From Lachnospiraceae bacterium (GTDB lineage Bacteria > Bacillota > Clostridia > Lachnospirales > Lachnospiraceae): DNA of 52,155 nt. The notes under the pieces are model-generated. The model was given only the letters and a program-made list of their open reading frames with translations, ran no database searches and had not been told where the DNA came from. Of the stretch, positions 1-52,155 are shown piece by piece; position 1 is the first letter of the stretch; every line of letters starts with the position of its first letter. The translations under genes and the position numbers were made by a program. Location: positions 1 to 52,155 of the forward strand of contig JAUNAG010000001.1 in assembly GCA_030527685.1 (NCBI GenBank), written 5' to 3'.

Positions 1-55
1 TGAGCAAAAAAAGCCATGGAGCGAAAGCGACAGGGCGATTTGCGAATGCAGGCGG

Positions 56-87
56 CGATTGCGGGAATGCGAAGCATGGAGCAATCG
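56..87. repeat. Nested palindromic element, copy 1
   Basis: The outer arms CGATTGC (56-62) and GCAATCG (81-87) enclose inner arms ATGC (67-70) and GCAT (74-77) around GAA. A second copy lies at 10828-10859, where an inner C-to-T change keeps a G-T pair. Two copies in separate intergenic regions suggest a small dispersed, structure-forming repeat. No function is known to me. Confidence 0.6.
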
Positions 88-188
88 ACTTTTAGAAGGA
101 GAAGAGCATATCAAGTCCCGCGGTGCGGGAATGCGAAGCATGGAGCAATCGACTTTTAGAAGGAGAAGGACATATCAAGTCCCGCGGT
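61..188. repeat. Two tandem 64-bp direct repeats
   Basis: Positions 61-124 and 125-188 match except for an AG/GA swap near the unit's 45th base. Each unit contains the GAATGCGAAGCATGG core and ends in TCCCGCGGT, which pairs with the GCGGGA of the next unit. Bases 12-60 look like a further degenerate copy. Identical unit length with no variable spacer argues against CRISPR. No convincing gene lies in 1-309; this array is the only structure I see there. Confidence 0.8.
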
Positions 189-309
189 GCGGCCATGACG
201 GAGTCATGCTGGTATTTTTAACGTACAGCTCAGGCGGTAAAGTAGTCATATCAGAAAGGGAAATAACAACAGAAAAAGAAAGAAGAACAGCAGGAAGGGA
301 GAACAAGAT

Positions 310-618
310 ATGAGCAGGCTGTATTTTACGCTGACCGGATGCAATCACTATTACGGAACGGATTTTTTAAAAAAGGGCATGACGCTGAAGCTGAAAAAAG
401 AGCCCGATAACGACTACGACAAAGAGGCGATTCAGGTAAAGCTTGAAGGTCTGGGAAAGATCGGCTATGTTGCAAACAGCACCGCCACAGTGAAGGGTGA
501 TGACTCCTTGTCAGCCGGCCGTTTGTATGACAAAATTGGGAAAAAGGCCAAAGCAAAGGTCGTACTTTTGCTTGCAGGCGGCGCCATCTGTGAAATCACA
601 AAGACAGGACTTAAGTAA
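310..618 (+). CDS. HIRAN-domain protein (stand-alone)
   Basis: This 102-residue protein consists almost entirely of a HIRAN domain. It shows the family pattern: an aromatic/Gly start, then KKGMTLKLKKEPDNDYDKEA near residues 21-40, then KIGYVANS near residues 50-57. HIRAN domains bind DNA ends or single-stranded DNA when fused to helicases such as HLTF. Short stand-alone versions in Firmicutes have no assigned role. There is no signal peptide or membrane segment. An AGGAAGGGAG ribosome site precedes the ATG. A decayed WYL regulator follows, and no partner nuclease or helicase is visible, though the left flank is cut off. The domain call is fairly sure; the function is unknown. Confidence 0.75.
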   Translation: MSRLYFTLTGCNHYYGTDFLKKGMTLKLKKEPDNDYDKEAIQVKLEGLGKIGYVANSTATVKGDDSLSAGRLYDKIGKKAKAKVVLLLAGGAICEITKTGLK

Positions 619-680
619 GTCCGGAACTGCATCTGCTGCAGCGCTGCCTTTTTAAAGCTGTACATAAGGAAGGGCAGGAT

Positions 681-1062
681 ATGTCGAGAGGAAGCAATCA
701 GAAACTGAAGCTCAGCTATCTGACCAGAATCATGCTGGCAAAGACCGACGAGGAACACGGTCTTACGATGCCGCAGATTCAGGCGGAACTGGAACGAATG
801 GGTGTCACTGCCGAGCGGAAAAGCATTTATACAGATCCGGTTTCCCAATTCCTACTGCGGTATTTTTATCGACCGGTTTGGAAAGGATATTACGTTTTTT
901 CCGGTTGATGAAGGCCACAGCAGACTGTCTGTGGACGTGGCAGTCAGCAATCAGTTCTTCGGATGGATCTTTGCGCTCGGTCCGGAGGTGAAGGTGGAAG
1001 GGCCGGAAGAGGTAACAGAGCAGATAAAAAAAGCTGCGGAGGCATTTATCAAAAATTATTGA
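681..1062 (+). pseudogene. WYL-family transcriptional regulator remnant
   Basis: The first part (from ATG 681, AGGAAGGGCAGG upstream) encodes a helix-turn-helix start, KLKLSYLTRIMLAKTDEEHG, continuing to KSIYTD near residue 52. This is the N-terminus of DeoR/WYL regulators. The sequence then runs, in another frame, into the typical WYL C-terminus: FIDRFGKDI, a VDEGH segment and SNQFFGWIFALGP, ending at 1062. The WYL core of roughly 170 residues is missing, and the two halves are out of frame around 830-870. An internal deletion with frameshift explains this. The first frame ends at 908. The product is probably non-functional, although a truncated HTH peptide could be made. Confidence 0.8.
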
Positions 1063-1100
1063 TCAGGGCTGCCCCCGCACTTCAGATGGAAGGATGGATG

Positions 1101-1134
1101 AATGCCGTATCCTGTGGGCGCAGGGTGCGGCATT
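1101..1134. terminator. Hairpin between convergent WYL remnant and degV
   Basis: AATGCCG/CGGCATT arms with an inner CCTG/CAGG pair form a stem beginning about 5 bases past the degV stop. On the plus strand a T-rich tract (GTTTGTTTTT) follows, so it best serves the plus-strand remnant and may also end the minus-strand operon. Confidence 0.5.
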
Positions 1135-1138
1135 GTTG

Positions 1139-1993
1139 TCAGTTTGTTTTTGCGAAAAATGCAAGTGCAATCGCACCGGGGCCGACATGGGTTCCGATGG
1201 CTGCCCCCAGATGAGAGATGCGCAGGCAGTCCTCGTGACCGCGCCACAGGCTTTCGCTGTCTTTGATATATTTCTGCAGAAAGGTATCGGTCAGGCCGGT
1301 ATAACCGAGACCCAGCGGGCGGGTAAAATCAATGCCCGGAGTGCTGCTGATCTCCTTCATCAGATAGTTATTTACATTCCTGGAGCCGCGAGCCTTGCCG
1401 ATTAAGGCAACCTTGCCGTCCAGAACGGAGACAACGGGCTTGATAGAGAGCATACCGCCTACAAAGGCTGCCGTACTTGAGATGCGGCCGCCTTTTTTGA
1501 GATATTCAAGAGAATCCAGAACGGCGATGATGTGCATATCCTGTTTTTCACGTTCCAGCTGTTCGGCAAGTTTTCCGGCATCTGTCTCGCCTTCCTGCAG
1601 AAGTTCCAGGGCGCGCAGGACCAGAGTCTGTTCTCCGACGGATACGCTCATACTGTCGATGACGAAGACTTTGCCCGGATAATCTGCAGCGGCGACCATC
1701 GCACTCTGCCAGGTTCCGGAAACATGAGCGGAGATCGTAATGGCCAGAACAGAGTCACCTGCGTCGATCGCTTCCTGAAAGGCTTCCTGAAAAGCGGCGG
1801 GAGAGACCAGACTGGTGGCGGGAAGCTCATCACTTTCAATCAGTTTCTCATAGAATTCTACGGGACTTAAGGTTACGCGGTCCAGATATTCGTCTTCTCC
1901 GAAACGCACGGACATAGGCAGTACGGTGAGATTCGGGAAGTTCTCTGCGGTGATATCCGAAGCGGAATCAGTGATAATACGGATCTTATTCAT
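1139..1993 (-). CDS. DegV family fatty-acid-binding protein
   Basis: This 284-residue cytosolic protein has the usual DegV length. DSASD sits at residues 9-13, PATSLVSP at 58-65 and SAHVSGTWQSA at 88-98, followed by SLEYLKKGGRIS and a C-terminal IGTHVGPGAIALAFF. In the family (FakB in Staphylococcus) such proteins bind one fatty acid, which a FakA kinase phosphorylates for membrane lipid synthesis. I chose the ATG at 1993 because the DegV fold starts there and AAAGGA precedes it. The start overlaps the marR stop (1986-1988), so the two are probably translationally coupled. No fakA is visible here. The family is sure; the lipid bound is unknown. Confidence 0.9.
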   Translation of the reverse strand: MNKIRIITDSASDITAENFPNLTVLPMSVRFGEDEYLDRVTLSPVEFYEKLIESDELPATSLVSPAAFQEAFQEAIDAGDSVLAITISAHVSGTWQSAMVAAADYPGKVFVIDSMSVSVGEQTLVLRALELLQEGETDAGKLAEQLEREKQDMHIIAVLDSLEYLKKGGRISSTAAFVGGMLSIKPVVSVLDGKVALIGKARGSRNVNNYLMKEISSTPGIDFTRPLGLGYTGLTDTFLQKYIKDSESLWRGHEDCLRISHLGAAIGTHVGPGAIALAFFAKTN

Positions 1994-2450
1994 TGATATC
2001 GGGAATTCCTTTCTTACTGAGTTCGCGAAGATTGGAAACAATGGAATCAAGGGAGGCATAGAAGATCTCCCGGTGCTCCGGGGAGAGATCTTTACCGGCG
2101 ATATTGACAGCTAAGGCAGCGCGCTGTTTCACAGCGTCAGCAATGCGCAGACCTTCATCAGTCAGCCGGTAGATGCCGTTATAAAGATGCTGATGAGAGC
2201 CCTCTTTAACGACCAGCCCTTTTGTCTCCATCAGAGCCAGCATGCGAGAGACATCTGCTTTATCTCTACCGCTGTATTCGCAGAGCTGAGATGCGGTCAG
2301 GCCTTCCGGGTGGCTGCTGGAGAGCAGTGAAAAGTAGAGAGCATGAGAGGATTTCAGATCATGTTTCAGCATCTCTTCGGTGGTCAGCTTTTTTAAAAAG
2401 CGGTTGATTTCATTATTGGCAAGAGAAAAACGTTCGAATCGATCGATCAT
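1986..2450 (-). CDS. MarR family transcriptional regulator
   Basis: This 154-residue winged-helix protein has MarR architecture: an N-terminal dimer helix, the recognition region LTASQLCEYSGRDKADVSRM near residues 54-73, and a wing with LVVKEGSHQHLYNGIYRLTDEG. An AGGAGGAAC ribosome site precedes the start. It is first in a two-gene operon with degV, overlapping it by 8 bases, which suggests it responds to or controls lipid metabolism. Two palindromes in its own upstream region (2477-2494 and 2514-2529) are likely autoregulatory operators. The effector is unknown, and FabT-like control of fatty acid genes is only an analogy. Confidence 0.88.
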   Translation of the reverse strand: MIDRFERFSLANNEINRFLKKLTTEEMLKHDLKSSHALYFSLLSSSHPEGLTASQLCEYSGRDKADVSRMLALMETKGLVVKEGSHQHLYNGIYRLTDEGLRIADAVKQRAALAVNIAGKDLSPEHREIFYASLDSIVSNLRELSKKGIPDINE

Positions 2451-2476
2451 TTTTGTTCCTCCTGAGAATTTTCAAT

Positions 2477-2529
2477 TTGTTGAAAAATCAACAAGTATGG
2501 TTTAACAAAAAGATGTTGAAATGTCAACA
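2477..2529 (-). promoter_or_regulatory. Twin palindromic operators of marR-degV
   Basis: TTGTTGA-N4-TCAACAA (2477-2494) and TGTTGA-N4-TCAACA (2514-2529) share the same half site, with centres 36 bp apart. On the minus strand the upstream one contains a TTGACA -35-like sequence. Binding by the MarR dimer would therefore block marR-degV transcription. The repeats are seen directly; the regulator assignment is inferred. Confidence 0.65.
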
Positions 2530-2607
2530 AGTTTTGCGAGGAAATTTTAAAACAGGAAAATCACAATAAACAGGAAGCGCGTAAGCAGTGACATTGGAGA
2601 AAAGTAA

Positions 2608-2638
2608 GAGCAGCTGTCCCGGAAAAGGACAGCTGCTC
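2608..2638 (-). terminator. Terminator after the 5'-nucleotidase gene
   Basis: A perfect 12-bp stem (GAGCAGCTGTCC and its complement) with a 7-base loop lies about 50 bases past the nucleotidase stop. On the minus strand TTACTTTTCTCC follows it. Confidence 0.7.
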
Positions 2639-2687
2639 GCTGTGTCTGTAAGAGAATATATGAAATTTATAAGCTGCGAAGCGGAGT

Positions 2688-4355
2688 TTATTCTGCTTCA
2701 ACTGCCACGATTCGGCCCTGGCCGTAAGGCTCGGCGTAATCATCAGCCACAACGCCGCCCAGTGTGCCGGTGATGTAGTCGATCAGAACCTGGTTGTCGA
2801 GCTTTACAGATTCCTGAAGAACGTTGCAGCCCTGGAACATGGTGTAGCCGTCGCCGTTGTTCAGAAGCATGTAATCGTGAGATGCCAGTGTGTAGGTCTT
2901 TTCAAGATCGAGCGGTTCGCCGCCGACCATGACGTTCTGTACACGATAATCGCCGTCGACACCTGTAAAGAGACCGTTTTCATCGCTTGTGCAGGAGGTT
3001 TCGATATCGGTGTGAATCTCATAGGTCAGACCTGCAACCTGCAGGAAGCCGCCGTTTTCTTCAGGAACAACACGTGCTCCCCATTCGAGTGCATCCAGAA
3101 CCTGCTGGCCGGTGACTTCGATCACGGTCATCATATTTCCGAACGGATGAACCTTGAGAATTTCTTCATACGTGATATCTCCGGCAGGGATGCTGACGCG
3201 GATACCGCCGCCGTTGACGAAGGCAATATCGGCACCGGACTGATCCAGATAAGCATCTGCGCAGAGGTCACCGAGATTGGTTTCTGCATTGCGGATGATG
3301 CGGATCGGATTGCCTTCAGCTGTCTTTGCTTCCGGATCGTTGATGGTCAGATCCACACTTGTCTTTGCAACGACTTCATTCAGCTTTTCGTCCAGATTTG
3401 CACGTGCCTGTGAGACCGGCTCGCTGAGTGCGTTGTCGAGTCCCAGGAGGGCAGGAGCGGACACATCATTTGTCCAGGAATAGAGACCGTTGGACAGGGA
3501 ACCGTCTTCAGCTGAAATGCGGATGTAGCCGACGCCCTGCATCTTGGTGCCGCAGCCGGAGCGGAGAACATCTTCGCCGTCCTTGTTCTGCATGGTTACC
3601 TGATCAGTGTCGTGGCTGTGGCCGTCGACCATTGCATCGATGCCTGTTGTGTTCGAAAGAACATCTGCATAGGTCCACGGAGCGCATTCTGCTTCATTGC
3701 CGAGATGGCCCATCAGAATGACATAGTCGGCACCGTCTGCTCTCGCATCATCGACTGCAGTCTGCACTGCCGAATAGAGAGCCTCGCCGGTATCGTCCTG
3801 CATGAAACCGTAGATGAAGTTGCCGTCGTCATCCATGAAATACTTCGGAGTGGAGGTAACGAGGGTCTTCGGAGTGGTGACACCGACGAAGGCAATTCTT
3901 GCGTCATCGATATCGAAGATCACATAGGGGTCAAAGACCAGCTCGCCGTCCTTATTGAAGTTGCAGCTGATATAGGGGAATTCCGCAAGTTCGGTGAGCT
4001 CCAGGAAACGATCCATGCCGTAATCGAATTCATGATTTCCCGGAATAGCGACGTCATACTGCAGGGCGTTCATCAGGGTAATGATTTCCTCGCCCTTACT
4101 CATCGTTCCGATCGGCTCGCCCTGGATGGAGTCGCCGTCATCGACGAGCAGCACAGTATTTCCGGCAGCCTGCAGATTGGCAGCAATGCTTTCCAGTCCT
4201 ACATAGCCCCAGTTCTGATCGATTCCGCAGTGCACGTCGCTGGTGAAAAGAACAATGACATCCTGAGAAAGACCGGTGGACTCTGCGTCCGCCGCAAAGA
4301 CCGGTGCGGTGCAGAGCATGGAGAGAGACAAGATGACAGGTAGAAACTTTTTCAT
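2688..4355 (-). CDS. Secreted 5'-nucleotidase / metallophosphoesterase
   Basis: This 555-residue exported enzyme of the UshA/5'-nucleotidase family should release phosphate from nucleotides outside the cell. Residues 1-22 form a signal peptide ending in VFAA, with no lipobox cysteine. The metallophosphatase domain shows SDVHCG, DDGDSIQGEP, GNHEFDYG and GHSHDTDQ (metal-binding Asp, Asn and His). The C-terminal domain carries NLGDLCADAYLD and FVNGGGIR, which bind the nucleoside. I chose the ATG at 4355 because the signal peptide begins there and AAAGGAG precedes it. No LPxTG anchor or transmembrane tail is visible, so it may be released. It is monocistronic and divergent from the MFS gene. DVHCG replaces the usual DxHG; the exact substrate is unsure. 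Confidence 0.9.
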   Translation of the reverse strand: MKKFLPVILSLSMLCTAPVFAADAESTGLSQDVIVLFTSDVHCGIDQNWGYVGLESIAANLQAAGNTVLLVDDGDSIQGEPIGTMSKGEEIITLMNALQYDVAIPGNHEFDYGMDRFLELTELAEFPYISCNFNKDGELVFDPYVIFDIDDARIAFVGVTTPKTLVTSTPKYFMDDDGNFIYGFMQDDTGEALYSAVQTAVDDARADGADYVILMGHLGNEAECAPWTYADVLSNTTGIDAMVDGHSHDTDQVTMQNKDGEDVLRSGCGTKMQGVGYIRISAEDGSLSNGLYSWTNDVSAPALLGLDNALSEPVSQARANLDEKLNEVVAKTSVDLTINDPEAKTAEGNPIRIIRNAETNLGDLCADAYLDQSGADIAFVNGGGIRVSIPAGDITYEEILKVHPFGNMMTVIEVTGQQVLDALEWGARVVPEENGGFLQVAGLTYEIHTDIETSCTSDENGLFTGVDGDYRVQNVMVGGEPLDLEKTYTLASHDYMLLNNGDGYTMFQGCNVLQESVKLDNQVLIDYITGTLGGVVADDYAEPYGQGRIVAVEAE

Positions 4356-4405
4356 AGGCAGCTCCTTTCTTGAATAGTATGCTCGTTTTGCGGGCGACTT
4401 TTGAA

Positions 4406-4437
4406 TTGGCATATAAAATTGCCTGTCTTTATATTAT
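4406..4437 (+). promoter_or_regulatory. Possible promoter of the MFS gene
   Basis: TTGGCA (4406-4411) lies 17 bases before TTATAT (4429-4434), in the AT-rich gap between the divergent nucleotidase and transporter genes. The match is moderate, and TATTAT at 4432 is an alternative -10. Confidence 0.35.
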
Positions 4438-4573
4438 AGTGCGTCAATTCAAAACGGTAAATATGAAGAAGATGAATATTATTTATAGAGATGTTGAAGA
4501 TTTGACTCCTTTGTGTTTCTGCTATGATAGCCGGATAGGGTGGATAGAAAATGCAGCGGAGGACGGGAAGCTG

Positions 4574-5818
4574 ATGAAATCGAAAAATATCTTCTACGGT
4601 TGGTACATTGTGGCGGCAACCTGGTTTATTTATCTTGCGCTGACTTCTGTCACGACTTATGGCGGCAGCGTCGTCACAACGCATCTGGTTCTCGACCGAG
4701 GGTGGAGCGAGAGCATTGTCGGTTACCAGAATGCATTCCTTTATGCAGCAATAGCAGTTGTCTCGATACCGACAGGTGTACTCGCACGTAAAAAGGGTGT
4801 GAAATTTCTGTACATCATAAGCGCACTTCTTGGCGGAGGCACCTGTATCTTATTCTATCTGACCAATGTGCCTTATCTGCTTTACATCGGTGCTTACTTC
4901 TTTTTTGGAAGCAGTATTGCGATGGGGGGACATGTGACCGCACCGGTTATGATGGATTCCTGGTTTGACCGCAGAAAGTCACTGGCGATGGCTATTGTTA
5001 TGACAGGAGGAGGGATCGGAGGTTTCTTCATCCCGCAGGTGGTGGAGAAACTTTATTCGGCCTTTGATGCAAGAACGTGCTGGCTGTTTATGGGAATTGT
5101 GGAACTGGCTGCACTGGTACCGATTATACTGGTGGAACGCAATTCGCCGCAGGAAGTCGGAGAGGTTCGCGATGGTATTGAATGGAATAAGAACCATTCG
5201 AGGCCGGCAGATGCGAAAAAGCCGGCAGCAAAGTCACATATGACGCTGTCAGAGGCCTGCCGCACCGGAACTTTTGTAAAAATTGCTGTGAGCAATACGG
5301 CTTTCCGCATTGCACAGAACGTGTTTATGGCCTATGCAATGCTTCACATGATTCATAAAGGACTTCCGTCAGCAGCGGCAGTAACAGTTATCTCCTGCTC
5401 CAATATTTTAAATATGACGGGAAGACTGTCGGTACCGTTTATCGAAAAGCTTGGCATAAAGAAAAATGCAATTGCAGCCGGCAGCTTTTCACTCATGCTG
5501 ATCGGTCTGCTGCTTTTTGCATTTTCAGAAAAAATCATGATACTGCTGCCGGCAGGCGGCATGGCCGGTTTTGCCACCGGAATCATGATGACACTCGCTC
5601 CGCTCCTTCTTTCGGAATACGGAGAAGAGGCCTATTTCAGTGAGCAGTACGGAATGCTGAATACCATTTCATTTGCCTGCATGATTGTGACACCGCTTCT
5701 TGTGTCGGGATCGGCCTCTCTGTTCGGCGATTATAAGCCGACTTTCCTTGTACTGGCAGCTGCCTGCGGCGTATCGGCCCTTCTTTCCGGCACACTGAAG
5801 CGGAAGGCTGTGCAGTAA
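4574..5818 (+). CDS. OFA-family MFS transporter
   Basis: This 414-residue membrane protein has about 12 hydrophobic segments and begins FYGWYIVAATWFIYLAL, the hallmark opening of the oxalate/formate antiporter (OFA) group. The region after TM2 has VLARKKGVKFLY, similar to the MFS loop 2-3 signature, and a central hydrophilic loop of about 45 residues sits near 195-240. I chose the ATG at 4574 because GGAGGA precedes it and TM1 starts directly after. OFA members move small organic acids, but substrates differ widely and nothing here identifies one. A strong terminator follows, so it is probably monocistronic. Confidence 0.85.
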   Translation: MKSKNIFYGWYIVAATWFIYLALTSVTTYGGSVVTTHLVLDRGWSESIVGYQNAFLYAAIAVVSIPTGVLARKKGVKFLYIISALLGGGTCILFYLTNVPYLLYIGAYFFFGSSIAMGGHVTAPVMMDSWFDRRKSLAMAIVMTGGGIGGFFIPQVVEKLYSAFDARTCWLFMGIVELAALVPIILVERNSPQEVGEVRDGIEWNKNHSRPADAKKPAAKSHMTLSEACRTGTFVKIAVSNTAFRIAQNVFMAYAMLHMIHKGLPSAAAVTVISCSNILNMTGRLSVPFIEKLGIKKNAIAAGSFSLMLIGLLLFAFSEKIMILLPAGGMAGFATGIMMTLAPLLLSEYGEEAYFSEQYGMLNTISFACMIVTPLLVSGSASLFGDYKPTFLVLAAACGVSALLSGTLKRKAVQ

Positions 5819-5830
5819 AAAGATAAAAAC

Positions 5831-5870
5831 AAAAAGATCCGGAAACCCGCGGTGGTTTCCGGATCTTTTT
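5831..5870. terminator. Bidirectional terminator between MFS and vanY-like genes
   Basis: AAAAAGATCCGGAAACC pairs perfectly with GGTTTCCGGATCTTTTT around CGCGGT. A-rich and T-rich flanks serve both strands, ending the MFS gene and possibly the minus-strand carboxypeptidase gene. Confidence 0.85.
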
Positions 5871-5952
5871 ATGAGTATGCAAAATCCATAGATCCTCTTA
5901 TGGTCGAGAGCATGGGAGAGTTGAAGTCCGCTTGCAGACTTTGTCCGGGAAC

Positions 5953-6843
5953 TTAAGATTTCAGTTCCGTATACTCCTCCAGGCAGAGATTTTTGCTTTT
6001 CATCTCTTTTGCGGCCTCGACTCCGACATAGCGGTAGTGCCAGGGCTCGTTGGAGATGCCGGTGATGTCGATCTTGTCCTCGGCATAGCGCTTTACGAAG
6101 CCGTACTCATCGGAATGCTCATACAGCCAGGCATAAAGTGCCTGTGTGCCTTCCTCGGAGGAATCGGAATTGATGTCGACGGCAAGTCCCAGTTCATGCT
6201 CGCTTGTGCCGGGAAGTGCGACGTAGTCGCGGGTCAGTTTTTCAGCTTCTTCCTGTGATTTTCCTTCATCGAGATAGCGCTGAATGCGCTCATCATAGAG
6301 TTTCTGCTGATCTTCGGTGGTGCGGTAGCCTTCCCGGACAAAAAGCGAGAGTCCTTCACTGCGGGCCGCATCGAACATGGCCTGCAGGGAGGGATAAATT
6401 CTCCGGTCAATCTTCCTGCCGTTCGAAAGCTCCAGAAGGTCTACGGTGTATCCGTCCGGCACGGGATGTGAGGTATTAACCAGAAGCAGTGCCCAGTCAT
6501 TTTCGGAGGCTGAAGCCGCAGAACCGCCGGTCTGATTTGTGTCTGCAGGAGTCGGGGTAAGGGTCGAAACAGCTGCAGCAGCTGCCGGATCTGATGCAGG
6601 GGAGGCGTCTGATGTAACAGCTGTTCCTGCAGCATCCGGACTGCCGGATGTATTTCCCGAAACGGAAGTTTCGGAGACTGCAGTGGTCGGGACAGTGCCG
6701 ACAATGCGCGCGCTGTCAGCAGCCTGCTCTCTTCGGATGAATACAAGACATAGAATGCTGAGAACGAGTATCAGGCTCAGGCAGAGGATCAGAATCGGTG
6801 CATTGCTTCTGTATACAGGCTTTCTTTTTCTTCTCTTCTTCAT
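5953..6843 (-). CDS. M15B D-alanyl-D-alanine carboxypeptidase (VanY-like)
   Basis: This 296-residue protein has a basic start, one membrane anchor (about 15-35), a Ser/Thr/Ala/Pro-rich linker to about residue 110, and a VanY-type peptidase domain. The domain shows EGYRTTEDQQKLYDERI, the zinc motif SEHELGLAVDI (His and Asp ligands) and EPWHYRYVG (His ligand). It should trim the terminal D-Ala of peptidoglycan stem peptides at the outer membrane face. A weak GGGG ribosome site precedes the start. No VanR/S or vancomycin-resistance genes are adjacent, so a cell-wall housekeeping role is likelier than glycopeptide resistance. Confidence 0.9.
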   Translation of the reverse strand: MKKRRKRKPVYRSNAPILILCLSLILVLSILCLVFIRREQAADSARIVGTVPTTAVSETSVSGNTSGSPDAAGTAVTSDASPASDPAAAAAVSTLTPTPADTNQTGGSAASASENDWALLLVNTSHPVPDGYTVDLLELSNGRKIDRRIYPSLQAMFDAARSEGLSLFVREGYRTTEDQQKLYDERIQRYLDEGKSQEEAEKLTRDYVALPGTSEHELGLAVDINSDSSEEGTQALYAWLYEHSDEYGFVKRYAEDKIDITGISNEPWHYRYVGVEAAKEMKSKNLCLEEYTELKS

Positions 6844-6981
6844 AATTGCCCCTATAAATCCGGCTGCAGGCGACTCCTGATTTTATGAGTCGATAGCAGC
6901 TGGTCTCCTTTCGATTAAGCAGGAAAGCAGCGGTTTTATAAATTGTCATTTCATTATAGCAGGAAGGGAGAGGAAGTGTGC

Positions 6982-7021
6982 AATTAACTTCTATGTAAAG
7001 TTCTTTACATAGAAGTTAATT
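6982..7021. promoter_or_regulatory. Perfect 40-bp palindrome (operator 1)
   Basis: Two 19-base arms (6982-7000 and 7003-7021) are exact reverse complements around TT. The core CTATGTAAAG-TT-CTTTACATAG recurs, nearly intact, at 7032-7065. No T-run follows, so an operator is likelier than a terminator. The TTGACA -35 box (7020-7025) overlaps its right end. Confidence 0.75.
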
Positions 7022-7031
7022 GACAAACGAA

Positions 7032-7065
7032 AAACTTCTGTGTAAAGTTCTTTACATAGAAGTTT
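7032..7065. promoter_or_regulatory. Second palindrome covering the -10 region (operator 2)
   Basis: Arms of 16 bases (7032-7047 and 7050-7065) pair with one G-T mismatch and repeat the core of operator 1 about 47 bp downstream. The -10-like TAAAGT (7043-7048), 17 bases after TTGACA, lies inside it. Binding here would shut off the HTH/ART-like gene, probably by autorepression. Confidence 0.72.
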
Positions 7066-7083
7066 GTACGTGAGGGAAAAAAT

Positions 7084-7941
7084 ATGGAATTTATGATCCG
7101 GCAGGATATTGATAGTGTTCTGGAAATCACAGATTCAACGATGGAGGAACTGGCGCAGGAGCTTGGAGTAAGCAGGGCAACAGTCAGCAGCTGGGTTAAT
7201 CGTAAGAGCCGTGTTTCCGAGATGCATATGGATGTATTTTATCAATATGCATACAGAAAAGGGATTAGATTAAACAAGATAAAAGAACAATTTTATCGCG
7301 AGGATATAGTGCATCAGGATGAGTTGCTGCTTTTTCACGGAGCCAAAACAGGGATAGACGGGAAGCTGAGACTTGATTGTAATAAAAGAATTAACGATTT
7401 CGGAAATGGATTTTATTGCGGAGAAAGTCTGGAACAATCATCCATGTTTGTGGCAACTCATCCGAAGTCATGCCTCTATATGCTGAAGTTCCGTCCGGCG
7501 CAGCTGAAATGCAAAAGTTATGGAGTTGACCGGGAATGGATGCTGACAATTGCGTATTTCAGAGGAAGACTGGAAGAGTATCAGGATACAGAAACTGTAA
7601 GAAAGCTGGCAGCAGCGACAGAAAACGTTGATTATATAGTGGCTCCGATTGCTGATAACCGGATGTTTGAAATCATAGACAGCTTCATTGACGGTGAAAT
7701 AACGGATGAGCAGTGTCGGCATTGCCTGTCTGCAACAAATCTCGGTATGCAGTATGTTTTTGTGAGTGAAAAGGCATTGGCCGGAATAGAACTGCTGGAG
7801 CGGTGTTATCTGACTGAGCAGGAAAAAGAAGAGTATCTGAATGCGAGACAGGAAAGTTTCAGGATGAATATGGATAAAGTGAAGCTTGCCAGAAGACAGT
7901 ACAGAAATCAGGGTGAATATATAGAGGATATTGTAAAGTGA
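7084..7941 (+). CDS. HTH-DUF3990 protein (ADP-ribosyltransferase-like)
   Basis: This 285-residue protein joins a helix-turn-helix (about 13-42, MEELAQELGVSRATVSSWV) to a DUF3990-like domain. That domain shows LLLFHGAK (His85), INDFGNGFYCG (Tyr111), VDYIVAPIADNRMFEIID near 184-200 and LGMQYVF (Gln223). DUF3990 resembles the ADP-ribosyltransferase fold with an H-Y-[EQ] type active site; catalysis here is inferred. The HTH probably binds the two upstream palindromes. The stop overlaps the next gene by four bases (GTGA), so the two are coupled. The arrangement suggests a toxin-antitoxin or defence pair with the repressor fused to the effector. The base composition is more AT-rich than the flanking genes, consistent with transfer. 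Confidence 0.75.
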   Translation: MEFMIRQDIDSVLEITDSTMEELAQELGVSRATVSSWVNRKSRVSEMHMDVFYQYAYRKGIRLNKIKEQFYREDIVHQDELLLFHGAKTGIDGKLRLDCNKRINDFGNGFYCGESLEQSSMFVATHPKSCLYMLKFRPAQLKCKSYGVDREWMLTIAYFRGRLEEYQDTETVRKLAAATENVDYIVAPIADNRMFEIIDSFIDGEITDEQCRHCLSATNLGMQYVFVSEKALAGIELLERCYLTEQEKEEYLNARQESFRMNMDKVKLARRQYRNQGEYIEDIVK

Positions 7942-8441
7942 AAAAAATAGATTCGTTAGGTTTGAAAATGTGTGCTTATCAGGCGGAACTGTTTGAAGAA
8001 TCATTGAAGCAGACCGCATGCAGCTCCAGAATCTTCATTCGCCGGTTTATGAATTCAGAGCTTGCAAAACGCATGGATCATACGGGATTTTTGTTTGATT
8101 CACTTGCCATAAGCGATGCACTCGAAGAAATCGAAATGCAGTATGGAGAGAGTGCATACGGAAAAGAAAAATTCAGTACTGAAGAAATATACTGGATCGG
8201 CTATATTTATCGATACTGGAGTTACGTCAGCGGAAAGTCCAGCAGGCAGCTTTATAAGCAGATAAAACCGGAAAAACTTCGCAGACTGTATTATCCGTAT
8301 CATTCGCTTGACCCGCTTCAGGCAATAGAAAGAATAGAGGAGACGAGCGGATCGGAGGCAGGAAAAGAGATGGATGATATTGCAAAAGGAGTGATGATAC
8401 TGCGCAAAGTAAGAATGAAAGATAAGCTGAAAGCCACTTGA
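7938..8441 (+). CDS. Partner protein of the HTH-DUF3990 gene (putative antitoxin)
   Basis: This 167-residue soluble protein starts at GTG 7938, overlapping the previous stop. Notable segments are FMNSELAKRMD (about 36-46), a central IYWIGYIYRYWSY (about 86-98) and YYPYHSLDPLQAIERI (about 116-131). I recognise this pattern only as a protein often found beside DUF3990 genes in Clostridia. No catalytic motif is visible. By position it could neutralise the ART-like protein, or it could be a second subunit. The pair ends in an AT-rich gap before glnA. Confidence 0.6.
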   Translation: MKKIDSLGLKMCAYQAELFEESLKQTACSSRIFIRRFMNSELAKRMDHTGFLFDSLAISDALEEIEMQYGESAYGKEKFSTEEIYWIGYIYRYWSYVSGKSSRQLYKQIKPEKLRRLYYPYHSLDPLQAIERIEETSGSEAGKEMDDIAKGVMILRKVRMKDKLKAT

Positions 8442-8512
8442 TTTTGACATGGAAAAAGCTCATATTATGAATATTTTTAAAAAATTGAACGATATTTAAT
8501 ACAAAAAGATTC

Positions 8513-8541
8513 TTGACAATGAAAAAAGAATCAGGCATAAT
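8513..8541 (+). promoter_or_regulatory. Sigma-A-like promoter upstream of glutamine synthetase
   Basis: TTGACA (8513-8518), a 17-base spacer and CATAAT (8536-8541) give a near-consensus promoter with a start near 8548. The terminator-like hairpin at 8561 comes only about a dozen bases later. Confidence 0.6.
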
Positions 8542-8560
8542 ACACCGCATGAAAAGCAAA

Positions 8561-8600
8561 GGCGCTTTGAACAATGATTGTTCAAGGCGCCTCTTTTTTT
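8561..8600 (+). terminator. Leader terminator (possible attenuator) before glnN
   Basis: GGCGC-T-TTGAACAA and TTGTTCAA-G-GCGCC form a 14-pair stem with a 3-base TGA loop, followed by CTCTTTTTTT. It lies between a good promoter and the glutamine synthetase gene, so it may attenuate glnN. It could instead simply terminate the upstream pair. Confidence 0.75.
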
Positions 8601-8656
8601 GGTTTTGTGGGTATGCGCAGCTCGCAAAGCACGAATGAGTAAAGGAGAAGAAGACA

Positions 8657-10750
8657 ATGTCAGTTGTTGAAAACTATGGAAGTCTGGTATTTAACGATCG
8701 CGTCATGAAGAATAAGCTGCCGAAGGATATCTACAAGGCACTTCGGAAGACGATCGATCAGAATACTCATCTCGAGCTTGAAGTTGCCAATGCGGTTGCG
8801 GTTGCCATGAAGGAATGGGCCGTTGATAACGGTGCAACGCATTACACCCACTGGTTCCAGCCGATGACAGGTACAACGGCAGAGAAGCATGACAGCTTTA
8901 TCTCACCGACCAGCGAAGGCGAGATTCAGATGGAATTCTCCGGCAAGGAGCTGGTAAAGGGCGAGCCGGATGCATCCAGTTTCCCGTCCGGCGGTATCCG
9001 CGCTACATTTGAGGCGAGAGGATATACGGCATGGGATCCGACCTCACCTGCATTTATCAAAGATAAGACACTTTATATTCCGACAGCTTTCTGCTCCTAC
9101 AGCGGTGAGGCACTGGATAAGAAGACACCGCTCCTGCGTTCTATGCAGGCACTGAGTGAATCGGCGGTCAGAGTACTGCACGGACTCGGCAATACCGAGG
9201 TGACCGGCGTGCTGACAACGGTCGGTCCGGAGCAGGAGTACTTCCTGATTGATAAGGAAGACTACAAGAAGCGCATGGATCTGATCTTCACGGGCAGAAC
9301 ACTTCTCGGCGCGATGCCGCCGAAGGGCCAGGAGATGGAAGATCATTACTTCGGTACACTGAAGCCCCGTGTTGCGGCTTTCATGCATGAGCTTGATGAG
9401 GAGCTGTGGAAGCTCGGCGTTCCGGCCAAGACCAAGCACAATGAAGTTGCGCCCTGCCAGCATGAGCTCGCTCCGGTCTTCGATACAACCAATGTTGCAG
9501 TCGATCACAACCAGCTGACGATGGAAATCATGAAGAAGGTTGCCGATAAGCACGGCTTTGTATGCCTCCTTCACGAGAAGCCGTTCGACGGAATCAACGG
9601 TTCTGGCAAGCACAACAACTGGTCCATGACCACGAATACAGGAGAAAACCTTCTGGAGCCGGGCAAGACACCGGCAGCCAATATTCAGTTCCTCGTATTC
9701 TTAACAGCTGTCATCGCAGCAGTTGACAATTATGCAGATCTGATGCGCCTCTCCGTTGCAAGTGCAGGCAACGATCATCGTCTGGGTGCCAATGAGGCAC
9801 CGCCGGCTATCATCTCGATCTTCCTCGGCGATGAACTGACCAAGATTCTGGAGGCTATTGAGAAGGATGAGCTCTTCCAGAAGCAGGCGAAGGTCACCAT
9901 GGATACAGGTGCAACCGTTCTGCCGCATTTCTTCAAGGATACGACAGACCGCAACAGAACATCACCGTTTGCATTTACAGGCAACAAGTTCGAGTTCCGT
10001 TCCCTTGGCTCTTCTCTTTCCGTTGCAGGTCCGAACATCGTTCTGAATACGGCAGTTGCCGAAGCACTGGATCACATCTATGAGAAGATTAAGGATACGG
10101 CACCGGAAGATCTGGAGCAGGTAGTTCGCGAACTCATCAGAGATGCGATTATCAGACACAAGAGAGTACTTTTCAACGGCAACGGCTACACAGATGAATG
10201 GGTAGAAGAAGCTGAGAAGAGAGGCCTCTACAACTATCGCTCGACACCGGATGCTCTTCCGGTTTTCATCGAGAAGAAGAACATCGATCTGTTCCTGAAG
10301 CATCAGGTATACACAGAGAGCGAGATCTATTCCAGATACGAGATCCTGCTTGAGGAATACAACAAGACACTTCATATCGAAGCAAAGACTTTGATGGAAA
10401 TGCTGCAGCACCAGTTCCTTCCGGCTCTTTCAGCTGCAACAGACCGCTATGTCACACTGGCAGGCAAGAAGCAGGCACTTTCTGCTGATATTTCCTGCAA
10501 GGCAGAACTGGCACAGATCAGAAAGCTGACCGCATGGCTGGAGGATCTGACAGATAAGGCAGAGGTTCTGGCAGCGGATATCGAGAAGGCTGAGGCAATG
10601 GAGGATGAGCTCGCTCTGGCTCACTTCTATCAGAGAACAATCCTCACAGAGATGGAGGAAATCAGAGCAGTTGCGGATCAGGCAGAAACGGCTCTGCCGA
10701 AGGATTTACTTCCTTATCCGACTTATGCAGACATGCTGTTCTATGTCTGA
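8657..10750 (+). CDS. glnN: Type III glutamine synthetase
   Basis: This 697-residue enzyme has the length of GSIII and makes glutamine from glutamate, ammonia and ATP in the cytosol. Visible hallmarks are GPEQEYFLIDK (metal-binding Glu), HNEVAPCQHELAPVF, INGSGKHNNWSM, AGNDHRLGANEAPPA and the nucleotide region DRNRTSPFAFTGNKFEFR. GSIII is typical of Bacteroidetes and some Clostridia. AAAGGAG precedes the ATG. A promoter plus leader hairpin lies upstream and a strong terminator downstream. The adjacent amt-PII and gltBD genes complete an ammonium assimilation block, so nitrogen-status control is likely, but no specific binding site is certain. Confidence 0.95.
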   Translation: MSVVENYGSLVFNDRVMKNKLPKDIYKALRKTIDQNTHLELEVANAVAVAMKEWAVDNGATHYTHWFQPMTGTTAEKHDSFISPTSEGEIQMEFSGKELVKGEPDASSFPSGGIRATFEARGYTAWDPTSPAFIKDKTLYIPTAFCSYSGEALDKKTPLLRSMQALSESAVRVLHGLGNTEVTGVLTTVGPEQEYFLIDKEDYKKRMDLIFTGRTLLGAMPPKGQEMEDHYFGTLKPRVAAFMHELDEELWKLGVPAKTKHNEVAPCQHELAPVFDTTNVAVDHNQLTMEIMKKVADKHGFVCLLHEKPFDGINGSGKHNNWSMTTNTGENLLEPGKTPAANIQFLVFLTAVIAAVDNYADLMRLSVASAGNDHRLGANEAPPAIISIFLGDELTKILEAIEKDELFQKQAKVTMDTGATVLPHFFKDTTDRNRTSPFAFTGNKFEFRSLGSSLSVAGPNIVLNTAVAEALDHIYEKIKDTAPEDLEQVVRELIRDAIIRHKRVLFNGNGYTDEWVEEAEKRGLYNYRSTPDALPVFIEKKNIDLFLKHQVYTESEIYSRYEILLEEYNKTLHIEAKTLMEMLQHQFLPALSAATDRYVTLAGKKQALSADISCKAELAQIRKLTAWLEDLTDKAEVLAADIEKAEAMEDELALAHFYQRTILTEMEEIRAVADQAETALPKDLLPYPTYADMLFYV

Positions 10751-10767
10751 TTGATTAACAGAAACGC

Positions 10768-10820
10768 AAAGGCGCGTCCGATGGGAGCTTCAGGCTCCCG
10801 GTTCGGTACGCGCCTTTTTA
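10768..10820 (+). terminator. Terminator after glnN
   Basis: AAAGGCGCGT pairs with ACGCGCCTTT, enclosing a second stem GGGAGC/GCTCCC, followed by TTTTTA. It lies 18 bases past the glnN stop. Confidence 0.8.
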
Positions 10821-10827
10821 TTTGCGG

Positions 10828-10859
10828 CGATTGCGGGAATGTGAAGCATGAAGCAATCG
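10828..10859. repeat. Nested palindromic element, copy 2
   Basis: CGATTGC...GCAATCG encloses ATGT-GAA-GCAT, matching the copy at 56-87 with substitutions that keep the pairing. It sits just after the glnN terminator and upstream of amt. Confidence 0.6.
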
Positions 10860-10892
10860 ATTATTTACATCTCGTACAGAAATACAGAGTCG

Positions 10893-10932
10893 TTACGAAG
10901 CGCGGCTGCATTACGAAAGGCCGGCTTACGAA
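10893..10932 (+). repeat. Three TTACGAA direct repeats upstream of amt
   Basis: TTACGAA occurs at 10893, 10911 and 10926, between the palindromic repeat and the amt ribosome site. Regularly spaced heptamers in a leader may bind a regulator, but the spacing is uneven (18 and 15 bases) and chance is possible. Confidence 0.3.
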
Positions 10933-10965
10933 CACCTGCAGGTTTAAAACAGGGGGAAAGTTAAT

Positions 10966-12696
10966 ATGGGAGGAGAAATATTTGGAGTATGGTTCCTGAT
11001 CGGAGCGGCGCTGGTGTTCTGGATGCAGGCAGGTTTTGCCATGGTGGAGGCTGGCTTCACCAGAGCAAAGAACTCCGGCAACATTATTATGAAGAATCTG
11101 ATGGACTTCTGTATCGGTACAGTCGTATTCATCCTGATCGGTTTCGGTCTTCTCTTCGGAGAGGATGTGCTGGGATTTATCGGAAAGCCCGGCTTTGACA
11201 TCTTTACATCTTACCAGGACTTTGACTGGTCCAACTTCGTATTCAATCTTGTGTTCTGTGCCACAACGGCAACAATCGTGTCAGGTGCCATGGCAGAAAG
11301 AACAAAGTTTATTTCCTATTGTATTTACTCAGCAGTGATTTCCGCTCTGATCTATCCGATCGAAGCACACTGGATCTGGGGCGGCGGCTGGCTTTCACAG
11401 CAGGGTTTCCACGATTTTGCAGGATCCTGTGCAATCCATATGGTCGGCGGCATCTCCGCAGTCATCGGTGCGAAGATCCTCGGTCCGCGTATCGGAAAGT
11501 TTGTAAAGGATCAGAACGGCAAGGTCGTGAAGGTAAATGCATTCCCCGGACACAACCTCCCACTTGGCGCCCTGGGCGTGTTTATCTTATGGTTCGGCTG
11601 GTACGGCTTCAACGGTGCGGCAGCCACAACACTTCCGCAGCTTGGTTCCATCTTTTTAACAACGACCATCGCACCGGCAATTGCAACGGTTGTCTGCATG
11701 ATTGTGACCTGGGTCAAGTACGGTAAGCCGGATGTTTCCATGTGCCTCAACGCTTCCCTTGCAGGTCTGGTCGGTATTACGGCAGGCTGCGATGTGGTTG
11801 ATGCACTCGGTGCAATCCTGATCGGCTGTGTATCCGGTGTTCTGGTTGTATTCGGTGTCTGGTTCCTCGACTTCGTTCTTCATATCGATGATCCGGTCGG
11901 TGCGGTTGCTGTACACTGCCTGAACGGTATCTGGGGAACACTGGCAGTCGGTCTGTTTGCAACAGCATCTGCTCCGGAATACGGCATTGCCGATGCGGCA
12001 GGTACACAGCTGACAGGTTTCTTCTACGGAGGCGGTGTGAAGCTGCTCGGTCTGCAGGCTCTCGGTGTACTGACCGTCGGTCTCTGGACAGTCGTGACGA
12101 TTACAATTGCATTTGCAGTTATCAAAGCAACAATCGGACTTCGCGTGACGGAGGAAGAGGAAATCACCGGTCTTGATGCAACAGAGCATGGTCTGCCGAG
12201 TGCTTATGCAGGCTTCAGCATCATGGATATTGCAGGCACGATGGTGATGGAAGTAAACGAGAAGACACATCTCGGTGCCGAGGCAGAAGAGGTACAGAAG
12301 CCGGCTGAGGTGGTACAGGTTGTCAGACCGGCACAGGAAAGCGGCATGAGTAAGGTCGTCATCATTGCAAAGCTGTCCCGCTATGAGAAGCTGAAGAAAG
12401 CAATGAACGATCTGGGCGTCACCGGTATGACCGTAACGCAGGTAATGGGCTGCGGCGTACAGAAGGGTGCCGGAGAGAGATATCGTGGAGTTGAGATGGA
12501 CCTGACTTTGCTTCCAAAGGTGAAGGTAGAAGTCGTGGTCGGCGAGATTCCGGTGGAACAGGTGGTGCAGGCAGCCAAGAGTGCGCTCTGCACAGGTCAT
12601 ATCGGCGACGGAAAGATCTTCGTCTATCCGGTTGACAGAGTAGTAAAGATTCGTACAGGTGAAGAGAATTTAGAGGCCTTGCTCGACGTGGAGTAA
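10966..12696 (+). CDS. amt: Ammonium transporter fused to a P-II regulatory domain
   Basis: This 576-residue protein has two parts. Residues 1 to about 405 form an Amt channel of about 11 membrane segments, with AGFAMVEAGFTRAKN, the DFAGSCAIHMVGG region and the second conserved His in VAVHCLNG. Residues 461-576 form a complete P-II domain: SKVVIIAKLSRYEKLKKAM, a T-loop with GERYRG (Tyr506), LLPKVKVEVVV and the GHIGDGKIFVYPV nucleotide loop. In most bacteria GlnK is separate and blocks Amt when nitrogen is plentiful; the fusion places sensor and channel in one chain. AGGGGGAAAG precedes the ATG. No separate glnK or glnD is nearby. Confidence 0.95.
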   Translation: MGGEIFGVWFLIGAALVFWMQAGFAMVEAGFTRAKNSGNIIMKNLMDFCIGTVVFILIGFGLLFGEDVLGFIGKPGFDIFTSYQDFDWSNFVFNLVFCATTATIVSGAMAERTKFISYCIYSAVISALIYPIEAHWIWGGGWLSQQGFHDFAGSCAIHMVGGISAVIGAKILGPRIGKFVKDQNGKVVKVNAFPGHNLPLGALGVFILWFGWYGFNGAAATTLPQLGSIFLTTTIAPAIATVVCMIVTWVKYGKPDVSMCLNASLAGLVGITAGCDVVDALGAILIGCVSGVLVVFGVWFLDFVLHIDDPVGAVAVHCLNGIWGTLAVGLFATASAPEYGIADAAGTQLTGFFYGGGVKLLGLQALGVLTVGLWTVVTITIAFAVIKATIGLRVTEEEEITGLDATEHGLPSAYAGFSIMDIAGTMVMEVNEKTHLGAEAEEVQKPAEVVQVVRPAQESGMSKVVIIAKLSRYEKLKKAMNDLGVTGMTVTQVMGCGVQKGAGERYRGVEMDLTLLPKVKVEVVVGEIPVEQVVQAAKSALCTGHIGDGKIFVYPVDRVVKIRTGEENLEALLDVE

Positions 12697-12703
12697 TTCC
12701 GGA

Positions 12704-12737
12704 AAAACACAGGGAGCAGACCGGCTCCCTGTGTTTT
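12704..12737 (+). terminator. Terminator after amt
   Basis: AAAACACAGGGAGC pairs perfectly with GCTCCCTGTGTTTT around AGACCG, eight bases past the amt stop. Confidence 0.85.
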
Positions 12738-12837
12738 GCGGTGCAGTCGCCTTGATGAAAGAGAAAGCCGCGAAGTGTGCAAAGGAGTTCGGGCGAAAGG
12801 CTTTGATGAAGTAATGAAGAATGAAGGAGAGATTCAT

Positions 12838-15800
12838 ATGAAGCAGACAACACTTTATGAGCCGTCATTCGAGCATGACAATTGCGGTATCGGCGCTGTT
12901 ATCAATATTCACGGAAAAAAGAGTCATCAGATTGTTGCCGATGCCTTAAGCATTGTCGAGAATCTGGAGCATCGTGCGGGCAAGGATGCCTCCGGTGAGA
13001 CGGGAGACGGCGTCGGTATTCTGACGCAGGTGCCGCATCTCTTCTTCAAGAAGATCTGTGCACAGCAGGGAATTGCGCTCGGAACGGAGAGAAGCTACGG
13101 CGTCGGTGTCTTCTTTTTCCCGCAGGATGAGCTGAAGCGCAGCCGGGCGAAGAAGATGTTTGAGATTATCGTGGCAAAGGAAGGCCTGCATTTCCTCGGA
13201 TGGAGAGAGGTGCAGACGGATGAGACGGTGCTGGGAGAAAAGGCACTGGCAGCAAAGCCGGTGATCTTCCAGGGCTTTATCGAGCGGCCGGCAGCCTTTG
13301 CGGATGACCTTGCATTTGACAGAAGACTGTATATCGTCCGCCGTATCTTCGAGCAGAGCAATGAGAGCACCTATGTGCCGTCGCTGTCCTGCAGAACAAT
13401 TGTGTATAAGGGCATGTTCCTTGTCGGACAGCTGCGCACCTTCTTTACCGATCTGCAGGATGAGGACTATGTTTCCGCAGTCGCACTGGTGCATTCCCGT
13501 TTCTCCACCAACACCAATCCGAGCTGGCTGCGTGCACATCCGAACCGTCTGATCGTGCATAACGGTGAGATTAATACGATTAAGGGAAATGTCGACAAGA
13601 TGCTGGCACGTGAGGAGACAATCTCGACGGGCTGCTTCACCGAAGAGGAACTGGAGGAAGTACTTCCGATTATTTCGGCAGAGGGCTCGGATTCGGCAAT
13701 GCTGGACAATGCGCTGGAATTCATGATGATGGGCGGTATGGATCCGGTTCTTGCCGCAATGGTTCTGATTCCGGAGCCGTGGGAGCACAACGATACAATT
13801 TCACAGGAGGAACGCGATTTCTATCAGTATTATGCCACGATGATGGAGCCGTGGGACGGACCGGCATCGATTCTGTTCTCGGACGGCGATGTGGTCGGTG
13901 CGATTCTGGACCGCAACGGTCTCAGACCGTCCCGTTACTATATTATGGATGACGGCAGACTGATTCTTTCCTCTGAAGTTGGCGTGCTGCCGCTTGCTGA
14001 GGAGCATATTCTTAAAAAAGAGCGTCTGCATCCGGGCAAGATGCTGGTCGTGGACATGAAGAAGGGTGTTGTGCTTGCGGATGAACAGCTGAAGGAGCGC
14101 TACGCCAATAAGGAGCCGTACGGCGAATGGCTGGATCGCAGCCTGCGGAAGCTGTCAGAGCTGAAGATTCCGAATGAGAAGGTGGAGAGCTATTCCAAAG
14201 AGCAGCTTTCCCGCCTGCAGAAGGCTTTCGGCTACAGCTATGAGGATTATATGGAAGATATCTTCCGTATGGCCTGTGACGGAAAGGAGCCGATCGGCTC
14301 AATGGGAACGGATACGCCGATTGCCGTTCTCTCAAAGCAGAACCAGCCGCTGTTCGGTTATTTTAAGCAGCTGTTTGCCCAGGTGACCAATCCGCCGATT
14401 GATGCGGAGCGCGAAAAGATTGTGACGGCTACCACGGTTTATGTTGGCAAGAACGGAAATCTGCTGAAAGAAAGCCCGGAAAACTGCCGCGTCCTGCGAA
14501 TCGGCAATCCGATTCTTTCGGATCTGGATATTCTGAAGATGAAGCGGATGGACCAGGATGGCTTCAAGGTGGCAGTGGTTTCTCTCTGCTACTACAAGAG
14601 CACTTCGATTGAAAAGGCTCTGAAGCATCTCTTTGTGCAGGTGGACAGAGTATATAAGGAAGGTGCCAATATTGTCATCCTTTCCGACCGCGGTGTGGAT
14701 GAGAATCATGTGGCGATTCCGTCTCTTCTGGGTGTATCTGCCGTACACAGCCATCTCGTTGAGACAAAGAAATGCATGGCGATGTCTCTGATTCTGGAGT
14801 CGGCTGAGCCGAAGGGCGTTCATGACTTTGCGGCACTTCTCGGCTACGGTGCAAGCTGCATCAACCCGTATCTGGCACATGCCTCTATTGCGGAGCTGAT
14901 TGAGGAAGGCCGTCTGGAGAAGGATTATTATGCGGCCTGTGCCGATTATGACAAGGCTGTCCTTTCCGGCATTGTCAAAATTGCCTCCAAGATGGGAATC
15001 TCAACCATTCAGTCTTACCAGGGCAGCCGGATCTTCGAAGCACTCGGCATCTCGGAAGAGGTGACGAAGAAGTATTTCCCGGGCACGGTATCCAGAATCG
15101 GCGGTCTGACGCTGGAGGATATCGCGGAGCGGGTAGACAGACAGCATTCCAGAGCATTTGACCCGCTTGGACTTTCAGTGGATGAAACACTGGATTCTGT
15201 CGGCCGCCACAAGATGCGTGCGGGCGGAGAGACACACCGCTATCGTCCGGAGACGATTCACATGCTGCAGCAGGCTTCCCGACTCGGCGATTATGAGAAA
15301 TTCAAGACCTATACGGCAATGGTGGATGATGAGCAGTCAGGCTACATCCGCAGTCTTATGGAGTTTAACTATCCGGAAAGCGGTGTGCCGCTGGAGGAAG
15401 TTGAGCCGGTTGAGAGCATTGTAAAGAGATTCAAAACAGGTGCGATGTCCTACGGTTCCATCTCCGAGGAGGCACATGAAACACTGGCGATCGCGATGAA
15501 CCGGCTGCACGGCAAGTCCAACAGCGGTGAGGGCGGCGAGAGTGATGAGCGTATCGCAAGTGCGGGCAGCAAGGCAGACCGCAGCTCGGCGATCAAGCAG
15601 GTGGCAAGCGGCCGCTTCGGTGTCACCAGCAAATATCTGATCAGTGCGAAGGAGATTCAGATCAAGCTTGCACAGGGTGCAAAGCCCGGTGAGGGCGGTC
15701 ACCTTCCGGGCAAGAAAGTTTATCCGTGGGTAGCGAAAACCAGACATTCCACGCCGGGCGTAAGTCTGATTTCCCCGCCGCCTCACCATGATATTTATTC

Positions 15801-17379
15801 GATTGAGGACCTGGCACAGCTGATTTATGACCTGAAAAATGCAAATGACAGAGCCAGGATTTCCGTGAAACTTGTTTCGGAAACAGGCGTCGGCACGATT
15901 GCAGCCGGCGTTGCGAAGGCGGGAGCAGGCGTCATCCTGATCTCCGGTTACGACGGCGGAACAGGTGCGGCACCGGTGAGCTCGATTCACAATGCCGGAC
16001 TTCCGTGGGAACTCGGTCTTGCGGAGACACATCAGACACTGCTGCAGAACGGACTCCGGGAGCAGGTGATTCTGGAGACAGACGGAAAGCTGATGAGCGG
16101 ACGCGATGTCGCCGTGGCAGCCATTCTGGGTGCAGAGGAGTTCGGCTTTGCGACAGCTCCCCTTGTCACACTCGGCTGCGTCATGATGAGAGTCTGCAAT
16201 CTGGATACCTGTCCGATGGGTATTGCAACACAGAATCCGGAGCTCCGGAAGCGTTTTGCCGGAAAACCGGAATACGTAATGAATTTCATGACATTTATCG
16301 CAGAAGAACTTCGCGAATATATGGCCCGTCTCGGTGTGCGCAGTGTGGATGAACTCGTCGGACGCACGGATCTGCTCAAGAAGCGCACGGATCTGGAAGG
16401 TGCAGCGGAGAAGATCAGTCTGGACCGGATTCTGGGAGAACCGTCTGTTGAGACCATGGTTTATGACGGCAAGAAGAGCTTCCGCTTCGGACTCGAATCC
16501 AAGCAGGACGAGAGACTTCTTCGGACAAGCAAGGAGCTGGCAGCGGCAGTCAGAAACGGAAAGAAGACGAAGCTGAAGGTACAGCTTTCCAATATCGACC
16601 GGACCTTCGGAACACTGATCGGTGCCGAGATTACCAGAAAGCATCCGGACGGACTGCCGGAGGACAGCATTGTCATTGAGGCAAACGGTGCTGGCGGACA
16701 GAGTTTCGGTGCATTTATTCCGCAGGGTCTGACCATGAAGCTTACAGGTGACAGCAATGACTACTTCGGTAAGGGTCTGTCCGGCGGCAAGCTGATTCTT
16801 CACGCACCGCAGAATGCACACTATGATGCCGAAAATAACGTGATTGTCGGCAACGTGGCACTGTATGGTGCAACCGGCGGTGAGGCCTATGTGGCAGGTA
16901 TGGCCGGTGAGCGCTTCTGCATCCGCAACTCCGGAGCAAAGGCCGTTGTCGAAGGTGTCGGCGAGCACGGCTGCGAATATATGACAGGCGGCGTGGCCGT
17001 CATTCTGGGACCGACAGGCAAGAACTTTGCAGCCGGCATGAGCGGCGGTGTGGTCTATGTCTATGACGAACACAACCGTCTGTACAGAAATCTCAATAAG
17101 AGCATGGTACAGATGGATGCTGTGGAGAATAAGAGTGATGTGGCACAGCTGAAGCAGCTGCTGGAAAAGCATTATGAATACACGGCATCAAAGAAGGCAA
17201 AAGCGATTCTGGATGATTTCAGGGAGGAACTTCCGCGCTTTAAGAAGATTATTCCGACTGATTATAAGAAAATGCTTGCTCTGACGGAGGAAGGCATCGA
17301 GAACGGCATGAGTCTTGCAGACGCGCAGATTGAAGCATTCAGCAGACTGACAGGTCAGGTTTCAAAAGGAGGCAGATGA
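12838..17379 (+). CDS. gltB: Glutamate synthase, large subunit
   Basis: This 1513-residue subunit makes glutamate from glutamine and 2-oxoglutarate. It begins with a short propeptide before Cys16 in HDNCGIGAV, the class II glutaminase nucleophile. The central and FMN-binding synthase domains follow (GGEGGESDERIASAGSKADR, PGEGGHLPGKKVYPWVAK, GYDGGTGAAPVSS). The 3Fe-4S cysteines lie in LGCVMMRVCNLDTCPMG. A right-handed GXGXG-repeat C-terminal domain completes it. I chose the ATG at 12838 because GAAGGAGAG precedes it and the propeptide fits. Its stop overlaps the gltD start (ATGA), so the subunits are coupled. It works with glnN as the GS-GOGAT cycle. Confidence 0.96.
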   Translation: MKQTTLYEPSFEHDNCGIGAVINIHGKKSHQIVADALSIVENLEHRAGKDASGETGDGVGILTQVPHLFFKKICAQQGIALGTERSYGVGVFFFPQDELKRSRAKKMFEIIVAKEGLHFLGWREVQTDETVLGEKALAAKPVIFQGFIERPAAFADDLAFDRRLYIVRRIFEQSNESTYVPSLSCRTIVYKGMFLVGQLRTFFTDLQDEDYVSAVALVHSRFSTNTNPSWLRAHPNRLIVHNGEINTIKGNVDKMLAREETISTGCFTEEELEEVLPIISAEGSDSAMLDNALEFMMMGGMDPVLAAMVLIPEPWEHNDTISQEERDFYQYYATMMEPWDGPASILFSDGDVVGAILDRNGLRPSRYYIMDDGRLILSSEVGVLPLAEEHILKKERLHPGKMLVVDMKKGVVLADEQLKERYANKEPYGEWLDRSLRKLSELKIPNEKVESYSKEQLSRLQKAFGYSYEDYMEDIFRMACDGKEPIGSMGTDTPIAVLSKQNQPLFGYFKQLFAQVTNPPIDAEREKIVTATTVYVGKNGNLLKESPENCRVLRIGNPILSDLDILKMKRMDQDGFKVAVVSLCYYKSTSIEKALKHLFVQVDRVYKEGANIVILSDRGVDENHVAIPSLLGVSAVHSHLVETKKCMAMSLILESAEPKGVHDFAALLGYGASCINPYLAHASIAELIEEGRLEKDYYAACADYDKAVLSGIVKIASKMGISTIQSYQGSRIFEALGISEEVTKKYFPGTVSRIGGLTLEDIAERVDRQHSRAFDPLGLSVDETLDSVGRHKMRAGGETHRYRPETIHMLQQASRLGDYEKFKTYTAMVDDEQSGYIRSLMEFNYPESGVPLEEVEPVESIVKRFKTGAMSYGSISEEAHETLAIAMNRLHGKSNSGEGGESDERIASAGSKADRSSAIKQVASGRFGVTSKYLISAKEIQIKLAQGAKPGEGGHLPGKKVYPWVAKTRHSTPGVSLISPPPHHDIYSIEDLAQLIYDLKNANDRARISVKLVSETGVGTIAAGVAKAGAGVILISGYDGGTGAAPVSSIHNAGLPWELGLAETHQTLLQNGLREQVILETDGKLMSGRDVAVAAILGAEEFGFATAPLVTLGCVMMRVCNLDTCPMGIATQNPELRKRFAGKPEYVMNFMTFIAEELREYMARLGVRSVDELVGRTDLLKKRTDLEGAAEKISLDRILGEPSVETMVYDGKKSFRFGLESKQDERLLRTSKELAAAVRNGKKTKLKVQLSNIDRTFGTLIGAEITRKHPDGLPEDSIVIEANGAGGQSFGAFIPQGLTMKLTGDSNDYFGKGLSGGKLILHAPQNAHYDAENNVIVGNVALYGATGGEAYVAGMAGERFCIRNSGAKAVVEGVGEHGCEYMTGGVAVILGPTGKNFAAGMSGGVVYVYDEHNRLYRNLNKSMVQMDAVENKSDVAQLKQLLEKHYEYTASKKAKAILDDFREELPRFKKIIPTDYKKMLALTEEGIENGMSLADAQIEAFSRLTGQVSKGGR

Positions 17380-18863
17380 TGGGAAAAGCCACAGGATTTA
17401 TGGAATATGAGAGACGCTGCGGCAGAAGCCGGCTGCCCGAAGATCGAACAACTACATTTGAAGAATTTCATGAATGGCTTCCGGAGGAGGAGCAGCGGCG
17501 TCAGGCGGCCCGCTGCATGGACTGCGGTGTGCCGTTCTGCCAGTACGGCGGCATGATTGCCGGAATGGGCTCCGGCTGTCCGCTTCACAATCTGGTTCCG
17601 GAGACCAATGATCTGGTTTACAGAGGAAACTGGGAGCAGGCATACCGCCGGCTTGCCAAGACGCACAGCTTCCCCGAGTTTACATCCAGAGTGTGCCCGG
17701 CACTCTGTGAGGCAGCCTGCACCTGCGGCTATCAGGCAGAGCCGGTCAGCACAAAGGAAAATGAGCGTGCGATCATCGACTATGCCTATGCACACGGCCT
17801 GGTCGAAGAGCCGGTACCGGAGATCAGAACGGGAAAAAGGATCGCGGTAGTCGGCAGCGGTCCGTCCGGACTGGCGGCTGCACAGCTGCTGAACCGGAGA
17901 GGCCACAGCGTGACTGTGTTTGAGCGCAATGACCGCATCGGCGGTCTGCTGCGCTACGGTATTCCGAATATGAAGCTCGAAAAACGGGCAATTGACAGAA
18001 GGGTACGTCTGATGGAGCAGGCGGGTGTCGAATTCCGGTGTTCTGTCAATGTCGGTGTGGATGTGACGGCAGAGGAGCTGCTGGAGCAGTATGACCGTGT
18101 TCTTCTGTGCGGCGGTGCCTCAAATCCGCGTGATATCCAGATTCCGGGAAGAGAGGCTGCCGGCATCTATTTTGCGGTGGATTTCCTGACAGAGGTCAGC
18201 AGAAGGCTGATGGATCAGGACTATGATGTGACGAAGGTGATCGGTTCAAAGGACTTCTCCTTCGGAGATCTGACAGGAAAGCAGGTGCTGGTCATCGGAG
18301 GCGGTGATACAGGCAATGACTGTGTAGGAACGGCAATCCGCCTTCGTGCAGCCGGCGTGACACAGCTGGAGATGATGCCGAAGCCGTCTGAAAAGAGAAA
18401 AGATACCAATCCATGGCCGGAGTGGCCCAGAATTCTGAAGACCGATTACGGTCAGGAGGAGGCAATCCGGTTCTTCGGCGGAGACCCGCGCCTCTATCAG
18501 ACAACAGCAACAGAATTCCTGAAGGATGAGAAGGGTCATGTCTGCGGCGTTAAGACGGTGCAGCTGGAGGCAGGAAGCTTCCGTCCGGTTGCCGGAACCG
18601 AGCAGGAACTGAAGGCAGATCTGGTGCTGATTGCGGCCGGTTTTCTGGGAAGCCAGAAATATCTGACCGATGCGTTCGGCGTAGAACTGGACCGCAGAAC
18701 CAATATTGTGACGAAGGGAAGCACCCATCGCACATCGGCTGACCGTGTATTCGCGGCAGGCGATATCCGGAGAGGCCAGTCTCTGGTAGTCTGGGCAATT
18801 GCGGAAGGAAGAGAGGCCGCAAGAGCAATCGACGAGGACCTGATGGGATATACGAATCTGTAA
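17376..18863 (+). CDS. gltD: Glutamate synthase, small subunit
   Basis: This 495-residue flavoprotein supplies NAD(P)H electrons to GltB. The N-terminal Fe-S region has CMDCGVPFC and CPALCEAACTCG. A first dinucleotide fold has VVGSGPSGLAAAQLL (FAD) and a second has VIGGGDTGNDC (NAD(P)H). The C-terminal VFAAGDIRRGQSLVVWAI is the FAD-binding end. The start ATG at 17376 overlaps the gltB stop; an adjacent ATG at 17379 is an alternative. AAAGGAGG lies just upstream within gltB. A 20-bp perfect terminator stem follows the gene. Confidence 0.95.
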   Translation: MMGKATGFMEYERRCGRSRLPEDRTTTFEEFHEWLPEEEQRRQAARCMDCGVPFCQYGGMIAGMGSGCPLHNLVPETNDLVYRGNWEQAYRRLAKTHSFPEFTSRVCPALCEAACTCGYQAEPVSTKENERAIIDYAYAHGLVEEPVPEIRTGKRIAVVGSGPSGLAAAQLLNRRGHSVTVFERNDRIGGLLRYGIPNMKLEKRAIDRRVRLMEQAGVEFRCSVNVGVDVTAEELLEQYDRVLLCGGASNPRDIQIPGREAAGIYFAVDFLTEVSRRLMDQDYDVTKVIGSKDFSFGDLTGKQVLVIGGGDTGNDCVGTAIRLRAAGVTQLEMMPKPSEKRKDTNPWPEWPRILKTDYGQEEAIRFFGGDPRLYQTTATEFLKDEKGHVCGVKTVQLEAGSFRPVAGTEQELKADLVLIAAGFLGSQKYLTDAFGVELDRRTNIVTKGSTHRTSADRVFAAGDIRRGQSLVVWAIAEGREAARAIDEDLMGYTNL

Positions 18864-18918
18864 GTATCTGAAGGAGGCGTCTGAAGTAAAAGTCAGTCGC
18901 AGCACAGGATTAAACGAA

Positions 18919-18966
18919 AGAAGGAGCCGCAGCAATCCGGGATTTTGGATTGCTGCGGCTCCTTCT
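18919..18966. terminator. Terminator between convergent gltD and oxidoreductase genes
   Basis: A perfect 20-bp stem (18919-18938 with 18947-18966) encloses an 8-base loop. It sits between two converging genes and can serve both strands, although flanking T-runs are weak. Confidence 0.75.
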
Positions 18967-18987
18967 CGTACCGGATAAGGACAATGT

Positions 18988-19962
18988 TCAGTCTTCAAAC
19001 GGGAACTTTACGCCGAAATCGGCGCGGATGCCGTCCATGAGTTCCATCACACGGATGGTTTCCGCGTGCGGCATCTCCGGGCATTCCAGTCTGCCATCGG
19101 CCAATGCATCGCGGCAGGCAAGAACTTCGTATTCATAGCCGGTCACCTGTTCCGGAACCGGAACGGTCCGGATGCATTCGCGGTTCTTATTGAAGACGCG
19201 GATTTCTTCGGGGTTATTGATGTTCTGCACCTCGATATAGCCGTCGGTTCCGTTGATGACACCTTCGCGGTCGGATAAAGCCAGCATGGAGGCATAGAGG
19301 AAGGCTGCTTTTCCGTCTTCAAAGTACAGAGTGATGCTGTCCTGGGCATCCACACCGGTCTCGAGTTTGGTGCAGCCTGCCTCAACGCGGCTGATCCGGT
19401 CGCCGAAGCACATCAGTGCAAAGTTGATCGGATAAACGCCGAGATCCAGAAGCGCGCCGCCTGCAAGCTCCGGCTTAACCATTCGTTCCTTGTGCAGAAT
19501 CGGGTAGCCGAGATTGGCCTGCAGAGAGGTTACTTCACCGATGACGCCGCTCCCGATCAGGTCATTGATCATCCGGCGGCTCGGCATATAGCGCGTCCAG
19601 ATCGCTTCGGTTACGAGGACACCTTTTTCTTCGGCAAAGCGGAGAAGTTCGGCAGCCTGCTTTGCATTTGCCGTAAAGGACTTCTCAACAAGCACTGCCT
19701 TGCCGTGCCCGACACAGAGCTTTGCATGTTCGAAGTGATGGGAATGCGGGGTGGCGATGTAGATCAGATCCACATCGGGATCGGAAGCCAGTTCTTCATA
19801 GGAGCCGTAGGATCTGCTGCAGTTCCATCTGGATGCAAATGCAGCCGCCCTCTCTGCGTCCCGGGCTCCGATCGCAAGGAGCCTGACAGAATCATCCATT
19901 CCGTTGATCGTTTCAGCCATTGTGGCGGCAATGCGGCCGGCACCCAAAATACCGATATTCAT
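18988..19962 (-). CDS. Gfo/Idh/MocA family oxidoreductase
   Basis: This 324-residue NAD(P)-dependent enzyme has a Rossmann start (MNIGILGAGRIA; the glycine motif is at 7-12), YIATPHSHHFEHA and VLVEKSFTAN. Family members oxidise or reduce sugars, inositols or amino sugars, often with the Lys of an EKP motif in catalysis. Here the motif reads EKS, so the proline is replaced; the Lys is kept. The C-terminal domain has GGALLDLGVYPI, which carries the conserved Asp and Tyr. I chose the ATG at 19962 because GGAGGAG precedes it and the Rossmann fold starts there. The substrate cannot be told. Confidence 0.85.
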   Translation of the reverse strand: MNIGILGAGRIAATMAETINGMDDSVRLLAIGARDAERAAAFASRWNCSRSYGSYEELASDPDVDLIYIATPHSHHFEHAKLCVGHGKAVLVEKSFTANAKQAAELLRFAEEKGVLVTEAIWTRYMPSRRMINDLIGSGVIGEVTSLQANLGYPILHKERMVKPELAGGALLDLGVYPINFALMCFGDRISRVEAGCTKLETGVDAQDSITLYFEDGKAAFLYASMLALSDREGVINGTDGYIEVQNINNPEEIRVFNKNRECIRTVPVPEQVTGYEYEVLACRDALADGRLECPEMPHAETIRVMELMDGIRADFGVKFPFED

Positions 19963-19990
19963 AGGAACTCCTCCTCGTTTTGTTATAAAG

Positions 19991-20021
19991 AAAGGCATGT
20001 CCGCAGTGTGGACATGCCTTT
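19991..20021 (-). terminator. Terminator after pgi
   Basis: AAAGGCATGTCC pairs perfectly with GGACATGCCTTT around a 7-base loop, about 25 bases past the pgi stop on the minus strand. CTTTATAAC follows in that direction. Confidence 0.7.
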
Positions 20022-20045
20022 ATATGGTTTATGTTATTGGATTGA

Positions 20046-21626
20046 TCAGATCTCCAGCAGGTCGCTGTAAACCTTCAGTGCGCCTTCTGTGTTGTGAGCA
20101 AGGACGTTGGTTGCAAGAACCTTGCCGAGCTGAACGCCTTCCTGATCGAAGCTGTTGATATTCCACAGGAAGCCCTGGAACATAACCTTGTTCTCGAAGT
20201 GAGCAAGGAGTGCGCCGAGTGACTTCGGTGTCAGAGTCTGTCCTGTGATGATGCTGGACGGACGGCCGCCGTGGAAGACCTTGTTCGGGTTCTCATCAGT
20301 CTTGCCGCAGGCAAATGCAACGATCTGTGCTGCAACGTTAGCGCAGAGCTTCTGCTGGCTTGTGCTGCCCTTGATGACAACATCATTGCCGAGCTGGCTT
20401 TCTCTGAAGCCGACGAACTGCAGCGGGATGATGTCTGTTCCCTGATGAAGGAGCTGGAAGAAGGAGTGCTGGCCGTTTGTGCCCGGCTCGCCCCAGATAA
20501 GCGGGCCTGTCTTGTAATCGATCTTCTCGCCGAAACGGTTGACTGCCTTGCCGTTGGATTCCATATCCAGCTGCTGCAGATGTGCCGGGAAACGGCTCAG
20601 TGCCTGAGAATACGGAAGAACTGCAGTGGAAGTATAGCCGAGGATATTTCTCTCGTAAACACCGATCAGAGCGTCGAGCATAGAAGAGTTCTTTCTGATA
20701 TCAGTGTTCTTGCAGAGCTGATCCTGCTCAGCAGCACCGGCAAGGATTTCTGCGAAGACTTCCGGACCGAATGCCAGAGAAAGAACAGCGCCGCCTACAG
20801 CAGAGCTGGAGGAGTAACGGCCGCCGATGTAGTCATCCATGAAGAATGCATCGAGATAATCAGCGCTCTTGGCAAGCGGAGAAGAATCGGATGTAACAGC
20901 GACCATATGTCTGGACGGATTCAGGCCTGCCTTGACAAGAGCGTCCTTAACGAAGGATTCGTTGGTCAGAGTCTCAAGAGTTGTGCCGGATTTGGAAACC
21001 AGTACGAAGAGAGCGTGAGCAACATCTGTGCGTGCGAGCACTGCGGAAGCGTCATCCGGATCAACGTTGCTGATGAATCTTGCTTCCATCTTCAGGGAGT
21101 TGTTCTTCTTTGCCCAGTTCTCAAGAGCGATATAAAGAGCGCGCGGGCCGAGGTCGCTGCCGCCGATACCGATCTGGACGACCTGAGTGAACTTCTCACC
21201 TGCTTCGTTTGTGATTTCACCTGCGTGAACCTTGTTGGCGAATTCATTGATTCTGTTCTGTACGCCTGTGTAGAACTCTCTCTTGTTGACGCCGTCAGCG
21301 ATGACATCATTGCCGAGCTGGCCGCGGACAAGCTGATGAAGAACGTGTCTCTTCTCGCCGGTGTTGACAATGCCGCCGTTGTAGAGCTCTGCGAACTTTT
21401 CTGTCAGCTGTGCTTCGTCAGCGAGCTTCTGCATATCTGCAAGAATTTCATCGTTGACCTTCTTAGCGCCGAAATTATAGGTAAGGCCGCCGCCCATCGG
21501 AACGGAATAGTTCTTTACGCGCTCAGCGCCTGCTTCACCGGCCAGAACCTCTGCAAGATTAACCTTTGCGTCGGACTCTAATGCCTTGAAAGCATCTAAA
21601 GTATCCAGGTTATTCCATCTGATCAT
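20046..21626 (-). CDS. pgi: Glucose-6-phosphate isomerase
   Basis: This 526-residue cytosolic enzyme interconverts glucose-6-phosphate and fructose-6-phosphate. Family motifs are IGIGGSDLGPRAL, VSKSGTTLETLTNE, GGRYSSSSAVGGAVLSLAFG and NGQHSFFQLLHQGTDIIP (catalytic His region). The length matches the longer isomerase group rather than the roughly 450-residue Bacillus form. I chose the ATG at 21626 because GGAGGA lies 7 bases upstream; an ATG at 21641 would have no ribosome site. It is divergent from the sugar ABC operon. Codon choice is strongly biased, consistent with high expression. Confidence 0.94.
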   Translation of the reverse strand: MIRWNNLDTLDAFKALESDAKVNLAEVLAGEAGAERVKNYSVPMGGGLTYNFGAKKVNDEILADMQKLADEAQLTEKFAELYNGGIVNTGEKRHVLHQLVRGQLGNDVIADGVNKREFYTGVQNRINEFANKVHAGEITNEAGEKFTQVVQIGIGGSDLGPRALYIALENWAKKNNSLKMEARFISNVDPDDASAVLARTDVAHALFVLVSKSGTTLETLTNESFVKDALVKAGLNPSRHMVAVTSDSSPLAKSADYLDAFFMDDYIGGRYSSSSAVGGAVLSLAFGPEVFAEILAGAAEQDQLCKNTDIRKNSSMLDALIGVYERNILGYTSTAVLPYSQALSRFPAHLQQLDMESNGKAVNRFGEKIDYKTGPLIWGEPGTNGQHSFFQLLHQGTDIIPLQFVGFRESQLGNDVVIKGSTSQQKLCANVAAQIVAFACGKTDENPNKVFHGGRPSSIITGQTLTPKSLGALLAHFENKVMFQGFLWNINSFDQEGVQLGKVLATNVLAHNTEGALKVYSDLLEI

Positions 21627-22166
21627 GTTCTTATCCTCCATGATGAATTGTTTCTTTATCCAATTTTTTATAATAGCACAGTCAGGACTGTTTTTCTATT
21701 TTTTATATTAATAGGAAGAGTGATCGGAAAAGTTTGCTGTTCGGCAGGTCTTACAGTCGATGCAGGCTGCGCAGACAGTCAGACTGAAACGGGTGTTTCT
21801 GATGATTTTTATCACCCGGGAGAATAAAAAAGTTGCACATAATTATCTAAAAATTGCGATTTTGAGTATAAAATTATCGAGCTACTGAAACGGAGTTTTA
21901 CGGAAGTTATTTTAATGTTTGTATATAATAGATAATGGAATGAACAGACTGTTATGATATATAGACAAAAGGTAAAAAATATAAAAATAAGAAAAGCAAT
22001 TATTAGTACTCAATAAGCAATAATTAAAGGGCATTGACGACCGGACTTTGATAAGATGAGTTTACAAAAAAGATCGTAATAAACAAGTTTCACAAAAACA
22101 GTGCATCGCATTTGAAAGATGACTGAATAATGCGGTGTGCCACACAAACAATTTAAGGAGGAGAAC
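21627..22166. other. 540-bp divergent regulatory region of pgi and sugar operon
   Basis: No credible gene is seen. The region is AT-rich, with a TATAAT at 21924-21929 that could be a -10 for the sugar operon. ACTGAAACGG occurs twice (21783-21792 and 21884-21893); the first is part of a GAAAC-GGGT-GTTTC inverted repeat (21786-21799). AATTATT and AATAATT form another inverted repeat near 21999-22026. These are candidate regulator sites; no canonical cre box was found. Confidence 0.45.
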
Positions 22167-23465
22167 ATGTTTAAAAAGGGTTTAGCAGGGCTTTTATCAG
22201 CAGCAATGGCAGTCGGAATGCTGGGAACAGCAATGGTTCCGATGAACATCATGGCAGATGACGTTGAAGAGATTACCTGGATGTTCTGGGATGACCTGGA
22301 AGCAACCGAGGACCTGATCTCCAAGGGCTACAAGCAGATTCTTGACCGCTACAACGAAGAATATGCAGGCAAGTATCATGTAACAGCCATCACAACGAAC
22401 CTGGAAGAGTATGACGGCAAGGTCAATGCACTTGTTGCAGCAGGCCAGACACCGGATGTTTTCATCTGTAACCCGGGCCCGAACCTTGATGTTTATGTCA
22501 ATGCAGGCGTTGCAGCTGATCTGACAGACATTCTGCAGAATCAGGAAAAAGAATGGTACGATACATTTACAGACGGCATCTTCGAATCTCTGACCTATGA
22601 CGGAAAGATCATGGCAGTTCCGACAAACTTCGCAGCTGCATGCGTATACTACAACACAGAGATGTTTGATGCAGCAGGCGTTGAAGTTCCGAAGACCTTC
22701 GATGAGCTCCTTGAAGTATGCCAGACACTGAAGGATGCAGGCTACACACCGATCTCCTGCTCAGCAGGTACAGCATGGTGCCTCTCCATGATCGCCGGTT
22801 ATCTGTGCGACCGTCAGGGCGTTGACCTCGATGCTATTGCTGCTCACGAAGCAAACTGGACAGATGATGTTGTTGTTCAGGCAGCTACAAAGCTGAAAGA
22901 GCTTTCTCAGTATTTCCAGGAAACAGCAGCAGGCGACTCCAACGATCAGGCTACAGCAGGCTTCTATAACGGCGAAGCAGCAATGCTCGTTCAGGGCTCC
23001 TGGGCAATCGGCCAGATCAACGGCAACAATCCGGACTTCGAGAGCAAGTGCGGCGTGTTCCAGTTCCCGGCAATCGAAGGCGCTAATGACCCGAACCGTA
23101 TGATCGTTAAGACAGACAACCTGGTTATGAGTTCCACAACAGAGCATCAGGAAGCAGCTGTCGCTCTGATGAAGATGTTCACAGACGAAACAGCTCAGAA
23201 GTATACAGCAGAAATCGGCGGCAAGTTCCCGATTATCAAGAACGTTGAGATCGATTATGAAGTTGCTCCGGCACAGCTGAAGTACGTCGTTGATATCATG
23301 TCCACAGCAACAGGTAACTTCGGATTCTACAATGAGTCTCTCGCATCCGTAGAAGCAGGCGACACATTCGATAACGCAATGGTCGATGTATTCCTCGGCA
23401 ACCAGACTCCGGAAGAAGCTTGCCAGACCATCCAGACTTACTACGAAGACAACGTTTGGGAATAA
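22167..23465 (+). CDS. Sugar ABC transporter substrate-binding protein (CUT1)
   Basis: This 432-residue extracellular binding protein belongs to SBP family 1. A signal peptide spans about 1-31 and the mature part starts near ADDVEEITWMFW. Typical fold features are VNALVAAGQTPDVFI, YDGKIMAVPTNF and MLVQGSWAIGQI. There is no cysteine lipobox, unlike most Gram-positive binding proteins, so membrane attachment is unclear. AAGGAGG precedes ATG 22167. A hairpin follows the gene, probably keeping its mRNA more abundant than the permease mRNA. With the GH3 and GH43 genes downstream, xylo- or arabino-oligosaccharides are the likely ligand (inferred). Confidence 0.9.
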   Translation: MFKKGLAGLLSAAMAVGMLGTAMVPMNIMADDVEEITWMFWDDLEATEDLISKGYKQILDRYNEEYAGKYHVTAITTNLEEYDGKVNALVAAGQTPDVFICNPGPNLDVYVNAGVAADLTDILQNQEKEWYDTFTDGIFESLTYDGKIMAVPTNFAAACVYYNTEMFDAAGVEVPKTFDELLEVCQTLKDAGYTPISCSAGTAWCLSMIAGYLCDRQGVDLDAIAAHEANWTDDVVVQAATKLKELSQYFQETAAGDSNDQATAGFYNGEAAMLVQGSWAIGQINGNNPDFESKCGVFQFPAIEGANDPNRMIVKTDNLVMSSTTEHQEAAVALMKMFTDETAQKYTAEIGGKFPIIKNVEIDYEVAPAQLKYVVDIMSTATGNFGFYNESLASVEAGDTFDNAMVDVFLGNQTPEEACQTIQTYYEDNVWE

Positions 23466-23503
23466 TCCGGCAGACTGAAAACCTACTGATCTGAATGAAG
23501 TGT

Positions 23504-23542
23504 AAAAAAAGGGCTGCTGCCGCATCGGCAGCGGCCCCTTTT
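23504..23542 (+). terminator. Intra-operon hairpin after the binding-protein gene
   Basis: AAAAAAAGGGCTGCTGCCG pairs with CGGCAGCGGCCCCTTTT, forming a terminator-like stem between the binding protein and the first permease. Such partial terminators often raise binding-protein levels relative to permeases. Confidence 0.7.
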
Positions 23543-23682
23543 CTATAAATCGGCCGCAGATGTACTTCCTGCAGATACACTGACTGCAGACAGACGGACT
23601 TTATACTGCTGCTGCCGATGCCTTACTGCAGACGAATTTGCCTGCACCGGCAAAGATGACTTGATTTAAAGGAGAAAAACTA

Positions 23683-24570
23683 ATGGATAAGCTGCTGAAG
23701 GATAAAAAGGCGATCATCCTGTTTGTGACACCCGCACTGGCCATGTTTGTGGTGATCCTGGTGATCCCGATCATTCAGATGTTTTATTATTCGCTCTGCG
23801 ATTATGCGGCTCTGACACCTCCGGTGTTCAAAGGCCTGGCCAATTACAAGAAGCTGTTCTTCAAGGATGCAACCTTTAAGATTGCGCTGAAGAATTCTCT
23901 GTTCTTTATGATCTTCTCGGCTGTGACACAGCAGATTATCGGTCTGTTTCTGGCTGTTCTTCTGACCAACATTCCGAGAGGACGCAACCTGTTCAAGAAT
24001 ATCTACTATCTGCCGTGCGTACTTTCTTCCGCAGCACTCGGTCTTCTGTGGGCCTTCATGTTCAACCCGAAGATCGGTATCAACCAGCTGCTGGCAAAGA
24101 TCGGAATCAAGGGACCGCTCTGGCTGATGGATTCCAAGGGCTTCATCGTCCTGCCGATGTGGGTCATCGCATTCGTTGCCTTATGGCAGTACGTCGGCCA
24201 GAATATGATGCTTTATATGGCACAGATCACCGGCATCTCCAGGGAACTGTTTGAAGCTTCCTATGTAGACGGTGCATCAAAGCCGCAGGCATTCTGGTAT
24301 ATCACGCTTCCGCTGATTAAGCCGATGATGATTACATCACTTTCACTGAATTGCATCGGATCATTGAAATTCTTTGATCTTGTGTATAACATGACACAGG
24401 GCGGACCGAACCACCGTACAGAGGTGCTTGCAACCCAGCTCTATGCAGAAGGCTTTAACTACTTCAAATACGGCTATGCAAGTGCAATTTCTGTTGTCCT
24501 GCTCGTGATGTGTCTCGTTGTGACTGTGCTGATCAAGCGCGTTATCAAAGTAGAAACATACGAGTCTTAA
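23683..24570 (+). CDS. Sugar ABC transporter permease (MalF/UgpA type)
   Basis: This 295-residue membrane protein has six predicted segments. The EAA loop that contacts the ATPase reads EASYVDGASKPQAFWYITLP near residues 194-213. It starts at ATG 23683 after AAAGGAG. With the next gene it should form the heterodimeric channel of a CUT1 importer. No ATPase is encoded here, so a shared MsmK-like ATPase elsewhere is expected (known for Firmicute CUT1 systems; inferred here). Confidence 0.93.
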   Translation: MDKLLKDKKAIILFVTPALAMFVVILVIPIIQMFYYSLCDYAALTPPVFKGLANYKKLFFKDATFKIALKNSLFFMIFSAVTQQIIGLFLAVLLTNIPRGRNLFKNIYYLPCVLSSAALGLLWAFMFNPKIGINQLLAKIGIKGPLWLMDSKGFIVLPMWVIAFVALWQYVGQNMMLYMAQITGISRELFEASYVDGASKPQAFWYITLPLIKPMMITSLSLNCIGSLKFFDLVYNMTQGGPNHRTEVLATQLYAEGFNYFKYGYASAISVVLLVMCLVVTVLIKRVIKVETYES

Positions 24571-24590
24571 GGAGAGGAGGCGAGGAAAGA

Positions 24591-25442
24591 ATGGCTGCTG
24601 TTGAAAAAAAGAAAAAGAAGCTGCTTTCGCCGGTTATGATTCTGATCTATGTGCTGCTGATTCTGCTGGCATTTATCTATCTGGCACCGCTTCTGTGGAT
24701 GCTTTCGGTTTCTCTGAAGGACAATGCGGGCGTTATGTCTGCACCGTTCTCTCTTCCGGAAACCATACACTGGAAAAACTATGCAGAGGCATGGAGACTC
24801 GGCAGACTGGGCGCTGCTCTTCTGAACTCCGTGCTGGTCTGCGGTGCTACGCTTGTTATCAGCCTGTTTTTCGGCTCGATGGCTGCATTTGCCATTGCAA
24901 GAATGAAATGGAAGCTCTCTGAGCTGACACATATGTTCTTCCTGGTCGGCATGATGGTACCGGTACACTGCATCCTGATTCCGCTGTTTGTCCGGTTTGC
25001 AAAGCTGGGTCTCACCAACTCGAGATTCGGCCTGATGCTTCCGTATATTACGTTCTCACTTCCGATGACAATCTTCCTGCTGACAGGCTTCTTCAGAACC
25101 ATGCCGCGGGAGATCTTCGAATCGGCTGCGATTGACGGCTGCAGTATCTACGGCTGCTTCTTCAAGATTGCACTGCCGCTCTGCAAAACCGGCTTCTTTA
25201 TCTCCGGTCTGATGACATTTGTCGGAAACTGGAATGAGCTGCTGCTCGCAATGGTCTTTATCTCAGATCCTGCGAGAAAGACGCTTCCGGTTACCCTGAC
25301 TTACTTCGTCGGACCTTATGCAACGAATTATGTACAGATGTTTGCGGCGATCATCATTGCGATTGCGCCGACAATTATCGTATACAGCTTGTTCAGTAAC
25401 CAGATCGTCGAAGGTCTGACTGCAGGCGCAGTGAAGGGATAA
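24591..25442 (+). CDS. Sugar ABC transporter permease (MalG/UgpE type)
   Basis: This 283-residue second permease has a lysine-rich start (VEKKKKKLL), about six membrane segments, and the EAA loop ESAAIDGCSIYGCFFKIALP. GGAGAGGAGG lies upstream of ATG 24591, 20 bases after the previous stop. It pairs with the preceding permease. The GH3 gene follows after about 20 bases, so import and hydrolysis genes are co-transcribed. Confidence 0.93.
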   Translation: MAAVEKKKKKLLSPVMILIYVLLILLAFIYLAPLLWMLSVSLKDNAGVMSAPFSLPETIHWKNYAEAWRLGRLGAALLNSVLVCGATLVISLFFGSMAAFAIARMKWKLSELTHMFFLVGMMVPVHCILIPLFVRFAKLGLTNSRFGLMLPYITFSLPMTIFLLTGFFRTMPREIFESAAIDGCSIYGCFFKIALPLCKTGFFISGLMTFVGNWNELLLAMVFISDPARKTLPVTLTYFVGPYATNYVQMFAAIIIAIAPTIIVYSLFSNQIVEGLTAGAVKG

Positions 25443-25461
25443 CACCCGGAAAGGAAACAGG

Positions 25462-27606
25462 TTGACTGCTATGAAACGGGAAGAGGCAAGAAGAAAGGCG
25501 GAGGCGCTGGTTGAACGGATGACACCGGACGAGCGCATGAGCCAGCTGAAATATGATGCTCCTGCAATTCCGCGTCTCGGAATTCCCGCCTACAACTGGT
25601 GGAATGAGGGACTGCACGGTGTGGCAAGAGCCGGACAGGCCACCTGTTTTCCGCAGGCAATCGGTATGGCGGCCACCTTTGACACCGGCCTGGTCGGTCA
25701 GATGGCAGAGGTTGTCGCAGAAGAGGGACGTGCCAAGTACAACGCCTATTCGAAAGAGGGCGATCGGGATATCTACAAGGGTCTGACCTTCTGGTCACCG
25801 AATGTGAATATCTTCCGTGATCCGAGATGGGGCCGCGGTCATGAGACCTACGGAGAGGATCCGTATCTGACGGCACGGATGGGCGTTGCCTATGTAAAGG
25901 GACTGCAGGGTGACGGCGAGACCATGAAAGCTGCCGCCTGCGCCAAGCATTTTGCCGTGCATTCGGGTCCGGAGGCACTTCGCCATGAATTTGATGCACA
26001 GGCAAGCCCGAAGGATATGGAGGAGACCTATCTGCCTGCCTTCCGCGCTCTGGTGAAAGAGGCGAAGGTGGAGGCCGTGATGGGCGCCTACAACAGGACA
26101 AACGGAGAGCCGTGCTGCGGCAGTGAGGCGCTGCAGAAGATTCTCCGCGAAGAATGGGGATTTAAGGGACATTTTGTATCAGACTGCTGGGCAATCCGTG
26201 ATTTTCATGAGCGTCATATGGTGACGAAAAATGCTGTGGAATCGGCGGCTCTTGCTCTGAACCGCGGCTGTGACCTCAACTGCGGCTGTACATATCAGCA
26301 GCTGCAGAAGGCCTACAAGAAGAAGCTGGTCAGTCTGGAAACGATTACGGAAGCGGCAGTGCGTCTCTTCACAACGAGATACCTGCTCGGACTTCCGGAA
26401 GGCAGTGAGTACGATTCGATTCCGTACGCAGTTGTGGAATCGAAGGAACATCTGGCACTTTCAAAAAAGGCAGCGGAGGAGAGCTTCGTTCTTCTGAAGA
26501 ACGACGGAATCCTGCCGCTTGACAGCAAAAAGCTGAAGACCATCGGCGTGATCGGTCCGAATGCGGACAGCCGGGTGGCTCTGGTCGGCAACTATCACGG
26601 AACAGCTTCCCGCTACATTACGGTGCAGGAAGGTATTCAGGATTATCTGGCGGACAGCGAGGTGCGTGTCCTGACCAGTGTCGGCTGTGAGCTCTTCAAG
26701 GACAGAACAGAGCATCTGGCACATGCGGGTGACAGAATCTCCGAGGCAAAGATGGTTGCCAGAAACAGCGATGTAGTGGTTCTGTGTCTCGGTCTGGATG
26801 AGACTCTCGAAGGAGAGGAAGGCGATACAGGAAACAGCTATGCATCCGGTGACAAGCTGGATCTGCAGCTGCCGAAGGTACAGAGGAATCTGCTGGAAGC
26901 ACTGCAGGAGACAGGCACGCCTGTGATCTTATGCATGATGGCGGGAAGTGATCTTGATCTCAGTTATGCGGAAGACCACTGTGCCGCTATTCTGCAGCTC
27001 TGGTATCCCGGCGCACAGGGCGGAGCAGCTGCCGCACGTGTTCTTTTCGGAGAGGTTTCGCCGTCCGGAAAGCTTCCGGTGACCTTCTACAACGGACTTG
27101 ATGAGCTTCCGGAATTTGAAGACTACAGGATGGAAAAACGCACCTACCGCTACATGCGCGGTGAGGCACAGTTCCCGTTCGGCTACGGTCTGACCTACGG
27201 AGATGTTGTCGTGACAGGGGCCGGAGTCAGAGCCTGCGCGGAAGAGGAAGGAACACTTCCGGACGGAACACCGCTTTACGGTGCGGTCGTGGAAATCGAA
27301 GCGGAAAACCGCGGCACCAGAGCAACGGATGAGGTGCTGCAGGTCTATGTGAAAAAGACAGACGATGTTCTGGCTGTTCCGAATCCGGCAATCTGGGGCT
27401 TCCGGAGAATTCACCTGGAGGCAGGAGAGAAAAAGAGCTTCCGGGTTCCGGTATCGGCGGATGCATTTACCGTTGTCGATGAAGAGGGCGTCCGCAGAAA
27501 GGCAGCCGGACAGTATGAGATCTATGCAGGCACATCACAGCCGGATTCCAGAAGTGCGGAGCTTACGGGACGGGAACCGGTAAAGCTTGTCTGCAGCATG
27601 GACTGA
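25462..27606 (+). CDS. Glycoside hydrolase family 3 (beta-xylosidase/beta-glucosidase)
   Basis: This 714-residue enzyme has no signal peptide, so it should act on imported oligosaccharides. The TIM-barrel domain shows YNWWNEGLHGVARAG, PNVNIFRDPRWGRGHETYGE and KHFAVHSGP. The catalytic Asp is in GHFVSDCWAI (Asp241). The second domain has VIGPNADSRVALVGNYHG and a GEEGDTGNSYASGDK segment. A fibronectin III-like end follows GYGLTYGD. The NWWNEGLHG and VSDC patterns fit bacterial xylosidase-type GH3. The start is either TTG 25462 (well placed after AAGGAA) or ATG 25471. Confidence 0.88.
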   Translation: MTAMKREEARRKAEALVERMTPDERMSQLKYDAPAIPRLGIPAYNWWNEGLHGVARAGQATCFPQAIGMAATFDTGLVGQMAEVVAEEGRAKYNAYSKEGDRDIYKGLTFWSPNVNIFRDPRWGRGHETYGEDPYLTARMGVAYVKGLQGDGETMKAAACAKHFAVHSGPEALRHEFDAQASPKDMEETYLPAFRALVKEAKVEAVMGAYNRTNGEPCCGSEALQKILREEWGFKGHFVSDCWAIRDFHERHMVTKNAVESAALALNRGCDLNCGCTYQQLQKAYKKKLVSLETITEAAVRLFTTRYLLGLPEGSEYDSIPYAVVESKEHLALSKKAAEESFVLLKNDGILPLDSKKLKTIGVIGPNADSRVALVGNYHGTASRYITVQEGIQDYLADSEVRVLTSVGCELFKDRTEHLAHAGDRISEAKMVARNSDVVVLCLGLDETLEGEEGDTGNSYASGDKLDLQLPKVQRNLLEALQETGTPVILCMMAGSDLDLSYAEDHCAAILQLWYPGAQGGAAAARVLFGEVSPSGKLPVTFYNGLDELPEFEDYRMEKRTYRYMRGEAQFPFGYGLTYGDVVVTGAGVRACAEEEGTLPDGTPLYGAVVEIEAENRGTRATDEVLQVYVKKTDDVLAVPNPAIWGFRRIHLEAGEKKSFRVPVSADAFTVVDEEGVRRKAAGQYEIYAGTSQPDSRSAELTGREPVKLVCSMD

Positions 27607-27644
27607 GCATGACAGATCCCGCACAAAACGGAGGGATGATCAAT

Positions 27645-29249
27645 ATGAGCAAAAAGTGCAGCAATCCGATACTTCCCGGCTTTTATCCGGATCCTTCGAT
27701 CTGCAGAGCCGGTAAGGATTATTATCTGGTAACCTCGAGCTTTACCTATTTTCCGGGGGTTCCGGTTTTTCACAGCCGGGATCTGGCGAACTGGGAGCAG
27801 ATCGGCCATGTACTGAACCGCGAGTCGCAGCTGCCGCTTGTGGGACTTCCGCACTCGGAAGGCATCTATGCACCGACCATCCGTTATCATAACGGAGTCT
27901 TCTATATGATTACGACCAACATGCCGGGCTGCCACAACTTCCTTGTGACAGCAAAGCATCCGGAAGGTCCGTGGTCCGATCCCTTTGATCTGGGACCGGA
28001 AGCCAAAGGAATTGACCCGAGTCTCTTCTTCGACGATGACGGCACCTGCTATTATGTCGGACAGAGGGAACGAACCGGAGGCGGCACCTATAACGGAGAC
28101 TGCGAGATCTGGCTGCGGAGACTGAATCTGGAAACCATGCAGCTTGAGGGCGGGGAAAGCATCCTTGCCTACGGCTATTCCAGACATGCCATCTGGCCGG
28201 AAGGCCCGCATCTCTATAAAATCGGGGAATATTATTATCTGATGCACGCAGAGGGCGGTACGGCAGAGGATCACTGCGAGATGATTGCCAGAAGCAAACA
28301 GCTTCGCGGCCCCTACGAGTACAAGATTTCCAATCCGATTCTGACGCACCGCCACCTCGGTTCCTCCTATCCGATCTCCTGTGTCGGTCACGCGGATCTG
28401 GTGGATGACGGAGAAGGAAACTGGTATCTGGTGACACTTGCCTGCCGGCCGAGTGAGGGTCATACCCTGATGGGACGTGAGACCTTCCTCGCCAAAGTTG
28501 TGTGGGAGAATGACTGGCCGGTGGTCAGTCCGGGAACCGGCGTGCTGCAGGATGAACTGGAACTGCCGGGTGATGAGGACGAACAGGTTTCCTTCGCGGA
28601 GGCCTGCGGCAGTCTTTCACTTGATTTTAAGGAAGAGACACTTCCTGTAGAAATGACATCCTTAAGAGAGCCGCTCGAGGAAGCATGCAGAATTCTGCCG
28701 GAACGCGGTGTGCTGCAGCTTGAGTTAAAGAGAGAGACGATCCGGGACGAGGCATCTCCGTCCTATCTGTGCGTTCACCAGCACAGAAAGCACTTTATGG
28801 CTGAGACCGAAGTACAGCTGCAGGGCTGTGCGGAGAAGGAAGCCGATGTCTGCGCCGGCCTTGTCTATATGCAGAATAACAGCGAGTATCTGCAGCTGAC
28901 AGGCGGAATGGTGCAGGGAAAGCCGGTCGTCCGTGTCAGGGAATGTGTGAAAGGCAGGGAAAAAGATCTCGCCGTCATCAATCTGGAACACACAGCTGCC
29001 CCCGGAACGCTTCCGGAAGGAACGGAGCTTCGTCTTCACATTGATGATCTGAAAGCCTCCTGCTTCTGGAGAACGGCGGGGACAAAGGACTGGCAGAAGG
29101 CAGCGGAAGAAATTGATCTCCGCCATATGAGCACCGAGTCCTGCTGGGGCTTTACGGGCTGCACCGTCGGTCTCTATGCATCGGCAAACGGCACGCATAC
29201 TGAGGGCTGTGCGGAATTTAAGAAACTGCAGATTGCAGAAGACAGATAA
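27645..29249 (+). CDS. Glycoside hydrolase family 43 (beta-xylosidase/arabinofuranosidase)
   Basis: This 534-residue cytosolic enzyme has a five-bladed propeller carrying the GH43 triad: Asp16 in GFYPDPSICR, Asp124 in GIDPSLFFDDDG and Glu186 in WPEGPHLYKIG. A C-terminal beta-sandwich (about 330-534) is typical of the long GH43 xylosidases. I chose ATG 27645 because GGAGGG lies nine bases upstream. It follows the GH3 gene directly and completes a small locus for importing and hydrolysing xylo-oligosaccharides; arabinosidase activity is also possible. Confidence 0.9.
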   Translation: MSKKCSNPILPGFYPDPSICRAGKDYYLVTSSFTYFPGVPVFHSRDLANWEQIGHVLNRESQLPLVGLPHSEGIYAPTIRYHNGVFYMITTNMPGCHNFLVTAKHPEGPWSDPFDLGPEAKGIDPSLFFDDDGTCYYVGQRERTGGGTYNGDCEIWLRRLNLETMQLEGGESILAYGYSRHAIWPEGPHLYKIGEYYYLMHAEGGTAEDHCEMIARSKQLRGPYEYKISNPILTHRHLGSSYPISCVGHADLVDDGEGNWYLVTLACRPSEGHTLMGRETFLAKVVWENDWPVVSPGTGVLQDELELPGDEDEQVSFAEACGSLSLDFKEETLPVEMTSLREPLEEACRILPERGVLQLELKRETIRDEASPSYLCVHQHRKHFMAETEVQLQGCAEKEADVCAGLVYMQNNSEYLQLTGGMVQGKPVVRVRECVKGREKDLAVINLEHTAAPGTLPEGTELRLHIDDLKASCFWRTAGTKDWQKAAEEIDLRHMSTESCWGFTGCTVGLYASANGTHTEGCAEFKKLQIAEDR

Positions 29250-29288
29250 AGCATTCTTATACTTCTTCAGTGTTTTTCTCCTATAAAG

Positions 29289-29329
29289 GAACAGGGATCA
29301 TACAGCAAAGCGCTGCGTGGTCCCTGTTC
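29289..29329 (+). terminator. Terminator after GH43
   Basis: GAACAGGGATCA pairs with TGGTCCCTGTTC, with an inner CAGC/GCTG stem. It lies 40 bases past the stop and separates the sugar locus from the cobalamin operon. The trailing T-run is short. Confidence 0.6.
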
Positions 29330-29363
29330 TGCGTTTTCAGTGCGGAGTTTTTGGGAAAAGGCA

Positions 29364-29418
29364 TTGCAATAGAGCTGTATTTCCGAGAAAATGAAAGATA
29401 CGGCACTTCTTAAGTGCC
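29364..29418 (+). promoter_or_regulatory. Possible cobalamin operon promoter and leader hairpin
   Basis: A weak TTGCAA (29364-29369), 17-base spacer and GAAAAT (29387-29392) could start the operon. Just before the cobT ribosome site, GGCACTT-CTT-AAGTGCC (29402-29418) forms a perfect 7-bp hairpin. No B12 box or long riboswitch fold was seen in this 185-bp gap. Confidence 0.3.
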
Positions 29419-29434
29419 AAAAGGAGAAAACCGT

Positions 29435-30523
29435 ATGACGGAAGAGGAACTGAAACAGCTGCTGAACAGGATTCCGCAGGCTGACGGGGCGGCAGTGCGT
29501 GAGGCATGTAAGAGGCAGGCTATGCTGGCGAAGCCGCCCGGAAGTCTCGGCAGTCTGGAGGAGATTGCCGTGCGTCTTGCCGGTATTACAGGCAGCGTAT
29601 GCAGCAGAATCGGGCATCCGCATATCATGGTATTTGCCGCCGATCACGGCGTGACGGAGGAGGGAGTTTCTTCAGCACCGCAGTCCGTGACCCTGCAGCA
29701 GTGTCTCAACATGGGACGGCATAAGACCGGTATGTCTGCACTGGCGGGATACTTTCACGATGAGGTGACTGTGGTGGATGTCGGTATTGCGGCCGATGGT
29801 CCGTGGCCGGGGATTGTGGACCGGAAGATCCGAAAAGGAAGCCGGAATCTGTACAGAGAACCGGCACTGACAAGAGAAGAGGTTCTGGCGGCGATAGAGG
29901 CCGGTATCGAAACAACACAGGCCTGCATTCAGGCAGGAGCGGATGCAGTCGGCGTCGGAGAGATGGGGATCGGCAACACAACGCCGAGTTCGGCTGTGCT
30001 GGCAGCTCTGCTTTCCGAAACCGCAGAGGCGGTGACGGGCTGCGGAGGCGGACTGACGGCAGATGCATTTTCAAAAAAGAGAAAAGTGATTGCGGAAGCT
30101 CTGGAAAGGCATCAGCCGGACCGGAATGATGTGGTGGACGTGCTGTCGAAAGTCGGCGGACCGGAGCTTGCTGCGATGACGGGGGCTTATCTTGCCTGTG
30201 CACTGCACCGGGTGCCTGCGGTTGTGGACGGCTTTATCTCGATTGTGACGGCGCTCTGTGCGGTGAGATTATGTCCGCAGGTGCGTGATGTCCTCTTTCT
30301 CTCTCATGTTTCGGAGGAAAGAGGTTATCTGCTGGCACAGAAAGAACTGGGGCTTGCGGCCTGCCTGCAGCTTCATATGCGGCTGGGTGAGGGCAGCGGC
30401 TGTCCTTTAATGTTCCGTGTGCTGGAGGCAGCCTGCGCGGTGATGTGTGATATGGCGACCTTCGATGAAGGCAGTATTAATGATGACTACCTGAAGCCGA
30501 TTCGGGAGGAAGGACTGTTTTGA
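29435..30523 (+). CDS. cobT: Nicotinate-nucleotide-dimethylbenzimidazole phosphoribosyltransferase
   Basis: This 362-residue enzyme activates the lower base of cobalamin as its alpha-ribotide. Family motifs are KPPGSLGSLEEIA (about 32-44), MVFAADHGVTEEGVS, GEMGIGNTTPSSA and, near the end, LGEGSGCPLMF, where the Glu is expected to be the catalytic base. AAAAGGAG precedes ATG 29435. It leads the operon, and its TTGA end overlaps the cobU start. The lower base used by this organism cannot be told from CobT alone. Confidence 0.95.
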   Translation: MTEEELKQLLNRIPQADGAAVREACKRQAMLAKPPGSLGSLEEIAVRLAGITGSVCSRIGHPHIMVFAADHGVTEEGVSSAPQSVTLQQCLNMGRHKTGMSALAGYFHDEVTVVDVGIAADGPWPGIVDRKIRKGSRNLYREPALTREEVLAAIEAGIETTQACIQAGADAVGVGEMGIGNTTPSSAVLAALLSETAEAVTGCGGGLTADAFSKKRKVIAEALERHQPDRNDVVDVLSKVGGPELAAMTGAYLACALHRVPAVVDGFISIVTALCAVRLCPQVRDVLFLSHVSEERGYLLAQKELGLAACLQLHMRLGEGSGCPLMFRVLEAACAVMCDMATFDEGSINDDYLKPIREEGLF

Positions 30524-31053
30524 GAATCTTGCTGCTTGGCGGAAGCAAAAGCGGAAAAAGCATGCTGGCCCAGAGGTGGACGAAGAAACTGGCAGGAGAG
30601 CAGGGAACGGCTGTCTATTGGGCGACGATGAGCCCGCAGGATGAAGAGGATCTGGCGAGGATCCGCCGGCACCGTGAGGAACGGGCAGGCTGGGGCTTTC
30701 AGACAATTGAGTGCGGCGGCGCGATTCCGGAGAAGGCAGGGGCACTTTCTGCGGACAGTGCAGTACTTTTTGACAGTGCGACGGCTCTGCTTGCGAACCG
30801 GATGTTCGGAGAAGGATTTCAGCCGGATGCCGCGGAGCAGGTGTGGACGGAACTGGCGGAGCTCAGCAGCGTTCCGGCGCATTTTGTGCTGGTCTGTGAT
30901 GAGATCTTCAGGGACGGTTTTGTATTTGATGAGTGGACGGAGACTTATCGCAGGGGACTGGCGCAGATCTGCCGGCAGGCGGCGCAGGAATTCGATGTCG
31001 TCTGTGAGGTGGTCTGCGGTGTACCGGTATTCCGGAAGGGAGCAATGTCATGA
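30520..31053 (+). CDS. cobU: Adenosylcobinamide kinase / guanylyltransferase
   Basis: This 177-residue bifunctional enzyme phosphorylates adenosylcobinamide and attaches GMP. It has the P-loop LLGGSKSGKSMLA at about 5-17, followed by ATMSPQDEEDLARIRRHREE, which contains the His that carries GMP. It starts at TTG 30520 inside the cobT stop, with GGAGGAAGG upstream. A typical C-terminal motif (EVGxGIVP) is not present here: the segment reads VCDEIFRDGFVFDEWTETYRRGL, so this half is divergent. A second short CobU-like gene downstream does carry that motif. Confidence 0.85.
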   Translation: MRILLLGGSKSGKSMLAQRWTKKLAGEQGTAVYWATMSPQDEEDLARIRRHREERAGWGFQTIECGGAIPEKAGALSADSAVLFDSATALLANRMFGEGFQPDAAEQVWTELAELSSVPAHFVLVCDEIFRDGFVFDEWTETYRRGLAQICRQAAQEFDVVCEVVCGVPVFRKGAMS

Positions 31054-31793
31054 GTGCGTGGATTGACGGATTTTTTATGTCCTGGGGCATGTTCTGTGCG
31101 ATTCCCTGTCCGCTGAAGAGATGGAATGAGGAGGCGCGCGGCAGGATGCTGGCGTGTTTTCCGCTTCTGGGTCTGCTGTTCGGAATTCTGTGGGCAGCGG
31201 CGGCATGGCTGCTGGAACAGGCGGGCTGCCCGATGATGATCAGGGGCATGCTGCTGGCGTGCTGCCCGTGGCTGCTGTCCGGATTTATTCATCTGGACGG
31301 CTATATGGATGTCTGCGATGCGGTTCTTTCAAGACGTGATCTGAATCGCAGGCAGCAGATCCTGAAGGATTCCCACTGCGGAGCCTTTGCCGTGATCTGT
31401 ATGGTGCTGCTGGGAATGGCGCAGTGGAGTCTGTTTGCGGAAGGACGGGATATCGAATTCATTTCGCTGGCGATGATTCCGGTGGCAGCGAGAAGCTGCA
31501 GTGCCATGGCGACGATGAAGCTTCGCCCGATGGCCGGCAGCCAGTATGCGGCTATGAAAAAAACAGCAGGTGCAGAGAAACTGCTGCCTGTGATCTGCGG
31601 TCTTGTATCGGCAGTACTTCCTCTGCTTCTTTGCGGCATGAAGGGAACGGCGCCCCTTGCGGCCGCGGCAGCCTATGCGCTCGCGGCGCGGCATGCATTT
31701 GTCCAGCTGGACGGCTTTTCAGGCGATGCGGCAGGCTTTTCGCTGACAATCAGTGAGCTGGCTGGTGCTGCCGCTCTGGTGCTGATCGGTTAA
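31050..31793 (+). CDS. cobS: Adenosylcobinamide-GDP ribazoletransferase
   Basis: This 247-residue integral membrane protein joins adenosylcobinamide-GDP with alpha-ribazole (phosphate). It has several hydrophobic segments. The metal-binding HLDGYMDVCDAVLS lies near residues 76-89 and LKDSHCGAFAVI follows. ATG 31050 overlaps the cobU stop (ATGA), so they are coupled. It has the usual family length. Confidence 0.93.
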   Translation: MSAWIDGFFMSWGMFCAIPCPLKRWNEEARGRMLACFPLLGLLFGILWAAAAWLLEQAGCPMMIRGMLLACCPWLLSGFIHLDGYMDVCDAVLSRRDLNRRQQILKDSHCGAFAVICMVLLGMAQWSLFAEGRDIEFISLAMIPVAARSCSAMATMKLRPMAGSQYAAMKKTAGAEKLLPVICGLVSAVLPLLLCGMKGTAPLAAAAAYALAARHAFVQLDGFSGDAAGFSLTISELAGAAALVLIG

Positions 31794-31814
31794 TTGAAAT
31801 AGAAGGAGAACATC

Positions 31815-32183
31815 TTGATTCTGATTATCGGAGGAGCTTATCAGGGAAAACTGACCTGGGCACTTGCGCAGAATCCGGGCCTGCAGGCGGCGGATCTGCG
31901 GGACGGAATGCCTTCCGGGGAGGCGGACTGCCTGTATCATCTGGAGGCACTGACCCGAAAAGCATGCGCGGCAGGTGAAGAGGCGGAGCAGTTTCTGCGG
32001 GAATTTCTGCCGAAGGCGGCACATGCAACGGTGATTTCGCGGGAAATCGGATCGGGCATTGTGCCGATGGATGCCGAAGAGCGGCGCTGGAGAGAGTTTC
32101 ACGGAGCTGTGCTGCAGCGGCTTGCCCGCGAGAGCACAGAAGTCTGGCGGATTTTCTGCGGTCTGGCGGAACGGATAAAGTAA
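31815..32183 (+). CDS. Short CobU-like P-loop protein
   Basis: This 122-residue protein has an N-terminal P-loop ILIIGGAYQGKLTWA and a C-terminal VISREIGSGIVPMDAEERRW. The latter matches the conserved end motif of CobU. The middle, including the GMP-carrying His segment, is missing, so it is a shortened paralogue. It starts at TTG 31815 behind AGAAGGAG. It lies between cobS and cobC, so a nucleotide-loop role is likely. It may complement the divergent C-terminal half of the upstream CobU; this is inferred. Confidence 0.7.
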   Translation: MILIIGGAYQGKLTWALAQNPGLQAADLRDGMPSGEADCLYHLEALTRKACAAGEEAEQFLREFLPKAAHATVISREIGSGIVPMDAEERRWREFHGAVLQRLARESTEVWRIFCGLAERIK

Positions 32184-32263
32184 AAAGGACGCAGCGACGG
32201 CGTGCTGTCTGAAATAAACGGCAGCGGATACTTATAAATAAGACAGAGGAAAGATATTTATAT

Positions 32264-32869
32264 ATGAAGCTCAGTTTCATTCGACACGGTCTGACGGAGG
32301 GAAATGTCCGCAGGCTCTACTACGGCAGCACGGATCTGCCTCTGCTTCAGGAAGGAATTGACGAGCTGGAGAAGCTTCGCGAAAAAGAAGTGTATCCGGA
32401 GGCGGCACATTATTATACGAGCGGACTGCTGCGCACAAGACAGACGCTGTCTGCCTTATACGGGGAGGTTTCGTATGAGGAACTGCCGGGTCTGCAGGAG
32501 CTGCACTTCGGTCCCTTTGAGATGAAAACCTATGAGGAACTGAAGGACAACGCCCTCTATCAGGAATGGATTTCCGGAGACTGGGAGCGCTTTGTCGGTC
32601 CGGGTGGTGAGAGTTATGAGATCGTGGACCGGAGGGCACTGGAGGCGCTGCAGCCACTTATTGCAGCGGACGAGGATGCGGTCTGCATCAGCCACGGCGG
32701 CGTGATAGGCGGACTGATGGCGCACTGGTTTCCGGAGCAGGGCCGCAGATATGAATTCACACCGGGAAACGGCCGCGGCTTTGCAGTTCAGTTTGAGAAC
32801 GGAAAGCCGGTATCCTACGAGCCGATTCCGTATCGGCATAATGAAGAAGCAGAGGGTGAGAACGGATGA
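32264..32869 (+). CDS. cobC: Histidine phosphatase (alpha-ribazole phosphatase, CobC-like)
   Basis: This 201-residue phosphoglycerate-mutase-like phosphatase carries the phosphohistidine motif FIRHGLTEGN at residues 5-14 and a second catalytic His in ISHGGVIGG. LQELHFGPFEMKTYEEL is the substrate-side Glu segment. In cobalamin operons this family removes phosphate from alpha-ribazole-phosphate or cobalamin-phosphate. Its stop overlaps the cbiD start by four bases. Substrate is inferred from location. Confidence 0.82.
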   Translation: MKLSFIRHGLTEGNVRRLYYGSTDLPLLQEGIDELEKLREKEVYPEAAHYYTSGLLRTRQTLSALYGEVSYEELPGLQELHFGPFEMKTYEELKDNALYQEWISGDWERFVGPGGESYEIVDRRALEALQPLIAADEDAVCISHGGVIGGLMAHWFPEQGRRYEFTPGNGRGFAVQFENGKPVSYEPIPYRHNEEAEGENG

Positions 32870-34002
32870 GGAATGAACTGCTGCGATATTCGGACGGAAA
32901 GCTTCGCCGGTGCGGTTATACAACGGGAAGCTGTGCGGCAGCGGCTGCAAAAGCGGCTGCCATCCTGCTTTTAACGGGAGAGCGCACCGATCGCGTGACC
33001 ATCACCCTGCCGAAGGAGAAAAGCCTCACCATCGAGGTGCGGGAGCTGCGTTTTGCGGAAAACGGAGAAGAGGCTGTCTGTGCCGTGGAGAAGGACGGCG
33101 GTGATGATCCGGATCAGACAAACGGCATGCTGATCTGTGCTTCTGTCAGAAAGACGGAGCAGGAAATCGTGATTGAAGGCGGAAAAGGGATCGGCCGTGT
33201 GACGATGCCGGGGCTTGACCAGCCTGTCGGCAATGCGGCGATCAACTCCGGCCCGCGCAGGCAGATTACGGAAAATGTCCGTGCTGCCGCTGAGGAAGCG
33301 GGTTATACGGGAGGTCTTTCAATCCTGATCTATGCACCGGAAGGGGAACGGATTGCGAAGAAGACCTTTAATCCGAAACTGGGTATTGTCGGCGGCATCT
33401 CGATTCTGGGCACAACCGGGATCGTGGAGCCGATGAGCAGCAAGGCTCTGGCGGATTCTCTTCGCGCGGAGATCAGTGTACTGGCGCACCGCGGCGTGCG
33501 GGATCTGCTGCTTGTTCCGGGCAATTACGGCAGTGTCTTTGCAAAGGAGAAACTCGGACTGGGAGCTGCAGACTGTGTGATGTGCAGCAACCATATCGGA
33601 GATGCGCTGGCGGCAGCAGTGGAACAGAATATGCGCTCTGTTCTGCTGGTCGGTCATATCGGAAAGCTGGTGAAGCTGGGAATCGGAATCACCAATACAC
33701 ATTCCCGCTGCGGTGACGGCCGCATGGAGACCTTATGTGCCTGTGCCATTCAGGCGGGTGCCGATGTGGAAACACTGCGGTCCGTGCTCGGAAGTGTCAC
33801 AACGGAGGCCGCGCTTGCAGAGCTCGGAGAATGGAGAGACGGCACACTTGCCGCTCTTCGCATCCGGATTGAGGAGACGATTCTGCGCTTCGTGCCCAAC
33901 GAGACAAGGGTGGAGTGGATCTGCTTTTCCGGAACCGGGGAAGCGGCGCAGATTCTGGTGGAAAGTGAAGGAGCGGAAGAGCTCCGGCAGCATTTTCTGT
34001 AA
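32866..34002 (+). CDS. cbiD: Cobalt-precorrin-5B C1-methyltransferase
   Basis: This 378-residue CbiD has the diagnostic start LRRCGYTTGSCAAAAAKAA, then EKDGGDDPDQTNG, NSGPRRQITEN and STIP-like GTTGIVEPMSS. CbiD is restricted to the anaerobic pathway, where it methylates C1 of the ring, so it identifies the route used here. ATG 32866 overlaps cobC. A 99-bp gap without recognisable content follows. Confidence 0.95.
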   Translation: MRNELLRYSDGKLRRCGYTTGSCAAAAAKAAAILLLTGERTDRVTITLPKEKSLTIEVRELRFAENGEEAVCAVEKDGGDDPDQTNGMLICASVRKTEQEIVIEGGKGIGRVTMPGLDQPVGNAAINSGPRRQITENVRAAAEEAGYTGGLSILIYAPEGERIAKKTFNPKLGIVGGISILGTTGIVEPMSSKALADSLRAEISVLAHRGVRDLLLVPGNYGSVFAKEKLGLGAADCVMCSNHIGDALAAAVEQNMRSVLLVGHIGKLVKLGIGITNTHSRCGDGRMETLCACAIQAGADVETLRSVLGSVTTEAALAELGEWRDGTLAALRIRIEETILRFVPNETRVEWICFSGTGEAAQILVESEGAEELRQHFL

Positions 34003-34101
34003 GAAAAGTGCAGCCGATCAGAAGCGGAGCGGTGTATCTTGCGAAGCCGGGCGGAACGAGTCGTTTTCCCGGGGAAGATCAGTTAAGAAAGAGGACAGCA
34101 G

Positions 34102-34857
34102 ATGGTTCATTTTGTAGGAGCGGGCAGCGGTGCCGCCGATCTGATTACGATAAGAGGAAAGAAACTTCTGGAAGAGGCGGATGTGGTCATTTATGCCGGA
34201 TCTCTGGTGAATCCGGAGCTTCTGTCCTGGTGCGGAAGTGACTGTGAGATTCATAACAGCGCCTATATGACGCTGGATGCGGTCATTGACGTGATGAAGA
34301 AGGCAGAGCAGGAGGGAAAGACAACGGTCCGTCTGCACACGGGGGACAGCAGTCTGTACGGCGCGATTCGCGAGCAGATGGACAGACTGGAAGAGGACGG
34401 CATCCCGTATGATGTCTGCCCCGGCGTGTCCAGTTTCTGCGGTGCAGCAGCAGCCTTAAAGACCGAATATACACTGCCGGAGGTTTCCCAGAGTGTGATT
34501 ATCACGCGCATGGCAGGAAGAACACCGGTTCCGGAGAGGGAGAGCATCCGTGCACTGGCTGCCCACGGCGCGACGATGGTAATCTTTTTAAGTACAGGAC
34601 TTTTAAAGGAGCTGACAGCAGAACTGCTGGCAGGCGGATATGAGCCGGAGACACCGGCGGCCATTGTCTATAAGGCAACCTGGCCGGATGAGCTCGTGGT
34701 GCGCGGAACGGTGGCAGAGCTTGCGGAGATGGCGGAGAAGAACGGAATCCGGAAGACGGCGCTGATTGTGGTGGGCCGTGTTCTGGCATCGGATTATGCG
34801 CTTTCCCGTCTGTATGCGCCTGACTTTTCGACAGAATTCAGGGAGGCAGAGAGATGA
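34102..34857 (+). CDS. cbiF: Cobalt-precorrin-4 C11-methyltransferase
   Basis: This 251-residue SAM-dependent tetrapyrrole methylase starts VHFVGAGSGAADLITIRG. Its SAM-site glycine loops are HTGDSSLYGAIREQM and CPGVSSFCGAAAALKTEYTLPE, and ITRMAGRTPVPE is the CbiF/CobM signature. It starts at ATG 34102 after AAGAAAGAGG. Its stop overlaps cbiG. In the anaerobic pathway it methylates C11. Confidence 0.95.
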   Translation: MVHFVGAGSGAADLITIRGKKLLEEADVVIYAGSLVNPELLSWCGSDCEIHNSAYMTLDAVIDVMKKAEQEGKTTVRLHTGDSSLYGAIREQMDRLEEDGIPYDVCPGVSSFCGAAAALKTEYTLPEVSQSVIITRMAGRTPVPERESIRALAAHGATMVIFLSTGLLKELTAELLAGGYEPETPAAIVYKATWPDELVVRGTVAELAEMAEKNGIRKTALIVVGRVLASDYALSRLYAPDFSTEFREAER

Positions 34858-35819
34858 AGGGGCAGCTGCATGCAGTTGCATTTACCGAAGCAGGCATGGA
34901 GACCGGCAGACGGATCCGCGGTCTGACCTCTCTTGTCAGATGTCCGCGCGGAGGTCTGGCTGACTGGACGGCGGCGCACTGGGAGGAGGCGGACGGCCTG
35001 CTCTTTATCGGTGCGGCCGGGATCGCCGTTCGTGCGATCGCACCTTTTGTTCAGAAGAAAACGATGGATCCGGCTGTTGTCGTGATCGATGAGAAGGGTC
35101 ACTTTGTGATTCCGCTTCTGTCCGGTCATATCGGAGGCGCCAATGCGTGGGCGGCAGAACTGGCGGCGGAATTGCAGGCAGTGCCGGTTATTACGACAGC
35201 GACTGATCTCAACGGAGTGTTTGCCGTCGATACCTGGGCTGTTTCGCAGGGGCTTGCGATCCGGAATCCGGAGCGCATCCGGCAGGTTTCCGCAAAACTG
35301 CTTGCCGGTGAGCGCATCGGTCTTTATTCGGAGCTGCCGGTTGCGGGCCGTTATCCGGACGGCGTGACATCGGAGGAGCCTTACGATGTGGTGATTTCGC
35401 CGTTTCGAAGGGACGATGCCGCCCTGCATCTGATTCCGCGCTGCGTCACGCTCGGCATCGGATGCCGGAAGGGGACGCCGGAAGAGGCAATCGAGGCTTT
35501 ATTTCAGAAGTGCGGTCCGGAGGAGTGTTCGGTGACGGCGGTGTGCTCGATTGATCTGAAGGCAGAAGAGCCGGGACTGCTGGCTTTCTGCGGGCATCAC
35601 GGCTTTCCGTTCCGCACGGCATCGGCTTCAGCACTGCGTGCGGTGCCGGGTGCATTTACCGGATCGGAATTTGTGCGTTCTGTTACAGGTGTGGAAAATG
35701 TCTGTGAGCGCGCAGCGGTCTGGGGAGGAGGACGTCTCCTGCTCCCGAAGACGGCGGAGAACGGCGTGACAATGGCGGCCGCGATGGCAGAGGTGCCGCT
35801 GCATTTTCCTGAATTATGA
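34854..35819 (+). CDS. cbiG: Cobalt-precorrin-5A hydrolase
   Basis: This 321-residue CbiG opens the delta-lactone ring and releases acetaldehyde. The N-terminal domain has FIGAAGIAVRAIAP and the central domain LLSGHIGGANAWA. The C-terminal domain carries LGIGCRKGTPEEAIEALF. Like CbiD it belongs to the anaerobic route. ATG 34854 overlaps the cbiF stop. A 90-bp gap precedes cbiH. Confidence 0.95.
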   Translation: MKGQLHAVAFTEAGMETGRRIRGLTSLVRCPRGGLADWTAAHWEEADGLLFIGAAGIAVRAIAPFVQKKTMDPAVVVIDEKGHFVIPLLSGHIGGANAWAAELAAELQAVPVITTATDLNGVFAVDTWAVSQGLAIRNPERIRQVSAKLLAGERIGLYSELPVAGRYPDGVTSEEPYDVVISPFRRDDAALHLIPRCVTLGIGCRKGTPEEAIEALFQKCGPEECSVTAVCSIDLKAEEPGLLAFCGHHGFPFRTASASALRAVPGAFTGSEFVRSVTGVENVCERAAVWGGGRLLLPKTAENGVTMAAAMAEVPLHFPEL

Positions 35820-35909
35820 AGGCAGAAAATTCCGCGGCAGGGATAAAAAATACGATTTAAATGGATTTTTTCGGAACGAGAAGAATGACCTGAAGAAAGA
35901 GGGCTGCTT

Positions 35910-36641
35910 ATGAAGAAGATTACAGTTGTGGGAATCGGACCGGGCGAGGAAGGCGGCATGACGCTGGCTGCAATTGCGGCGATGCGGGAATGTGATATTC
36001 TGGTCGGATATACGAAATATATAGAGCTTGTGAGCCCGCTTTTTCCGGAAAAAGAGACCTTTGCAACAGGGATGAAGCAGGAGACGGAGCGATGCCGGGA
36101 GGCACTGCGTCTGGCAGACAGCGGCAGAAAAGTGGCGCTTGTGTGCAGCGGAGACTCCGGAATCTACGGAATGGCAGGCCTTGTTTATGAACTCTCGGGT
36201 GCATTTCCCGAAGTGGAGATCAAGGTTGTGCCGGGTGTGACGGCTGCTTCGAGCGGCGCGGCTCTTCTCGGGGCACCGCTGACACACGATTTTGCCGTCA
36301 TCAGTCTCAGCGATCTGCTGACTCCCTGGGAGCTGATCGAAAAGCGGCTGCGCTGTGCGGCGGAGGCAGAGCTTTCGATCGTACTTTACAATCCGTCCAG
36401 CAAAAAGCGGAAAGATTACCTGCAGCGTGCCTGCGATATTCTGCTGGAGAAGCTTTCCGGAGATACGGTCTGCGGAATTGCCAGCAGGATCGGCAGGGAG
36501 GGGGAAACTTCCTGTGTGATGACACTGGCGGAGCTGCGTGAGACGGAAACGGATATGTTTTCCACTGTATTTATCGGAAATCCGACAACGAAGCGAATCG
36601 GAGACAGGATGGTGACACCGCGGGGGTACCGCGATGTATGA
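35910..36641 (+). CDS. cbiH: Precorrin-3B C17-methyltransferase
   Basis: This 243-residue tetrapyrrole methylase starts ITVVGIGPGEEGGMT. It shows VCSGDSGIYGMAGLVYEL, VPGVTAASSGAALLGAPLTHD and YNPSSKKRKDYL. In the anaerobic pathway CbiH methylates C17 and contracts the ring to a corrin. ATG 35910 follows GAAAGAGGG. The end overlaps cbiJ by eight bases. Confidence 0.95.
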   Translation: MKKITVVGIGPGEEGGMTLAAIAAMRECDILVGYTKYIELVSPLFPEKETFATGMKQETERCREALRLADSGRKVALVCSGDSGIYGMAGLVYELSGAFPEVEIKVVPGVTAASSGAALLGAPLTHDFAVISLSDLLTPWELIEKRLRCAAEAELSIVLYNPSSKKRKDYLQRACDILLEKLSGDTVCGIASRIGREGETSCVMTLAELRETETDMFSTVFIGNPTTKRIGDRMVTPRGYRDV

Positions 36642-37398
36642 TATCATCCTGTTCGGCGGCACAGAAGAAGGGCGGATTCTGGCAGAACATCTGCAGCAGA
36701 TGAAGGCACTTCGATGCTGTGTCTGCGTGACAACGGAATACGGGGAAAGACTTCTTCCGCAGAGGGAAGGTCTGGATATTCTGCGGGGCCAGCTGAAGGC
36801 GGACGCGATGGAGGTGCTTTTTAAGAAGGAACAGCCGCGTCTCGTCATCGATGCAACGCATCCCTATGCGGCACATATCAGTGCCACAATTGAGAGGATC
36901 TGCGGAGAGCTTTCTATTGAAAGACTGCGCGTTCTGCGTCCGGAAAGTGAGATCGGGGACTGCCGCAGCTTTCAGACGATGGAGGAACTGACGGCCTGGC
37001 TGAATACGAACGAAAAGACGGTATTTGCCTCGACCGGTGCAAAGGAAGGGGCGGCGCTGACGGAAGTGCGCGATTTTGAAAAGCGAGTCTGGCTGCGTAT
37101 TCTGCCAAGTCCGGAGCCTCTGCGGGCGATGCTGGATCTCGGCTATCCGGCTGCGCATCTGATCTGTATGCAGGGACCGTTTTCAGAAAGTCTGAACAGA
37201 GAGATGTTCCGTGCAGCCGGCGCGGAAGTGCTGGTGACGAAGGAATCCGGCAGAGCGGGCGGCTTTCAGGAAAAGGTGGCAGCGGCGAAGGCACTGCAGA
37301 TGGAGGTCTGTGTGCTTCGGAGACCTGTGACAGAGGAACAGGGAGTGCCGCTTGCAGCAGCGCTGGAGAGAATCAGAAAAGAGGAGCACAGAATATGA
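36634..37398 (+). CDS. cbiJ: Cobalt-precorrin-6A reductase
   Basis: This 254-residue NAD(P)H enzyme begins DIILFGGTEEGRILAEHL, the family signature, with VIDATHPYAAHIS near residues 71-83, FASTGAKE and ICMQGPFSESLN. It reduces the macrocycle at C18-C19. It overlaps cbiH at the front and cbiET at the end (ATGA). Confidence 0.93.
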   Translation: MYDIILFGGTEEGRILAEHLQQMKALRCCVCVTTEYGERLLPQREGLDILRGQLKADAMEVLFKKEQPRLVIDATHPYAAHISATIERICGELSIERLRVLRPESEIGDCRSFQTMEELTAWLNTNEKTVFASTGAKEGAALTEVRDFEKRVWLRILPSPEPLRAMLDLGYPAAHLICMQGPFSESLNREMFRAAGAEVLVTKESGRAGGFQEKVAAAKALQMEVCVLRRPVTEEQGVPLAAALERIRKEEHRI

Positions 37399-38573
37399 AG
37401 AAGCAGGTTTATATCATCGGTGCAGGCATGACGGAGGCGGATCTGACCGCGCACGCCGTGCAGGTGCTGCAGGCAGCTGACTGCATCGTCGGGGCACCGC
37501 GCCTGCTGCAGCCGTTCCGGGAAAAGAAACCCTGCATAAAGGGCTATACGGCGGAAACGGTGGAAAAAGCGCTGGAACAGTATGATTCCGCAGCTGTTCT
37601 TGTTTCAGGAGATGTCGGTTTTTACAGCGGTGCCGCTTCGCTTTATGAAAAGTTTCCGGAGGCGGAAGTGATCCCGGGAATCTCCTCGGTCAATGCGTTC
37701 TTTGCGGCCTGCAGACTGCCCTGGCAGGAGGCTGCACTCGTCAGCGCACACGGAAAGGACTGCTGTCCTGCCGAGTCTGTCAGGAGAAATGCTCTGACCT
37801 TCTTTCTGACAGGCGGCAATATTCCGCAGCTTGCAGGAGCACTTTCGGAGGCGGGCTTTGCGGAGCTTTCCGTGACGGCGGGAGAAAACCTCGGTACGCG
37901 TGAGCAGAAGCTGACCGAATGCAGGGTGCAGGATCTTCTGGAAGGAAACAGATTTGCCTCTCTCACAGTCCTTCTTGTCCGGAATCCGCATCCGGATACA
38001 AGAAACCGTGTCGGAATTGCCGATTCGGAATTCATCCGCGGTGAGGTGCCTATGACAAAAAGTGCAGTGCGCGCGCAGATTGCATCCGCTCTGCAGCTTT
38101 CCGAAAGTTCCTGCTGCTGGGATGTCGGCTGCGGAACAGGCTCCGTGACAGTGGAAATGGCACTGGCGGCCCATCGCGGCCGGGTTTTTGCCTGCGATCT
38201 GTCGGAAGAGGCGGTGAAGCTGACAAAACAGAACTGCAGCAGATTTCATATTTCCAATGGATCGGTACAGAAAGGACGGGCACCGGACTGCCTTGCGGAA
38301 CTGCCGGCACCGGATGCAGTCTTTATCGGAGGCAGCAGCGGCTCGGTGAAAGAGATCACGGAGGCGGCGCTGGCGAAGAATCCGCAGGCGGTGATAGTGG
38401 TTACGGCGATTGCGCTGGAGACTTTGCAGAAAGGGACGGAGGCAATGGAAGAACTGGGACTCAGCCCTGAGGTGCGGCAGATCTTTGCAGCGGAGACGAA
38501 GTGTGCAGGAAAACTGCACCTTCTGACTGGCGGTAATCCGACCTTTATTATCAGAGGAAAGAGGGAAGCATGA
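37395..38573 (+). CDS. cbiET: Fused precorrin-6Y C5,15-methyltransferase / decarboxylase
   Basis: This 392-residue fusion joins CbiE (about 1-200; tetrapyrrole methylase with VLVSGDVGFYSGAASL and VIPGISSVNAFFAA) to CbiT (about 208-392; Rossmann methylase with CWDVGCGTGSVTVEMALAA). CbiE methylates C5; CbiT methylates C15 and decarboxylates the acetate side chain. The junction has RGEVPMTKSAVRAQI, the usual CbiT start. Overlaps on both sides show tight coupling. Confidence 0.95.
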   Translation: MKKQVYIIGAGMTEADLTAHAVQVLQAADCIVGAPRLLQPFREKKPCIKGYTAETVEKALEQYDSAAVLVSGDVGFYSGAASLYEKFPEAEVIPGISSVNAFFAACRLPWQEAALVSAHGKDCCPAESVRRNALTFFLTGGNIPQLAGALSEAGFAELSVTAGENLGTREQKLTECRVQDLLEGNRFASLTVLLVRNPHPDTRNRVGIADSEFIRGEVPMTKSAVRAQIASALQLSESSCCWDVGCGTGSVTVEMALAAHRGRVFACDLSEEAVKLTKQNCSRFHISNGSVQKGRAPDCLAELPAPDAVFIGGSSGSVKEITEAALAKNPQAVIVVTAIALETLQKGTEAMEELGLSPEVRQIFAAETKCAGKLHLLTGGNPTFIIRGKREA

Positions 38574-39961
38574 AAAGGATTCTGATTGCGGGAACAAAGA
38601 GCGGCTGCGGCAAGACGACGATGACACTGGCTCTGCTTGCGGCTCTGAAAAAGTGGGGCGTGCCGGTCGCATCCTTCAAATGCGGTCCGGATTATATTGA
38701 TCCGATGTTTCACCGGGCGGTGCTCGGCGTGGAAACGAGAAATCTGGATCCGTTTTTCAGTTCGCCGGAGGAGCTGCGGGCGCAGCTGCGGAAGGCGGAA
38801 GCAAAGATAGCAGAAAAGTACGGCAGCAGTGAGGACGGCATCCTTTTAGTGGAAGGCGTCATGGGCTATTACGACGGTCTCGGCCGGACTTCGGAGTGCA
38901 GTACCTACAGTGTGGCAGCTGCAACCGGTACACCGGTTGTACTGGTTGTGGAGGCAGGCGGCATGAGTGCCTCTGTCGGTGCCGTGCTGCAGGGATTTCG
39001 GAATTATAAGGCAGACAGCGGCATCAAAGGCGTGATTTTTAACGGTGTTTCGGAGAAAATGCAGCCGTTCCTGAAGGCAATCGCGGAGGAGAACGGTCTT
39101 CGCTGCCTTGGCTGCATGCCGCATGAAAAGGAAGTGACAATCGGAAGCCGTCACCTGGGACTGGTCACGGCGCAGGAGATCTCTGAGCTGCAGCGCAAGG
39201 TCGATATGCTCGCAGAGATGGCGGAGCGCTGTCTGGATCTGGAACTTCTGTGGGAACTGGCGGAAGAAGCACCGATGACAGAAGGAGAAGAGAAGCAGAA
39301 GGAGGCCGGGACTGTGAAGGCTGAAAGCGGTCCGGTAATCGGAATTGCCCGTGATGCGGCCTTCTGCTTTCAGTATCCCGAAAACCTGGAAATTCTGGAG
39401 AAGCTTGGCTGCAGACTGCGCTTTTTCTCACCGCTGAAAGAGCAGGCACTGCCGGAGGGAATCTCCGGTCTGTGGCTGCCGGGCGGTTATCCGGAACTCT
39501 ATCTGCAGGAACTGGAGCAGAATGAAGCGATGCGGACGGCAGTCCGTGCGGCTGTGGAAGGAGGCATGCCGACCATCGCCGAGTGCGGCGGTTTTCTGTA
39601 TCTGCATGAGTCGGCTGCAGGTCATCAGCTTGCCGGAGTTCTGGCAGGACAGGTCTTTGAGACAAAGAGGCTGCAGCGTTTCGGTTACACCTATCTGACA
39701 GCACGGAAGGACAATCTTCTCGGAAAAGCAGGGGAAATGCTTCGCACGCATGAGTTCCATTACTGGGACAGCCCGGATATCGGAGAGGATTATGAGGCAG
39801 TGAAGGCCGGCAGCGGCCGCCGAAACTTCTGTGTACATGCAACGGAGACACTGTGGGCAGGCTTCCCGCATCTGTACCTGCCGGCCAACCCCGGCGCGGC
39901 AGAAGCATTTGTCAGAAAAGCGGAGGAATACGCATGCCGTACATCTTCTTTACAGCACTGA
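38570..39961 (+). CDS. cbiA: Cobyrinate a,c-diamide synthase
   Basis: This 463-residue ATP-dependent amidase has an N-terminal P-loop ILIAGTKSGCGKTTMTLAL and FKCGPDYIDPMFH, which binds the substrate. A C-terminal class I glutaminase domain follows with the nucleophile Cys in IAECGGFLYL and a later HEFHYW histidine. It amidates the a and c carboxylates. The final 28 bases overlap the cbiB start. Confidence 0.95.
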   Translation: MKRILIAGTKSGCGKTTMTLALLAALKKWGVPVASFKCGPDYIDPMFHRAVLGVETRNLDPFFSSPEELRAQLRKAEAKIAEKYGSSEDGILLVEGVMGYYDGLGRTSECSTYSVAAATGTPVVLVVEAGGMSASVGAVLQGFRNYKADSGIKGVIFNGVSEKMQPFLKAIAEENGLRCLGCMPHEKEVTIGSRHLGLVTAQEISELQRKVDMLAEMAERCLDLELLWELAEEAPMTEGEEKQKEAGTVKAESGPVIGIARDAAFCFQYPENLEILEKLGCRLRFFSPLKEQALPEGISGLWLPGGYPELYLQELEQNEAMRTAVRAAVEGGMPTIAECGGFLYLHESAAGHQLAGVLAGQVFETKRLQRFGYTYLTARKDNLLGKAGEMLRTHEFHYWDSPDIGEDYEAVKAGSGRRNFCVHATETLWAGFPHLYLPANPGAAEAFVRKAEEYACRTSSLQH

Positions 39962-40908
39962 TCGGCGGCTTCGTGCTGGATCTTCTGATCGGCGATCCGC
40001 ACGGGTTTCCGCACTTTGTGATTCTGATCGGCCGTCTGATCACGGCACTGGAGAAGCTTTTGCGGAAGATCTTTCCGAAAAACAGAGGCGGAGAGCGTGC
40101 AGCCGGTGTCGTGCTGGTTATCCTGACTCTGCTGCTTTCCGGCGGCATTCCGCTTTTTCTGCTTCTTCTGCTCGCACGCATCTGGCTGCCGGCAGCCTGG
40201 CTCTTCGAGCTGTTTTTATGCTGGCAGATTCCCGCTGTCCGTTCCCTGCGGACGGAGAGCATGAAGGTGTATGAGGCTTTAAAAAAAGGAAATCTGGAAG
40301 AGGCCCGCTATGCGGTCTCGATGATTGTCGGCCGTGATACGGCCAATCTCACAGCAGAGGGTGTGATAAAGGCGGCAGTGGAGACGGTGGCGGAGAATAC
40401 CTCCGACGGCGTCGTGGCGCCCCTCCTTTTCACAGCTCTCGGGGGCTGTGTCGGCGGCTGCCTCTATAAGGCGGTCAACACGATGGACTCCATGGTCGGC
40501 TACCGCAATGAAAAATACCGGTATTTCGGCACGGCAGCGGCAAAGCTGGATGATATTGTGAATTTCATTCCGGCTCGTCTTTCCGCCCTTCTGATGATTG
40601 CGGCGGCTGCCCTGACAGGCTTTGATGTGAAAAATGCATACCGCATCTTTCGACGTGACCGGCTGAAGCACGCCAGTCCGAACTCCGCGCAGACAGAATC
40701 GGTCTGTGCAGGCGCACTGCAGCTGCAGCTGGCGGGAGATGCCTGGTATTTTGGAGAACTGCATAAGAAACCGACAATCGGAGATCCGATCCGTCAGGTG
40801 ACGCCGGAGGCCATTCCGGATGCGAACAAGCTGATGTATGCCACGGCATGGCTGACTTTCGGACTTGGCGTACTGCTGCGGCTTCTGCTGCTGGCAGTTC
40901 TCTTCTGA
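39934..40908 (+). CDS. cbiB: Adenosylcobinamide-phosphate synthase
   Basis: This 324-residue membrane protein attaches aminopropanol phosphate to cobyric acid. It starts FLLDLLIGDP-like (GFVLDLLIGDPHGFPHF), then has IVGRDTANLTAEGVIKAAVE, ENTSDGVVAPLLF and YRNEKYRYFGTAAAKLDD. I chose ATG 39934 because GGAGG precedes it. It lies 28 bases inside cbiA. It uses the product of cobD, the next gene. Confidence 0.95.
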   Translation: MPYIFFTALIGGFVLDLLIGDPHGFPHFVILIGRLITALEKLLRKIFPKNRGGERAAGVVLVILTLLLSGGIPLFLLLLLARIWLPAAWLFELFLCWQIPAVRSLRTESMKVYEALKKGNLEEARYAVSMIVGRDTANLTAEGVIKAAVETVAENTSDGVVAPLLFTALGGCVGGCLYKAVNTMDSMVGYRNEKYRYFGTAAAKLDDIVNFIPARLSALLMIAAAALTGFDVKNAYRIFRRDRLKHASPNSAQTESVCAGALQLQLAGDAWYFGELHKKPTIGDPIRQVTPEAIPDANKLMYATAWLTFGLGVLLRLLLLAVLF

Positions 40909-40916
40909 GAGGTACA

Positions 40917-41987
40917 ATGATGAAGCAATATGAACACGGCGGGGGCCTTCCCTATCAGGGAAAGAAGGTTGAACTCGATTTTTCGGTCAATCTTCATCCC
41001 TTCGGCATGCCGCCTGCGGTGGCGGAAGCTCTGCGGAACAGTGTGGAGCTGTTTCAGAATTATCCGGATCCGGAGTGCAGGGAACTTAAAAGAGCACTTG
41101 CGGAAAAACTCGGCACGGACAAGGAGAGAATCCTGTTCGGAAACGGGGCGGATGATCTTCTTTACCGGGTGTTTCAGGTTTTGAGACCGCAGCAGGTGCT
41201 GGTCTGTGATCCCTGCTTTTCCGAATATGAGAGGGCGGCAAAAGCCTGCGGTGCAGAGGTGCGGCACTTTGGGCTGAAGCCGGAGGAGGAGTTTTCGATT
41301 CCTGCTGCATTTGCAGAAAAACTGAGTTCGCAGACCGGACTGGTCTGCCTGTGCACGCCCAATAATCCGACAGGAAAGCTGGTGCCGGAGGGGATGATCC
41401 GAAAAATTGCGGAGCGGTGCAGACAGATCGGCGCCTGTCTGCTGCTGGATGAGTGTTTTCTTCCTTTTACGGAGAGGGAGTCGGCCATGCACCTGCAGGA
41501 GGAATATCCGAATCTTCTGGTGCTGCGTGCCTTTACAAAGAGTTATGCGCTGGCGGGACTGCGGCTGGGATACATGGTCAGCAGCGATCCGTCTTTTTTA
41601 CAGAAACTTCGTGAGGCGGCGCCGGTATGGGCAGTTTCGGCACCGGCACAGACGGCGGGACTGGCAGCTCTTTCCGGTGAAGATGTGATTTTCGAGGCAA
41701 GGCAGTTTTTGCGGCAGGAGAGACCGCGTGTGACGGAAAGACTGCGCGCAATGGGCTTCCGCGTGTGGGAGAGTGATTGTAATTTCCTGCTGTTTCAGGG
41801 ACCGGAGGATCTGGGAGAACGGCTTCTGGAGAAGGGAATCGCGATCAGGGACTGCTCCAATTACAGGGGGCTCCGGAAGGGATTCTGGCGCATCGGCCTG
41901 AAGACAAGGGAAGAAAACGACCGTCTGCTGGAGGCAGCTGCAGATCTGAAGTCAGGCGGCACTGCCGATGACAGACAGGAGACGTAA
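40917..41987 (+). CDS. cobD: Threonine-phosphate decarboxylase
   Basis: This 356-residue PLP enzyme of aminotransferase fold makes aminopropanol phosphate for CbiB. It shows HGGGLPYQG, DFSVNLHPFGMP, CTPNNPTGKLVP, the LLLDECFLPF Asp that binds the cofactor, and the PLP Lys in RAFTKSYALAGLRLGY. Start is ATG 40917 (or 40920) after GAGAGG. No PduX-type threonine kinase is in the window to supply threonine phosphate. Confidence 0.92.
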   Translation: MMKQYEHGGGLPYQGKKVELDFSVNLHPFGMPPAVAEALRNSVELFQNYPDPECRELKRALAEKLGTDKERILFGNGADDLLYRVFQVLRPQQVLVCDPCFSEYERAAKACGAEVRHFGLKPEEEFSIPAAFAEKLSSQTGLVCLCTPNNPTGKLVPEGMIRKIAERCRQIGACLLLDECFLPFTERESAMHLQEEYPNLLVLRAFTKSYALAGLRLGYMVSSDPSFLQKLREAAPVWAVSAPAQTAGLAALSGEDVIFEARQFLRQERPRVTERLRAMGFRVWESDCNFLLFQGPEDLGERLLEKGIAIRDCSNYRGLRKGFWRIGLKTREENDRLLEAAADLKSGGTADDRQET

Positions 41988-42038
41988 CCGGAATTCGACA
42001 GCAGTGAAGGATGTAACAGGTAAAGAGGAGCATTGCAG

Positions 42039-43517
42039 ATGGCTAAGACGATCATGGTGCAGGGGACGATGTCCAATGTGGGAAAAAGTATTCTTACGGC
42101 GGCACTCTGCAGGATCTTTAAGCAGGACGGTTATCGGGTGGCACCGTTTAAGTCACAGAATATGGCACTGAATTCCTTCATTACAACAGAAGGGCTTGAG
42201 ATGGGACGCGCACAGGCGGTGCAGGCGGAGGCCTGCGGCGTAGAGCCGTCGGTGCTGATGAATCCGATTCTTTTAAAGCCGGTGACCGATATGGGGTCGC
42301 AGCTGATCGTCAACGGAGAGGTGCGCGGTAATTATATGGCACGCGACTACTTTGCGATGAAGAAGCAGCTGATTCCTGATATCATGCATGCCTTTGAGAT
42401 ACTTTCGAATGAGAATGACATCATCGTCATTGAGGGAGCGGGCAGTCCTGCGGAGATTAATCTCAAGACGGATGATATTGTCAACATGGGACTGGCGAAG
42501 CTGACGAAGTCGCCGGTACTGCTGGTGGGCGACATCAATCCGGGCGGCGTGTTCGCACAGCTTGCGGGTACACTGCTGCTGCTCGATGAGGATGAAAAGG
42601 ACCTTGTAAAAGCAACGGTCATCAACAAGTTCCGCGGAGATCCGACAATTCTGGACCCGGGGCTTTCCATGCTGGAGGAGATCACGGGAAAGCCATGCGC
42701 GGGAGTGGTGCCTTATGCGCCGCTTGATATAGACGATGAGGACAGTCTCAGTTCAAGGCTGGAGGAGCAGCAGGCTCCTGCTGTGATCGATATTGCGGTG
42801 ATCCGGCTTCCGAAGCTGTCTAATTTCACGGATTTCACGGCGCTGGCGGCGATGCCAGGAACGGGAGTCCGCTATGTGGACCGGCCCGGAAAGCTGGGAA
42901 ATCCGGATCTGGTGATTCTTCCGGGAAGCAAGAGCACGATTGCGGATCTGCGATGGCTGCGTGAATCCGGACTGGAGACGGCCGTTCTGCGGCTGCACAA
43001 CAGCGGAGTGCCGGTGATCGGCATCTGCGGCGGCTATCAGATGCTGGGGCTGGAGGTGACGGACCGGGAAGGCAGCGAGGGCGGCGGCAGTATCCGCGGC
43101 ATGGGACTGCTTCCGGTGCGGACTGCATTTGCAGCGCAGAAACACAGAACGAGAGTGGCCGGACACTTTTCGGAGAGCAGTGCATTTCCCGGAATACCGG
43201 TGGAAGGCTATGAGATTCATATGGGCGAGACCGTGCTTCAGGACGGAGCGAGCCCGCTTTTGCAGCTGGATAACGGAACTGCGGACGGCTGTGTCCATGG
43301 AACAGTCATGGGCAGCTATCTGCACGGACTGTTTGACCGCAAAGAGGTAAGGGAGGCTCTGCTGAAGAAGCTGTATGAGCGCAAGGGCTTAAGCTTCTCG
43401 GAAGAGGTGCCTGATTACAGGACCTATAAGGAGCAGCAGTATGATCTGCTTGCCGAGACAGTGCGGAACAGCCTGAATATGAAACTGATTTACCGGATTC
43501 TGGAGGAAGGAGTCTGA
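42039..43517 (+). CDS. cbiP: Cobyric acid synthase
   Basis: This 492-residue enzyme amidates the b, d, e and g side chains. It has the N-terminal P-loop MVQGTMSNVGKSILTAALC, PFKSQNMALNSF and IEGAGSPAEINLK. The C-terminal glutaminase domain has the nucleophile Cys in VIGICGGYQMLG and a late SYLHGLFD His. ATG 42039 lies eight bases after GAGGAG; an in-frame TTG at 42033 is too close to it. cbiC follows two bases after the stop. Confidence 0.95.
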   Translation: MAKTIMVQGTMSNVGKSILTAALCRIFKQDGYRVAPFKSQNMALNSFITTEGLEMGRAQAVQAEACGVEPSVLMNPILLKPVTDMGSQLIVNGEVRGNYMARDYFAMKKQLIPDIMHAFEILSNENDIIVIEGAGSPAEINLKTDDIVNMGLAKLTKSPVLLVGDINPGGVFAQLAGTLLLLDEDEKDLVKATVINKFRGDPTILDPGLSMLEEITGKPCAGVVPYAPLDIDDEDSLSSRLEEQQAPAVIDIAVIRLPKLSNFTDFTALAAMPGTGVRYVDRPGKLGNPDLVILPGSKSTIADLRWLRESGLETAVLRLHNSGVPVIGICGGYQMLGLEVTDREGSEGGGSIRGMGLLPVRTAFAAQKHRTRVAGHFSESSAFPGIPVEGYEIHMGETVLQDGASPLLQLDNGTADGCVHGTVMGSYLHGLFDRKEVREALLKKLYERKGLSFSEEVPDYRTYKEQQYDLLAETVRNSLNMKLIYRILEEGV

Positions 43518-43519
43518 CA

Positions 43520-44158
43520 GTGAATACGGAAATTGAATATGTACTTCCGATGGACATCGAAAAGCGCAGCTTTGAAATCATTGAATCGGAGCTTCCGCAT
43601 CCGCTTGATCCGGAGCTTGCGCCGATCATCAAGCGCGTGATTCATACGACAGCGGACTTTGAATATGCCGATACCCTGTACTTTTCACCGCAGGTGAGAG
43701 AAAAGGCACTTGCAGCTCTGCAGAAGGGCGCTACAATTGTGACAGACACAACGATGGCACTTTCCGGAATTAATAAGCCGGCACTTGAGAGGCACGGCTG
43801 CCGGGCTGTCAGTTTTATCGGAGATCCGGCGGTGGCAGAAGCAGCGAAGAAGAACGGGACGACCCGTTCCCGCGAGGCGGTTGACCGTGCTGCGGAACTT
43901 CCGGGGCCGCTGATTTTTGCAGTGGGCAATGCACCGACGGCTCTGCTTCGGATCAGGGAGCTGATTCTGGAAGGCAGGCTGGATCCGGCACTGGTCATTG
44001 GTGTGCCGGTCGGCTTTGTCAATGTGGTGCAGGCCAAGGAACTGCTGATTGAGACAGGTGTTCCCTGCATTGTTGCGCGAGGAAGAAAAGGCGGAAGCAA
44101 TGTGGCGGCTGCCATCTGCAATGCGCTTTTGTATCTGCAGGGACGTCCGGGAGTCTGA
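43520..44158 (+). CDS. cbiC: Precorrin-8X methylmutase
   Basis: This 212-residue CbiC shifts the C11 methyl to C12, giving cobyrinic acid. It shows IKRVIHTTADFEYADTL (catalytic His), ATIVTDTTMALSGIN, FAVGNAPTALLRI and GVPVGFVNVVQAKELL. It starts at GTG 43520 with a strong GGAGGAAGGAG site. It is the last gene of the cobalamin run; pepT follows after 74 bp. Confidence 0.95.
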   Translation: MNTEIEYVLPMDIEKRSFEIIESELPHPLDPELAPIIKRVIHTTADFEYADTLYFSPQVREKALAALQKGATIVTDTTMALSGINKPALERHGCRAVSFIGDPAVAEAAKKNGTTRSREAVDRAAELPGPLIFAVGNAPTALLRIRELILEGRLDPALVIGVPVGFVNVVQAKELLIETGVPCIVARGRKGGSNVAAAICNALLYLQGRPGV

Positions 44159-44232
44159 GAGAGCAGTCCGAAAAGGCATCATCAGATTAAGAAAAGCGGC
44201 GGAAGCCGTTTCAAATACAGGAGGAACAAAGC

Positions 44233-45447
44233 ATGAGAGCTTATGAGCGCTTACTGAACTATGTGAAGATTTATACGACAAGTGATGACGAGACAGGTAC
44301 AACACCGTCTACCGCACGCCAGTTTGATCTGGCAAAGCTGCTTGTCGGGGAGATGAAAGAGATGGGCATTGCGGATGCCCGCGTTGATGAAAACTGCAAT
44401 GTCTACGGTACCGTTCCGGCCACACCGGGTCTGGAGGACCGCAAGGGACTGGGCTTTATTGCTCATCTGGACACTGCACCGGACTGCTGCGGCGAGAATG
44501 TCAATCCGCAGGTCTGGGAGAACTATGACGGCGGCGAGCTGGAGATCGGAAACGGTCTGAAGCTGACACCGGCGATGTTCCCGCATCTGCCGAAACTGGC
44601 AGGCAGAACACTGATCACTTCAGACGGCAGCACCCTGCTCGGTGCCGATGACAAGGCCGGAATTGCGGAGATCATGACACTTGCAGAGCAGCTGCTGGCA
44701 GGCGGGATGCCGCACGGAAAGATCTGCCTGGCCTTTACACCGGATGAGGAGATCGGCGGCGGTGCTGAGACTCTGGATCTGGATGCCTTCGGTGCAGCCT
44801 ATGCCTATACAGTGGACGGAGGCTGTGAGACAGAACTTTCCTATGAGAATTTCAATGCCGCAGAAGCAGTATTTAAGATCCGCGGTGTGAGCGTCCATCC
44901 GGGCGACTCAAAGGATACGATGATCAATGCTTCTCTTGTTGCCTGTGAGATCAATGCAGCACTTCCGGCAATGGACATTCCGGCAAGAACGGAAGGCTAC
45001 GAGGGATTCTTCCATTTATGCGACATCAGCGGCAATGTGGAGAATGCAAAGCTGACCTATATCGTCAGAGATCACAGTCTGGAGAATTTCAATGCCCGCT
45101 GTGAGCTGCTTCGTCATATTGAAAAATGCATGAACGAGCGCTACGGTGCCGGCACAGTCGAACTCGTACTGAAGGATCAGTACCGCAATATGATCGAGAA
45201 GATCCGTCCCTGCAAGGAGCTGATCGATTATGCAAAGGAGGCCATTCGCGAGGCCGGCAGCGAACCGGTTGTGGAGCCGATCCGCGGCGGCACAGACGGC
45301 GCACAGCTTTCCTTCAGAGGACTGCCCTGCCCGAATCTCGGCACAGCAGGCTATGCATTCCACGGCCCGTACGAACACATTACGGCAGAAGGTATGGACT
45401 TCGTTGTGGAAGTGCTGAAGGGAATTACAAAAAAGTTCAGCAAATAA
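44233..45447 (+). CDS. pepT: Tripeptide aminopeptidase (peptidase T)
   Basis: This 404-residue M20B zinc peptidase removes N-terminal residues from tripeptides in the cytosol. It shows FIAHLDTAPDCCG (metal His and Asp), LLGADDKAGIAEIM (bridging Asp), FTPDEEIGGGAE (catalytic Glu) and YTVDGGCETEL. The length equals the family norm. AGGAGG precedes ATG 44233. It could be read through from the cobalamin operon but has no functional link to it. Confidence 0.95.
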   Translation: MRAYERLLNYVKIYTTSDDETGTTPSTARQFDLAKLLVGEMKEMGIADARVDENCNVYGTVPATPGLEDRKGLGFIAHLDTAPDCCGENVNPQVWENYDGGELEIGNGLKLTPAMFPHLPKLAGRTLITSDGSTLLGADDKAGIAEIMTLAEQLLAGGMPHGKICLAFTPDEEIGGGAETLDLDAFGAAYAYTVDGGCETELSYENFNAAEAVFKIRGVSVHPGDSKDTMINASLVACEINAALPAMDIPARTEGYEGFFHLCDISGNVENAKLTYIVRDHSLENFNARCELLRHIEKCMNERYGAGTVELVLKDQYRNMIEKIRPCKELIDYAKEAIREAGSEPVVEPIRGGTDGAQLSFRGLPCPNLGTAGYAFHGPYEHITAEGMDFVVEVLKGITKKFSK

Positions 45448-45496
45448 AACGCTGATCTATAGGGAGAATGAAGCGGTTTCGGACCGCAGACAGGTG

Positions 45497-45532
45497 AGAA
45501 CCGGCAGCTTTTGAGGCTGCCGGTTCTTTTTT
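45497..45532 (+). terminator. Terminator after pepT
   Basis: AGAACCGGCAGC pairs perfectly with GCTGCCGGTTCT around TTTTGAG and runs into TTTTT. It isolates the iron operon from upstream transcription. Confidence 0.9.
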
Positions 45533-45645
45533 GCCCGGAAAAGAGAACAAAAATCAGTGTGAGACGGATATCTGATCTTAAAAGCGATTAAGAAACTTTC
45601 AATCGACCTAAATAAAAAATGATGAAACAAAATTTATTTAGTGCC

Positions 45646-45674
45646 TTGCGACGAAAGTTAGAGTATGCTAATAT
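45646..45674 (+). promoter_or_regulatory. Promoter of the iron-uptake operon
   Basis: TTGCGA (45646-45651), a 17-base spacer and extended -10 TGC-TAATAT (45666-45674) precede the FTR1 gene. The surrounding 300-bp gap is AT-rich and holds no gene. CTAAATAAA (45608-45616) and TTTATTTAG (45633-45641) form a further inverted repeat upstream. Confidence 0.65.
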
Positions 45675-45704
45675 CTACGTCGAAGTTAGTTTAAATCAAC
45701 TAAC
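45658..45704. promoter_or_regulatory. Two DtxR-like inverted repeats over the FTR1 promoter
   Basis: TTAG-AGTATG-CTAA (45658-45671) overlaps the -10 box. GTTAGTT-TAAATC-AACTAAC (45685-45704) starts right after the predicted transcription start. Both show the TTAG...CTAA half sites of DtxR/IdeR-family boxes rather than the Fur box. Iron-dependent repression is inferred. Confidence 0.55.
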
Positions 45705-45747
45705 ATAAGAACATCAGTTCTAAGCAGTTTATGAAGGGGAATTTCAG

Positions 45748-47529
45748 ATGAAACAAAGAAGAGGAATTCCGGCAGGCTTTCGCAGCCTGATGATCCTTCT
45801 GCTGGCAGTTACATTGGTGATGGCACCGGTAAGCAGTGTTTTGGCAGCTGCTGAGGATGCATCTGCAGGAAATCGCTGGGGAGCGGCAGCGGATGAGATT
45901 GACAAGTATCTCGATGCGGCCTTTGAAGCGTATCTTGCCGGTGATGCAAAAGCGGCCTACAGCAATGTGAACGATGCGTACTTCAAGGTGTACGAGGTAA
46001 CAGGCTTTGAGCGCCAGACCATGAGTTATGTGTCCGGACCGCGCAAGAATGCCGTAGAGCTTCAGTACTCCACCTGTAAGGCGGCAGTTAAGAAGGACAA
46101 TACAGATCCGGAAGTACAGAAGGAGGTTCGTACCGAACTCAACAAGCTGAAGAGCATGATCCGTGAGGACGGCAACAAGCTTGCACAGAAGGACGGTGAG
46201 GAACAGACCGTTACAAAGTATTATCTGAACGGCGAACTGACGGCGACAGACCCGTATGCAGATTATGCGGGTGATCCGAATGCAGCCGTTACCTACGCCA
46301 GCTGGGCGGCAGCGGCAGAAGCGCTGAACGAGCTGCTCGACACGGCATTTACCGCATATAAGGGAAAAGATTTCGAAGCAGCAAAGGACAATACACAGAC
46401 CGCCTTCTACATGGTCTATGAAGAGTCCGGACTGGATCACGCACTCTACAAGGAACTTTCCGTCGAGGATCGTCTGGAAGTGGATCAGCGCTTTGCGGAT
46501 CTGCAGGGACTGATCGAGGGAGAGAAGTTCCAGAGAAATGCAGTGCAGAGAGCGATTCGTCAGCTGAAGAATGTCATTACGGCAAAGGCTGCTTCTCTGG
46601 ATGAAGCGGCAGCAGCAAAGGCTGCCGAGGAGGCAGCGAAGGCTGCTGAAGAGGCTGCAGCTGAAGAAACAACGACAGAGGATCAGAGCTGGCTGACCTT
46701 CCTTGCAGCATTTGGCATCATCGTCCGCGAAGGTCTGGAAGCAATTCTGGTTATCGCAGCGATTATTGCCTACCTCGCAAAGAGCGGCAATAAGAAGTCG
46801 CTGAAGAATGTTTATGTCGGCGGTGTTCTCGGAATTGCAGCAAGCTTTGTGGCAGCAGCGATTCTGTACTATGTCAAGCAGGCATGGACGGGAGCCGGCC
46901 AGTCACAGGAATTTATCGAGGGTATCACGGCGCTGATTGCAGTGTGTGTTCTCTTCTACGTCAGCAACTGGATGATCTCCAAATCCGAGGCAGCTGCCTG
47001 GTCGAATTACATCGACGGCAAGGTACAGTCCTCTGTTGAGAGAGGATCCGCTATGGCACTGGCCTTCACCGCATTCCTTTCTGTATTCCGTGAGGGAGCC
47101 GAGGTCGTGCTCTTTTACCAGCCGATGCTGGGCGAGGGACATGCCAATATGGTCTGGGCCGGATTTGCAGCCGGCTGTGTCCTTCTGGTATTTGTCTATC
47201 TCGCAATCACGAAGCTTTCCATTAAGCTTCCGATCAAGATCTTCTTTACGGCAACCAGTATCCTGATGGCAGTGATGTGCGTCTCCTTCCTTGGAGCAGG
47301 CATCAAGGAGCTTGCAGAAGGCGGTCTCTTCGACGTCGTACTCCGCGTAACAGGTATTCCGGAAAACGATGTCATTCAGATCTTCGGCATCTATCCGTAT
47401 CTTGAAACACTGGTACCGCAGCTGATCCTGGCAGTTATTCTTCTTGTGACCTTCATGATGGCGCACTACAGAAACAAGCTTGCGCTGAAGGATGCCGAGA
47501 TCAGAAAGCTGCAGGGCAGCGGCAATTAA
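45748..47529 (+). CDS. FTR1-family iron permease with extracellular domain
   Basis: This 593-residue protein has a signal peptide (about 1-34, VLAAAED) and two related alpha-helical extracellular repeats. These are residues about 46-145 (DAAFEAYLAGDAKAAYSNV) and 188-285 (DTAFTAYKGKDFEAAKDNT). An Ala/Glu-rich linker (about 288-312) leads to a seven-segment FTR1 permease. The two iron-motifs are REGLE (327-331) and REGAE (448-452). FTR1 permeases move ferric iron after oxidation or with P19 partners. It leads an operon with P19, DUF2318 and FtsX-type genes, the arrangement known from Campylobacter P19 loci. GAAGGGG precedes ATG 45748. Confidence 0.93.
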   Translation: MKQRRGIPAGFRSLMILLLAVTLVMAPVSSVLAAAEDASAGNRWGAAADEIDKYLDAAFEAYLAGDAKAAYSNVNDAYFKVYEVTGFERQTMSYVSGPRKNAVELQYSTCKAAVKKDNTDPEVQKEVRTELNKLKSMIREDGNKLAQKDGEEQTVTKYYLNGELTATDPYADYAGDPNAAVTYASWAAAAEALNELLDTAFTAYKGKDFEAAKDNTQTAFYMVYEESGLDHALYKELSVEDRLEVDQRFADLQGLIEGEKFQRNAVQRAIRQLKNVITAKAASLDEAAAAKAAEEAAKAAEEAAAEETTTEDQSWLTFLAAFGIIVREGLEAILVIAAIIAYLAKSGNKKSLKNVYVGGVLGIAASFVAAAILYYVKQAWTGAGQSQEFIEGITALIAVCVLFYVSNWMISKSEAAAWSNYIDGKVQSSVERGSAMALAFTAFLSVFREGAEVVLFYQPMLGEGHANMVWAGFAAGCVLLVFVYLAITKLSIKLPIKIFFTATSILMAVMCVSFLGAGIKELAEGGLFDVVLRVTGIPENDVIQIFGIYPYLETLVPQLILAVILLVTFMMAHYRNKLALKDAEIRKLQGSGN

Positions 47530-47591
47530 TCAGTTACCAAAGGCTTGCTTCATAAAAGAAGCGCTTATAAAGGTATAAGTATTATTCACAC

Positions 47592-47606
47592 TCGTCCTAT
47601 GGACGA
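47592..47606 (+). other. Small hairpin before the P19 ribosome site
   Basis: TCGTCC-TAT-GGACGA forms a perfect 6-bp stem 8 bases before AGAGGAGG. GCTTC/GAAGC forms another about 35 bases upstream. They may stabilise or process the P19 message. Confidence 0.35.
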
Positions 47607-47624
47607 CAATCAGAGGAGGTTTCC

Positions 47625-48179
47625 ATGAAAAAAGCATTAGCAGCATTTTCTCTTGCAGCACTGATGGCACTTGGCAGCGTCGGCGTTATGGCAGCTGACG
47701 AGGCAGGCTTCGAAGAGTTCCCGATCGGCGAGGAGCAGGACGTTGACGTTCTTCACGTCGCAGCAGTTTACTTCCAGCCGGTAGAGATGGAGCCGGCAGA
47801 GTCTGCAGGTCTTTCCAAGGAAGATTCCAACCTTCATATCGAAGCTGACGTTTCCGCTCTGGAGAACGAGCTTGGCTTCGGTGTCGGCGACTGGATCCCG
47901 TACATGACAGTTAAGTACGAAATCATTGACCAGGATACAGAGAAGACAGTTCTGGAAGGTGACTTCATGCCGATGGCAGCAAGTGACGGCCCGCACTACG
48001 GCGCAAACATCAATCTGCCGGATGCAGGTACATACACACTGAAGTGCTCCTTCTACAGCCCGGCTGAGAACGGCTACCTGCTTCATGTAGATGCAGAGAC
48101 AGGCGTTACAGGCCAGTTCTGGTCAGAGCCGATCGTTGTTGAGTTCAAGGATTGGGAGTACACACCGCAGGAGTGGTAA
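47625..48179 (+). CDS. P19/Tp34-family periplasmic metal-binding protein
   Basis: This 184-residue exported protein has a signal peptide ending VMAA (about 1-24) with no lipobox. The immunoglobulin-like domain keeps the P19 metal ligands: His71 and Glu73 in NLHIEADV, Met117 in DFMPMAASDGPH with His124, and His154 in YLLHVDAET. In Campylobacter P19 these bind copper and help iron uptake. AGAGGAGG precedes ATG 47625. Codon choice is strongly biased (GCA, CTT, AAG), suggesting high expression. It lies between FTR1 and the DUF2318 gene; a hairpin follows. Confidence 0.92.
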   Translation: MKKALAAFSLAALMALGSVGVMAADEAGFEEFPIGEEQDVDVLHVAAVYFQPVEMEPAESAGLSKEDSNLHIEADVSALENELGFGVGDWIPYMTVKYEIIDQDTEKTVLEGDFMPMAASDGPHYGANINLPDAGTYTLKCSFYSPAENGYLLHVDAETGVTGQFWSEPIVVEFKDWEYTPQEW

Positions 48180-48207
48180 ATCCAACTTCTCTTATATGAA
48201 AATGTAC

Positions 48208-48239
48208 AGTATGCTGCCTCGCTTAAGAGGCGGCATACT
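48208..48239 (+). terminator. Hairpin after the P19 gene (partial terminator)
   Basis: AGTATGCTGCCTC pairs with GAGGCGGCATACT (one G-T) around GCTTAA. It is followed by AACTTTGTTT, a weak T tract, so it may dampen downstream expression or protect the P19 mRNA. Confidence 0.55.
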
Positions 48240-48266
48240 AACTTTGTTTCACGGAGAAAATAACAA

Positions 48267-49541
48267 ATGCTGAACTATCTGATTACAGTTACTGAAGATC
48301 TTCTGATTGCCGTAACACTTCTGGTACTGATCGCAGAGCTTGGCCGCAAGGTTTATACAGCGAACAGCGGCCGTTTCACATGGATCGGAATCGGAGCAGG
48401 TGTCGCAGCTTCTGCTGCAATGGCACTGGCAAAAAACCTGACCAGCAAGGTGGCAACAAATCGCTGGAATTTATGGATCTTTCTGTTCACGACAGTACTT
48501 TCGCTGCTGTTCGTGATTTTTTCATGTGTATGTAAGCAGGGAAGCAAAGGTCTTCTGCCGCTTACAGCAGGTGCTGCCCTGATTGCGCTGCTTCTTTTCT
48601 ATGAGCTGCCGGACGTCATGGCATATCCATTCCTCTTTGATACGGGCAAGGCGGGCAGATTCTCTGTTGCCTTCCTGGTGCGTTTCCTGGGCTGGCTGGC
48701 AGCTCTGCTTCTGCTGTTTATCTACGCACTTTATCTTCGCAAATGCATCCGCGCATCGGTGGGTACAGGACTTCTTCGTCTTGTGACGAACCTCGCCGTC
48801 CTGGTCAATGCGGCCCGCTGCATGGGACAGGTGATGCGTCCGTGGGTATCCCGTGCCAAGTGGCTTCCGGATTTTCTGCCGAAGTACAGCAAGGCCGATT
48901 ATCCGTGGGCATTCCCGATTGTCAAATTCGTTGCAAACAGCACACTGCAGTTCTCGATGCTGGTTGCCGGACTGGCGCTTCTGATTCCGATTTCACTGTT
49001 TTTCTACAATATGAAAATTCACGGAACATATGAGAATCCCGCACAGCTTCGCCGCCTGAAGGCGATTGCAAAGCGCTGCCGCCGTGCAGCGGTGACGGTA
49101 TCTGTGTGCTTTGTTCTGTTTCTTCTTACCATGACTGTTGTCAAGGCTTATGCGAACCGCACGATTGAGCTCTCCTCACCGGAGGAATATACCGTAGAGG
49201 GTGATGAGATCCATGTGCCGATCTCGGAAGTAGAGGACGGTCATCTGCACCGCTTTGAATATAAGACAGAGAACAACATTGCTGTCCGCTGGATTGTCGT
49301 CAAGAAGCCGGGATCTGCAGCCTACGGTGTCGGACTTGATGCCTGTGATGTCTGCGGTGATGCGGGATATTACGAGCGCGGCGACCAGGTGGTCTGCAAG
49401 CGCTGCGATGTTGTCATGAATATCCAGACCATCGGCTTCAAGGGAGGCTGCAATCCGATTCCGCTGTCTTATACAGTTAAGGACGGACAGATGATCTTTG
49501 CACTGCAGGATATTATTGACGGCGAGAAGGAATTCAAGTAA
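48267..49541 (+). CDS. DUF2318 membrane protein with cysteine cluster
   Basis: This 424-residue protein has about 7-8 membrane segments (1-290), then a soluble DUF2318 domain. The domain has CDVC (360-363), CKRC (377-380) and a fifth cysteine in FKGGCNP (395), which could bind Fe-S or another metal. DUF2318 proteins accompany FTR1/P19 operons and are thought to pass electrons or handle iron; their exact role is not established. A GGAGAA ribosome site precedes ATG 48267. No thioredoxin-like gene is visible before the window ends. Confidence 0.85.
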   Translation: MLNYLITVTEDLLIAVTLLVLIAELGRKVYTANSGRFTWIGIGAGVAASAAMALAKNLTSKVATNRWNLWIFLFTTVLSLLFVIFSCVCKQGSKGLLPLTAGAALIALLLFYELPDVMAYPFLFDTGKAGRFSVAFLVRFLGWLAALLLLFIYALYLRKCIRASVGTGLLRLVTNLAVLVNAARCMGQVMRPWVSRAKWLPDFLPKYSKADYPWAFPIVKFVANSTLQFSMLVAGLALLIPISLFFYNMKIHGTYENPAQLRRLKAIAKRCRRAAVTVSVCFVLFLLTMTVVKAYANRTIELSSPEEYTVEGDEIHVPISEVEDGHLHRFEYKTENNIAVRWIVVKKPGSAAYGVGLDACDVCGDAGYYERGDQVVCKRCDVVMNIQTIGFKGGCNPIPLSYTVKDGQMIFALQDIIDGEKEFK

Positions 49542-49556
49542 ACAGGGAGGTTTGCC

Positions 49557-50858
49557 ATGTTTTTTCGAATGGTAAGAGGAGCGTTGATCCGCCAGAGAGG
49601 AAAGATGCTTCTGATTGCATTTACAATCGCCCTCGGTGCATCTCTTGCAACGGCCATGCTGAATACGATGCTGGATGTAGGCGATAAGGTCAATGAAGAG
49701 CTGAAAACCTACGGTGCCAATATCACCGTAAAGCCCAAGGACTCATCACTGCTTGCGGATCTGTATTCCGTAGAGGAGGACGGAGGAGCACTCAGCACCT
49801 CCTATCTGGCAGAGGACGAGCTCGGAAAGCTGAAGACGATTTTCTGGGCATTTAATATAGTAGATTTTGCTCCGTTCCTGGAAAGACAGGTCACGGTCAA
49901 CGGAAGTCAGACGGCAGCAGCTGTCGGTACCTGGTTCAATCATCATCTGGATCTTCCGACCGGTGAGTCACTGGATGCGGGTGTAACGGGTCTTAGAAGC
50001 TGGTGGGAGATCAGCGAGGGAGCATGGCTTGATGAGCAGAATACAACTGCAGATCATGAGATCATGCTGGGAAAATCACTGGCAGAATCTCTCGGCGCCA
50101 AGGTCGGTGATCAGCTGACACTCGGCGGATCCGAAAAAGAGCTGACAGCTACGGTGACCGGTATCTATGATGCCGGCGGCGATGAGGATGACAAGCTTTT
50201 TGCAGGCCTGGATCTGGTGCAGGAACTCTTTGATCTGGACGGCAAGGTGGCCTCCATTGAGGTCAGTGCTCTGACAACGCCGGATAACGAACTGGCAGAA
50301 CGTGCAGCCAGAAATCCTGCAGCCCTTTCTGCAGCAGATTATGAGACCTGGTATTGTACAGCTTACGTCAGCGCGATCTGCTATCAGATTCAGGAGGCGA
50401 TCACGAATTCGGCTGCATCCGCTGTCCGTCAGGTTGCGGACTCCGAGGGTGCGATTCTGGATAAGACAAAGCTGCTGATGCTTCTGATCACAATCTTAAG
50501 TCTTGTCGGCGCAGCGCTCGGTATCTCCAATCTGGTAACGGCCAGCGTGATGGAGCGCTCACAGGAGCTTGGACTTCTGAAGGCCATCGGTGCCTTTGAC
50601 GGACCGATTACAGCTCTGATCATGACGGAAGTTCTGATTACAGCTCTGGTCGGCGGTGTTGCCGGATACTTTATGGGCTTCGGCTTCGCACAGCTGATCG
50701 GCAGAAGCGTATTCGGATCTGCAATTGAGATGAAGGTCATGGTTATTCCGATTGTGGCTCTGCTGATTGCACTTGTCACGATTGCAGGCAGCCTTCCGGC
50801 TATCCGTATGGTACTGCGTCTGGATCCGGCAGAGGTTCTGCACGGAAGCAAGGCATGA
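49557..50858 (+). CDS. FtsX/MacB-type ABC permease (iron operon, first)
   Basis: This 433-residue permease has an N-terminal membrane segment (about 18-38), a large extracellular MacB core domain (about 40-290) and three C-terminal segments (FtsX domain; ERSQELGLLKAIGA after the second). The core contains GKSLAESLGAKVGDQLTLGG followed by ATVTGIYDAGGDED. GGGAGG precedes ATG 49557. With the next gene it probably forms a heterodimer driven by an ATPase encoded beyond the window. Homologues in P19 operons (Campylobacter) are needed for iron handling; transported substrate unknown. Confidence 0.88.
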   Translation: MFFRMVRGALIRQRGKMLLIAFTIALGASLATAMLNTMLDVGDKVNEELKTYGANITVKPKDSSLLADLYSVEEDGGALSTSYLAEDELGKLKTIFWAFNIVDFAPFLERQVTVNGSQTAAAVGTWFNHHLDLPTGESLDAGVTGLRSWWEISEGAWLDEQNTTADHEIMLGKSLAESLGAKVGDQLTLGGSEKELTATVTGIYDAGGDEDDKLFAGLDLVQELFDLDGKVASIEVSALTTPDNELAERAARNPAALSAADYETWYCTAYVSAICYQIQEAITNSAASAVRQVADSEGAILDKTKLLMLLITILSLVGAALGISNLVTASVMERSQELGLLKAIGAFDGPITALIMTEVLITALVGGVAGYFMGFGFAQLIGRSVFGSAIEMKVMVIPIVALLIALVTIAGSLPAIRMVLRLDPAEVLHGSKA

Positions 50859-50879
50859 TAAGACAGGAGCGAGAATAAG

Positions 50880-52155
50880 ATGACGAAAAGAAGAATGTAT
50901 CTGAGAATGGTGACGGCAGCTCTGCTGCGCCGCCGTTCAAGAATGCTGATTGCGCTGCTTTCCATCGCAATCGGTGCGACCATTCTGTCCGGTCTTCTGA
51001 CCATCTATTACGATGTCCCGAGACAGATGGGGGCACAGTTCCGCGGATACGGAGCAAATATGCTGCTTCTGTCCTCCGGTGAGGAGACCATGACAGCGGA
51101 CGGTGCTGCTGATGCACTGAAAGCAATTCCGAACGGCAATCTGGTCGGTGCATCACCCTACCGCTATGTCAGGGTGGATATGCAGAGCAGACAGCAGTCC
51201 TTTACGGCAGCAGGAACCGATTTCGAGCAGGTCCAGAAGACAAGCCCGTACTTCCAGGTTGAAGGAGAGTATCCGTCAGGCAGACATGAGGTGCTGATCG
51301 GAAAACAGATTGCTTCTACAATCGGAACCAAAGTCGGCGATATCATGGAGCTGACTTATACGCCGGCTGCAGCAGCAGAAAATACAGCAGATTCCGGAGC
51401 CGAGGCACTTGCAGCAGGAACAGAAGTGTACGGCAGTGCACCGGGCTGGAGTGATCAGATCGTCAAGGTTACAGTTAAGATCGGTGATGATCAGACAATT
51501 GAAGAACTGACAGTCGATGCATCCGCACAGACACCGGAAATCGGCGGTCAGTGTGCAGAAGAGAGCTTTACTTCTCAGTTTATCGGCAAGACCATTCCGG
51601 TAGCTGCAGATGACATTGATGCGATATCCGGTGCGACTATGACATCCAATGCGGTTCTGCAGGCGGTCAATACAGCACGGGCAGAGCAGAAGAAGGATGA
51701 TCCGACAACGATTACCTTTAAGGTCACCGGTATTCTGGACACGGGCGGTGATGAAGAGAGCTACGTCTTCATGTCCATGTCCGATATGGGCGATCTGACA
51801 GGCAACGATCAGAATCTGGATGTTATGGAGCTCAGTGTTTCCGCATCACAGGATGAACTGGAAGGCTATGTAAATGCAATTGCAGGCAGCAGCTCACAGG
51901 TGCAGGCGCGACTTGTCAAGCGCGTCACACATTCAGAGGCTTCCGTTCTTGCAAAACTGCAGGCACTGGTGTTCCTGGTCACAATCGTCGTTCTGCTGCT
52001 GACCATGATCTGCGTTTCGACAACCATGACCGCTGTCGTATCTGAGCGCCGCAGAGAAATCGGTCTTCGCAAGGCACTGGGTGCTTCCGATAACAGTATT
52101 CGAATGGAATTCCTCGGAGAGGGAATGTTCCTCGGTCTGCTCGGCGGTCTGCTCG
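50880..52155 (+). CDS. FtsX/MacB-type permease with inserted FMN-binding domain (partial)
   Basis: The gene starts at ATG 50880 (GGAGCGAG upstream) and runs off the window end; 425 codons are seen. TM1 spans about 20-40 and the FtsX part begins near 360 (ERRREIGLRKALGAS). The extracellular domain reads GKQIASTIGTKVGDIMELTY up to 160 and resumes at TFKVTGILDTGGDEE from 279. In the preceding paralogue these segments are adjacent. Between them, residues about 192-267 form an FMN_bind domain: DQIVKVTVKIGDD, QTPEIGG, FIGKTIPV and AISGATMTSNAVLQAV. SGAT (250-253) is the flavinylation motif of NqrC/RnfG, with Thr253 the likely FMN site. Covalent flavin, made by an ApbE elsewhere, would make this permease redox-active. 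Confidence 0.88.
   Translation, partial: MTKRRMYLRMVTAALLRRRSRMLIALLSIAIGATILSGLLTIYYDVPRQMGAQFRGYGANMLLLSSGEETMTADGAADALKAIPNGNLVGASPYRYVRVDMQSRQQSFTAAGTDFEQVQKTSPYFQVEGEYPSGRHEVLIGKQIASTIGTKVGDIMELTYTPAAAAENTADSGAEALAAGTEVYGSAPGWSDQIVKVTVKIGDDQTIEELTVDASAQTPEIGGQCAEESFTSQFIGKTIPVAADDIDAISGATMTSNAVLQAVNTARAEQKKDDPTTITFKVTGILDTGGDEESYVFMSMSDMGDLTGNDQNLDVMELSVSASQDELEGYVNAIAGSSSQVQARLVKRVTHSEASVLAKLQALVFLVTIVVLLLTMICVSTTMTAVVSERRREIGLRKALGASDNSIRMEFLGEGMFLGLLGGLL

Follow-up and report, generated by a model that had tools for sequence, protein, structure and literature searches.

Why does the permease of an iron-uptake operon carry a flavin-type domain? In the accessible text of PMC10783030, fetA, B, C and D are each needed in low iron, and the job of FetBCD in P19 iron uptake is left open, its function and its substrate alike. 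The role of the FMN-binding or thioredoxin protein that fills the seventh slot of such operons is likewise left open in the accessible text of PMC8238504. A requirement for growth in low iron is reported for homologous P19 systems in the available parts of PMC10783030, PMC6083913 and PMC5449479. The window analyzed here, a stretch of 52,155 nucleotides from a Lachnospiraceae bacterium, ends within a P19-type operon whose second permease, FetC, contains an FMN_bind domain. We refer to FetC with a built-in FMN_bind domain as "fused" and to FetC without the insert as "unfused".

An FMN_bind domain within FetC

The operon runs in the order FTR1, P19, FetA (FtrD-like/DUF2318), FetB, FetC, ATPase, DUF4418 and a second FtsX/ATPase pair, and its first six genes stand in the order of the P19/FetMP-FetABCD system. 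Pfam matches for FTR1, P19 and FetA agree with the initial annotation, which had placed the permease in a P19/FTR1 operon with a DUF2318 protein. The features, all on the forward strand, are as follows.

45685..45704, +: inverted repeat GTTAGTT-N6-AACTAAC, possible iron-responsive operator, seen by eye just upstream of the FTR1 gene
45748..47529, +: FTR1/EfeU-type iron permease in the FetM position (Pfam FTR1, 85.5 bits)
47625..48179, +: P19 iron-binding protein in the FetP position (Pfam Iron_transport, 190.7 bits)
48267..49541, +: FetA, a helical membrane part and an FtrD-like/DUF2318 domain (Pfam FtrD-like, 102.9 bits)
49557..50858, +: FetB, FtsX/MacB-type permease without insert (Pfam FtsX and MacB_PCD)
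50880..52154, +: FetC, FtsX/MacB-type permease with built-in FMN_bind; continues past the window end, 488 aa in total
51369..51704, +: insert, residues about 164-275 (~112 residues), missing from unfused orthologues
51462..51677, +: FMN_bind domain proper, residues 195-266 (Pfam, genome search, predicted fold)
51636..51638, +: codon of T253, presumed ApbE site for covalent FMN (D..xGAT motif, T253 invariant)

The inverted repeat is perfect. Of 83 loci, 5 (counting the window's) have a match to a pattern derived from it upstream of FTR1, where simple shuffles give 0.1 on average; a looser pattern matches in 14 of the 83, against 5.6 in shuffles. We presume that it may be a DtxR/IdeR-like iron operator. 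Fur-type and IdeR-type boxes were rejected as candidates upstream of FTR1, where their best matches were 12 of 19 positions each.

The Pfam FMN_bind match in FetC spans residues 195-266 (48 bits, E 2.1e-12, cut-off 22), flanked by MacB_PCD (23-158) and FtsX (366-424), and a PF04205 search of the genome's contigs led to the same site. The FMN_bind domain that had been proposed inside the second FtsX-type permease is thus recovered by domain search. The permease itself is of the MacB/LolCDE (FtsX) type by its MacB_PCD and FtsX domains, its fold and the adjacent ABC_tran ATPase gene. An AlphaFold model (pLDDT 87) predicts a LolE/MacB-type permease with an additional domain of NqrC/RnfG-like fold, placed on a hairpin between two strands of the extracytoplasmic permease domain. 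The fold searches used 425 of the 488 residues. The hairpin aligns, at low identity, with the Hook of LolC. Among NCBIfam models of FMN type, the FMN stretch of FetC matches those for RnfG and, most weakly, NqrC, all below the whole-protein cut-offs. The FetC ORF starts at 50880 and is cut by the window end; on the contig it encodes 488 aa, including 4 unknown residues at an assembly gap about 450 bases past the insert.

In a sample of 150 genomes of different genera from the family, strong FetC matches (>130 bits) were found in three genomes besides the window's (G142, G147 and G072). Each aligns in two segments with the window protein and lacks residues about 164-275; for G142 the segments are 1-163 and 276-425, with nothing between and 69-70% identity. 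The initial annotation had counted about 115 extra residues (162-276) by comparison with the neighbor FetB, which is a paralogue. True orthologues provide a stronger test; they uphold the insert and reset it to about 112 residues, at about 164-275.

No standalone FMN_bind gene was found within the stretch around the locus, where DUF4418 comes after the ATPase gene. The usual, though not obligatory, seventh gene for a thioredoxin or FMN-binding protein is missing here and the domain lies in FetC instead, making this operon a variant. DUF4418 and the second FtsX permease/ATPase pair (L005:3534-5832; L157-L164) accompany P19 operons both of fused loci and of Clostridia with SifE-type operons, though not in every case.

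Distribution and conservation of the fusion

Within the genus, 9 of 42 genomes gave a FetC match at E 1e-30. The fusion is present in six of them (the window's own, G154, G181, G182, G186 and G187) and absent from three (G166, G176 and G177). With six fused proteins as query, a scan of 84,980 species genomes returned 376 pattern hits and 360 relatives, from which the best 80 were taken as loci. These best 80 of 360 are all fused, and all are titled Clostridia or groups within (Clostridiales, Lachnospiraceae, Oscillospiraceae, Christensenellaceae, Blautia and others), with a ruminant gut site named in 29 of the 80 titles; having been chosen by likeness to a fused query, they give no measure of how frequent the fusion is. 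The same 80 carry an ATPase gene in 79 cases, FetB in 78, FetA in 70, P19 in 64 and FTR1 in 59, counts that include several contigs ending inside the operon. Two of them duplicate genus records (L100 = L042, L131 = L044). In all there are 86 insert loci with 84 distinct insert sequences, and the survey of homologues that had been suggested thereby finds the same insertion well beyond the window. P19 was detected in 9 of 393 genomes of a class sample (completeness 90% or more) and 17 of 398 of a phylum sample, the window's own counted in each, and in both samples the window's genome alone had the fusion.

The target threonine of FMN_bind domains stands in the motif D-x-x-x-G-A-T. In the window FetC this is T253, within DAISGATMTS, and D..xGAT is present in all 86 inserts (84 distinct, L114 included), as expected if SGAT is the ApbE target that had been read from the window. 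T253 is invariant in 60 of 60 aligned fused proteins, together with D247, G251, A252, S256, A258, Q217, T218, G222, G236 and P240. Chance is not the explanation: 86 loci share the insert, and every one has the target motif.

The ratio dN/dS for the insert ranges from 0.06 to 0.44 (18 of 21 pairs with a value) and for the core from 0.08 to 0.20 (20 of 21 pairs); these are rough figures, with synonymous sites near saturation and pairs without a value saturated. On these estimates the insert is changing faster than the rest of FetC, yet constrained. Its faster evolution and the assembly gap about 450 bases away are the two observations that would suit an assembly chimera or a decaying passenger domain. 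We find such an explanation scarcely credible, given the same insert in 84 distinct sequences from many assemblies and the dN/dS values just cited. An assembly artefact was rejected on the strength of the homologues with the same insert.

Conservation also bears on the idea that the domain holds flavin non-covalently, or another ligand, and serves as a receptor for the FetBCD substrate, for example a flavin or a chelate. That this substrate is unknown in the accessible text of PMC10783030 leaves room for such a receptor, but a pocket for a loose ligand would not need the residue expected for ApbE modification to be invariant in 60 of 60 proteins, and we judge a receptor very unlikely.

The separate SifE-type gene and the origin of the insert

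Unfused operons tend to carry the FMN_bind domain elsewhere. In G147, G072, G166, G176 and G177 a small FMN_bind gene lies directly after the ATPase gene, confirmed by Pfam in G147, G166, G177 and G072 and also in the survey locus L145. To compare fused with unfused operons we added 24 further P19 loci from the class and phylum draws and judged each locus with at least 800 bases after the ATPase gene, which left 14 fused and 2 unfused loci unjudgeable. An adjacent small FMN_bind gene of the SifE type was found in 0 of 70 fused and 18 of 28 unfused loci (Fisher p 6e-13); since the fused loci form one clade, this pattern amounts to about one event, not seventy. By a simple pattern, 16 of the 18 separate proteins have a lipobox-like cysteine near the start. 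The 10 unfused loci (of 28) without an adjacent SifE gene are G142 and nine from other, distant parts of the phylum, which shows that such a gene is not indispensable to the operon. Four fused genomes of the genus that are 82-94% complete (G154, G181, G186 and G187) have just two FMN_bind matches per whole assembly, which leaves no room for a SifE beside FetC and an RnfG-type protein. A large FMN_bind protein is encoded further away in six fused loci (L098, L103, L114, L115, L126 and L132).

Two unfused loci deserve separate mention. By eye, the genes after SifE in G147 (L040:9268-13009) look like one for a small membrane protein of the cytochrome b type and a pair similar to fumarate reductase, a possible set of redox partners. 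G142 (L039:7301-13428), the closest unfused relative of the fused clade, has neither insert nor adjacent SifE gene, and a FAD/FMN_bind reductase gene follows its second ABC pair.

The insert falls outside the SifE group and is not a separate gene, as a SifE-type FMN lipoprotein would be; nor is it encoded within an rnf operon, as RnfG would be, for the FetC gene sits in the iron operon. Its relationships were examined in a tree of FMN domains, limited to 116 columns, with 26 of the 86 inserts, 18 SifE-type domains and 41 others (among them two copies of SifE rows and two more SifE-like domains). The inserts form one group (100/93) joined to 18 RnfG-type rows (99/86), and the 18 SifE rows fall with four more in a second group of 22 rows (99/93). 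Among the SifE rows, L142 stands out by its long branch and unusual composition. NCBIfam scans of six RnfG-type rows put rnfG models best in all, with four passing the rnfG cut-off. Two fused proteins, rescanned in the same way, match RnfG models, and two SifE proteins match only the PplA model, weakly. The latter (L040:8793-9242, L058:7618-8082) score 21-25 bits against PplA NF041941, far below its cut-off of 325; PplA is a flavoprotein of extracellular electron transfer. The tree grouping with RnfG and the profile scans speak against the insert being a captured SifE gene, and that origin was rejected.

A tree of FetC with the inserts removed covers 36 fused rows, for which 31 of the 80 loci were drawn; L138 was dropped, and L141 and L156 were excluded. 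It unites these rows and the unfused G142 in one clade (100/100). The sister group of this clade consists of four operons of the SifE type from the same family. G142 is nested within the fused clade in the full tree, with weak support (90/90), and lies outside it in a smaller tree (24/8). Judging from these placements, G142 may have lost the insert or may have diverged before the insertion. The simplest history that the trees suggest is one insertion of an RnfG-like domain combined with absence of the separate gene: a swap between branches of the same fold, not a fusion of neighbors.

A fusion accompanied by the missing separate gene is a Rosetta Stone, suggesting that the redox protein of the P19 system acts at FetC and pointing to a specific hairpin, which corresponds, by the low-identity alignment, to the site where LolC recruits LolA. 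That hairpin, as modeled in the extracytoplasmic domain, would also be a good site for allostery, and the flavin could be a redox sensor whose state gates the ABC cycle with little electron flux. The domain stands in for a separate lipoprotein, however, and a mobile carrier fits that better than a gate does; we consider a sensor unlikely.

Possible electron supply, proposed role and known relatives

The window's genome encodes one ApbE (304 bits). All three points on which the initial annotation had staked its reading, a significant FMN_bind match, ApbE in the genome and a predicted NqrC-like fold, have therefore been found. The genome has PF04205 matches in three places: FetC, an RnfG on contig C190 that adjoins rnfD and two Rnf-Nqr genes, and a FAD_binding_2 reductase on C155. 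It has no RnfC match, and its other rnf genes are on a short contig. The RnfG on C190 (L007:843-1478) has SGCT where the flavin target is usually SGAT; to judge by this motif, it may be unflavinylated, or the threonine may be used regardless. In G177 (L178:1477-3072, - strand) RnfD and RnfG form one fused protein (NQR2_RnfD_RnfE 16-315, FMN_bind 437-524), and ORFs of about 520-573 aa in its relatives may be similar fusions.

Many of the genomes checked are incomplete; among them, ApbE is present in 31 of 34 fused (not found in G182, G975 and G992) and 5 of 6 unfused genomes (not found in G176), and RnfC in 31 of 34 fused (not found in the window's own, G975 and G983) and 6 of 6 unfused. Because at least two FMN_bind matches occur in each of the 34 fused genomes, ApbE need not serve FetC.

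FetA has five cysteines (C360, C363, C377, C380 and C395) that are invariant in 60 sequences and likewise in 38. Its membrane part has no histidine kept in more than 90% of the 60 sequences, which spoke against FetA as a heme-type electron conduit, and that candidate was dropped. A search of the PDB with the FetA model returned 0 matches at E 0.001 or better. These two results leave no electron route across the membrane visible in the operon; any such path would need its origin outside the operon, with Rnf as one possibility. The electron path to the cell surface that was originally envisaged is supported in part: the replacement of a separate FMN protein suggests a redox role, and the operon shows no obvious transmembrane electron carrier.

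We propose, with a probability of about one half, that a domain of the RnfG kind in FetC replaced SifE, and that T253, flavinylated by ApbE, makes it a tethered redox arm for the release or reduction of iron in P19 uptake. The proposal draws on the domain, its predicted fold and position, the conserved target residue, the replacement pattern, and the ApbE and Rnf genes of most genomes checked. The domain would have been inserted, most simply once, in the hairpin of the FetC extracytoplasmic domain, where it would have taken over the job of the separate SifE-type FMN-binding lipoprotein that the fused operons examined do not carry. On the outer side of the membrane, ApbE would be expected to link FMN to T253. 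As donor we infer a membrane source encoded elsewhere, with Rnf as the best candidate; as acceptor, either the cysteine domain of FetA or Fe(III) near P19. The iron, reduced or released, would then enter through FTR1, and ATP use by FetBCD would move the flavin arm or reset the cycle.

The electrons could also flow the other way. In the accessible text of PMC10783030 the C. jejuni thioredoxins FetE and FetF, which occupy the seventh slot, may act as oxidases, and the direction at the flavin may accordingly be reversed. The flavin would then accept electrons, pass them on to Rnf or a fermentation reductase, and so keep FetA thiols or P19-bound iron oxidized for uptake of the FTR1 type. FetE is described there as resembling thiol-disulfide oxidases, and double-mutant extracts as reducing more; for an FTR1-type permease, transport is predicted to draw on Fe2+ oxidation (available part of PMC11966278). 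Yet the hosts are titled Clostridia and are presumably anaerobic, with oxidant scarce, and the published proposals for the seventh-slot FMN protein, as far as the accessible parts of PMC6083913 and PMC8238504 go, favor reduction. We regard a reversed flow as unlikely.

The redox arm can be taken one step further. FetBCD might be not a solute pump but an ATP-timed device for electron delivery, in which the permease swings a covalent flavin arm, held at the Hook position, between a membrane donor and the iron-handling proteins, and in which the separate SifE or thioredoxin proteins of other operons dock at the same hairpin. We put this extension forward tentatively and do not expect it to hold in full. 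Were the flavin on FetC covalent, ABC permeases would join the places where covalent flavin works outside the cell membrane. In any case, the persistence of this natural fusion in dozens of Clostridia, many of which come from ruminant guts, hints at where the redox part of this iron machine sits.

Separate FMN proteins in P19 operons are already published. In the available text of PMC6083913 (Liu 2018), most Proteobacteria have a thioredoxin as the seventh gene, and Firmicutes and other groups have an FMN-binding protein there; gene lengths are reported to be similar across 33 species. Meheust 2021 finds 260 P19 clusters that include an FMN-binding gene, most of them Gram-positive, and leaves the role of that gene undefined (PMC8238504, in its accessible text). 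In Bifidobacterium breve (2017), SifE of bfeUO-sifABCDE is a separate FMN-domain protein, and sif and apbE mutants are sensitive to iron chelators (accessible text of PMC5449479). The words permease, FtsX and MacB do not occur in the accessible main text of PMC8238504 or in that of PMC11334425. Among the titles and abstract openings listed in the literature searched, none described the built-in form of FetC, a weak absence given that most subscription journals and bioRxiv lay outside its scope. Set beside the accessible text of these three sources (PMC5449479, PMC6083913, PMC8238504), only the built-in form looks new.

The closest known systems can now be compared with the window operon. FetMP-FetABCDEF/P19 (C. 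jejuni 1649-1656; E. coli FetMP) has the same first six genes in the same order, whereas the window operon has no thioredoxin or FMN-protein gene in seventh place, carries its redox domain inside FetC and continues with DUF4418 and a second FtsX/ATPase pair. The bfeUO-sifABCDE system of B. breve resembles it in being Gram-positive and in combining an FTR1-type permease, FtsX permeases, an ATPase and an FMN-binding domain as the suspected redox part (accessible text of PMC5449479), but SifE is a separate membrane-anchored protein, and the window's domain is part of FetC and belongs, on tree and profile evidence, to the RnfG and not the SifE kind. RnfG and NqrC share with the insert the FMN_bind fold and the D..xGAT motif, and RnfG is its nearest group in the domain tree, but the insert is no subunit of an Rnf or Nqr operon and interrupts a permease domain between two of its strands. 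LolC of LolCDE has the same permease fold as FetC, and its Hook aligns, at low identity, with the hairpin that bears the insert. The Hook, of about 11 residues, recruits a separate protein, LolA, whereas FetC has a whole domain built in.
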